Shown here: in pieces, positions 1-49,014 of the stretch
Layout of the letters: each line of letters starts with the position of its first letter
Position numbering within the stretch: the first letter of the stretch is position 1
Assembly: GCA_035550055.1 (NCBI GenBank)
Contig: DASZRO010000036.1
Location: forward strand, 1-49,014
Direction of reading: 5' to 3'
From: Mycobacteriales bacterium
GTDB lineage: Bacteria > Actinomycetota > Actinomycetes > JAFAQI01
Length of the DNA: 49,014 nucleotides
Notes under the pieces: model-generated
Told to the model about the DNA's origin: nothing
Database searches by the model: none
What the model saw: the letters and a program-made list of their open reading frames with translations, nothing else
Position numbers and translations under genes: made by a program

Positions 1-23
1 GTCTTTCAGCGAGGCTGAAAGAC
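1..23 (-). terminator. Hairpin downstream of secG
   Basis: Perfect 10-bp inverted repeat (GTCTTTCAGC / GCTGAAAGAC) with a 3-base loop. It lies about 75 bases past the secG stop on the minus strand and fits an intrinsic terminator or 3'-end stabiliser. The window edge hides whether a T-run follows. A second, weaker hairpin (CCAAC / GTTGG, 23-35) adjoins it. It could equally serve a plus-strand gene ending just left of the window. Confidence 0.6.
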
Positions 24-98
24 CAACAACGTTGGGCTCGACGGACGGGTTTGGTGGTCGGTCGCCGCGTCCGCGCGCGGCTCGCGCCTAGGACTTGC

Positions 99-329
99 CT
101 AGGACTTGAGGAGCAGGCCGATCCCGATCACGCAGCCGAACCAGATGACGCCGCAGATGATGGTCAGCCGGTCGAGGTTCTTCTCGACCACGGACGACCC
201 GGACAGCGATGACGAGACGCCGCCGCCGAACATGTCCGACAGGCCGCCGCCCTTGCCCCGGTGCAACAGCACGAGCAGGACGAGGAGCAGGCTGACGATG
301 ATCAGCAGGACGGACAGTGCGGCGGTCAC
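99..329 (-). CDS. secG: Preprotein translocase subunit SecG
   Basis: A 76-residue membrane protein, normal for actinobacterial SecG. Two hydrophobic helices (about residues 3-22 and 53-73) flank a Gly/Ser-rich cytoplasmic loop with the typical GKGGGLSDMFGG pattern. SecG joins SecYE and assists SecA-driven export through the inner membrane. It is the last gene of the minus-strand series. In most actinobacteria secG directly follows tpiA; here five opp genes lie between them. The last codons are duplicated as an 11-bp tandem repeat across the stop (86-107), leaving the reading frame intact. Confidence 0.93.
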   Translation of the reverse strand: MTAALSVLLIIVSLLLVLLVLLHRGKGGGLSDMFGGGVSSSLSGSSVVEKNLDRLTIICGVIWFGCVIGIGLLLKS

Positions 330-387
330 GTCAAAGCTCCTCGGGTACGGCGGGTCGGGGCCAGTGTACGTGGCCCATCGCGACCGG

Positions 388-1467
388 TCAGACCAGAGCG
401 AGCGGCGCTGCGTAGTGGCACGCAGCGGGATGCGCGACGCCAGGCCGCTCGATCAGCTCCGGCTCGTCCTCGATGCACGCCTGGCGCTCGGCGTCGGTGA
501 GCTGGTTGGCGAACTTCGGGCAGCGGGTGCGGAACCGGCAACCGGACGGCGGTGACACCGGGCTCGGGACATCGCCGGCGATCAGGATGCGCTCCCGGCT
601 GCGCTCCTTGGCCGGGTCGGGCAGCGGGATCGCCGAGATCAGGCCCTGCGTGTACGGATGCGCCGACGCGCTGAACAGCTCGGCCGCGGGCGCGGTCTCG
701 ACGATCTTGCCGAGGTACATCACCGCCACCCGGTCGGCGATGTGACGCACCACCGACAGGTCGTGGGCGACGAACAGGTAGGACAGTCCGAACTCGCTTT
801 GCAGGTCTTCCAGCAGGTTGATGACACCGGCCTGGATGGATACGTCGAGTGCCGACACCGGCTCGTCGAGCACGAGCAGCTTCGGTCGCAACGCAAGGGC
901 GCGCGCGATGCCGACGCGCTGCCGCTGGCCGCCGGAGAACTCGTGGGCGTACCGGTTGCCGTGCTCGGGAGCGAGCCCGACGAGGCGCATCAGGTCGCGC
1001 ACCTGGCCTTTGGCGCCGTCGTCGTACAGGCCGTGGATGCGCAGCGGCTCGGCGATGATCTCCGCGACCGGCATCCGCGGGTCGAGCGAGGCGTACGGGT
1101 CCTGGAACACGATCTGCATGTCGCGGCGCAGCGGACGCATCTGCTTGCGGGACAGCTTCGAGATGTCCTGTCCCTGGAACCACACTTCGCCTGCCGTCGG
1201 GGGCTGGAGGTTGAGAATCGCGCGCCCGGTCGTGCTCTTGCCACAACCCGACTCGCCGACCAGGCCGAGCGTCTCGTGATGATGTACGTCGAGTGAGACG
1301 CCGCACACCGCGTGCACCTCGCCGATCACCCGGCGCACGATCCCCCGGTTGCGTACCGGGAAGTGCTTGACCAGGCCCCTCACGGACAGCAGCGGCTCGC
1401 CGTCCGCCGAGGGTGCGGGCGACGGCTGAGATGGCTGAGCCGGCTGGGCGGGCGCGGCGGCGGCCAT
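388..1467 (-). CDS. oppF: Oligopeptide ABC transporter ATP-binding protein OppF
   Basis: A 359-residue cytoplasmic ATPase that pairs with OppD to power peptide uptake. Visible motifs are Walker [10 protein letters not shown], the signature FSGGQRQRV and Walker [13 protein letters not shown]. The C-terminal part carries the oligopeptide-transporter extension with clustered Cys (CRFRTRCP), where related ATPases can hold an Fe-S cluster; that role here is inference. I chose the ATG at 1467, which overlaps the oppD stop by one base (TGATG) and starts an Ala/Pro-rich leader before the ABC domain. The open frame runs on to 1662, but that part reads as a shadow of oppD. Whether the substrate is oligopeptide or dipeptide cannot be told from the ATPase. 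Confidence 0.93.
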
Positions 1468-2582
1468 CAGTCGGTTCCCTTCGACCCGTTGCCGAGCAGG
1501 TCGTTGAGCGCGTCGCGGTTGAGGGTCTCCGTCTCGAACAGGTCGCGGGCCTCGACATCGCCGAGCTCGCGGGCGAAGTGGCAGGCGGCGCGGTGTGCCG
1601 CCGAGGTGGTGATCACCAGGCCGGGCTCCTGCGCGTCGCAGATCTCCTCGGCGCGGGGGCAACGTGGCGTGAACGGGCAGCCCGGCGGCAGGTTGATCAG
1701 CGACGGGGGCGAGCCCGTGATCGGCGTCAGCCGCTGCGGTTCGGCGGTGTCCATGCGCGGCAGGCTGCCCAGCAGCCCGATCGTGTAGGGCATCCGGGGG
1801 TCGTTGTAGATGTCGTCGACCGGTCCGATCTCCACCGGCTTCCCGGCGTACATCACGAGGACCCGGTCAGCCTGCCCGGCGACGACGCCCAGGTCGTGGG
1901 TGATCAGGATCATCGCGGCGCCGGTCTCCTCCTGCGCCTTCTCCAGGGACCGCAGGATCTGGGCCTGGACGGTCACGTCGAGCGCCGTGGTCGGCTCGTC
2001 GGCGATGATCACGTCGGGATCGTTGGCCATCGCCATCGCGATGACGACCCGTTGCCGCATGCCGCCGGAGAACTCGTGCGGGTACTGCCTCGCGCGGTCG
2101 CGCGCCTGCGGGATGGCCACGAGGTCGAGCAGCTCGACGGCACGGTCCCAGGCCTGCTCGCGCGTGACGTCCTGGTGCGCTCGGACCGCCTCGGCGAGCT
2201 GCTTGCCGACGGCGTACACCGGGTTCAGCGAGCTCATCGGGTCCTGGAAGATCATCGCGATCTGCTTGCCGCGGACCTTCGACAAGTCCGCGTCCGAGCG
2301 GCCGAGCAGCTCGTGTCCGTGCACCCGCGCCGATCCGGAGACCCGGGCGGACTTCGGCAGCAGGCCCATGACGGCGAGCGAGGTCACCGACTTCCCCGAT
2401 CCGGACTCACCGACGATGCCGAGCACTTCCCCTTTGCTCAGCCCGAAGCTGACGCCGCGAACGGCCTGTACGACGCCGTCGTCCGTCGAGAACGACACCG
2501 TCAGGTCCTCGACGACGAGGACCTGGTCCCCGTCGCTGTGTTCGGGCTCGGCGACCTGCATCGCCGTGACGTCGTCGCTCAT
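1467..2582 (-). CDS. oppD: Oligopeptide ABC transporter ATP-binding protein OppD
   Basis: A 371-residue ABC ATPase, partner of OppF. It has Walker [11 protein letters not shown], signature FSGGMRQRV and Walker [13 protein letters not shown]. The C-terminal oligopeptide extension ([15 protein letters not shown]) is complete. The start overlaps the oppC stop by four bases (ATGA) and the stop overlaps the oppF start, so the set is translationally coupled. Its codon use matches its neighbours. Confidence 0.93.
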
Positions 2583-3532
2583 GCACGCACCCGCGTCTGA
2601 GCCGGGTCGAAGGCGTCGCGCAGCCCGTCACCGATGAAGTTGATCGACAGCACGATCAGGATGATGAACAACCCGGGGAAGTAGAACAGCCACGGCCGGT
2701 CGTCCACCGCGGTCTGCGCGTTCGTCACGAGCAGGCCGAGCGAGGTGTCCGGGAACTGCACGCCGAAGCCGATGAAGGACAAGGCGGTCTCGGTCAGGAT
2801 CGCGATCGCCACCAGGACGGTGACCGTGACGATGAGCGGCCCGGCGGCGTTGGGGATCAGGTGCCGGAAGATGATCCGACGGTCGCTGGCGCCGAGGGCA
2901 CGCGCCGCCTCGATGAACTCCTTCTCACGCAGCGAGAGCACGACGCCGCGCATCACGCGAGCGACGTAAGGCCACTGCAGCGCGGTGAGGATCAGGGCGA
3001 TGAACAGCCATCCCTGGGCCTTCGCGCCGTACTTGTCGCCGAGCACCGCGGCGATCGCGATCGGCGGGAAGGTGAGGAACAGGTCGACGATGCGCAACAT
3101 GACCGTGTCGAGCGCGCCCCGGTAGAGGCCGGCGATGGCGCCGTAGATCGCGCCGACGATCGTCGACACCACCGCGACGAACAACGCGATCTCCAGCGAG
3201 CGCTGGGTACCCCGCAGCACGGCCGCAAACGTGTCGACACCGTTGGAGTCGGTGCCGAACGGATGCTTCCACGACGGGGCCTGCGACAGGTCGTTGGTGA
3301 ACTCCTGGTAGTTGTAGCGCCAGAAGTGCCCACCGACGAACGCCAGCAGAAACAGCAGGATGAGTACGACGGCGCTCGCCACCGCCAGCCGGTGGTGCAG
3401 GAACCGGCGGATGATCTGGCGCGCCTGACTGCGCTCGGCGACGGTGAACTCACGCTCGATCGGCGTCTGGCCCTGCATCCGCGGAGCTTCGAGCGCGGGC
3501 GCTTCGCCCGGCTGCGGTTCGGCGCTACTCAT
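2579..3532 (-). CDS. oppC: Oligopeptide ABC transporter permease OppC
   Basis: A 317-residue inner-membrane permease. It has a charged cytoplasmic N-terminal segment (about 45 residues), a first membrane helix near residues 50-70, an extracytoplasmic loop, then the BPD_transp_1 domain with about five more helices. The EAA coupling motif, where the ATPase docks, is visible as EAARALGASDRRIIFRH near residue 205. It overlaps the end of oppB by eight bases and the oppD start by four. The length is normal for OppC/DppC. Confidence 0.93.
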   Translation of the reverse strand: MSSAEPQPGEAPALEAPRMQGQTPIEREFTVAERSQARQIIRRFLHHRLAVASAVVLILLFLLAFVGGHFWRYNYQEFTNDLSQAPSWKHPFGTDSNGVDTFAAVLRGTQRSLEIALFVAVVSTIVGAIYGAIAGLYRGALDTVMLRIVDLFLTFPPIAIAAVLGDKYGAKAQGWLFIALILTALQWPYVARVMRGVVLSLREKEFIEAARALGASDRRIIFRHLIPNAAGPLIVTVTVLVAIAILTETALSFIGFGVQFPDTSLGLLVTNAQTAVDDRPWLFYFPGLFIILIVLSINFIGDGLRDAFDPAQTRVRA

Positions 3533-4496
3533 AACGGATCCTCGGGTCGAGCCAGGCGTAGAGCAGGTCGGTGAGCAGGTTGAACAGGATCACGATGAAC
3601 CCAGCCACCAGCAGCCACGCGAGGACCGCGAACTGGTCCTGCTTCTGCACCGAGGTGACCAGGAAGTCGCCCATGCCGTGCCACTGGAAGACGGTTTCGG
3701 TGACGATCGCGCCGCCGAAGATCGCCGCGACGTCGAGCGCCATGACCGTCATCATCGGGATCAGTGCGGTGCGCAGGGCGTGGCGCAGCATCACCGTCCG
3801 GTTGCGCAGGCCTTTGGCGCGGGCCAGCCGGATGTAGTCGCTGTTGAGCACTTCGAGCATCGAACCGCGGTTGAACCGGCTCCACGAAGCGAACGAGATC
3901 AGCGCCAACGTGATCGTCGGAAGGATGAGATGGCTCAGGATGTCACCGACACTGCCGGCGCCGGGACCGAAGCCCTGTTGGCCGATCGTGTCGAAGAGCT
4001 GGTGGCCGGATGACTCGTTGAGGTGAATCCCGGCTTCCTTGAGCAGGATCGCGAACCAGAACGCCGGCAGCGACAGGAACAGGAAGCCGCTGAAGCTGAG
4101 CGTGTAGTCGATGATCGAGTACTGCCTGACCGCACTGATGACGCCCACGATCACGGCGAGAATCGCCGCGATCACCATTGCAGCGATCACGAGTCGTGAC
4201 GTGACCCACAGCCGCGCGAAGATCTCGTGGCCGATGTCGTAGCCCTGGACCGACGGGCCCCACCGGCCGTGCAGCAGGATCCCCGTGATCCAGTGCCAGT
4301 ACCGCGGCAGCAGCCCCTGATCGAGCCAGTACTTGTGTCGCTCGAAGGCGATGACCCGAGGTGGCGGAGGCTGACCGTGTCCGTACAGGAACGACGTCGG
4401 GTTCATGAACGAGGCACAGATCAGGAAGATCACGAACGTGGACACGATCAGCGTCGGAATGGCGAGCAGCAGCCGCTTGACGGCGTACGCCCACAT
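3525..4496 (-). CDS. oppB: Oligopeptide ABC transporter permease OppB
   Basis: A 323-residue permease that forms the membrane channel with OppC. It begins with the usual OppB N-terminal helix (YAVKRLLLAIPTLIVSTFVI), carries a long periplasmic loop up to about residue 95, then the permease domain with an EAA-like motif (RLARAKGLRNRTVMLRH). AGGGG precedes the ATG. It is separated from the substrate-binding gene by about 100 bases holding a strong stem-loop, a common way to keep the binding protein in excess over the membrane parts. Confidence 0.93.
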   Translation of the reverse strand: MWAYAVKRLLLAIPTLIVSTFVIFLICASFMNPTSFLYGHGQPPPPRVIAFERHKYWLDQGLLPRYWHWITGILLHGRWGPSVQGYDIGHEIFARLWVTSRLVIAAMVIAAILAVIVGVISAVRQYSIIDYTLSFSGFLFLSLPAFWFAILLKEAGIHLNESSGHQLFDTIGQQGFGPGAGSVGDILSHLILPTITLALISFASWSRFNRGSMLEVLNSDYIRLARAKGLRNRTVMLRHALRTALIPMMTVMALDVAAIFGGAIVTETVFQWHGMGDFLVTSVQKQDQFAVLAWLLVAGFIVILFNLLTDLLYAWLDPRIRYE

Positions 4497-4532
4497 GGTT
4501 CACCCCTGCCGACTCGGATCACTAGAAAGCAA

Positions 4533-4571
4533 GATGGTGGCCGGTGCGCTCGTCACGCACCGGCCACCATC
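4533..4571 (-). terminator. Stem-loop between oppA and oppB
   Basis: Perfect 16-bp inverted repeat (GATGGTGGCCGGTGCG and its complement, 4533-4548 and 4556-4571) with a 7-base loop. On the minus strand it follows the oppA stop by 23 bases and is followed by TTGCTTTCT. It probably acts as a partial terminator or RNA-end stabiliser that raises oppA mRNA over oppBCDF. That role is inferred from position. Confidence 0.75.
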
Positions 4572-4594
4572 GTCACACCCTCAGGCGCATTTGC

Positions 4595-6355
4595 TTAGCT
4601 AGCCGTGCCGAGACCCCACTCCTGGGCGTTGTACGTCGGGCCTTCGTTCGTCGCGTTGTCGCGAATGTTGACCCACTTGTCGTAGTAGGCCAGGAACGTC
4701 GGCTTCTGGTACAGCGGCAGGGTGTAGGCGTCCTTCGACAGCTGCAGGTCGACCTTGTTCACGTCGGCGACCTGGACGTTGCGGTCCGAGCTCGAAACCG
4801 CCTGCTTCATCAGCTTGTCGACCATCGGGTTGCTGTAGCCACCGAAGTTGTTGCCGCCGCCGGTGGTGTAGTTCGAGCCGCTGCCCGATGCGAAGAACGG
4901 CGTACCGACCCAGGCGAACACGATGATGTCGTAGTCGTGCTGCGGGTCCGCGTGCGTCAGCGAGGCACCGAGGTCGTCGGTGCTCGAGACGTTGACGTCG
5001 ACGCCGAGCTGCTTGGCGTAGTTCGCGAACAGCTCGCACTCGGTCTGGCGGATCGAGTTGCCGACCGTGTACTTCATCTGGAAGGTCGGGACCGCCTGGC
5101 CGTTCGGCGCAACCAACTTGGTGCCGACGCCGGTGTAGCCGGCCTTGGTCAGGATCGACTTCGCGGCGTCGATGTTGCCCGAACCGAGCCCGGTCGACGT
5201 CACGTTGTCCTGGTAGCCCGCCTGGTCGGGCATCAGGAACCGGTTGTTGAGCACCGTCACGTTCGGGTCGAACTGGCCGACCGTGCGCGCGATGATCGCC
5301 TGGCGGTCAACCGCGGTGAACAGCGCCTGCCGCAGCGGAAGCGACTGCAGGAACTTGTTGTGCAGGTTGAAGTCGAAGTGCTCCCAGTCCAGACCGAGGT
5401 CGAGCTGGTACTTCACGCCCTGACCGGCCAGCGCCTTGATCTGGTTGACCAGGTCGAGCTCCGGCTGCGGGTAGATCGCGTCGACCTCGTGGTTCTGCAG
5501 CGCGGTCGGCTCCGCGGTCGCCTCGGTGATGATCCGGAAGATCAGCTTCGACAGCTTCGGCGCGGCGCCGTAGTACTTCGGGTTCGGGACGAGCGTCACA
5601 GCCTGGTTCGACTTGAAGCTCTGGATCTCGAACGGGCCGCCCGACACCGTCGGCACGGTCTTGGAGAAGTAGTTGTTGAAGCTGTCCGCCAGGCTGCCGT
5701 GCTGTGCCGCGATGTGCTCCGGCATCAGGCCGTAGCCCGCACCGAACAGCGACTTCCAATCGCCGAACGGGGTGTTGAACACGACGGTGACCGTCTTGCC
5801 GTTGTCCGAACCGGTGACCGACTTGATCTGGTCGTAGCCGGCGTTGCCCGCGATGGCGCAGGTCGGGCAGTGCCCGTGCGCGTTGTTGGGGCCCGTGTCC
5901 TGGGTCTGCCAGGCGTACTGGAAGTCCTTGTACGTGATCGGGACGCCGTCGCTCCAGACCGCCTTCGGGTTGATCTTGTAGACGATCGTCTCGGGGTTGG
6001 TGCTGGTCTCGGTGGCGCTCGTCACGAGGTCGGTGTTGAGCTGGACGTTGCTCGTGTCCGGCAGGTCGTTGTACACGCCCGGGTAGATCAGGTTCATGAT
6101 CTCGGCCGTGTTGAAGTTGTTGCCTTCAGCGCTGTCAATGTTCCAGTTCGAGGGGTTCGCCTCGATGACGTAGGTGAAGGTGCCACCGGACTGCGCCGTA
6201 CCGCTGTTGTAGGTGTCCGCCGAGGCAGTGATCGGGGTGTTGCCGCCCCCTTGGTTGCCCCCACCGCCGCTACTGCCTCCCCCACATGCCGCGATGACAA
6301 CGCTTGAGATGGCTGCTACCGCGGCCCAGCCGGCGGTGCGTCGGTTCCGGAGCAT
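4595..6355 (-). CDS. oppA: Peptide ABC transporter substrate-binding lipoprotein (family 5)
   Basis: A 586-residue lipoprotein of the SBP_bac_5 class that captures peptides outside the membrane and delivers them to OppBC. A lipoprotein signal peptide with the lipobox VIAAC at about residues 20-24 precedes a Gly/Ser-rich linker. The body shows family features such as the YKINPKAVWSDG segment and GGPFEIQSF. I chose the ATG at 6355 because GAGGAGG sits just upstream and the signal peptide then has normal length; the frame extends to 6451 without support. Two Cys in a CPTC pair (around residue 155) are unusual and may form a disulfide. The exact ligand, whether oligopeptide, dipeptide or another solute, is not readable. 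Confidence 0.9.
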   Translation of the reverse strand: MLRNRRTAGWAAVAAISSVVIAACGGGSSGGGGNQGGGNTPITASADTYNSGTAQSGGTFTYVIEANPSNWNIDSAEGNNFNTAEIMNLIYPGVYNDLPDTSNVQLNTDLVTSATETSTNPETIVYKINPKAVWSDGVPITYKDFQYAWQTQDTGPNNAHGHCPTCAIAGNAGYDQIKSVTGSDNGKTVTVVFNTPFGDWKSLFGAGYGLMPEHIAAQHGSLADSFNNYFSKTVPTVSGGPFEIQSFKSNQAVTLVPNPKYYGAAPKLSKLIFRIITEATAEPTALQNHEVDAIYPQPELDLVNQIKALAGQGVKYQLDLGLDWEHFDFNLHNKFLQSLPLRQALFTAVDRQAIIARTVGQFDPNVTVLNNRFLMPDQAGYQDNVTSTGLGSGNIDAAKSILTKAGYTGVGTKLVAPNGQAVPTFQMKYTVGNSIRQTECELFANYAKQLGVDVNVSSTDDLGASLTHADPQHDYDIIVFAWVGTPFFASGSGSNYTTGGGNNFGGYSNPMVDKLMKQAVSSSDRNVQVADVNKVDLQLSKDAYTLPLYQKPTFLAYYDKWVNIRDNATNEGPTYNAQEWGLGTAS

Positions 6356-6366
6356 GGTCCTCCTCA

Positions 6367-6386
6367 GCGCCGTACGGAGACGGCGC
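6367..6386 (-). other. Hairpin in the oppA 5' leader
   Basis: Inverted repeat GCGCCGT / ACGGCGC with a 6-base loop, inside the predicted oppA leader and just upstream of the ribosome-binding site. It might stabilise the message or modulate translation. No known riboswitch is recognised. Confidence 0.4.
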
Positions 6387-6413
6387 GCTAACGGGCGACC
6401 CCAACGTCGCCAA

Positions 6414-6451
6414 TCACGCGTGAGATTAGGTGGATGCGCTTCCCGGGCCAA
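6414..6451 (-). promoter_or_regulatory. Predicted oppA promoter with palindromic operator
   Basis: On the minus strand a -35-like TTGGCC (6446-6451) and a -10-like TAATCT (6423-6428) lie 17 bases apart, putting transcription start near 6416 and leaving a leader of about 60 bases. The perfect 10-bp palindrome TCACGCGTGA (6414-6423) touches the -10 and would cover the start point, a classic repressor position. The promoter is a pattern match only and its regulator is unknown. Confidence 0.4.
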
Positions 6452-6479
6452 TCGGGGTGCGGAAGTTGTGACCGAATGG

Positions 6480-7277
6480 TTATGCGGTCGGTGCGACCGC
6501 CGACTCGCGCCCGGCGCGCACGATCTGCACGAACTCCTCCGGCAGCAGGCTGGCGCCGCCCACGAGCGCGCCGTCCACGTCAGGCTGCGCCATCAGGTCG
6601 GCGGCGTTGCTCGCCTTGACCGAACCCCCGTAGAGCACCCGCACGCCGGCCGCGAGCGTCGGGCTGTAGACCTCGGCGAGCGTCGCGCGCAGCGCGGCAC
6701 AGACCTCCTGGGCGTCCTCCGGGGTGGCGACCTCCCCGGTCCCGATCGCCCAGATCGGCTCGTAGGCCAGCACCAGCTGTTTCGCCTGGGTGGCGGTGAT
6801 GCCGCTGACCGCCGCCTTCAGCTGGCCGGTGCAGTGGCTCACCGCGTCGCCGGCCTGCCGCACGTCGAGGCCCTCACCGACGCACAGGATCGGGACGAGC
6901 TTGTGGCGCAGCGCCGCGATCACCTTCGCGTTGACCGTCGCGTCGTCTTCATGGTGGTACTCGCGCCGTTCGGAGTGGCCCACGGTGACGTAGCCGCAGC
7001 CGAGCTTGGCGAGCATCGTGCCGCTGATGTCGCCGGTGTAGGCCCCTTCGTCGTGGGGCGACAGGTCCTGCGCGCCGTAGCGGATCCGCAGATGGTCGCC
7101 GTCGACCATTGTCTGGACGCTGCGGATGTCGGTGAACGGCGGCAGTACGACGACATCGACCGCGTCGTAGTCCGCGTCGGTCAGCGAGAACGCGAGCTTC
7201 TGGACGAGCGCGATGGCCTCGAGGTGGTTGAGGTTCATCTTCCAGTTGCCCGCCATCAGCGGGGTGCGCGAAGCCAT
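6480..7277 (-). CDS. tpiA: Triosephosphate isomerase
   Basis: A 265-residue cytoplasmic TIM-barrel enzyme that interconverts dihydroxyacetone phosphate and glyceraldehyde 3-phosphate. All key residues are present: Lys in GNWKMN, His in [10 protein letters not shown] and catalytic Glu in [12 protein letters not shown]. Two ATG codons abut; I prefer the second (7277), since GGAGG then has workable spacing and the N-terminus matches relatives ([13 protein letters not shown]). The first ATG (7280) would overlap the pgk stop. It is the third gene of the gap-pgk-tpiA glycolytic unit. Confidence 0.95.
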
Positions 7278-8437
7278 CATCCCTCCGAGAGCACAGCAAG
7301 GCCGGGCAACTGTTTGCCTTCGAGGTACTCGAGGCTGGCACCGCCACCCGTGGAGATGTGGCTGAACGCCGCCTCGTCGATCCCGAGCGTGCGAACCGCC
7401 GCCGCCGAGTCACCACCGCCGACGACGGTCAGCGCGCCGTCGAGGTCGGCGATCGCGCTCGCGACGCCGCGCGTGCCCTCGGCGAACGGCGCCAGCTCGA
7501 ACACTCCCATCGGGCCGTTCCAGAACACCGTCTGCGCGTCGTCGAGCCGCTCGGCGAACCGCGCAACGGTGTCCGGCCCGATGTCGAGTCCCATCAGGTC
7601 GGCCGGGATGCTCTCGATCGAGACCACCTGGCTGTCGGCATCGGCACTGACCTCGGCGGCGACGACGACATCGACCGGAAGCGCGACCTTCCCGCTGTCG
7701 AGCAGGGCCCGGCAGGTCTCCACGTGGTCGAGCTCGAGCAGCGACCTGCCGACCTGGTGACCCTGCGCGGCGAGGAACGTGAAGCACATCCCGCCGCCCA
7801 CCAGCAACCGGTCGACGGTCGGCAACAGGTGTTCGATGACCGCGAGCTTGTCCGAGACCTTCGAGCCGCCGAGGACGACGACGTACGGCCGCCGCGGCCG
7901 TTCGGTGAGCTGCTGGAGCACCGCGAGCTCGGCCGCTACCAGGTCCCCCGCCGCGTGCGGGAGCAGCCTGGCGACGTCATAGACGCTGGCGTGCCGGCGG
8001 TGGACCGCGCCGAACGCGTCATCGACGTAGCAGTCGACGCCGCGAGCGAGGCGTGCGGCGAACGCGGCGCGCTCCTGCTCGTCCTTCGAGGTCTCGCCCG
8101 CGTCGAAGCGAACGTTCTCGAGCAGCACGACCTCCTCGGTCGAGCGTTCCGGCTCGTGGGAGTCCACGAAGGTGACGTCGCGTCCCAAGAGCTCGCCGAG
8201 CCGCCGAGCGACCGGCGCGAGACTGTACGCGGGGTCCGGAGCGCCCTTCGGACGACCGAGGTGCGCGGTGATGACGAGGCGGGCACCAGCGTCGAGCAGC
8301 CGCTGAAGCGTCGGCACGCTGGCCCGGATCCGTCCGTCGTCGGTGATCGTGTCACCGTCGAGCGGGACGTTCAGGTCGGCGCGAACCAGCACCCGTTTCC
8401 CGGCGAGGTCGCCGAGCTGATCGATCCCTGGCAGCAA
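7277..8437 (-). CDS. pgk: Phosphoglycerate kinase
   Basis: A 386-residue two-domain kinase that makes ATP and 3-phosphoglycerate from 1,3-bisphosphoglycerate. The N-terminal domain shows [10 protein letters not shown] and AHLGRPKG (substrate binding). The C-terminal nucleotide domain shows [10 protein letters not shown] and GGGDSAAAV. No ATG or GTG fits the family N-terminus; the TTG at 8437, two bases after the gap stop, gives a normal length, so it probably depends on coupled translation from gap. The open frame extends far upstream to 9196, but that part is antiparallel noise over gap. Confidence 0.92.
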
Positions 8438-8439
8438 GG

Positions 8440-10342
<1,903 letters not shown>

Positions 10343-10346
<4 letters not shown>

Positions 10347-11434
10347 GAGACGCCGTTCGCGCGCGACTCGGCGACCAGCCGGTTGAACTCCTGCAGGTTG
10401 GTCGCGAACGCCGTGTGGCCGGCCTGGTCGATCGTCACGAAGTACAGGTACGGCCCGGTCGCGTGGTGCAGGACGGCCTCGATCGCCGCCTGACCCGGCG
10501 AGTTGATCGGCGTCGGCGGGAGGCCGGCGTACTTGCGGGTGTTGTACGGCGAGTCCAGCTGCAGGTCGGACGCGGTGAGCGGACCGTGGTTGGGGCCGAG
10601 CACGTAGTACAGCGTCGCGTCGGAACCGAGCGGCATCCCGTCATGCAACCGGTTCACGAAGACCTCGGCGATCTTCGAGTAGTCCTGCACGAGCAGGCCT
10701 TCCCGCTGCACGATCGAGGCGAGCGTGATCACGTCGTACTCGGACATACCGAGCTTTGCCGCACCTGAGGCGAGCTTGACCTGGGTAGCGGCCTGGTCGA
10801 AACGCGTCACCATCGCCGACAGCACCTGGGTCGCGGTCTCGCCGGGCTGGACCTGGTAGGTCGCCGGGAACAGGAAGCCCTCGACGTGGCCTTGCGCCCA
10901 CGAGGGCAGGCCGAGCGAGGCCGGGTCGGCGAGCGCCGCCTTGAGAGCCGCTGCTGAGATCGGGGTGTCCGCGGCGATGCGGGCCACGATGTCGGCCGCG
11001 GTGAACCCTTCCGGGATGGGCACGGTGTAACTCACCAGCGATGCCGGGTTCAGCAGCAGCGCGAGGGCGAGCGAGGCCTTCATGTGGTGATGCAGCTTGT
11101 AGGTGCCCGGTTGGATCCCGCGCGAGGCCGGGTTCGCGTCGGCCGCCGAGGTGAACGCGCTGCTGCTCTTCACCACCCCGTCGCTGACCAGGGTATCCGC
11201 GATCGCCGACGCGCTGTCACCCGAGTGGACGACGACCAGCACCGTCCCCGTGCCGTCTCCCGAGTAGTCGGCACCGCTGCCGAAAACGCCGTTGATCAGC
11301 CGGGCGGCGATCACCACGATCGCCACGAGCACGAGCAGGACCGCGACGACGCCGACGCCCGCCGCACGGTGGCTGGTGCGGCGCTCGTGGATCGGCTCGT
11401 CCTCCATGCCGAAACCGAGCCCGCTCACGGCCAC
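10343..11434 (-). CDS. mltG: Endolytic murein transglycosylase MltG (YceG family)
   Basis: A 363-residue single-pass membrane protein that cuts nascent peptidoglycan strands and is thought to set glycan length. A cytoplasmic N-terminus is followed by one helix (about residues 25-45) and the extracytoplasmic YceG domain. The catalytic Glu lies in the conserved ASIVQRE segment, followed by IAEVFVNRL and PLGSDAT. Start choice is uncertain: the GTG at 11434, the GTG at 11428 or the ATG at 11407 are all possible and change only the cytoplasmic tail. It lies in the common alaS-ruvX-mltG-aroE order. Confidence 0.9.
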
Positions 11435-11474
11435 CCCGTCCGTCGAACGGCTGCGGAGCCGACGCTGCCCGCTC

Positions 11475-11918
11475 TCACGACGGACGTCCCGGACCGCGCT
11501 GCGCGTCGAGAGCGTGCTGGAGGATCACCACGGCGGCTGCGGCGTCGACCATCGACCGCGCCTCCTTCGCCCTGATCCCCGCCTGTTGCAGTCCGCGAGT
11601 CGCCTCGACCGTGCTGAGCCGCTCATCCACCATCCGAACGCTAACTGGCGCCACCCGCTCGGCAAGCACGGATGCGTATTCGCGAGCGATCTTGGCAGCC
11701 CTGCCTTCCTGACCGTTCATCGATCGGGGCAGCCCCACGATCACCTCCACGGCGTCGTGCTCGGCGACCAACCTCACGAGCTCGCCCAGATCACTCCCGC
11801 CGCGGTCGTCGCGGCGCAGCACGGCCAACGGCGTCGCCAGCACCCCGTCCGGATCGGACGCCGCAACGCCCACCCGCACACTGCCCACGTCGATGCCGAG
11901 CCGCACGCCCCGCCGCAC
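11475..11918 (-). CDS. ruvX: RuvX/YqgF, RNase H-fold resolvase-like protein
   Basis: A 147-residue protein of the YqgF family. The RNase H-fold acidic residues are seen in GIDVGSVRVGVA, in VGLPRSMNG, in VDERLST and near the C-terminal VDAAAAVVIL. Family members are linked to 16S rRNA 5'-end processing and to Holliday-junction-like cleavage; which role applies here is not decided by sequence. The GTG start overlaps the alaS stop (TAGTG), so it is coupled to alaS. Confidence 0.92.
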   Translation of the reverse strand: MRRGVRLGIDVGSVRVGVAASDPDGVLATPLAVLRRDDRGGSDLGELVRLVAEHDAVEVIVGLPRSMNGQEGRAAKIAREYASVLAERVAPVSVRMVDERLSTVEATRGLQQAGIRAKEARSMVDAAAAVVILQHALDAQRGPGRPS

Positions 11919-14593
11919 TAAAGACGCCCACTGACCTCGGTCGCAAGCGCCGCCAGAACCTCGTCGAGCTGGCCGACGTCCGTACCGCCGCCCTGGGCGA
12001 CATCGTCCTTGCCGCCGCCTCCACCGCCGAGCCGGCCAGCCATCGCCTTCGCGAACTCGCCCGCGCGCAGCCCGCGCTGGCGGGCCGCGTCGTTGGTCGC
12101 CACCACCACGACGGCTCGACCTTCCGAGACCGCGGCGACCGCCACGACGCCCGGTACGCCGGAGTCGAGCCTGCCCCTGACGTCGAGGGCCAGCCGGCGC
12201 AGGTCGTCGGCCGTCGTACCGTCCGGAGCCCGGTGGGCGACCACCAGGGCGCCGCCGGCCTGAGCGGCCTTGGCGGCAAGGTCCGCCGCGCCCGACAGCA
12301 CCGCCGCCCCACGAACCCGCTCGAGCTCCTTCTCCAGCTCACGCACCTTGCCGACCACGGCACCTACCCGGTCGACGAGGTCCTCCGGGCCGACGTTGAG
12401 CAACCCGGACAGCTGCGAGACCAGCAGGTGCTCGCGCGCCAGGGACGTGTACGCGTCCGCGCCGACGAGACCTTCGACGCGACGCTTGCCGGCGCCGATG
12501 GAGGATTCGCCGAGCAGCTTCACGACACCGAGCTGCGACGACCGGTGCGCGTGCGTGCCACCGCACAACTCGCGCGAGTAGTCGCCTACCTCGACCACGC
12601 GCACCTGCTCGCCGTACTTCTCGCCGAACATCGCGATCGCGCCGAGCCGTTTCGCCTCGTCCTGGCTCGTGACGAACGCATGGACGTCGAGGTCGGCGAG
12701 CAGGACCGCGTTGACCTCCGCCTCGATGTCGCTCAACACGCTGTCCGGTACGGCGTTGGGCGAGGCGAAGTCGAACCGGAACCGGCCGGCGTCGTTCTGC
12801 GATCCGGCCTGGCTGGCGTGCTCTCCCAGCGCGCGGCGAATCGCCTGATGCACCAGATGGGTCGCGGTGTGGGCCCGCGAGATGGCGCGGCGTCGATCCG
12901 GGTCGACGCGGGCGTGCAGCGAGTCACCGACCCGAGCCTCGCCCGACACCACCCGACCGCGATGGACGATCAGGTCGCCGAGCGGACGCTGCGCGTCGTA
13001 GATCTCGACGACGGTCCCGTCGGCGAGCTCCAGGGTCCCGTGGTCGGCAAGCTGGCCACCGCCCTCCGCGTAGAACGGGGAGCGGTCGAGGACGACCTCG
13101 ACGTCCGTTCCCGCGCCTGCGGCGGGCACCGGCGCGCCGGCCGCCAGCAGCCCGGCGAGCGTCGCCTCGGACTCGAGCGCCTCGTAGCCGGTGAAGCTGG
13201 TCGGGCCGCCGGACTCGAGCAGGCCGCGGTAGAGCGACAGGTCGGCGTGGCCCCCGCTCTTGCGCTCGGCGCTGTCCCGCTTCGCACGTTGCTGCTGCTC
13301 GGCCATCAGCCGACGGAACTCCGGCTCGTCGACGGTGAGGCCCTCTTCGCGGGCCATCTCGGTGACGAGGTCGATCGGGAAGCCGTGCGTGTCGTGCAGC
13401 AGGAACGCAGCATCACCCGGGACGACGGTGCCGCCGGCAGCACGCACATCGCGAGTGAGCCGCTCGAACATCGTCGAGCCGGCACGCAGGGTGGACAGGA
13501 ACAGCTCCTCCTCCTGAGCCACCACGGTGCGGATTCGGTCGGCGCCCTCGGCGAGGTCCGGGAACGACGGCGCGAGGACGTCGCTCGTGAGGTCGGTCAG
13601 CTCTGCCATCACCGGCCGGTCGACGCCGAGCAGGCGCAGAGCGCGGATGGTGCGACGCAGCATCCGGCGCAGCACGTAGCCGCGGCCTTCGTTGCCGGGC
13701 GTGACCCCGTCGGACACCAGCAGCGTCGAGGTGCGCGCGTGGTCGGCCACCACACGCAGCCGGACGTCGGACTCGTGGGCCGCGCCGTACGCCGTCCCGG
13801 TCGTCTCGCTCGCCCAGTCGAGCAGTGGCCGCATGAGGTCGGTCTCGAAGATGTTGTCGACGCCCTGCAGCAGCACCGCCATGCGGTCGACGCCCATGCC
13901 GGTGTCGATGTTGCGCTTGGGGAGCTCGCCGAGCAGATGGTCGACGTAGCCGTAACCTTCGCCCTCGCCGCGCACGTACTGCATGAACACGAGGTTCCAG
14001 ACTTCGAGGTAGCGCTCCTCGTCGGCGATCGGCCCGCCCTCGCGGCCGTATTCGGGCCCGCGGTCGAAGTAGATCTCCGAGCACGGCCCGCACGGCCCCG
14101 GCACGCCCATCGACCAGAAGTTGTCCTCGCGGTCGCGGCGTTGGACGCGCGTCTGCGGAACTCCGACCTCCTTGGTCCAGATCCGGTACGCCTCGTCGTC
14201 GTCGAGATAGACCGTCGGCCACAGCCGGCTCTCGTCGAACCCGAAGCCCCCGTCCGCGGTGCTCTTCGTGAGCAGCTCCCACGCCAGCGGGATGGCGCCC
14301 TCTTTGAAGTAGTCGCCGAAGGAGAAGTTGCCGGCCATCTGGAAGAACGACGCGTTACGGCTGTTGGTGCCGACGATGTCGATGTCCGCGGTACGCACGC
14401 ACTTCTGGATGCTGACGGCACGCGGGTACGGCGGCGGCTCGTGGCCGAGGAAGTACGGCTTGAACGGAACCATGCCGGCGTTGACCAGGAGCAAGGTCGG
14501 GTCGTCGGCGATCAGGGACGCGGACGGGACGCGGGTGTGGCCTCGCTCTTCGAAGAACCGCGTGAACCGTCCGGAGATCTCGGCGGTCTTCAT
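11918..14593 (-). CDS. alaS: Alanyl-tRNA synthetase
   Basis: An 891-residue class II synthetase that charges tRNA-Ala. The order is: N-terminal catalytic domain (motif 2 region NASFFQMAGNFSFGDYFKEG), tRNA-recognition region, editing domain with the zinc-site HTATH and CGGTHAHRSSQLG, then a C-Ala domain ending in a Gly-rich stretch (LGGGGGGKDD) that contacts tRNA. The start at 14593 overlaps the upstream small gene by four bases (ATGA); the frame continues to 14701 without a plausible protein. The N-terminus MKTAEISGRFTRFF matches relatives. Confidence 0.96.
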   Translation of the reverse strand: MKTAEISGRFTRFFEERGHTRVPSASLIADDPTLLLVNAGMVPFKPYFLGHEPPPYPRAVSIQKCVRTADIDIVGTNSRNASFFQMAGNFSFGDYFKEGAIPLAWELLTKSTADGGFGFDESRLWPTVYLDDDEAYRIWTKEVGVPQTRVQRRDREDNFWSMGVPGPCGPCSEIYFDRGPEYGREGGPIADEERYLEVWNLVFMQYVRGEGEGYGYVDHLLGELPKRNIDTGMGVDRMAVLLQGVDNIFETDLMRPLLDWASETTGTAYGAAHESDVRLRVVADHARTSTLLVSDGVTPGNEGRGYVLRRMLRRTIRALRLLGVDRPVMAELTDLTSDVLAPSFPDLAEGADRIRTVVAQEEELFLSTLRAGSTMFERLTRDVRAAGGTVVPGDAAFLLHDTHGFPIDLVTEMAREEGLTVDEPEFRRLMAEQQQRAKRDSAERKSGGHADLSLYRGLLESGGPTSFTGYEALESEATLAGLLAAGAPVPAAGAGTDVEVVLDRSPFYAEGGGQLADHGTLELADGTVVEIYDAQRPLGDLIVHRGRVVSGEARVGDSLHARVDPDRRRAISRAHTATHLVHQAIRRALGEHASQAGSQNDAGRFRFDFASPNAVPDSVLSDIEAEVNAVLLADLDVHAFVTSQDEAKRLGAIAMFGEKYGEQVRVVEVGDYSRELCGGTHAHRSSQLGVVKLLGESSIGAGKRRVEGLVGADAYTSLAREHLLVSQLSGLLNVGPEDLVDRVGAVVGKVRELEKELERVRGAAVLSGAADLAAKAAQAGGALVVAHRAPDGTTADDLRRLALDVRGRLDSGVPGVVAVAAVSEGRAVVVVATNDAARQRGLRAGEFAKAMAGRLGGGGGGKDDVAQGGGTDVGQLDEVLAALATEVSGRL

Positions 14594-14841
14594 GCCGCGG
14601 CGGGTCCAGAGTGATCGTCGGTTCGCGGGTCGTCGATGCCGAGCGCCTCGCGCAGCTCCGCTTCGCGCACTGCGGCGGTGTCCTGCACCAGCTGCCACCA
14701 TTCGGCGATGCGGCCGCCGACCCCGCCGGCTTGTTCGGCCATGCCCTTCGGGGTGAACCGCTGCGCCGCTTGGCTGACCTTGCGAACCGCGATCACGCCG
14801 ACGGTCGCGCCGACGGCGACGTAGAACATCCGGCGCACCAT
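14590..14841 (-). CDS. Small conserved membrane-associated protein
   Basis: An 83-residue protein with one N-terminal hydrophobic segment (FYVAVGATVGVIAV, residues 6-19), a basic stretch and an acidic, disordered tail. Such a gene sits between the DUF948 gene and alaS in many actinobacteria; it resembles the DUF6167 group, but this assignment is from memory of gene order and should be treated as tentative. The start overlaps the preceding stop by one base (TGATG) and the stop overlaps alaS, so it is translated as part of that unit. No function is known to me. Confidence 0.8.
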   Translation of the reverse strand: MVRRMFYVAVGATVGVIAVRKVSQAAQRFTPKGMAEQAGGVGGRIAEWWQLVQDTAAVREAELREALGIDDPRTDDHSGPAAA

Positions 14842-15290
14842 CAGCCGGCCTTCCGATCGGCCCGCCGCGCGGCGCGCTGCAGCTTCATCTCACGCTTCAC
14901 GGCCTCGCGGATGTCGGCGTCGTCGCGCTGCCGCATCGTCTTGCGCACGCCGTAGGAGAACGCGGCAACCTTGATCATCGGTGCGCCGAGAGTCGCCGAG
15001 AACAGGGCGCTCATCGCCCGGGCGTTCGTCGAGATCTCCTCGACGTTGGCGGCGATGGTGTCGACGCGGGCCAGCTCGGTGTTGACCTGGACCACCGACG
15101 TCGTGACCTCACCCAGCAACGGAACCGTCTGGTCGGTGACGCCGGAGACCAGCTTCGCCGCCTCGCCGATCACCTTGCCGAGCTTGACCAGGACGTAGGC
15201 GAGAAAGCAGACGAGCACGCCCCAGAAGATCGCGACGATCAGCCCCGCGACCTCTCCGCCGGACAGCCCGCCGCTGGCCTCGATCCCCAT
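14841..15290 (-). CDS. DUF948-type membrane protein
   Basis: A 149-residue protein with one strong helix (about residues 13-36), then a predicted coiled region (VTDQTVPLLGEVTTSVVQVN and onward) and a charged Arg/Lys-rich C-terminus. This matches DUF948-family proteins, which have a single anchor with long helices and no known activity. ATG start. It sits between rarA and alaS, as in many actinobacteria. Confidence 0.85.
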   Translation of the reverse strand: MGIEASGGLSGGEVAGLIVAIFWGVLVCFLAYVLVKLGKVIGEAAKLVSGVTDQTVPLLGEVTTSVVQVNTELARVDTIAANVEEISTNARAMSALFSATLGAPMIKVAAFSYGVRKTMRQRDDADIREAVKREMKLQRAARRADRKAG

Positions 15291-15296
15291 CGTTCC

Positions 15297-16652
15297 TCAG
15301 CTCTCGTCGGGACGGCTCGGGTCGCCGTCGCTACCCCGCCCCCGGACCGATTCCCGGAGCACGGCCAGCCGCGCAGTCGCGGCTCGTTCGGCGCCGTTGT
15401 CGGACGGGCGGTAGTACTCCCGGTCAGCGAGCTCCTCCGGCAGGTAGTTCTGCCGGACGACACCGCCCGGAAAGTCATGAGGGTATCGGTAGCCGCTGCC
15501 GTGCTGAAGACGTTTGGCTCCCGCGTAGTGCGCATCGCGCAGCGCGGCAGGCACCGGGCCGGCCTTTCCGGAGCGCACGTCCTCGCTGGCGGCGCCGATC
15601 GCCGTGGTCACCGCGTTGCTCTTGGGCGCGAGCGCGAGGTAGATCACCGCCTGCGCGAGGTTGAGCTTGGCCTCCGGCAAGCCCACGAGCTCCAGCGCGT
15701 GCGCAGCGGCGACCGCGACGCCCAGCGCATCGGGCTGGGCGAGCCCGACGTCTTCGCTGGCGAGGATCACGAGCCGCCGCGCGATGAACCGCGGGTCCTC
15801 ACCTGCCTCGATCATCCGGGCCAGGTAATGCAGCCCGGCGTCGACGTCGCTGCCCCGGATGCTCTTGATGAACGCACTGATGACGTCGTAGTGCTGGTCG
15901 CCCTCCCGGTCATAGCGGACGGCGGCCCGATCGAGAGCCTGCTCCAACGTCGCGAGCTCGATCGTCGTGCCGCCGCCGGCCTGTGTCGCGGCGGCCCCGG
16001 CTTCGAGGGCGGTCAGTGCGCGGCGGCCGTCACCCGCCGCCATCGTCACGAGGTGGTCGAGCGCGTCGTCGGCGATCGTCAACGTGCCGCCAAGCCCGCG
16101 CTCGTCGGCCAACGCCCGAGCGACGACCTCCGCCACGGCCGCGTCATCGAGCGCCCGCAGGGTGAGCAGGAGCGAGCGCGACAGCAACGGCGAGATGACC
16201 GAGAAGAACGGGTTCTCGGTCGTCGCCCCCACAAATGTGACCAGACCGGACTCGACCCCGGGCAACAGGGCGTCCTGCTGCGACTTGGTGAAGCGATGCA
16301 CCTCGTCCACGAACAGCACGCTGCGCTCACCGCCGAGGGCGAGCCGCTCCTTGGCCTCCTCGATCGCCGCCCTGACGTCCTTCACACCCGCAGTCACCGC
16401 CGAGAGCTCGACGAAACGTCGGCCAGTCGCCAGCAGGCGGGCGAGTGTCGTCTTGCCGGTGCCCGGCGGCCCCCACAGCAGGACGCTCGTCGCGGCACCA
16501 CCTTCGACGAGCTGCCGCATCGGCGACCCGGGGCCGAGCAGATGGTCTTGTCCGACGACCTCGTCGAGCGAACGCGGCCGCATGCGCGCGGCGAGCGGCG
16601 CGACCTTGCTCAGCACGCCCTCAGCGGCGACGCTGAAGAGGTCTTCGGCCAC
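15297..16652 (-). CDS. rarA: Replication-associated recombination protein RarA (MgsA), AAA+ ATPase
   Basis: A 451-residue AAA+ ATPase of the clamp-loader class that acts at stalled replication forks. Walker A is [12 protein letters not shown], Walker B is [10 protein letters not shown], and the arginine-finger region and C-terminal tetramerisation part ([27 protein letters not shown]) are complete. I chose the GTG at 16652 because the protein then begins [11 protein letters not shown], as relatives do. ATG codons at 16676 and 16685 are possible, but would overlap the start of the divergent plus-strand gene. No good ribosome-binding site is seen. Confidence 0.92.
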
Positions 16653-16674
16653 GAAGAAAGGGTATGAGCCGCCC

Positions 16675-18078
16675 ATGACGGCCATGCGGTTGCGATCGTT
16701 CCTTGCCGCGGCCACCCTGCTCGCCGCAGGTGCCGGGCCGGCTGCCGCCGCCGTTGCACCCGCGACCGCGGGCGAGGCGCTGCCGGCGCACGCGCTCACC
16801 GCGGTCGGCAGCTACGCGGCGGACAGTGCCTACCCGCCCAAGTGCGGGGTGTGTCACCAGAACTACCCGTACGCGAACTGGGCGCTGATCGACGGCTACG
16901 ACCTTGCCGCCACCGCATCCGGTGCGCTCGAAGTGAGCCGGCTGCGTCCGAACTCGGGCGTGCTGGTCGTCGAGACGGTCGACCCCGCGACGTACCGCGT
17001 CACGTCACAGAAGACAATCCGGCTCTCCGGCGGCTGGAAGGTCGTCGACGACTATCTCGCCTCCGACGGCAGCCTCTACGTCCTCACGACGCACGCCAAC
17101 AACGACGACTCCGACGCCCGCGACGTCGTCGCGGTCCGGAAGTACGACGCGTCGCTCGACCAGGTCGGCATCGCCAAGCTCACCAGCGGGGCGATCTCCG
17201 GCGGCGTGAACTTCGCGCCCGCAACCGGCGCCCCGTCGATGGCGATGCTGGGCACGCATCTGCTCGTCAACATGTCTCGGCTCGTCTACGCCACGGCAGG
17301 CCCGGGCGAGCACCACGAGGCGTCGATGGCCTTCGTGGTCGACACCGCCACGATGACCGCGGCAGCGACGGCCTCGACGTACGTGTCGCACTCGTTCAAC
17401 CAATTCGTCACCACCGACGGGACGCTGGCCTACTTCCTCGACCACGGCGACGCCTATCCGCGAGCGCTCACTCTCGACGTCATCAAGGGCTATGACACCG
17501 GGCTTCCCGGCGTCTGTAGCGACTGCATGGTCAAGCGCCTCGAGATCCTGAAGTTCCCCGGCAGCGTCGGCGACAACTTCACCGGCGCGACCGCGAACGG
17601 ACTCGCCGTCGGACCTTCGGGAGTGCTGACCACCGGGGTCTCGGACCCGCAGGATCACCCACTCCACGGCGTCCGCGGCAACAAGCCGTCGTACCTGCCC
17701 AACGTCTATCTGCTGTCGACCGACGTCACCGCGGGCACCACGAAGTTCGAGTGGCTGACCCGCAACCCACCACGGACCAAGACCGACATCGTCGGCCAGC
17801 CGCGCATGACCCAGGTCGGCGCCGACGCCTTCGCAATCGTCTTCGACGAAGAGCTCGGCAAGCGCCGGTCGCTGCAGTACCGGCTCGTCAACTCCGCCGG
17901 TGCTGTCCTGGCCAGCCGCAGCTGGCCAGGGCTGCACTTCGGTGCGATCAGTCAGCCGGCGCTCGTCGCCGGCCGGCTGCTGTGGGTGGCGCCGCGAACG
18001 GGTGCCACAAGTGGCGCGGACTACCTCTACGGTCTGGACGTCGCGAACCCGACGAAGCCGACGCTGCTGGCGCGCTGA
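16675..18078 (+). CDS. Secreted protein with CxxCH motif, probably beta-propeller
   Basis: A 467-residue exported protein I cannot place in a named family. A basic N-terminus and a hydrophobic Ala/Leu signal peptide end near residue 25-35 ([10 protein letters not shown]). A CGVCH motif follows around residue 62, the pattern used for covalent haem c. A second pair, CSDC, lies near residue 282. The rest has repeating short beta-type segments with Gly/Asp turns ([34 protein letters not shown]), as in six- or seven-bladed propellers. With only four Cys, two structural disulfides are an alternative to haem. Starts at 16675 or 16684 are both possible. It is the only plus-strand gene between 23 kb and the left end, facing rarA and converging on aspS. 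Confidence 0.85.
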
Positions 18079-18087
18079 CCCTCGTCC

Positions 18088-19820
18088 CTATTCGGAGATG
18101 ACGTCGATCCCGGCTTCCTTGCGCTGGTCGGGCGTGATCGGCGTCGGCGCGCCGGTCAGCGGGTCACCGCCGCTGGAGGCCTTCGGGAACGCCATCACCT
18201 CGCGGATGGCGTCGGTGCCGACCAGCTCGGCCGCCAGCCGGTCGATGCCGAACGCAATGCCGCCGTGTGGCGGCGGACCGTACTTGAACGCCTCGAGCAG
18301 GAAGCCGAACTTGTTCTGCGCCTCGTCACGGGTCAGCCCGATGGTGTCGAACACCCGCTGCTGCATCTCCCCGCGGTGGATCCTGATCGACCCGCCGCCG
18401 AGCTCCACGCCGTTCCCGACGACGTCGTAGGCCCGGGCCAGAGCGTGCTCAGGATCGACGTGGAAGGTGTCCGCCCAGTCCGCGGTCGGCCCGGTGAAGG
18501 GGTGGTGGACGGCGGTCCAGCCGCCGTCGTCCGTCGGCTCGAACATCGGGGCGCCGACGATCCAGAGGAAGCGCCACTCGCCCTCACGCAACAGGTTCTG
18601 CTGGCGCGCCACAGCGAGTCGCAATGCTCCGAGCAGCTCGAGCGTCGTACGACGCGGACCGGCCGCGAACAGGATCGCATCGCCCGCCCGAGCTCCCGCC
18701 GCCGCGGGAATCGCCTCGAGCCGATCGGCTTCGAGCTTCGTGATCGAGCCCCTCGGTTCGCCGTCCTCCGGGATCAGCAGCCAAGCGATGCCCTTCCCGC
18801 CGCGCGACTTCGCCCACTCCTGCCACTCGTCGAGCTCCCGCCGGCTGTAGGACGCGCCCCCGGGCACGACCACCGCTCCGACGTGTTCGGCCTGGAACAC
18901 CCGGAACTCGGTGCCGGACATCAGGTCGGTCAGGTCGACGAGCTCGAGGTCGCATCGCAGGTCGGGCTTGTCCGAGCCGTACCGACGCATCGCCTCCGCG
19001 TAGGTCATCCGCATGAACGGCGTCGGCAGCTCGACGTCGACCACCTCACGCCACAGCGTGGCCAGCAGCTCCTCGGTCAACGCGAAGATGTCTTCCTCGT
19101 CGAGAAAGGACATCTCGATGTCGAGCTGGGTGAACTCGGCGGTGCGATCCGCGCGGAAGTCCTCGTCACGGAAGCAACGCGCGATCTGGTAGTACCGCTC
19201 CAGACCGCCCACCATCAGCAGCTGTTTGAACAGCTGCGGCGACTGCGGCAGCGCGTACCAGTGGCCGGGTTGCAGCCGGACCGGGACCAGGAAGTCCCGG
19301 GCGCCCTCCGGGGTCGAGCGCGTCAGATAGGGCGTCTCGATGTCGAGAAAGCCGTGCGATTCCATCACCCGGCGAATGACCGACAGGATCTTGGCGCGGG
19401 TTCTGATCGCGCGCGCCGGCCCGGTACGACGAAGGTCGAGGTAGCGGTGTCGCCACCGAAGCGTCTCGTCGACGCCCGACTCGATGTCGTCGGAGCCCTC
19501 GATCGGGAACGGCACCGGCTCGGAAGAGCTGAGCACCGTCACCTCGGAGGCGACGACCTCGACGTCTCCGGTGGCGAGCGCCTCGTTCGTGTTGCCCTCC
19601 GTGCGTGCCGCGACCGTGCCCTTGACGCTGATGCACCACTCGCTGCGCAGTTGCGCAACCTCGGCGATGTCCCGGCAGACGACCTGCACGATGCCGCTGG
19701 CGTCGCGCAGGTCGATGAAGGTGACCCCGCCGTGGTCACGGCGACGTGCCACCCAGCCCGCCAGCGTGACGTCGGTGCCGACGTCACCGCTGCGAAGGCG
19801 GCCGGCCTCGTGGGTGCGGA

Positions 19821-19824
<4 letters not shown>
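18088..19824 (-). CDS. aspS: Aspartyl-tRNA synthetase (probably non-discriminating)
   Basis: A 578-residue bacterial-type class II enzyme. It has an N-terminal OB-fold anticodon domain, catalytic motif 2 ([18 protein letters not shown]), a GAD insertion domain (around residues 290-410) and motif 3 ([15 protein letters not shown]). The anticodon domain reads RRRDHGG; His at this place is associated with enzymes that charge both tRNA-Asp and tRNA-Asn, with Leu in the discriminating type. That would require GatCAB, which lies outside this window. GTG start overlaps the hisS stop (GTGA) after a strong AGGAGGAG. Confidence 0.95.
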
Positions 19825-21152
<1,328 letters not shown>

Positions 21153-21155
21153 CGC

Positions 21156-21848
21156 CTACAGGCCCCGGGTCACCGGCGGCAGGCGCTCGGCGCGCTCCTG
21201 CGCGAGCTCGACGAGGAACGGGTTCATCGCGCGCTCGCGACCGATGGTGGTCTCGGGACCGTGCCCGGGACGGACGACGAACTCGTCGGGCAGCCGCAGC
21301 GGGATCCGGCTCAGCGAGTCGAGGATCTCGGCGTACGAACCGCCTGGCATGTCGGTGCGGCCGATCGAGCCCGCGAACAGCAGGTCGCCGGAGAAGAAGT
21401 CGGTGCCGGCGGTGAACGTCACCGACCCCTTCGTGTGGCCCGGTGCCCAGTCCACCGCGAAGTCCATGCCGGCGAGGGTGAGCGTCTCGCCGTCGCTGAG
21501 CTCGCGGACGTCGCTGGGCTCGGTCCACTCGAGACGCCCGAAGATCGGCGTTCCGGGCGGCACGCCCAGACCCATCGTCGGGTCGGTCAGCATCGCGCGG
21601 TCGGCAGGGTGGATCAGGGCCGGGATGTCCTTGGCGCCGCAGACCGGCGCAACGGCCCACGTGTGGTCCAGGTGGCCGTGCGTCAACAGCACCGCCACCG
21701 GCGCAAGGTGGTGTGACGCGAGCACCTCGTCGAGGCGGTCCTCGGCGTCGACGCCCGGGTCGATCACCACACACTGCTCACCGCGATCGGGCGCGACCAC
21801 CCAGCAGTTGGTCTCGAAAGGCCCGGCAGGGAAGCCGACGACGAGCAC
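21156..21848 (-). CDS. MBL-fold metallo-hydrolase, glyoxalase II-like
   Basis: A 230-residue metallo-beta-lactamase-fold hydrolase. The zinc-binding motif THGHLDHTW is intact, with further ligands in DWAPGHTKGS and the C-terminal VRPGHGPETTIG. Members of this group are often annotated as hydroxyacylglutathione hydrolase-like, but actinobacteria commonly lack glutathione, so the substrate may be another thioester. GTG start with AAAGGA upstream. It heads the hisS-aspS unit, an order conserved in many actinobacteria. Confidence 0.88.
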   Translation of the reverse strand: MLVVGFPAGPFETNCWVVAPDRGEQCVVIDPGVDAEDRLDEVLASHHLAPVAVLLTHGHLDHTWAVAPVCGAKDIPALIHPADRAMLTDPTMGLGVPPGTPIFGRLEWTEPSDVRELSDGETLTLAGMDFAVDWAPGHTKGSVTFTAGTDFFSGDLLFAGSIGRTDMPGGSYAEILDSLSRIPLRLPDEFVVRPGHGPETTIGRERAMNPFLVELAQERAERLPPVTRGL

Positions 21849-21940
21849 GAAAGTCCTTTCAGGCGTCTTTCAGGCCAGCCTAGTCGGCGACCTCCTAGAC
21901 TCCCGAGTCGTTTGCCGTTGCAGATGAGCCGGAGGATCAC

Positions 21941-22633
21941 GTGGCGACCAGTCGACGTCGTGAGCGCGAGCTCGCGCGCCGCCGATACGAGCGCAGGCGT
22001 CAGGCCGAGATCGAACGCCGTGCGCAGGCCAAGCGCCGCAACACGATCATCGGGGCGGTCACCGGCACCGCCGTGGTCGTGGCCGTCCTGCTGATCCTGA
22101 CCTTCACCGTCTTCACCGGGGGCGGGTCCGGCAAGAAGGCCGGCGGTGCCGGCAGCACCGTGTCGCCGAGCGCGTCGACGTCGACGTCGCCGACACCCGC
22201 CGCGCCGAAGACCTGCGCGACCATCAAGCCGAACCCCCCGACCAAGGGCTCGCCCGTCGTGCCCCAGGTGAAAGGGCCGCTGACCGACAAGCTCGTCACG
22301 AAGGACGTCACCGTCGGCCACGGACCCGCCGCCAAGAAGGGGGCGACCGTCAAGGTCCTCTACACGGGCGTGTCCTGTGACACCGGCAAGGTGTTCGACG
22401 CGTCGTGGCTGCACCCGCCGGTGAAGACCTTCCCGGTCTCGCCGCTGGGGTCGGCCAGCGTGATACCGGGTTGGAACCAGGGCCTGATCGGCATGAAGGC
22501 CGGCGGCACCCGTGAGCTGATCATCCCGGCCGCACTCGGGTACGGCGCGGCCGGTCAGCCGAGCGCCGGCATCGAACCGAACGACACGCTGGTCTTCCTG
22601 GTCGAGGCCAAGTCCGTGAAGAACCCGAGCTAG
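21941..22633 (+). CDS. Membrane-anchored FKBP-type peptidyl-prolyl isomerase
   Basis: A 230-residue protein with a highly basic cytoplasmic N-terminus (about 33 residues), one helix (residues 36-60), a Ser/Thr/Pro linker, and an extracytoplasmic FKBP domain from about residue 120. FKBP hallmarks are VLYTGVSCDTGKVFDAS, VIPGWNQGLIGMKAGG and IIPAALGYG. It probably speeds proline isomerisation during folding of exported proteins. GTG start with GGAGG five bases upstream. It is followed three bases later by a cyclophilin gene, making a two-gene folding unit next to rel and divergent from the MBL gene. Confidence 0.92.
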   Translation: MATSRRRERELARRRYERRRQAEIERRAQAKRRNTIIGAVTGTAVVVAVLLILTFTVFTGGGSGKKAGGAGSTVSPSASTSTSPTPAAPKTCATIKPNPPTKGSPVVPQVKGPLTDKLVTKDVTVGHGPAAKKGATVKVLYTGVSCDTGKVFDASWLHPPVKTFPVSPLGSASVIPGWNQGLIGMKAGGTRELIIPAALGYGAAGQPSAGIEPNDTLVFLVEAKSVKNPS

Positions 22634-22636
22634 CGG

Positions 22637-23344
22637 ATGCGCATCTCAGGTGTTGCGGCGCTGCTCTGCCTTCCGGTCCTCGCTGTGGCTGCCGGCTGCG
22701 GCAGCTCGAGCAGCGGTGGGTCGGGGGCCGGCTCGGCACAGGTCTCGCCGGCAACGAGCTCGACGGCCTTGAACCAGAACGGCTGCACTCCGCCACCGCC
22801 GCTGCAGACCAAGCATCAGAGCTACGCCAGCGAACCCAAGATGACGATCTCGCCGACGACCTACACCGCGACGATCGTCACCAACTGCGGCACGATCGTC
22901 GTCGCGATGGACGGCAAGGCGGCCCCGCACACGGTGAACTCGTTCAACTTCCTGGCGAGCAAGGGCTTCTTCAGCGACACGAAGTGCCACCGGCTGACCA
23001 CCTCGGGGATCGACGTGCTGCAGTGCGGCGATCCGACCGGTACCGGCACGGGCGGGCCCGGTTACACGATCCCGGACGAGAACCTCGCCGGCGCGACGTA
23101 CCCGGTCGGCACGGTCGCCATGGCCAACGCCGGCCCCAACACCGGCGGCAGCCAGTTCTTCCTGGTGTACGGGCCCTCACAGCTCGGGCCGGCCTACACC
23201 CCGTTCGGGCACATCACGTCCGGCCTCGACGTCATCAAGCGGGTCGCCGCCGCCGGCAGCAACCCGCCGGGTGACGGCGCGCCGCTTCAGCCGGTGGTCA
23301 TCGAGACCTTCACGGTGACCAAGGGCGCCCCCGCGGCGAGCTAG
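22637..23344 (+). CDS. Cyclophilin-type peptidyl-prolyl isomerase lipoprotein
   Basis: A 235-residue lipoprotein. The signal peptide ends in a lipobox-like AVAAGC (around residue 21), then comes a Ser/Gly linker and a cyclophilin domain from about residue 70. Catalytic Arg lies in CHRLTTSG, and the core FFLVYG and NTGGSQ segments are present. It acts outside the membrane on folding proteins, paired with the FKBP gene just upstream. The stop is three bases from the convergent rel stop, so no room exists for a separate terminator. Confidence 0.92.
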   Translation: MRISGVAALLCLPVLAVAAGCGSSSSGGSGAGSAQVSPATSSTALNQNGCTPPPPLQTKHQSYASEPKMTISPTTYTATIVTNCGTIVVAMDGKAAPHTVNSFNFLASKGFFSDTKCHRLTTSGIDVLQCGDPTGTGTGGPGYTIPDENLAGATYPVGTVAMANAGPNTGGSQFFLVYGPSQLGPAYTPFGHITSGLDVIKRVAAAGSNPPGDGAPLQPVVIETFTVTKGAPAAS

Positions 23345-23347
23345 GCC

Positions 23348-25690
<2,343 letters not shown>

Positions 25691-25739
25691 GACGCCAATC
25701 CCCTTCGCTGCCTCGTTTCCGAGTCTAACGATCGCAAGC

Positions 25740-25781
25740 AGTCAGGCTCTCGAAGCGTTACAACGCTCCGAGAGCCTGACT
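25740..25781 (-). terminator. Long hairpin between the repeat-protein gene and rel
   Basis: Twenty-base arms (25740-25759 and 25762-25781) pair with one mismatch and a two-base centre. It lies five bases past the stop of the minus-strand secreted repeat-protein gene and about 50 bases before rel. No T-run follows, so it may be a GC-rich actinobacterial-type terminator or an RNA-end stabiliser. Confidence 0.7.
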
Positions 25782-25786
25782 ACTTC

Positions 25787-27097
25787 CTAGAGACCGGAGA
25801 ACAGGCCGGTCGGGAGCAGCGTCACGACGTTCACCGGCAGGGTGCTCAGCACCGACGTCGGGACGCCGAGGAACGTCGAGAGAGTGTCGAGCTGCAGCGC
25901 CGACAGCACGCCCGCGGGCAGAGCAGAGATCAGGGTCGACGGCGAGACCGTCGCGGGCACGGAGATCGGCAGGCCGGCGAGCAGCTCCCCGAGCAGGTTG
26001 CCGACGACGGGCAGACTCGACAGGCCCGGCAGGCTGGGCAAGCCGGCCCCGGTGAGGTCGCTGACCGGCAGCAGGCTCAGGAAGCCGACCGGCAGACCGC
26101 CGAGCGTGCTCGACGCGATACCGGTCAGCGAGGAGATGCTCGACAACGCTGTCGACGACAGGCCGAGGGAAGAGATCAAGGCGTCGGGTGACAGTCCCGC
26201 CGGGATGCTGATCGGAAGGCCGGTCGAGGCGACGATCTGGACGAGGTTGCCGGGCAGCAGGCTCAGGATGCTCAACGGCAGTCCCGACAGCACCGACGTC
26301 GGCACCCCGAACAACGTCGACAGCGTCGACAGCTGCACCGCCGACAGCACCGTCGAAGGCACCGAGCCGATCAGCTGGGAGCCGGTCAGGCCACCGCCCG
26401 TCGGCAACGAGAACGGCAGTCCGCCGAGGGTGGACTCGAGCAGCGAGACGAGGTCGCCCGAGGTCGGCAGCCCCGACAGACCCGGCAGGCTCGGCAACGT
26501 CGCACCGGTCAGGTCGCCGCCGGGCAGCAGCCCGAGGAAGCCGACGGGAAGGTCGGTGAGGGTGCTCGCCGGAATGCCGACGCGCGACGCGACGCTCGAC
26601 AGCGTCGCCGAGGACAGGCCGAGGGAGGAGATCAGCGACTTCGAGGTCACCCCGCTGGGCACCGTGACCGGCAAGCCGGACGACGCCGGGGGCGTCTTGG
26701 CCGGCGCGGCGTGGACCGTCACGGACTTGGATTTGGTCACCTTCACGCCGTGCCGGTCGACGATCGTCAGCACGACGTTGAACGTTCCCGGCTTGGCGTA
26801 GGCGTGGCTCGCGCGAGTCTTCAGGTTGGCAAGGCTGATGGCGGTGCCGTCACCGAAGGTCACCTTCGCCTTGCGCAGCACATCGCCCTTCGGCAGACGG
26901 CTGCGGCTCGCGTTGGCGACGACATCGGTGCCGACCGCCGGCTTGCTCGTCGAGACGCTCAACGCGGCGACGGGATGCTTGGGCGCCGCCGAGGCGGCTT
27001 TCGGTGTGGCGGCGACGGCGGTCGCGGCGGTCAGGACGGTGATCGTCGCGGCCGCGCCAACGGCGATGCCGGATGACACGACAGAGTGAAAACGCAC
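25787..27097 (-). CDS. Secreted PKD-like protein with internal Leu/Ser/Pro repeats
   Basis: A 436-residue exported protein of unknown function. A signal peptide (residues 1-30, ending AVAA) is followed by an Ala-rich linker, a PKD-like beta domain (about 46-130, with VTFGDGTAI and SHAYAKPGTFNVVLTI) and four hydrophobic units of 62-85 residues in an A-B-A-B order (141-225, 226-292, 293-374, 375-436). Each unit has GLP...P..., LISSLGLSS-like and GVPTSVLSGLP-like pieces. No Cys, LPxTG signal or C-terminal membrane helix is seen. I chose the GTG at 27097 because GAGGGG precedes it by six bases; the frame runs on to 27136. It could be a surface or matrix protein. It splits the usual apt-rel pair. 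Confidence 0.85.
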   Translation of the reverse strand: MRFHSVVSSGIAVGAAATITVLTAATAVAATPKAASAAPKHPVAALSVSTSKPAVGTDVVANASRSRLPKGDVLRKAKVTFGDGTAISLANLKTRASHAYAKPGTFNVVLTIVDRHGVKVTKSKSVTVHAAPAKTPPASSGLPVTVPSGVTSKSLISSLGLSSATLSSVASRVGIPASTLTDLPVGFLGLLPGGDLTGATLPSLPGLSGLPTSGDLVSLLESTLGGLPFSLPTGGGLTGSQLIGSVPSTVLSAVQLSTLSTLFGVPTSVLSGLPLSILSLLPGNLVQIVASTGLPISIPAGLSPDALISSLGLSSTALSSISSLTGIASSTLGGLPVGFLSLLPVSDLTGAGLPSLPGLSSLPVVGNLLGELLAGLPISVPATVSPSTLISALPAGVLSALQLDTLSTFLGVPTSVLSTLPVNVVTLLPTGLFSGL

Positions 27098-27159
27098 GGT
27101 GTTCCCCTCACTGGGCAGACTGGGTAGTTGAAGCATCTGCGCGTGAGCCGTACGTATCC

Positions 27160-27197
27160 ATGGCTACTTCGAGCCATTTGCGGCGACCGCGCCGCAA
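27160..27197 (-). terminator. Tandem hairpins downstream of apt
   Basis: Two adjacent inverted repeats: TTGCGGCG / CGCCGCAA (27178-27197, 4-base loop) and ATGGCT / AGCCAT (27160-27177, 6-base loop). They begin about 10 bases past the apt stop on the minus strand and probably end the secDF-apt message before the repeat-protein gene. Confidence 0.55.
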
Positions 27198-27207
27198 CCG
27201 CCGCAAG

Positions 27208-27741
27208 TCAGTAGGTAAGGAGTGCCTGGACCTCGAGATCGCCGAGCTTCGCTCGACCGCCGAGCGCCTCGAGCTCCAGCAGCACGCTGCACCCGACCAC
27301 TCGCGCGCCGCCGCGCCGTACCAGGTCGGCGGCCGCCGCGACAGTGCCGCCAGTCGCCAGCACGTCGTCCACGATCAGCACGCGTTCCCCCGCGGAGAAC
27401 GCGTCGCGGTGCACCTCCAGGACGGCTTCGCCGTACTCGAGGACGTAGGCCGAGGAGTACGTCGCGCTCGGCAGCTTCCCGGCTTTGCGGACTGGGACGA
27501 AGCCGGCGCCGAAGTGGTAGGCGACCGCGGCGGCGAGGATGAATCCTCGAGCCTCGATCCCGGCGACCTTGTCGATGGTGCCGCGGCCGTGGTGGCTCAC
27601 GATGGCGTCCACTGCACCGGCGAAGGCGACGTGGTCGGCGAGCAGCGGAGTGATGTCCTTGAAGGTCACTCCCGGCTCGGGGAACCCCTCGACGTCGCGC
27701 ACCCGGGTACGCATGACGGCTTCGAGGTCGAGCGGGCTCAC
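27208..27741 (-). CDS. apt: Adenine phosphoribosyltransferase
   Basis: A 177-residue purine-salvage enzyme that makes AMP from adenine and PRPP. The PRPP-binding motif VLIVDDVLATGGT is intact, and FPEPGVTFKDITPLL and IEARGFILA are typical of Apt. GTG start overlaps the secF stop by four bases (GTGA), so it is coupled to secDF, the usual actinobacterial arrangement. Confidence 0.95.
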   Translation of the reverse strand: MSPLDLEAVMRTRVRDVEGFPEPGVTFKDITPLLADHVAFAGAVDAIVSHHGRGTIDKVAGIEARGFILAAAVAYHFGAGFVPVRKAGKLPSATYSSAYVLEYGEAVLEVHRDAFSAGERVLIVDDVLATGGTVAAAADLVRRGGARVVGCSVLLELEALGGRAKLGDLEVQALLTY

Positions 27742-28922
27742 CTCCGTTTGCGCGACCTGTTACCACCGCCCGGGCGCCGGCGACCGGCGGGCCGTGCACC
27801 CGCCTTCGGCGGGGCGCCGGTACGGCGCGGGCGGGGCGCCTCGCCCTCGGCAGCGGCGAGGTCGGCCGGTGTCAGCACCTCAGGTGCGACGTCCGCCGGG
27901 ATCGGGCCTGCGGCGGTCGCGACGGCCGGGGCCGAGACGGCCTCCCGCTCCCGCCGCGTCGCGACCCGCTTCGCCAGCTGCTGGTAGGTCGCCTCCCGCT
28001 CCTTGAAGTCGCACAACAGGGGCGAGGCGATGAAGATCGAGGAGTACGCCCCGGACGCCAGACCGATGAACAGCGCGAAGGACAGGTCCTTCAGTGAGCC
28101 GGCGCCGAGGAAGCCGGCACCGATCACGAGCAGACCGATCACGGGCAGCAGCGCGATGACGGAGGTGTTGATGGAACGCACCAGCGTCTGGTTGACGGCG
28201 AGGTTCGTCGCCTGGCTGAACGTCATGCGGCTGCCGCCGGCGATGCTCGCGGTGTTCTCCCGCACCTTGTCGAACACGACGACGGTGTCGTAGAGCGAGT
28301 AACCGAGGATCGTCAGCAGCGCGATGACGGTCGACGGGCTCACCTGCAGGCCCGACAGCGAGTAGATGCCGGCCGTGATCACGAGGTCGTGGAGCAGCGC
28401 GATGATCGCGGCGAGCGCCATCTTCCATTCGAAGCGGATCGACAGATAGACGATCACGGCGATGAGGAAGATGATCAGACCCTCAATCGCCTTGTGGGTG
28501 ATCTGCGAGCCCCAGTTGGAACCGACCGTGGTCGGGCTGATCTGGTCCTCGGTGATGCCGAGCTTGCTGCTCAGCGCGTCCTCGATCTTCACGACCTGGG
28601 TGTTGGTGAGGGTCACCGTCTGGACGTCGAACTGCTTGGCCGACCCGCTGCCGACCGTTTCCGACACCTCGGGCGTGATGCCGGTCGAGCTCACCGCGTC
28701 CGTGACGTCCGACAGCGAGTGGCCGTTGAGCGGCCCGAGGAACTGGGCTCCGCCCTTGAAGTCGATCGACGGGTTCAGGCCTTGCACGGCAAGGCTGACG
28801 ATGCCGACCAGGATCACGATCCCGGAGCCGACGTACCACCACAGCCTGCGGCCGATGAAGTTGTAGGAGACCTCACCGCGATAGAGCTTGGTAGCCAGTG
28901 AGTCGGCGTCGTTGCGCGCCAT
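27738..28922 (-). CDS. secF: Protein-export membrane protein SecF
   Basis: A 394-residue membrane protein that works with SecD to draw exported proteins out of the Sec channel using the proton gradient. The first helix is followed by the P1-type loop (SIDFKGGAQF), then the RND-like helix block with GYSLYDTVVVFDKVREN, the SecF family signature. The C-terminal tail of about 60 residues is Pro/Ala-rich and ends very basic (GNRSRKRR). The start overlaps the secD stop by one base. Confidence 0.95.
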   Translation of the reverse strand: MARNDADSLATKLYRGEVSYNFIGRRLWWYVGSGIVILVGIVSLAVQGLNPSIDFKGGAQFLGPLNGHSLSDVTDAVSSTGITPEVSETVGSGSAKQFDVQTVTLTNTQVVKIEDALSSKLGITEDQISPTTVGSNWGSQITHKAIEGLIIFLIAVIVYLSIRFEWKMALAAIIALLHDLVITAGIYSLSGLQVSPSTVIALLTILGYSLYDTVVVFDKVRENTASIAGGSRMTFSQATNLAVNQTLVRSINTSVIALLPVIGLLVIGAGFLGAGSLKDLSFALFIGLASGAYSSIFIASPLLCDFKEREATYQQLAKRVATRREREAVSAPAVATAAGPIPADVAPEVLTPADLAAAEGEAPRPRRTGAPPKAGARPAGRRRPGGGNRSRKRR

Positions 28923-30754
28923 CAGTTCGCCACCTTCCCGCGGGCGGGCCGACTGGACCGTTCATCGTCGGCGTCTCGTGTCACGCCGGCGCGGGCGCGC
29001 CCGATGCCGGTCCACGCCTTGCCGGAGTCGAACGCCGGGCGGCGGCCGAGGATGGTCAGCAACGGCTTGGTGAAGAAGAACACGATCAGCAGGTCGGACA
29101 GCGTCGACAGACCCAGCGTGAAGGCGAACCCGCGTACGTCGCCGATGGAGACGATGTAGAGGATCAGCGCGGCGAGCAGCGAGACCGTGTCCGCCGACAG
29201 GATGGTCCGTCGCGCCCGGGGCCACGCCCGGTCCACCGCGCTGCGCAGCCGCCGGCCCTCACGCACCTCGTCGCGAAGTCTTTCGAAGTAGACGACGAAG
29301 GAGTCCGCGGTGATACCGACCGCGACGATGAAGCCTGCGATGCCTGGCAGCGACAGGGTGTACCCGACCGACGAGTGGCCGAGCAGCGTCGTCACGGCGT
29401 ACAGAATCAAGCCCGACACCGCGAGACTGCCGATGGTCACCAGCCCGAGCGCTCGGTAGTAGAGCAGGGAGAACAAGATGACCAGGGCCAGTCCGATCGC
29501 ACCGGCGATCAGACCGCCGTGCAGCTGGTTCGAGCCGAGCGTTGCCGACACCGTCTCCACATCCGACTGGCCGAACTTCAGCGGCAGCGAGCCGTACTTG
29601 AGTACGTCGGCGAGATCGGTCGCCTGGCTCTGGCTGAAGTTGCCCGTGATGTCGGTGAGGCCGCCGGCAATGCCGTCGGTCTGACTAGCGGGCGCGGACT
29701 GCACGACACCGTCGAGAGTGATGGCGACCCCGTTGCAGCCCTTGGGGGGACTGCAGCTGCCGTAACCGCTGGAGCTGCTCCCGGTCGCTTCGTAGGCCTT
29801 CTTGGTCAGGTTGTACCAAGCCGACGAGCCCGACCCGTTGAACGTCAGGTTGACCTGCCAGTCGACGCCCTGGGTGCTCAGGCCCGCCGACGCCGTCTTG
29901 ACCTGCGTCCCCTCGATCGCGGCGGGCGCGAGCAGGTACTTGTAGTTCGGCGACGTGGACGGGTCGCAGGCGATGATGTAGTCGCCCGGGATGTCGTTGC
30001 CGTTCGTCGGGTTCGGGTGCTTCGAGCAGTCCCAGTTCGCGAACGACGTCTCGAACGCCGAGGTCAGCGTCGCCGACTCGCTGCCCGGCAGCGGCTGGTC
30101 GCTGGTCTGCGAGGCAAGGCTGCTCGCGCTCGGCGACGGCGTGACCGCGGGGCTGGTGGTCGATGTCACCGACGCGGTGGGCGTGGGCGTCGGGGTCGGC
30201 GTCACGGTCGGCTTGGCGAGCAACGCGGAGGTCAGCGCGTCGCCGTTCGACTTCGTCTTGCGCGAGGACGTCTTGCCGGGCGTGGTGCCCTTCGCGGTCT
30301 TGGACGACTTGCCCGGGGAGATCGACACCGTCGGGGACGCGCTCGGCGACGTGGTCGTGGTCGGCGCCGGCACGTAGTTGCCGACCCCGAGCACCTGGCG
30401 GAAACGCAGCAGCGCGGTCTGGCCGACGGTGGCGACGATCTTGTTTCGTCCCTTGCCGGGCACCGAGATGATGATGTGGTTGCTGCCCTGCGTCGTGACG
30501 TCGGCACCGCCCACGCCGAGCCCGTTGACTCGGTTGCGAATGATGTCGACCGCCTGGTTGAGCTCGCTCTTGGTGATCCCGCCCTTGCCCTGAAGCGGCT
30601 CGGCAGTGAGGGTCACCTGGGTGCCGCCCCGCAAATCCAGACCGAGCGCGGGCGTCGCCGACGGGCCCAGGAACACGCCGAGGTAGAGCCCGACGATCAA
30701 CAGCGCCATCCCGGCCAGGGCTCTGCCTGGACGTGCCTTGGTGGCTTGTGCCAC
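28922..30754 (-). CDS. secD: Protein-export membrane protein SecD with S/T/P-rich insertion
   Basis: A 610-residue partner of SecF. It has the first helix (residues 11-31), the signature LGLDLRGGTQVTL, the P1 periplasmic domain and the C-terminal helix block with GITADSFVVYFERLRDE. Between residues about 130 and 225 (bases 30080-30367) the P1 domain is interrupted by a stretch made almost only of Ser, Thr, Pro, Ala and Lys, with a TPTPTPTPT run. Such linkers occur in other actinobacterial SecD proteins, but this one is long. GTG start. Confidence 0.95.
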   Translation of the reverse strand: MAQATKARPGRALAGMALLIVGLYLGVFLGPSATPALGLDLRGGTQVTLTAEPLQGKGGITKSELNQAVDIIRNRVNGLGVGGADVTTQGSNHIIISVPGKGRNKIVATVGQTALLRFRQVLGVGNYVPAPTTTTSPSASPTVSISPGKSSKTAKGTTPGKTSSRKTKSNGDALTSALLAKPTVTPTPTPTPTASVTSTTSPAVTPSPSASSLASQTSDQPLPGSESATLTSAFETSFANWDCSKHPNPTNGNDIPGDYIIACDPSTSPNYKYLLAPAAIEGTQVKTASAGLSTQGVDWQVNLTFNGSGSSAWYNLTKKAYEATGSSSSGYGSCSPPKGCNGVAITLDGVVQSAPASQTDGIAGGLTDITGNFSQSQATDLADVLKYGSLPLKFGQSDVETVSATLGSNQLHGGLIAGAIGLALVILFSLLYYRALGLVTIGSLAVSGLILYAVTTLLGHSSVGYTLSLPGIAGFIVAVGITADSFVVYFERLRDEVREGRRLRSAVDRAWPRARRTILSADTVSLLAALILYIVSIGDVRGFAFTLGLSTLSDLLIVFFFTKPLLTILGRRPAFDSGKAWTGIGRARAGVTRDADDERSSRPARGKVAN

Positions 30755-30810
30755 GTTCGTGTCTGCCTTTCCGGGAGTGAGTACTACGCCGACCGTCGTT
30801 GCTTCGACCG

Positions 30811-31254
30811 CTACGTGCCGGTCGGGCCGTCCGTCGGGTCAGGCGGGTTTTCCGGCTCCTCGATGACCTCGTGGTTCGTCACGTCGGGCGAACCCTCCTC
30901 CGGCTCGTCGCCGAGCACCCGCAGGATGGCGGCGGGCACGTAGCGCACCCTGATACCCGGAGCGATCTCGAGGGTCAGCGCGTCGTCGTTCACCTCCACC
31001 ACCGTGGCGAGCAAACCTGAGGTGGTGATGATCTCGTCACCGGGTGCCGCCTTGCGGGCGGACTCGACCGCGGCACGCTGCCGGTTGCGGGCGGGACGGA
31101 TGAACAGCAGGTAGGCGAGGAAGAACAGGACGATCAGCAGCAGGAACGGCGCGAAGCTGCTCCCACCGGCGCTGCTGCCGCCGCTGGTGCTGCCGCCGCT
31201 GCTGCTCGCCGCGGGCAGCGCCAACACGGCCCTGGCCAGCAAACTGGCGTGCAC
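30811..31254 (-). CDS. yajC: Preprotein translocase subunit YajC
   Basis: A 147-residue membrane protein that associates with SecDF. One helix (PFLLLIVLFFLAYLLFI, about residues 36-54) is preceded by a Ser/Gly-rich outer segment and followed by the cytoplasmic YajC core (PGDEIITTSGLLATVVEV). The acidic Pro-rich C-terminal tail (about 30 residues) is an actinobacterial extra. GTG start with GAGGAGAGG upstream. It lies between ruvB and secD as usual. Confidence 0.93.
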   Translation of the reverse strand: MHASLLARAVLALPAASSSGGSTSGGSSAGGSSFAPFLLLIVLFFLAYLLFIRPARNRQRAAVESARKAAPGDEIITTSGLLATVVEVNDDALTLEIAPGIRVRYVPAAILRVLGDEPEEGSPDVTNHEVIEEPENPPDPTDGPTGT

Positions 31255-31315
31255 GCGCCTCGCCCTCTCCTCGACAAGCCGATGAGTCGGCGAGACTCCT
31301 CCGCCAACCGGTGGG

Positions 31316-32389
31316 TCAGTCTACGTCGGCACCTTGATCGTCGAGGTCGATCAAGGGCAGCATCGCCGCGTCGCCGACTCCACCGAGAGGCGGCCGGCGC
31401 AGTCCCAGATGCCGCCAGGCAGCCGGCGTCGCGACCCTGCCGCGCGGCGTGCGGGCGAGCAACCCGGCCCGGACGAGGAACGGCTCAGCGACGGTCTCGA
31501 CGGTCTCGGGCTCCTCGGCGACCGCGACGGCGAGCGTGGTGAGGCCGACCGGTCCGCCGTCGAAGCGGACGATCAGCGCCTCGAGCACAGCCCGGTCGAG
31601 CCGGTCCAGGCCGAGCTCGTCGACGTCGTACATCGCCAGAGCAGCCTGCGCCACCTCGCGGTTGACGATGCCGTCGGCGCGCACCTCCGCGTAGTCACGC
31701 ACCCGTCGCAGCAACCGGTTGGCGATTCGCGGCGTGCCCCTCGCCCGCCCGCCGATCTCGGCCGCGCCGTCGGGGGTCAGCGTGACCTCGAGCAGCGTGG
31801 CGCTGCGGCGCAGCACGGTCTCGAGCTCTTCCGGGGAGTAGAAGTCGAGGTGGGCGACGAAGCCGAACCGGTCCCGCAGCGGACCCGGGAGCAGGCCGGC
31901 GCGGGTGGTTGCGCCTACCAGCGTGAACGGCGCGACGTCGAGCGGGATGGCGGTCGCGCCCGGTCCCTTGCCGACCACGACGTCGACCCGGAAGTCCTCC
32001 ATGGCGACGTAGAGCATCTCCTCGGCGGGGCGCGCCATCCGGTGGATCTCGTCGAGGAAGAGCACCTCCCCCTCGCCCAACGTCGACAGCAGCGCCGCAA
32101 GATCGCCGGCCCGCTCGATCGCCGGCCCGCTGGTGATCCGCAACGGCGCGCCGAGCTCGTTGGCGATGATCATCGCCAACGTCGTCTTGCCGAGACCCGG
32201 CGAGCCGGACAGCAGAACGTGGTCCGGGGGGCGGCCACGCCCCCGCGCGGCGTCGAGCACCACGGCGAGCTGCTCCCTGACCCGCGGCTGTCCGACGAAG
32301 TCGTCGAGCCGCTTGGGGCGCAGCGCGGCGTCGATCACCTCTTCGTCGGCACCTGCGTACGCCGACACCAGGTCTTCGGACTCCGCCAT
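31316..32389 (-). CDS. ruvB: Holliday junction DNA helicase RuvB
   Basis: A 357-residue AAA+ motor that drives branch migration with RuvA. Walker A is [11 protein letters not shown], Walker [11 protein letters not shown], sensor 1 [18 protein letters not shown] (with the arginine finger), and the C-terminal winged helix ends with [16 protein letters not shown]. Complete. ATG start seven bases after ruvA. Last of the ruvC-ruvA-ruvB SOS unit. Confidence 0.96.
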
Positions 32390-32396
32390 GGTTCGC

Positions 32397-33020
32397 CTAG
32401 GCCCGGCTCAGCATCTGCAGGCAGGAACGCAGCAGAGCGGAGATGTTGGGGGCGTCGCCCACCGCGATCGCCGCCTCCGCCTCGGGACCCACCGCCACCA
32501 GCGCGTCGTCGACCTCACGCCCCGACCAGCCGAGGCCGGTCAGCGCGTCGCGCAGCTGGTCGCGCCAGGCGCCCGGGTTCTGCCCCGGCAGCCGGACCAC
32601 GGTCGCCCCGCCACCGCTCGGCGCGCCGAGCTTGTCCTTCAGCTCGAGCACCAGGCGCTGCGCGCCCTTGCGGCCCACGCCGGAGACCAAGGTCAGCGCT
32701 CCGACGTCGTCGGTGGCGACGGCGGCGCGAACCGCGTCGGGGCTCAGCACGGCAAGCACCGCCTGGGCGAGCTTCGGTCCGACCCCGGTGACGCCTTGCA
32801 ACGTCTCGAACACCGACCGCTCGTCGTCGGTGGCGAAGCCGAACAGGGTCAGCGAGTCCTCTCGCACGACCAGGCTGGTCGCCAGCCGCACGTGCTCCCC
32901 CACCCGCAGCGTCGCGAGCGTCGCCGGCGTGCACTGCACCGCCACCCCGATGCCGCCGACCTCGACGACGGCGCCGTCAGCGCTGACCAGCGCCACGACC
33001 CCGCTGATCGTGGCGATCAT
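32397..33020 (-). CDS. ruvA: Holliday junction DNA helicase RuvA
   Basis: A 207-residue protein that binds four-way junctions and loads RuvB. It has an OB-fold N-terminal domain ([12 protein letters not shown]), two helix-hairpin-helix motifs ([35 protein letters not shown]) and the C-terminal RuvB-binding domain. The ATG at 33020 matches the family N-terminus and overlaps the ruvC stop by four bases; the frame continues to 33125 as a shadow of ruvC. Confidence 0.95.
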
Positions 33021-33583
33021 CGGGCGGCCGCCGCGGCCACGCGGGTGCGCTGTGCGTGCTGTGCTTGCTGTGCGTGCGTCGTTTGCTGCGCCTGCGCCAG
33101 CCGCGCCATCGCCGCTCCTCGCCACACGTGGCAGATCGCCAGCGCGAGCGCGTCGGCGGTGTCCGCCGGCTTCGGCGCCCCAGCGAGGTTCAGGATGCGG
33201 GCCACCATGTGGCCGACCTGCGCTTTCTCGGCACGTCCGGAGCCGGTGATCGCGGCCTTGACCTCACTCGGCGTGTGCATCGCCACCGGGACTCCGGCCC
33301 GGGCCGCTGCGGTGATCGCCATTGCGGCCGCCTGCGCCGTACCCATGACGGTCCGGACGTTGTGCTGGCTGAACACCCGCTCGACGGCGACGACATCGGG
33401 GCGGTGGCGCTCGATCCAGTCCGCGATCTGGCGGTCGATCGCGAGCAGCCGGTGCGCGACGTCGTCGGTCGGCGGGGTCTGTACGACGTCGTAGGCCACC
33501 GCGTCGAGCGAACGACCTGGGGCGCCGTCGACCACGCCCAGCCCGCACCGGGTCAGCCCCGGATCAACGCCCAGCACCCGCAC
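33017..33583 (-). CDS. ruvC: Crossover junction endodeoxyribonuclease RuvC
   Basis: A 188-residue nuclease that resolves Holliday junctions. Acidic active-site residues appear in [10 protein letters not shown], in VVAVERVF and in [11 protein letters not shown], and the DNA-contact part [17 protein letters not shown] is intact. I chose the GTG at 33583: the only ATG option (33607) lies inside the LexA-type box, so it would put the operator in the coding region. A low-complexity Gln/Ala/His tail of about 28 residues is encoded by three 9-bp repeats (33049-33075) and is not part of the conserved fold. Confidence 0.93.
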
Positions 33584-33593
33584 CGCTCGCCCC

Positions 33594-33621
33594 GTTCTTC
33601 CGAACATACGTTCGGAAGAAC
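33594..33621 (-). promoter_or_regulatory. LexA-type SOS box upstream of ruvC
   Basis: The core GAAC-ATAC-GTTC (33602-33613) matches the actinobacterial LexA operator GAAC-N4-GTTC, and the symmetry extends to 12-bp arms (GTTCTTCCGAAC and complement) around the 4-base centre. It ends 11 bases before the ruvC start. A -10-like TATGTT (33603-33608) lies inside it, so bound LexA would block the promoter. Mycobacterial ruvC carries a comparable box. This predicts DNA-damage induction of ruvCAB. Confidence 0.85.
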
Positions 33622-33671
33622 ATTAACGGTGACCGGCCCGCGGACGACGCAGCGACGCGCCCAAACCCAAC

Positions 33672-33715
33672 TGTGAGCTGCGCGGTACCTCCGGCGGTAT
33701 CCACCGGCTCACGGA
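33672..33715 (+). repeat. Palindromic direct repeat, copy 1
   Basis: A 44-bp sequence identical at 43 positions to copy 2 (34731-34774); the difference is T33679 against C34738. It contains outer arms GTGAGCTG / CGGCTCAC (8 bp in copy 2, one G.T pair here) and an inner imperfect stem GGTACC / GGTATCC. It lies between the SOS box of ruvC and the plus-strand AbiEi-like gene. The nine bases CCCAACTGT at its left edge also occur close to copy 2, 13 bases further away, inside the 3' end of that gene. Confidence 0.9.
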
Positions 33716-33759
33716 CTGAGCAACTTCCGCACCAAGCGTCGACGCCCCGCTCGACGCTC

Positions 33760-33785
33760 ACTGCTGACTGCTGACTGCTGACTGC
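33760..33785 (+). repeat. Heptanucleotide tandem repeat
   Basis: The unit ACTGCTG is repeated 3.7 times just 12-37 bases upstream of the predicted start of the AbiEi-like gene. It may lie in its promoter or leader, where changes in copy number would alter spacing. Confidence 0.85.
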
Positions 33786-33796
33786 ATCTTGCACCG

Positions 33797-34735
33797 ATGA
33801 TCGACCGACCCGAAGCCCTTGGGCTTGACCGCGGCGGCGCCACAAGTCTGGACCAGTGCCTGGCTGCGGGCCTGAGCAAGCGACAGGTTCATCGTCTGGT
33901 GGCGAGCGGCCGGTGGCAGTCACCCTTCCCGCGGGTCTATGTCACGTTCAGCGGGCCGCTCCCGGCCGAGACAGTTCACCACGCCGCATTGCTCTACGCA
34001 GGAGCGAGCAGCGTGCTCAGCCACGAGTCCGCCGGCGCTTTGTGGCGACTCTGTCGAACTCCGCCCGAAGTCCATCTGCTCGTTCCCTACCCCCGCCAGG
34101 TCGACGAGCAGGTCGGACTCACCCTGCACCGATCCCGCACCCTGGTCGCTGACGAGATCCATCCGTGCCTGTCGCCGCGGCGCACCACGATCGAAAGAAC
34201 CGTGCTCGACCTGCTGGCCGGAAGGAACAGTGCCGACGCCGCACTTGGCCTGATCGGCGACGCCGTTCGTACTCGTACGACGACTGCGTTCCGATTGCGG
34301 AGCGCAGTGCTGGCGAAGCCTCGTACCCGATGGCGCCCGCTGATCTTGGACGCGCTGCCAGACATTGCCGCCGGCGCGCAGTCACCGCTCGAGCTCCGAG
34401 ACGCAGCCATCCGACGCCGCCACGGTCTGCCGGCGGGTCGCCGGCAGGTTCGTCGCTGCGGAAGCCACGTCGAGTATCTCGACGTCGTGATCGAGGAGTT
34501 CGGCCTGCACATCGAGCTCGACGGACGCCTCGGCCACGACCGAACCCGCGAACGATGGCGGGACATGCGCCGCGACAACCGAAGCGAGATCGCCGGGCTC
34601 CGACACCTTCGCTACGGCTGGGCAGACGTCGTTGATCGTCCCTGTCAGGTGGCGGCCGAGCAGGCGGAGGTTCTGCGTCAGCAGGGATGGACGGGCGTCC
34701 TGCGGCCCTGTCCCAACTGTCGTGGACCTTTGTGA
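33797..34735 (+). CDS. AbiEi-like winged-helix protein with DUF559/Vsr-type nuclease-fold domain
   Basis: A 312-residue protein. Residues about 15-75 match the AbiEi-type antitoxin winged helix (SKRQVHRLVASGRWQSPFPRVY) followed by the linked region (SVLSHESAGALW, RRTTIERTVLDLL). The C-terminal part (about 195-300) resembles DUF559, a PD-(D/E)xK nuclease-like fold: E in SPLELR, D in YLDVVI, E-D in IELDGR, then LRYGWADV. So it looks like a DNA-binding domain fused to a nuclease-like domain; neither activity is shown. It is divergent from ruvC, separates ruvC from yebC, which are usually adjacent, and is bracketed by two copies of a 44-bp palindromic repeat. Its stop codon TGA lies inside copy 2. 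No clear ribosome-binding site. No partner toxin gene is adjacent. Confidence 0.85.
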   Translation: MIDRPEALGLDRGGATSLDQCLAAGLSKRQVHRLVASGRWQSPFPRVYVTFSGPLPAETVHHAALLYAGASSVLSHESAGALWRLCRTPPEVHLLVPYPRQVDEQVGLTLHRSRTLVADEIHPCLSPRRTTIERTVLDLLAGRNSADAALGLIGDAVRTRTTTAFRLRSAVLAKPRTRWRPLILDALPDIAAGAQSPLELRDAAIRRRHGLPAGRRQVRRCGSHVEYLDVVIEEFGLHIELDGRLGHDRTRERWRDMRRDNRSEIAGLRHLRYGWADVVDRPCQVAAEQAEVLRQQGWTGVLRPCPNCRGPL

Positions 34736-34774
34736 GCCGCGCGGTACCTCCGGCGGTATCCACCGGCTCACGGA
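34731..34774 (-). repeat. Palindromic direct repeat, copy 2
   Basis: Second copy of the 44-bp repeat at 33672-33715. Here the outer arms pair perfectly (GTGAGCCG / CGGCTCAC). It begins at the stop codon of the plus-strand AbiEi-like gene and ends four bases before the minus-strand yebC stop, so it can act as a shared, bidirectional terminator hairpin. No T-run is present. Confidence 0.9.
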
Positions 34775-34778
34775 TCGG

Positions 34779-35528
34779 CTAGACGGACTCGAGGACCTCG
34801 TCGCTGACGTCGAAGTTGGCCCAGACGTTCTGGACGTCGTCGCAGTCCTCGAGCGCCTCGACGAGGCGCAGCACCTTGCGGCCGTTCTCGTCGTCGAGGG
34901 GCACCGAGACCGACGGCAGGAAGGCGGTGTCGGCAGACTCGACGGGGATGTTGGCCGCCTCGAGCGCGGCGCGTACGGCGGGGTTGTCGGTGGCCTCGGA
35001 GATCACCTCGAACTCCTCGCCGAGGTCGTTGACCTCCTCGGCGCCGGCGTCGAGCACCGCGCCGAGGACGTCGTCCTCGGACAGCCCGTCAGCCTTGGCG
35101 ACCAGCACGACACCCTTGCGGTTGAACAGGTACGCGACGCTGCCGGGGTCGGCCAGCGACCCGCCGTTGCGCGAGAGCGCGGTCCTGACCTCGGACGCGG
35201 CGCGGTTGCGGTTGTCCGTGAGGCACTCGACGAGAAGGGCGACGCCACCCGGGCCGTAGCCCTCGTAGGTGATCGCCTCCCAGTCGGCGCCGCCGGCGTC
35301 CACGCCGGATCCGCGGCGCACCGCGCGGTCGATGTTGTCGTTGGGGACGGAGTTGCCCTTGGCTTTCGCAATCGCGTCGGCCAGCGTCGGGTTGCCGGCC
35401 GGGTCGCCGCCTCCGGTACGAGCCGCGACCTCGATGTTCTTGATCAGCTTGGCGAACAGCTTGCCGCGCCGGGCGTCGACGACGGCCTTCTTGTGCTTGG
35501 TCGTCGCCCACTTCGAGTGGCCGCTCAC
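34779..35528 (-). CDS. YebC/PmpR-family protein (TACO1-like)
   Basis: A 249-residue protein starting [16 protein letters not shown], the universal YebC N-terminus, with [25 protein letters not shown] near the end in pieces. The family has been described as transcription regulator and, for TACO1-type members, as helper of translation; RuvC neighbourhood is common but its meaning is unclear. ATG start. Its stop is followed by the palindromic repeat; its start overlaps the pdxT stop by four bases. Confidence 0.95.
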
Positions 35529-36115
35529 TGCGCGTTCTCCTTGACGATCGAGACGAAGAGCTCGTGGATGCGCGGGTCGCCGGTCAACTCCGGGTGGAAG
35601 GCCGTCGCGAGCAGCGTTCCCTGCCGCACTACGACGATTCTACCGTCGTGGCGAGCGAGAGCGGTCGCCGTCGGACCGAGCTGCTCGACCCACGGAGCGC
35701 GGATGAACACCCCGTCCACCTCGCCGAGCCCGGCCACGTCGACCGTTGCCTCGAACGAGTCGACCTGACGGCCGAACGCGTTGCGACGGACGGTCATGTC
35801 GATGCCGCCGAGCGCCACCTGGTCGGAGGTGCCATCGAGGATGCGGTCGGCCAGCAGGATCATCCCCGCACACGAGCCGTACGCCGGCAGCCCCGAGGCG
35901 ATCGCCTTGCGCAGCGGCTCGAGCAGCTCGAAGGTCACCAGCAGCTTGCCGATCGTCGTCGACTCTCCGCCGGGGATCACGATCCCGTCGAGCGCGCCGA
36001 GCTCATCCGGACGTCGAACGGCCCTCACCCGCGCGCCGCAGGCCTCGAGCGCTGCGCGGTGCTCGCGAACGTCGCCCTGAAGCGCCAGAACCCCGATGTC
36101 GGGGACTGCACTCAC
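35525..36115 (-). CDS. pdxT: Pyridoxal 5'-phosphate synthase glutaminase subunit PdxT
   Basis: A 196-residue class I glutaminase that supplies ammonia to PdxS for PLP synthesis. The catalytic Cys is in [11 protein letters not shown], with His and Glu in [10 protein letters not shown], and [11 protein letters not shown] contributes to the oxyanion site. Complete. Overlaps pdxS and yebC by four bases each. Confidence 0.96.
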
Positions 36116-37014
36116 CAGCCGCGCTGAGCCAGCCGGTGGTCGACCGGCAGCGACTCGACGTTGATGCCGACCATCGCCTCACCGAGACCGCGGCTGACCT
36201 TCGCGACCACGTCGGCGTCGTCGTACATCGTGGTCGCCTGGACGATCGCCCGCGCCCGCGCCGCAGGGTCGCCGGACTTGAAGATGCCGCTGCCGACGAA
36301 CACGCCGTCCGCCCCGAGCTGCATCATCATCGCGGCGTCGGCGGGCGTGGCGATGCCTCCGGCGGTGAACAGCACCACGGGAAGGGCACCGGTCTCGGCG
36401 ACCTCCTTGACCAGCTCGTACGGCGCCGCCAGCTCCTTCGCCGCGACGTAGAGCTCGTCCTCGCTCATCCCGGCCAGCCGGCGGATCTCGCCGCGGATCG
36501 AGCGCATGTGCGTCACCGCGTTGGACACGTCTCCGGTCCCGGCCTCACCCTTCGAGCGGATCATGGCCGCACCCTCGGTGAGCCGGCGAAGCGCCTCGCC
36601 GAGGTTCGTCGCGCCGCAGACGAACGGCACGGTGAACGCCCACTTGTCGATGTGGTGGGCGTAGTCGGCCGGGGTCAGCACCTCGGACTCGTCGATGTAG
36701 TCCACGCCGAGCGACTGAAGCACCTGCGCCTCGACGAAATGGCCGATCCGGGCCTTCGCCATGACGGGGATGGACACCGCCGCGATGATCCCGTCGATCA
36801 TGTCGGGGTCGCTCATCCGGGAGACGCCGCCTTCGGCACGGATGTCCGCGGGCACCCGCTCCAGCGCCATGACCGCGACCGCGCCGGCGTCTTCGGCGAT
36901 CTTCGCCTGCTCCGGGGTGACGACGTCCATGATCACGCCGCCCTTGAGCATCTCCGCCATCCCGCGCTTGACGCGCGCCGTACCGGTCGAGGCCGCGGAT
37001 TCCGAAGTGCTCAC
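36112..37014 (-). CDS. pdxS: Pyridoxal 5'-phosphate synthase lyase subunit PdxS
   Basis: A 300-residue TIM-barrel enzyme that makes PLP from ribose 5-phosphate, glyceraldehyde 3-phosphate and ammonia. Active-site lysines lie in KGGVIMDV and in [13 protein letters not shown], and the phosphate site in SKGEAGTG and [10 protein letters not shown]. The GTG start overlaps the upstream stop by four bases (GTGA). It forms a complex with PdxT encoded next. Confidence 0.96.
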
Positions 37015-37559
37015 ACCTCAACTTTATGCCGCTTGACAACTGAGTTCGCCGGCGTCGGCAGCTCCTCGTCGTCCATCTCGAAGTACGCCGGGTGCGGCGC
37101 GTGACCGGCCAGCCGCAGCCAGCGGACCGTACGACGGTCCCGGATCACCAGCGCGTCGCGAACGGTGTCGTTGTAGAAGCGCCGGGCGATCGATGCCCGC
37201 AGCGCGTCGTCGTGCACGTCGATTGCGGCCGCACTCGGTGCGAGGAACACCTGTCGATGCTCCTCGGCGAGGCGGGCGAGCTCGCGGGAGAGCAGGTTCT
37301 CGGCCACCTCTCGGTCGTGGGCGAGGCCGCGGACGGCGAGCGTCCCCGACACGGCCGTCGCAGCGCCGCCGCCGAGCGCCGCCGGCAGCTCCGCCACCAG
37401 CACCGCCACCGATGCGCTGCGCTTGCGCAGCTGGGCGTCGAGGGCCGCGGCGGCCGCGTCGATCCTCGCGTGCAGCCCGTCGAGCCGTCGAGCCGTGAAC
37501 ACGCCGTAGAGCGCGATGACGGCAAGGACGGCGGCAAGAGCGACCAACCTGACCGCCAC
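37011..37559 (-). CDS. LemA-like single-pass membrane protein
   Basis: A 182-residue protein with an N-terminal helix (about residues 3-22) and a helical body. The pattern [24 protein letters not shown] and the later [15 protein letters not shown] resemble the LemA fold, where a long helix precedes an RxYN motif. The usual hydrophobic LemA ending is replaced by a short acidic segment ([12 protein letters not shown]). Function is unknown. GTG start. It lies between pimA and pdxS, coupled to pdxS by a four-base overlap. Confidence 0.75.
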
Positions 37560-37570
37560 AACGCGCGACG

Positions 37571-38737
37571 CTACAGCCCGCGGAGCTGGGTTTCGAACGC
37601 GGCGGTGTCGATCAGGTCGGGGTCCTCCTCGACGTGGCCCGTCGAGGCCGCGATCGCGGTCTCATAGACCCGCAAGATCTCCCCGACGACGACCGACCAG
37701 TCGTACCGGGTGACGACGGCACGCGCGGCTTCGCGCAGCTCGTCTCGACGCTCGGCCGACCGCAGCAGATCGGCGCACCCCGCGGCGAGGGAGGCCGGGT
37801 CCCCAACCGCCGTCAGCTCTCCGAGCCGGCCGCCCTCGAGCACCTGCGCGAAGGCGTCGAGGTTGCTCGCGACGATCGGGGCACCCGCCGACATCGCTTC
37901 CAGCAGGATGATCCCGAAGCTCTCGCCGCCGGTGTTGGGCGCAGCGAACACATCGACCGAGGCGTACAGCCGCGCCTTGTCGGCATCGCTCACCCGGCCG
38001 AGCATCGTCACCCCCCGCGGCACGGCGGGCGGCTCCCCCGGTCCGGCGACCAGCACCTGCAAATCGGGGAACTCCTCACGCAGCGTCGGCAGCGCGTCGA
38101 AGAGGACCTGCAGCCCCTTGCGGGGCTCGTCGACGCGCCCGACGAACCCGATCGTCCGGCCGATCCCGGCGTCCGTGCGTTGCCAGCCGGACAGCGGGGC
38201 CGCTGCGGCGTACCGCCCGACGTGCACGCCGTTCGGCACGACGACCGCGTCGCCGCCGAGGTGCTCGACGATCGTCTTACGGGCGGCCGAGGAGACCGCG
38301 ATCCTGCCGGCGAGCCGTTCCATGTAGATCTGCAGCGGCGTCTGCAGCAGGCTGAGGATCCGCGACTTCGGGTTGGCGGCGTGGAAGGTCGCGACGATCG
38401 GCCCTCGCGCGTTGCCCAGCGCGAGCAACGACAGCGAGAAGGTCTCCGGGGAGTGGACGTGCAGCACGTCGAAGTCGCCGTCGTGCAACCACCGGCGCAG
38501 TCGGAGCTGGCTGACCGGACCGATGAGCAGCCGTGAGATTGAGCCGTTGTACGGGATCGGCACGCTGCGCCCGGCACGGGTCACGTACGCCGGGAGCGGC
38601 ACCTCGTCGTCGTCGACGGGAGTGATCACCTCGACGTGGTGGCCCCGCCCCAGCAGGGCTTCGGTCAGGTCGGCGATGTGCGCGACGACGCCGCCGGGGA
38701 TGTCCCACGGGTACGGCGACACGATGCCGATGCGCAT
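37571..38737 (-). CDS. pimA: Phosphatidylinositol alpha-mannosyltransferase PimA
   Basis: A 388-residue GT-B glycosyltransferase (GT4 class) that adds the first mannose from GDP-mannose to phosphatidylinositol at the inner face of the membrane. PimA-type features are the N-terminal GIVSPYPWDIPGGV, PIPYNGSISRL, HVHSPETFSLS and the C-terminal GESFGIILLEAMSAG with the EX7E pair. Complete. It follows the acyltransferase by seven bases in the PIM operon. Confidence 0.93.
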   Translation of the reverse strand: MRIGIVSPYPWDIPGGVVAHIADLTEALLGRGHHVEVITPVDDDEVPLPAYVTRAGRSVPIPYNGSISRLLIGPVSQLRLRRWLHDGDFDVLHVHSPETFSLSLLALGNARGPIVATFHAANPKSRILSLLQTPLQIYMERLAGRIAVSSAARKTIVEHLGGDAVVVPNGVHVGRYAAAAPLSGWQRTDAGIGRTIGFVGRVDEPRKGLQVLFDALPTLREEFPDLQVLVAGPGEPPAVPRGVTMLGRVSDADKARLYASVDVFAAPNTGGESFGIILLEAMSAGAPIVASNLDAFAQVLEGGRLGELTAVGDPASLAAGCADLLRSAERRDELREAARAVVTRYDWSVVVGEILRVYETAIAASTGHVEEDPDLIDTAAFETQLRGL

Positions 38738-38744
38738 GGCTGCC

Positions 38745-39662
38745 TCAGACCGAGAGGTTGTCGCTCAACCGCGACGTGTCCAGATCATCCACCCAGACGC
38801 GCTGCAGCATGTGCCAGTCCTGCGGGTCGGTCCTGATCGCCTCGGCAAAGGCGTCCGCCATCTGCTGGGTCATCGCCCGGATCTTCGCCTCCCGGTCACC
38901 CTCGTCCGGCACCACGATCTGCTCGTGGATCCGGGTGCGCCAGTGCCGGCGGTCGGGGAAGGTCAACGTGACCGGCAGGAGTGCGGCGCCGGTGTCGTGC
39001 GCGAGCGCAGCCGGGCCCGCGGGCATCCGGGCGCCGGACCCGAAGAAGTCGACCTCGATGCCCGTCGCGGTCAGGTCGCGGTCGGCGAGCAGGCACAGCG
39101 TCCCGCCGGCTCGAAGCCGCTCGGCGAGCAGCTCGAACGGCGCCCGCTCGCCACCGGTGAGCGGGACGACCTCCATCCCGAGGGACTCGCGGAAGGTCAC
39201 GAACCGGTTGAACAGCGACTCGGGCCTGATCCGCTCCGCGACGGTCGTGAACGGGACCCCTGTCCCCGCCAGCCAAGCCCCGGCCTGGTCCCAGTTCCCC
39301 ATGTGCGGCAGCGCGAGGATCATGCCCTTGCCTGCGGCGACGGCGTCGCGCAGCCGCTGCTCGTCGACGCAGTGCGTGCGGGCGATCAGGTCGTCCTTGC
39401 GCATGCTCGGCAGCTGGAACACCTCGCACCAGTAGCGCATGTAGGACCGGACACCGTCGCGGGTGAGCAGTCGCAGCTCGCGGTCGCTCGCGTCGGGCAC
39501 CACGCGGGCGAGGTTGTCGTGCAGCGTGATCACGCCGGAGCCGGACCGGACCCAGTAGGCATCGGCGATCGCGTCGAACTGCCGCCGGGCGAGCCGCTCC
39601 GGCATGCCGCGCATGACCGCCCAGCCCGCCGCGTAGACGACGTCGGCGAGGTTCTCGTTCAA
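38745..39662 (-). CDS. Phosphatidylinositol mannoside acyltransferase
   Basis: A 305-residue acyltransferase of the LpxL/HtrB-like family, by position the PatA-type enzyme that adds an acyl chain to the mannose of PIM. The catalytic HX4D motif is seen in PHMGNWDQ, and LADRDLTATGIEVDFFG is typical. I chose the TTG at 39662, which overlaps the pgsA stop as TTGA and gives the usual LNENLADVVYAAGW beginning; the frame extends to 39758 as a shadow of pgsA. Confidence 0.9.
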   Translation of the reverse strand: MNENLADVVYAAGWAVMRGMPERLARRQFDAIADAYWVRSGSGVITLHDNLARVVPDASDRELRLLTRDGVRSYMRYWCEVFQLPSMRKDDLIARTHCVDEQRLRDAVAAGKGMILALPHMGNWDQAGAWLAGTGVPFTTVAERIRPESLFNRFVTFRESLGMEVVPLTGGERAPFELLAERLRAGGTLCLLADRDLTATGIEVDFFGSGARMPAGPAALAHDTGAALLPVTLTFPDRRHWRTRIHEQIVVPDEGDREAKIRAMTQQMADAFAEAIRTDPQDWHMLQRVWVDDLDTSRLSDNLSV

Positions 39663-40288
39663 GAGGCGGCGGCTCGGGCCTGGAGCAGCTTCGCCTGACG
39701 GCGTACCTCGACGATCCGCTGGATCACGGTCACCGACGTCGCGGCGGCGAGGCCCCACAAGCCGATGGCGCGCAGCACCGGCAGCCCGAAGATCCCGGAG
39801 AACCCGGTCAGCACGAGGATCGCGATCAGCCGCTCGGAGCGCTCGGCGATGCCGACGTTCGCGGTCATCCCGAGGCTTTCGGCACGGGCTTTGGAGTACG
39901 ACGTGACGACGCCGGCGACGAGGTCATAAAGCGCGACCGCACACAGCGTGGTGTTGTTGCCCCGCCCGGCGTACCAGAGCGCGAGCGAGCCGAACACCGC
40001 CCCGTCGCCGACGCGATCCAGCGTCGAGTCGAGGAACGCACCCCACGGGCCGCTCGTGCCACGAGCCCGCGCCACTGCGCCGTCCATGAGGTCGGAGAAC
40101 ACGAACGCGGTGATGACGAGCGTGCCGACGAGGAACCGACCGCGCGGATAGAAGCCGAGCGCACCGCCGGTGACCCCGATCGTGCCGACGACCGTCAGCG
40201 CGTCGGGAGTGATGCCGATCGCGACCATACGGCGCGCAATGGGATCGACCACACGGTTGATCTGCGGGCGAGCGTGGATGCCGAGCAT
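39659..40288 (-). CDS. pgsA: Phosphatidylinositol phosphate synthase (CDP-alcohol phosphatidyltransferase)
   Basis: A 209-residue membrane enzyme with about six helices. The CDP-alcohol motif D-x2-DG-x2-AR-x8-G-x3-D-x3-D is complete in SDLMDGAVARAR to FLDSTLDR. In actinobacteria this gene, next to the PIM acyltransferase and pimA, makes phosphatidylinositol phosphate from CDP-diacylglycerol and inositol phosphate. Start at ATG 40288 (MLGIHARPQINRVVDP), which matches relatives; the frame opens to 40342. It is the first gene of the operon. Confidence 0.92.
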   Translation of the reverse strand: MLGIHARPQINRVVDPIARRMVAIGITPDALTVVGTIGVTGGALGFYPRGRFLVGTLVITAFVFSDLMDGAVARARGTSGPWGAFLDSTLDRVGDGAVFGSLALWYAGRGNNTTLCAVALYDLVAGVVTSYSKARAESLGMTANVGIAERSERLIAILVLTGFSGIFGLPVLRAIGLWGLAAATSVTVIQRIVEVRRQAKLLQARAAAS

Positions 40289-40304
40289 CGTGCGCTGAGG
40301 ATAG

Positions 40305-40318
40305 CGAGATCGATCTCG
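40305..40318. promoter_or_regulatory. Perfect 14-bp palindrome between pgsA and the EF-G-like gene
   Basis: CGAGATCGATCTCG is fully self-complementary and lies in the 99-bp divergent gap, 17 bases upstream of the pgsA start and 70 upstream of the EF-G-like start. It is a plausible operator for either or both genes. No known regulator is recognised. Confidence 0.35.
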
Positions 40319-40387
40319 GTCGAGGTCTTGTCGGGTCGGCACTTCAGGAGGACAGTCCGAACCGAGGGGCGAGACGAGGAGGCAACC

Positions 40388-42538
40388 ATGGCCGACAAGA
40401 CGAGCACTTCAGGAGCCGCGGGCAGGGCACCAGTGGCCGACGAGCCGGGGCGGATCCGCAATGTCGTGCTCGTCGGCCATTCGGGTGCCGGCAAGACCAC
40501 GCTGGCCGAAGCACTCCTCGTCGCGACCGGGACGATCCCGCGGGCCGGCCGCGTCGAGGACGGCACGACGGTCAGCGACTTCGACGAAGCGGAGATCCGC
40601 CAGCAGCGGTCGATCAGCCTGACCCTCACCCCGTTCGAGCACGCCGGCGTCAAGGTCAACCTCCTGGACTCCCCCGGCTACGCCGACTTCACCGGTGACC
40701 TGCGCGCCGGGTTGCGCGCCGCGGACGCTGCGCTGTTCGTCGTCAGCGCGGCCGATGGGATCGACGGCACGACGCGGATGATGTGGGAGGAGTGCGCGAC
40801 GGTCGGCATGCCGCGTGCCGTCGTGATCACGAGGCTGGACTCGCCCCGCGCCGACTACGACGCGACCCTGGCGGCCTGCCAGGAGGCGTTCGGCGACGGC
40901 GTACTCCCGATCTACCTGCCGCTGCACGGGGACGGCGACGAGGTCGCGGGCCTGATCGGGCTGCTGTCCCAGCAGGTCGTCGACTACAGCGGCGGGCAGC
41001 GGGTCCAACGCGATCCCGACCCCGAGCACCTGCCGTTGATCCAGGAGCACCGCAACACCCTGATCGAGGGGATCATCGCCGAGTCCGAGGACGAGACGTT
41101 GATGGACCGCTACCTGGGCGGTGAGGACATCGACGTGAAGGTGCTCATCGACGACCTGGAGACGGCGGTCGCCCGCGGCAGCTTCTACCCCGTACTGACG
41201 GCGTGCGCCGGCAGCGGGCTCGGCATGGCCGAGCTCCTCGAGGTGCTCACCGGCGCGTTTCCCTCGCCACTCGAGCACCCGCAGCTGCCCGTGACCCGGC
41301 CGGACGGCACACCCGTCGAGCCGCTGGTCTGCGACCCGGCGTCCCGGTTGTGCGCGGAGGTCGTCAAGACCACGACCGACCCGTACGTCGGACGCATCTC
41401 CCTGGTCCGGGTCTTCTCCGGCACGTTGCGACCCGACGCGGTGCTGCACGTGTCCGGTCACGGCCTCGCCGAGCGCGGTCACGAAGACCACGACGTGGAC
41501 GAGAAAGTCGGCTCGCTCGCGGTGCCCCTCGGCAAGACGCTGCACCCGGTGGACCACGCCATCGCCGGGGACATCGTCGCCATCGCGAAGCTGGCCCGCG
41601 CCGAGACCGGCGACACGCTGTCGACGAAGGACGACCCGCTGCTCGTCGCCGCCTGGGAGATGCCGGAGCCGCTTCTGCCGGTCGCGATCGAGGCGAAGAG
41701 CAAGGCCGACGAGGACAAGCTCTCGACCGGGCTGCAACGGGTCGTCGCCGAGGAGCCGACGGTGCGCCTCGACCGCAACACCGAAACGGCCCAGCTGATC
41801 CTGTGGTGCATGGGCGAGGCGCACGCCGACGTCCTCATCGATCGGCTGTCGAGCAAGTACGGCGTCGCGGTGGAGCGGGTCGAGCTCCGGGTGCCGCTGC
41901 GCGAGACGTTCTCGAGCGCGGCCAGCGGCCACGGCCGGCACGTGAAGCAGTCGGGCGGCCACGGTCAGTTCGCGGTCTGCGACGTCGACTTCGAGCCACT
42001 CCCGGAGGGAGCGGGCTTCGAGTTCGTCGACAAGATCTACGGCGGGTCGGTGCCCAACCAGTTCATCCCGTCAGTGGAGAAGGGCATCCGCGCGCAGATG
42101 GAACGCGGCGTCGCCGCGGGCTATCCGGTGGTCGACGTCCGGGCGACGCTGCGAGACGGAAAGGCGCACTCCGTCGACTCCTCGGACATGGCCTTCCAGA
42201 TGGCCGGCGGGCTCGCTCTCAAAGACGCCGCGGAGAAGGCGCAGATCTCACTGCTCGAACCGGTCCTCGAAGTGTCGGTGCTCGTCGCGGACGACTACGT
42301 CGGCGCGGTCATGAGCGACCTGTCCACCAGGCGCGGCCGCGTCACCGGGACTGAGCCGGTCGGCACCGGCCGCACGCTGGTCCGGGCCGAGGTCCCGGAA
42401 GTCGAGGTGACCCGCTACGCCATCGACCTGCGCTCGCTCTCGCACGGCACGGGCAGCTTCAGCCGCCACCACCTCCGCTACGAGCCGATGCCGCCGCAGC
42501 TCGCGTCGAAGGTGATCTCCTCATCGCGGTCTCAGTAA
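40388..42538 (+). CDS. Elongation factor G-like protein EF-G2
   Basis: A 716-residue translational-GTPase-like protein. The G1 loop is GHSGAGKTT, G3 reads DSPGYADF and G4 TRLD, followed by EF-G domains II to V (GHGRHVKQSGGHGQF, SVEKGIRAQME, GTGSF). In canonical EF-G the G3 motif is DTPGH and the His helps GTP hydrolysis; here it is Tyr, and the G4 NKxD is TRLD. Mycobacterial EF-G2 proteins of this group are reported to lack ribosome-dependent GTPase activity. The ATG at 40388 is preceded by GAGGAGG; the open frame begins earlier at 40274 without support. Divergent from pgsA. Confidence 0.93.
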   Translation: MADKTSTSGAAGRAPVADEPGRIRNVVLVGHSGAGKTTLAEALLVATGTIPRAGRVEDGTTVSDFDEAEIRQQRSISLTLTPFEHAGVKVNLLDSPGYADFTGDLRAGLRAADAALFVVSAADGIDGTTRMMWEECATVGMPRAVVITRLDSPRADYDATLAACQEAFGDGVLPIYLPLHGDGDEVAGLIGLLSQQVVDYSGGQRVQRDPDPEHLPLIQEHRNTLIEGIIAESEDETLMDRYLGGEDIDVKVLIDDLETAVARGSFYPVLTACAGSGLGMAELLEVLTGAFPSPLEHPQLPVTRPDGTPVEPLVCDPASRLCAEVVKTTTDPYVGRISLVRVFSGTLRPDAVLHVSGHGLAERGHEDHDVDEKVGSLAVPLGKTLHPVDHAIAGDIVAIAKLARAETGDTLSTKDDPLLVAAWEMPEPLLPVAIEAKSKADEDKLSTGLQRVVAEEPTVRLDRNTETAQLILWCMGEAHADVLIDRLSSKYGVAVERVELRVPLRETFSSAASGHGRHVKQSGGHGQFAVCDVDFEPLPEGAGFEFVDKIYGGSVPNQFIPSVEKGIRAQMERGVAAGYPVVDVRATLRDGKAHSVDSSDMAFQMAGGLALKDAAEKAQISLLEPVLEVSVLVADDYVGAVMSDLSTRRGRVTGTEPVGTGRTLVRAEVPEVEVTRYAIDLRSLSHGTGSFSRHHLRYEPMPPQLASKVISSSRSQ

Positions 42539-42568
42539 CGGCCGAAGCAGCGGACGTAGGCTCGGATC

Positions 42569-42931
42569 ATGCCGATCCTCGCGATCTTCCTGATCCTGCT
42601 GGCGCTGTTCGTCGTCCTCCCGCTGGTCGGCTTCCTGGTGTGGACGATGGTCAGCATCGCGGTGTCCGGCATCGTCCTCGGTGGCCTCGCGCGGCTGATC
42701 ATCCCGGGCCGGCAGAACATCGGGGTGATCGCCACGATCGTGGCCGGCTGGGCCGGCTCGATCATCGGAGGCCTCATCGCGGTGGGCGCGCTCGGGCGGC
42801 ACGGCCACTGGATCGGGCGGATCCTGATCGAGCTCGGCGTGTCGGCGGTCGCCGTACTCGCCTTCTCCGCCGGTGCCCGCAACAACCAGGTCACCGGCCA
42901 CGACCGGCACCACAAGATCATCGACATCTGA
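42569..42931 (+). CDS. GlsB/YeaQ/YmgE-family membrane protein
   Basis: A 120-residue protein with three or four hydrophobic segments. The family core IVLGGLARLIIPGRQNIGVIATIVAGWAG (in pieces) and GSIIGGLIAVG is clear. It is related to transglycosylase-associated and stress-response membrane proteins of unknown mechanism. The N-terminal helix (PILAIFLILLALFVVLPLVG) extends the typical domain, and the C-terminus has a His-rich segment (TGHDRHHKIIDI). It lies 30 bases after the EF-G-like gene and converges on the HIT gene. Confidence 0.88.
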   Translation: MPILAIFLILLALFVVLPLVGFLVWTMVSIAVSGIVLGGLARLIIPGRQNIGVIATIVAGWAGSIIGGLIAVGALGRHGHWIGRILIELGVSAVAVLAFSAGARNNQVTGHDRHHKIIDI

Positions 42932-42961
42932 CTTCCGCGGCCATCACCCCAGCCCCACGCC

Positions 42962-43044
42962 CGAAGTAGCACACGAAGTCGCGCCGGAATCGGGCGAAAT
43001 ACCGCAAAGCGGCGTTGGTCCGAGGCGCGTTGTGTGCTACTTCG
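42962..43044. other. Nested inverted-repeat element between convergent genes
   Basis: Outer arms CGAAGTAGCACAC (42962-42974) and its exact complement (43032-43044), then inner arms CGCGCC / GGCGCG (42980-42985 and 43024-43029), then a small CCGC-AAA-GCGG hairpin (43002-43012). The right outer arm contains the TAG stop of the HIT gene. It probably serves as a bidirectional terminator; its size and nesting are larger than needed and might mark a dispersed repeat. Confidence 0.75.
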
Positions 43045-43576
43045 AGAAAGCGGGCCAGGCCTCGGCGAGGAGCCGGCGGGTGTCGCGCAGCAGTTGCGGC
43101 AGCACTTTGGTCCGGGCGACGACCGGCATGAAGTTCGTGTCGCCACCCCACCGCGGTACGACGTGCTGGTGGAGGTGCTCGGCGATGCCGGCGCCCGCGA
43201 CGACGCCCTGGTTCATGCCGATGTTGAAGCCCTGTGCGCCGCTGACCTCCCGGATGACCCGCATCGCGGACTGGGTGAGTGTGGCTACCTCAGCCGCCTC
43301 CGGGTCGGTGAGGTCCGGATAGCCCGCGACGTGGCGGAACGGCACGACCATCAGGTGCCCCGCGTTGTACGGGTAGAGGTTCAGCACGACGTACGCCAAC
43401 GTCGCGCGGTGAACGATCAGCCCGTCCTCGTCGGACATCGCCGGGATGGCGCAGAACGGGCACTCGTCGGACTTGCCGGCACCCTGGATGTAGGCGAGCC
43501 GCTCCGGCATCCAGATGCGCTGCCACTCGTCGGGTACGCCGACGCCGGCCTGGTGCTCGAGATCCGGCGTGCTCAT
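43037..43576 (-). CDS. HIT-family nucleotide hydrolase/transferase
   Basis: A 179-residue protein with the histidine-triad motif [10 protein letters not shown] near residue 135 and an N-terminal CPFC pair (residues 39-42), probably a metal-binding or structural site. It belongs to the group of actinobacterial HIT proteins next to thrS and the PIM genes; some relatives are Ap4A phosphorylases, but the substrate is not readable. It overlaps thrS by four bases. Its stop lies in a stem structure. Confidence 0.92.
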
Positions 43577-45573
43577 TCCGTGGCGGGTTCGGGGTTGAGC
43601 GCGTCGGCGGCGATCTGGCGCTCCGCAACGTTGCGGACCACCTCCGCGATCGCCGCATCGACCGGAACTCCGCGTCGTTCGATGCCGTTGCGATAACGGA
43701 TCGAGACCGCGTCCGCCACCTCGTCACGCTCGCCGGCGACGAACATGAACGGCACCTTCTCCTGCTGCGCCTTGAGGATCTTCTTCTGCATCCGGTCGTC
43801 GCTGGCGTCGACCTCCGCGCGGATGCCCGAAGCGCGCAGCTTCGCCACGACGCCGTCGAGGTAGGCGGCGTTCTCGCTGCGGATCGGGATGCCGACGACC
43901 TGCATCGGCGCAAGCCACGCGGGGAAGGCGCCCGCGTAGTGCTCGAGGAGTACGGCGAAGAACCGCTCGATCGAGCCGAACAACGCCCGATGGATCATCA
44001 CCGGCCGGTGGCGCTGGCCGTCGTCGCCCTGGTACTCCAGGCCGAAGCGCTCCGGAAGCGCGAAGTCGAGCTGGATCGTCGACATCTGCCAGCTGCGGCC
44101 GATCGCGTCACGCGCCTGTACCGAGATCTTCGGGCCGTAGAACGCCGCGCCGCCCGGATCAGGGACGAGCTCGAGGCCGGAGGCCTCCGCGACCGAACGC
44201 AGCGTCTCGGTCGCGACCTCCCAGTCCTCGTCGCTGCCGACGTACTTGTCGGGGTCCTTCGTCGACAGCTCCAGGTAGAAGTCGTTCAGGCCGTAGTCCG
44301 CGAGCAGCCCGAGCACGAACTGAAGCAGCGAAGTGAGCTCGTCGCGCATCTGCTCGCGGGTGCAGTAGATGTGCGCATCGTCCTGGGTGAAGCCGCGTGC
44401 CCGGGTCAAGCCGTGTACGACGCCGGACTTCTCGTACCGGTAGACCGTGCCGAACTCGAACAGCCGCAGCGGCAGCTCACGGTAGGAGCGGCCCCGCGCG
44501 CCGAAGATCAGGTTGTGCATCGGGCAGTTCATCGGCTTGAGGTAGTACTCGCCGTTGTCGAGCTCCATCGCCGGGAACATGCCCTCGGCGTACCAGTCGA
44601 GGTGCCCGCTGACCTCGTAGAGCTTGCCCTTGGTGATGTGGGGGGTGTTCACGAACTCGTACCCGGCCTCGATGTGTCGCTGGCGGGAGTACTCCTCCAT
44701 CGCCATGCGGATCACGCCGCCCTTGGGATGGAAGACCGCGAGGCCCGAGCCGATCTCGTCAGGGAAGGAGAACAGGTCGAGCTCGGCACCCAGGCGCCGG
44801 TGGTCGCGACGCTCCGCCTCCTCGAGCAGCTCGAGATGCCGGTCGAGGTCCTCCTGCGTGGCCCAGGCGGTGCCATAGACGCGCTGCAGCTGCTGGTTCT
44901 TCTCGTCCCCGCGCCAGTACGCCGCGGCGGTCCGCATCAGCTTGACCGTCGGGATCAGCCTCGTGCTCGGCAAGTGGGGGCCGCGGCAGAGGTCCTTCCA
45001 CGCCACCGAGCCGTCGCGGCGCAGGTTGTCGTAGATCGTGAGCTCGCCCGCGCCGACCTCCATCGAGGCGCCTTCGGCAGCCTCCTCGGCGGAGCCTTTG
45101 AGGCCGATCAGCTCGAGCTTGTACGGCTCGTCCGCGAGCTCGGAACGCGCCTCGGCGTCGGTGACGACTCGGCGGGTGAAGGTCTGGCTCTCCTTGATGA
45201 TCTTGCGCATCTGCTTTTCCAGACGCTCGAGGTCGTCCGGAGTGAACGGGGTGTCGACGTCGAAGTCGTAGTAGTAGCCGTTGGTGATCGGCGGGCCGAT
45301 GCCCAGCCGCGCCGACGGGAACAGCTCCTGCACGGCTTGCGCGAGCACGTGGGCGCTCGAGTGCCGGAGCACCGCCAAGCCGTCGGGTGAGTCCATCGGC
45401 ACGGGGTCGAGGACGTCGCCGTCTTGCGGCTTCCACGACAGGTCGCGCAAGGCGCCGCTGCCGTCACGGGCGACGACCGCGTCGAGCTCGGCGCTGCGGA
45501 ACAGCGCGCCGGCCGTCGTACCGGACTCCGTGACAACGCTCGATCCGTTGACGGTCACGGTGATCTCAGGCAC
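43573..45573 (-). CDS. thrS: Threonyl-tRNA synthetase
   Basis: A 666-residue class II synthetase. Domains in order: TGS (residues 1-60), N2 editing domain (HSSAH near 92 and CRGPHLPST near 195), catalytic core with [13 protein letters not shown] (zinc Cys) and [11 protein letters not shown], and the C-terminal anticodon domain ending in RKGE-like [14 protein letters not shown]. Complete. GTG start. It is coupled to the HIT gene by overlap, the usual start of the thrS-HIT-pgsA-PIM-pdx region in actinobacteria. Confidence 0.96.
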
Positions 45574-45626
45574 GAGCGCGAGGGTACTTGGAGGCGTTCG
45601 TCAGTTCACCGCATATTGGAGCGACG

Positions 45627-46298
45627 ATGATCGAGACCGAGCTGCGCGACGTCGGCACGCAGGTCGAGTTCGTCGTCCGTACCGATGTCGCCCGCTACCA
45701 GGAGCGACTGCCGAAGATGGGGTGGTGGCCGAGCTCGGCACCGGGCACGTTCACCAGGAGACTCGACCGCAGTGCCGACGTGGCGGAGATCTTCGGTCGC
45801 TTCACCTCACGAGTCGAGCTGATGATCCAGCAGAGCCTGCGCGAGGTCGCGATCGACTGGCAGGCCGGACTGGTCGAGTGGGTCGGCCGCGTCCAGGACA
45901 GCGGGCTGCGGTGGTGGCTCTACGGCAGCGGAGCCCTCGCCGTACGCGGCGTCGACGTCACGCCCGGCGACCTCGATCTGCACGTCAGCGATGCGTCCCT
46001 CGCCGGACGCCTCCTCGCCGATCTCCTGGTCGAGCCGGTCACGGAGCTGACCGGCTGGGTCGCCGACCGCGGCGGCCGGGCATGGCACGGCGTCCTCATC
46101 GAGTGGTTGTCAGACGCGCACCCGAGCGGCGCCGACCCGCCCCACGAGCAGGAACCGGCGGCGGGCGATCACCTGGAGCACGTCGTCTGGCGCGGATTGA
46201 CGATTCCCGTGCCTGCCCTGGCGCTGCAACTGGCGGTCGCCGAGCGACGCGGACTGCCTGATCGCGCCGAACTGATCCGACGTGCGATGCAGCGATGA
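45627..46298 (+). CDS. Orphan nucleotidyltransferase-fold protein
   Basis: A 223-residue protein whose central part has the minimal nucleotidyltransferase signature: GSGALAVRG followed by PGDLDLHV (the GS...DxD pattern) and a later acidic HGVLIEWL, giving three metal-binding acids. The N-terminal ~85 residues (MIETELRDVGTQVEF, RSADVAEIFGRF) are unfamiliar. The C-terminus has GLTIPVPALALQLAVAERRG, as in nucleotidyltransferases linked to resistance or toxin systems, which select small or protein substrates. I cannot name the substrate. The ATG at 45627 has GGAG six bases upstream; the frame opens at 45588. It is divergent from thrS and stands alone. Confidence 0.8.
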   Translation: MIETELRDVGTQVEFVVRTDVARYQERLPKMGWWPSSAPGTFTRRLDRSADVAEIFGRFTSRVELMIQQSLREVAIDWQAGLVEWVGRVQDSGLRWWLYGSGALAVRGVDVTPGDLDLHVSDASLAGRLLADLLVEPVTELTGWVADRGGRAWHGVLIEWLSDAHPSGADPPHEQEPAAGDHLEHVVWRGLTIPVPALALQLAVAERRGLPDRAELIRRAMQR

Positions 46299-46330
46299 AG
46301 GCGGCGTGAACGCGGCCGGGTGGGAGGAGG

Positions 46331-46407
46331 TGGTGGGCGATACTGGACTCGAACCAGTGACCTCTCGCGTGTGAGGCGAGCGCTCTAACCAACTGAGCTA
46401 ATCGCCC
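46331..46407 (-). tRNA. tRNA-Val (CAC)
   Basis: Cloverleaf on the minus strand: acceptor GGGCGAT / ATCGCCC, D arm GCTC / GAGC, anticodon stem CTCGC / GCGAG with loop CTCACAC (anticodon CAC), T arm ACTGG / CCAGT with TTCGAGT. Discriminator A and an encoded CCA end (46331-46334). A TAACCT -10-like hexamer (46417-46422) lies ten bases upstream. Confidence 0.97.
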
Positions 46408-46530
46408 GGCCGGCACAGGTTAGCGCGCAGCGGCGCAACCGATGTCGCACGGAGTGGCCGACAAACGGTTACCTCGCACCGACTCCGGGAACATGCCATC
46501 ATCAGCCTGAGCCGCCGGAGGGTCGTAGAG

Positions 46531-46956
46531 ATGGGTTCCCGCCACGACTCGGTCACCGCCGAGATGGAGTTGCGACTGGTCGTCGCCGACGGACCCGATC
46601 GCGCGGTTCACGCCGAGCTCAGCTACCTCCCGCGCGACCCGTACGCCGTGCGCATCGGCTTCCACACCGGCACCGACGACGTCGTCGAGTGGACCTTCGC
46701 GCGCTCTTTGCTGACCGACGGGGTGACCCATCCGGTCGGTGACGGGGACGTCCAGGTGTGGCCGTCCACCGGGGACGCGGGCGTCCAACAGGTCCGGCTG
46801 TCGCTGTCGAGCCCGTCCGGCACCGCCCTGTTCGAGGCGCCGCTGGCCGAGCTCGTCCAGTTCCTCACCAAGACCTACGCCCTCGTGCCGACCGGTTGCG
46901 AGAGCAACTTCGTCGACGTCGGCGCCGAGCTCGCCTCGCTGCTCGGCTACGAGTAG
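46531..46956 (+). CDS. ssgB: SsgA-family sporulation/cell-division regulator (SsgB-like)
   Basis: A 141-residue protein of the SsgA-like family, found in actinobacteria with complex development. Features are an N-terminal acidic beta region (VTAEMELRLVV), YLPRDPYAVRIGFHTG, VEWTFARSLLTDGV, GDVQVWPS and a C-terminal FLTKTYALVPTGCES. In Streptomyces SsgB recruits FtsZ to future septa. The symbol rests on the closeness to SsgB and its position near thrS, so it is tentative. ATG with GGAGGG nine bases upstream. Confidence 0.88.
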   Translation: MGSRHDSVTAEMELRLVVADGPDRAVHAELSYLPRDPYAVRIGFHTGTDDVVEWTFARSLLTDGVTHPVGDGDVQVWPSTGDAGVQQVRLSLSSPSGTALFEAPLAELVQFLTKTYALVPTGCESNFVDVGAELASLLGYE

Positions 46957-46978
46957 CCGGCCCGAGTAGCCCGGCCGG

Positions 46979-47797
46979 TCACGGGTCCGGTTCGGTGCTG
47001 CGCTGGGCGAACACCTCACGCGCCCGTGCGGTGAGCGGCCCGGGCGCCGCGGCGAGCACCCGCCCGTCGACGGCCCGGATCGGCTGCACGTCGCGTGTGC
47101 TCGACGTCAGGAACGCTTCGTCGGCGGCGGCGAGCGCCTCGAGCGGCACCGCACGCTCCGCGACGTCACCCAGCCATTCGACCAGGAGCTCTCGCGTGAT
47201 GCCGGCCAGGCAGCCGCTGGACAGCGGAGGCGTCACGAGCTGCCCGTCGATCCCGAGGAACACGTTGCTGCCGGTCCCCTCGCACAGCTCGCCTCGCGTG
47301 TTGGCGAAGATCGCCTCCGCGCCGCCGCGCTGATGGGCGTAGTCGAGGGCGACCACGTTGTCGGCGTACGACGTCGTCTTCAGTCCGGCCGTCGCGGCCC
47401 GCTCGTTGCGGGTCCACGGCACGGTCACCACATCGGCGGTCGGCGGCCACTCGGCCAACGGCGCGGTGGCGACGATGACCGTCACCGGGCTGTCGCCGCG
47501 GTCACTGCCGTACGGCGCGGGGCCGGCCGTGACGGTGACCCGCAGCCGCGCCGAGCCGAGCGGCTGCGCCGCCACCACCGCCGCAACGCCGTCGCGGATC
47601 AGGTCGAGGTCGACCGGCAAGCCGAGCCCGGCGGCTGAGGACTCCAGCCGTCGCAGATGCCGGGTGAGGGCGAACGGCTGCCCACCGGTCACCTTCATCG
47701 TCTCGAAGACCCCGTCCCCGACGGTCACGCCGTGGTCGTCGGCGCGCACCACCGGCGCCGCCGGGTCGACGACTACGCCGTTCACCCACAGCGTCAT
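46979..47797 (-). CDS. pabC: Aminodeoxychorismate lyase-like PLP enzyme (class IV)
   Basis: A 272-residue fold-type IV PLP enzyme. The catalytic Lys is in GLKTTSYADNVVALDYA, with EAIFANTRGELCEGTGSNVF and TSSTRDVQPIRAVDG. This group includes 4-amino-4-deoxychorismate lyase (folate), branched-chain and D-amino-acid aminotransferases; the short length and SSTRDV pattern favour the lyase. The ATG at 47797 overlaps the upstream ureohydrolase stop by four bases; the frame extends to 47842 without support. The stop lies 22 bases from that of convergent ssgB. Confidence 0.82.
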   Translation of the reverse strand: MTLWVNGVVVDPAAPVVRADDHGVTVGDGVFETMKVTGGQPFALTRHLRRLESSAAGLGLPVDLDLIRDGVAAVVAAQPLGSARLRVTVTAGPAPYGSDRGDSPVTVIVATAPLAEWPPTADVVTVPWTRNERAATAGLKTTSYADNVVALDYAHQRGGAEAIFANTRGELCEGTGSNVFLGIDGQLVTPPLSSGCLAGITRELLVEWLGDVAERAVPLEALAAADEAFLTSSTRDVQPIRAVDGRVLAAAPGPLTARAREVFAQRSTEPDP

Positions 47798-48711
47798 CGG
47801 TCGCTCCGGGTCGCCAGGCCCGCCGCGATCTCGAGCAGGCACATCGCGGCCAGGCGGACCGTCCGTTCGTCGTCGGCGTCCTGTGTCGCGTCGACCTCGG
47901 TGATGTCGGCGGCGCGCACCCGCGGATCAGCGCCGGCAAGGAAGGCCGCGGTCAGCATCTCGCGCGCGCTCAGCCCGCCGGGCAGGCTTGCCGGGCACGC
48001 GGGCGCGACCGCCCGGTCACAGGCGTTGAGGTCGAGGTCGACGTAGGCGCCGGCATCGCCGGCCGCCGCGACGTCCAGGGCTTCCCGCATGCACTCGGCG
48101 ATCCCTCGCTCGGCGACCTCACCTCGCCCGATCACCGTCACGCCGCGGGCGTGCGCCTCCGTCGCGTAGGAGCGGCTGTTCGCCCAGTCGGCGATCCCGA
48201 CCTGCACGATGCGCTCCCCCGGCAACCCGGCCGCGATGAGCTCGCGGACCGGCGCCCCGTTGCTGCGCGCCTCGCGAAGGTCGTGATGAGCGTCCACCGT
48301 GACCAGCCCGGCACGGCCGAGATCGTCCCCGAACACACCCGCCATCGCCGGGTAGGTCAGCGAGTTGTCACCGCCGATCACGACCAGCAGCCGCGCCTTG
48401 GCCGCGGCGGTCTCGACGGCGGTACGGACCCGCCACTCCCCCTCGACCCGGACGTCGGGGTCGTCGACGTCCCCGCGGTCCCACGGCGCGACCAGCTGCG
48501 AGAGATCGACACCGCGCGAGGGCGACCAGGTCGTCAGCTGGTCCAGCGCCCGGCGTACCGCGGCGGGCGTTGCGTGCGCTCCGGTGTTCGGTACGGACGT
48601 GGCGAAAGTGGGGATCCCGATGACGGCGAGGTCCACGGGTCGGGCGCCGGGACCGGCCGCGAGCCACTCCGCGGCGCTCGGCCAGCGGTGGTCGGAGGTG
48701 CCCCGGTTCAC
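47794..48711 (-). CDS. Arginase/agmatinase/formiminoglutamase-family hydrolase
   Basis: A 305-residue ureohydrolase-fold protein. Metal-site motifs are DAHHDLR and YVDLDLNACD-AVAP, close to the family forms DAHxD and SxDxDxxDP. The first motif, usually GGDHS, reads GGDNS, so the His ligand of one manganese is Asn; this is known in some formiminoglutamase-type members. The substrate is therefore uncertain. I chose the GTG at 48711 because the protein then begins near the family start; the ATG at 48741 or the frame start at 48759 are alternatives. It is coupled to the pabC-like gene and shares its upstream region with tRNA-Gly. Confidence 0.78.
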   Translation of the reverse strand: MNRGTSDHRWPSAAEWLAAGPGARPVDLAVIGIPTFATSVPNTGAHATPAAVRRALDQLTTWSPSRGVDLSQLVAPWDRGDVDDPDVRVEGEWRVRTAVETAAAKARLLVVIGGDNSLTYPAMAGVFGDDLGRAGLVTVDAHHDLREARSNGAPVRELIAAGLPGERIVQVGIADWANSRSYATEAHARGVTVIGRGEVAERGIAECMREALDVAAAGDAGAYVDLDLNACDRAVAPACPASLPGGLSAREMLTAAFLAGADPRVRAADITEVDATQDADDERTVRLAAMCLLEIAAGLATRSDR

Positions 48712-48721
48712 GCTCGCGATG

Positions 48722-48779
48722 CTGTCACGGCTGCGGCACATGTAGAGTCGACGACGCACGAAGCACGCCCTGGCGTGCT
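48722..48779 (+). promoter_or_regulatory. Possible promoter and leader hairpin of tRNA-Gly
   Basis: A -10-like TAGAGT (48743-48748) follows a weak -35-like CTGTCA (48722-48727) with a short 15-base spacer. The leader carries the perfect inverted repeat AGCACGCC / GGCGTGCT (48762-48779, 2-base centre). The region lies inside or just upstream of the divergent ureohydrolase gene, depending on its start. Confidence 0.35.
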
Positions 48780-48782
48780 CGC

Positions 48783-48855
48783 GCGCGGACGTAGCGCAGC
48801 TGGTAGCGCATCACCTTGCCAAGGTGAGGGTCGCGGGTTCGAATCCCGTCGTCCG
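48783..48855 (+). tRNA. tRNA-Gly (GCC)
   Basis: Acceptor GCGGACG / CGTCCGC, D arm GCGC / GCGC, anticodon stem TCACC / GGTGA with loop TTGCCAA (anticodon GCC), T arm GCGGG / CCCGT with TTCGAAT. Discriminator T; no encoded CCA. Confidence 0.97.
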
Positions 48856-48916
48856 CTCGGTGGGCGCCCTTCGCCTTTGCGGCAGAGTGCGCCCGTCGCG
48901 TTTGGTTGGAAGACCA

Positions 48917-48988
48917 GGCGGGTTGGCCGAGTGGCTTAGGCAAGGGCCTGCAAAGCCCTGTACGCGGGTTCGATTCCCGCACCCGCCT
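48917..48988 (+). tRNA. tRNA-Cys (GCA)
   Basis: Acceptor GGCGGGT / ACCCGCC, D arm GCC / GGC, anticodon stem AGGGC / GCCCT with loop CTGCAAA (anticodon GCA), T arm GCGGG / CCCGC with TTCGATT. Discriminator T (usually T in tRNA-Cys, its key identity base). It lies 61 bases after tRNA-Gly and is probably co-transcribed with it; the next gene lies outside the window. Confidence 0.97.
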
Positions 48989-49014
48989 CAGCCGGAGGCC
49001 ATCTCGGCAGAGCA

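Follow-up and report, generated by a model that had tools for sequence, protein, structure and literature searches.

The closest described systems in organization are the REP/TnpA-REP (RAYT) REPtrons and REPINs, in which short palindromes are dispersed between genes, a nuclease-type gene lies beside cognate palindromes, protein and palindrome co-diverge and the gene is mostly inherited vertically (PMC8266576, PMC3116915). Two groups of proteins are also relevant by fold. The AbiEi antitoxins, of the type IV toxin-antitoxin kind, include S. agalactiae AbiEi and Rv2827c of M. tuberculosis, each of which binds its own promoter at inverted repeats (PMC7319586), and Vsr-like DUF559 proteins share the catalytic set E, D, (D/H), H, D (PMC12907096). 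The open-access literature yielded no description of the element reported here, nor of a DUF559 gene with a palindrome, an AbiEi-DUF559 fusion or a RAYT in Actinobacteria, and the element seems to belong to a kind of selfish repeat system that has yet to be described. Our main reading, held with about even confidence and built on sequence comparison, is that it represents an actinobacterial selfish REP-like element run by an AbiEi-guided EDxHD nuclease.

The window (the whole stretch of DNA that was analysed, 49,014 nucleotides) is the entire contig C36 of a 3.5-Mb genome in 122 contigs, and the nearest relatives found for this genome are MAGs labelled Frankiaceae/Frankiales. An earlier note on this DNA had described a gene between yebC and ruvC, bracketed by near-identical 44-bp palindromic repeats. 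Both the neighbours and the repeats were confirmed (Table 1): the direct repeats at 33672-33715 and 34731-34774 are identical at 43 of 44 positions, both are imperfect palindromes, and their natural frame, as set by homologous sequences, is 46 nt. The second copy does not start at the stop codon as had been proposed; the TGA (34733-34735) lies within it, so that copy 2 overlaps the stop. A nine-base match, CCCAACTGT, is indeed present at 33666-33674 and 34712-34720, but its interpretation as the left-over 3' end of a lost gene copy found no support, since its first part is ordinary ruvC-side flank (GACGCGCCCAA, also found in the sister genome G001) and its last part is palindrome. The hairpin of the window palindrome is weak (z about -2.3). 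A separate palindrome, GTTCTTCCGAACATACGTTCGGAAGAAC, lies at 33596-33623 just before ruvC, with CGAACNNNNGTTCG-like forms in many relatives, and looks like a LexA/SOS box of the ruv operon.

Table 1. Coordinates of the element and its neighbouring genes in the window.
Feature	Position	Strand	Remarks
Left palindrome (46-nt frame)	33670..33715	.	Between divergent ruvC and gene; same frame as family palindromes TTTGTGAA...TTCACAAA
Degenerate DnaA-box-like motif GTATCCACC	33697..33705	+	Inside right arm of left palindrome; weak match
AbiEi/Vsr-EDxHD nuclease gene, 312 aa	33797..34735	+	AbiEi antitoxin fold and nuclease domain
Right palindrome (46-nt frame)	34729..34774	.	Supplies the gene's stop codon TGA
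ruvC, host gene left of site	33017..33607	-	
yebC, host gene right of site	34779..35528	-	

The AlphaFold2 model of the window protein (mean pLDDT 94.6) predicts a whole two-domain AbiEi antitoxin fold for residues about 1-192 (6y8q, Z 11.5 over 183 residues; 1zel, Z 9.4) and, for residues about 194-298, a domain that matches NGO0050 (Z 12.4), the EDxHD homing endonuclease I-Bth0305I (Z 11.4) and Vsr (Z 10.4). By sequence, the AbiEi and DUF559 assignments fall under the Pfam cut-offs, yet the fusion read earlier from the sequence is upheld by structure for both parts and by PADLOC models (E 2e-18) that cover the AbiEi part only. A profile search of PDB sequences gave nothing significant, NCBIfam contained no model matching the window protein, and no transposase family was matched in Pfam, PADLOC or NCBIfam, TnsA appearing only as a nuclease-fold match (Z 7). 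Among 48 diverse family proteins, E199, D229, E240, G243, H247 and D256 are invariant and D242 is conserved in at least 90%; the conserved residues match the Vsr-like DUF559 set by their order in the sequence rather than by superposition (PMC12907096). The protein is a predicted PD-(D/E)XK-like Vsr-type nuclease with E, D, H and D as catalytic residues. Codon comparison of six pairs (dN/dS 0.10-0.38, dS being saturated in distant pairs) indicates purifying selection. Unlike AbiEi antitoxins, with which it shares the two-domain fold, the protein has a fused nuclease and its gene a palindrome at each end; the window element contains no second gene, and no AbiEii (DUF1814) nucleotidyltransferase toxin gene is adjacent, the flanks being ruvC and yebC. 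It resembles I-Bth0305I and the Vsr/DUF559 nucleases in residues 194-298 (Z 10-12) and in the retained E, D, H and D, and differs from them in its AbiEi DNA-binding part and palindromic ends; its gene does not lie in an intron, and no methyltransferase partner was seen.

AbiEi/DUF559-type fusion genes are common in Actinobacteria, with a protein match in 43 of 60 sampled relatives' genomes and often several per genome, and we found no described role for them in the open-access literature. Close homologues elsewhere have palindrome pairs of their own, with one member ahead of the gene and the other at the stop codon; the two members resemble each other, and the pairs differ from locus to locus. 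When the upstream flank was aligned locally with the downstream flank at 51 actinobacterial loci, about two thirds scored 20-115; mismatched flank pairs averaged 13.7, with 23 as their 99th percentile. An unbiased palindrome scan of 403 kb (score >=14) found 1.18 per kb at -350 to -50 and 2.08 per kb at -60 to +100 around the stop, compared with 0-0.046 per kb elsewhere and zero in shuffled sequence. At the 51 loci, strong palindromes are concentrated in just two places, shortly before the gene and at its stop codon, where they are no less than 25 times as dense as in the DNA around them. Most loci were drawn by one protein-family query and their flanks then examined, so they are no random sample of DUF559 genes, and because they share descent the counts are not independent events. 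In 28 Gordonia loci, which overlap partly with the 51 as some genomes are common to both, 22 left and 21 right palindromes were found at a laxer threshold (background 0.087 per kb). The idea that the two palindromes keep a constant orientation to each other, as they do in hairpin-guided IS200-type elements, was tested and dropped, since the direct comparison was better at some loci and the inverted one at others; set beside the terminal inverted repeats of a classical insertion sequence, the ends here are palindromes, alike in the direct or the inverted sense. At two loci (L044, L098) the palindrome occurs in tandem copies at one or both element ends.

A second shared feature precedes the gene. 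At 39 of 51 loci TCCACA (the TTGTCCACAG motif) stands no more than 200 bp from the start, on the same strand as the gene, where shuffles expect 3.65; it is on the opposite strand at two loci and in about 3% of control windows. Most relatives have TTGTCCACAG, mostly 8-46 nt after the left palindrome, and in the window clade a degenerate form of the motif is part of the left palindrome itself. The consensus TT(G/A)TCCACAG contains TTGTCCACA, the DnaA box that has high affinity in Mycobacterium tuberculosis and Streptomyces (PMC4285127). Such a strand-specific DnaA-box-like motif would tie the element to replication.

Palindromes of the same type also occur on their own. The earlier note had proposed looking for the repeat elsewhere; no third copy of the exact window palindrome exists in the 3.5-Mb genome at up to three mismatches, but other copies of the repeat type and of the gene family were found. 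The pattern TTTGTGAA-N(24-42)-TTCACAAA leaves the gap free, yet it returned only 46-nt palindromes: 12 in G001, three others of this related type in the window genome, two in G003 and none in ten other relatives. Thirteen of the 15 fetched loci had no family gene nearby, although several end at contig ends, and they share no flank except for one duplicated locus in G001. The arms co-vary strongly, with both bases changed in 14 of 22 pairs and 85.6% of cells paired, against 35-40% when the arms are slid. In Gordonia the corresponding pattern, GCCGTAGATC-N-GATCTACGGC, has a length of 39 nt in nearly every case and was found in 10 of 59 genomes, with 11 of 15 loci solo. It was present in 9 of 29 gene-positive and 1 of 30 gene-negative genomes (gene at E <= 1e-50; one-sided Fisher p about 0.005, calculated by hand and uncorrected for shared ancestry), and the sole gene-negative genome is G372. 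Fixed-length solo palindromes of both types are almost confined to gene-carrying genomes. Copy numbers are low, 1-12 per genome, and are lower bounds because the patterns are strict. The solo palindrome on G000:C94 was absent at the corresponding places in G001 and G003, and that on G001:C42 in G000, G002 and G005, with flanks too divergent for exact junctions. Two other searches were set aside: the gapped pattern GTGAGCC...GGCTCAC found only unrelated palindromes outside the window genome, and a loose three-mismatch pattern was noise (76 matches, 97 for the reversed control).

The solo copies bear on an alternative in which nothing moves and the palindromes are operators, the AbiEi part controlling its own gene and, through the solo copies, a small regulon. 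The left palindrome is indeed placed before the gene's start, the N-terminal part folds like AbiEi, and because AbiEi autoregulators such as those of S. agalactiae and M. tuberculosis (Rv2827c) bind inverted repeats (PMC7319586), part of the palindrome pattern could be regulatory. As a full account we nevertheless consider it unlikely: many loci repeat the whole palindrome at the stop codon, both bases are swapped in the co-varying pairs, unlike in a fixed operator, the nuclease domain keeps its conserved catalytic residues, and the assignable solo copies (nine convergent, eight tandem and one divergent, by a simple codon-bias gene call) are placed as for intergenic repeats, unlike operators.

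The sites at which the element occurs are variably filled. At yebC-ruvC, the genes of the window genome and its congener G001 are closely related (75% identical over the aligned part). The G001 copy (L035 near 2995; G001:C220:13494) is frameshifted near codon 72, through assembly error or decay. G003 has at this site a 29%-identical family member with its own palindrome pair. In the tree, whose yebC-ruvC rows for G004, G006, G007 and G011 stem from wrong reading frames and are disregarded, this gene falls in a different supported clade from the window gene, despite four genes elsewhere in G003 that are 55-58% like the window gene; the site was therefore most likely filled independently. It is empty in G002, G005, G008 and G012. 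In other families (L059 and L065 of G020 and G044; L074 of G019) the gap holds about 0.9-1.0 kb of other sequence that does not match this gene, which may mean that insertions here are generally tolerated.

A further site lies in Gordonia, beside a gene that we take, from reading its sequence, to be fumarase. The element is present there in five species and missing from many, and has been vertically inherited for long periods. In G372 the flanks are 96-97% identical to those of G. polyisoprenivorans, the gene is absent and exactly one palindrome is kept; no family gene was found anywhere in G372 at E <= 1e-50. The single palindrome is as expected for a scar of loss between two repeats, and it could stem from ordinary recombination between them. 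An empty site with a single repeat, which the earlier note had named as support for insertion if seen at yebC-ruvC, was found in Gordonia instead; the other empty sites inspected at both places had no recognisable palindrome, their junctions are inexact, and no target-site duplication was recognised. Near murI a second recurrent site is occupied in several actinobacterial families and in both orientations (L086, L090, L093, L097, L044, L115). Nocardioides carbamazepini and N. daeguensis (L110, L118) have related genes at the same site in opposite orientation, for which either inversion of the element between its palindromes or two separate insertions may account. Gordonia otitidis and G. aichiensis (L102, L103) share the same element and left flank (97%), and the right flank diverges shortly after the right palindrome, which suggests a rearrangement breakpoint near the element's end. 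No near-identical element pair was found at two places in one genome; recent transposition was therefore not caught in the act.

Recurrent sites, filled or empty, would also suit a homing-endonuclease-like gene, whose protein cuts a chromosomal site that homing repair then fills, the palindromes being by-products or protected ends, and the catalytic domain is closest to NGO0050, I-Bth0305I and Vsr. Such genes interrupt their target, normally without a full palindrome copy at each end, and neither solo palindromes nor matched ends are predicted; we rate this somewhat below the operator reading. Improbable is a reading in which the palindromes around a defence or toxin-antitoxin gene are just ordinary terminators, active in both directions, or insulators, whose likeness is maintained by gene conversion: the right copy does lie between convergent genes and palindromes overlap stop codons, but the scan of the window-element region found no terminator-like or T-tailed site, the left copy in the window lies between divergent genes, both copies match locus-specifically and solo copies are tied to gene-positive genomes. 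Of the earlier gene-plus-terminator cassette, the patchily present unit and its loss (leaving one palindrome in G372) stand; the terminator part found no support, and neither did a link to ruvC and the Holliday-junction operon, since the gene family occupies many unrelated sites. Each of these alternatives explains single features, but not the matched ends, solo copies and scar together.

The selfish REP-like element that we favour would be ordered palindrome, (DnaA-box-like motif), AbiEi/EDxHD-nuclease gene, palindrome, with stand-alone palindromes in the same genomes. Comparison across genomes shows that the palindromes are paired and their arms co-vary, that the element is patchily present and most likely filled one site more than once independently, that palindromes also stand alone, that one remains as a scar and that the protein is under purifying selection; from these we infer that the element moves. 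Recognition of the lineage-specific palindrome most likely falls to the AbiEi winged helix, and the nuclease domain, of the Vsr/homing-endonuclease type, would nick or cut there, perhaps at times when the palindrome forms an extruded hairpin close to a replication fork. Repair could then copy the gene with its ends, or a lone palindrome, into new intergenic sites, or alternatively remove the gene and leave one palindrome behind; the protein, rather than host recombination, would be the mover of the DNA.

Like a REPtron, the element combines a gene with adjacent cognate palindromes, intergenic and 20-50 nt in length, of which further copies lie at other places in the genome; protein and palindrome co-diverge, and the gene is mostly vertical. 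A REPtron enzyme has the HUH/Y1 fold; the element differs in its AbiEi plus Vsr/EDxHD fold, in the several genes that a genome holds, every one of them accompanied by a palindrome of its own, in the DnaA-box-like motif and in its few solo copies, and it occurs in Actinobacteria. It works like a REPtron but is none, because its enzyme has another fold (TnpA-REP: PMC8266576). By inspection, no constant GTAG, the commonest form of the conserved tetranucleotide before REPtron palindromes, precedes the 46-nt palindromes. More tentatively, it may be a second, independently evolved REP-like system, in which an AbiEi-guided EDxHD nuclease disperses both its gene and lone palindromes within actinobacterial genomes, and in which a DnaA box between the left palindrome and the gene provides the coupling to replication. 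If the fusion genes are cores of palindrome-bounded selfish elements, this would explain the many divergent copies per genome and the patchy sites, give genomes a second route to dispersed palindromes and offer many natural protein-palindrome pairs for reading out DNA recognition.

Viral contigs gave neither exact palindrome nor alignment matches, and a search of PLSDB plasmids found no member of the gene family. A 36%-identical relative lies at 8497-9384 of MT835975.1, an unannotated 14-kb phage-labelled faecal contig.
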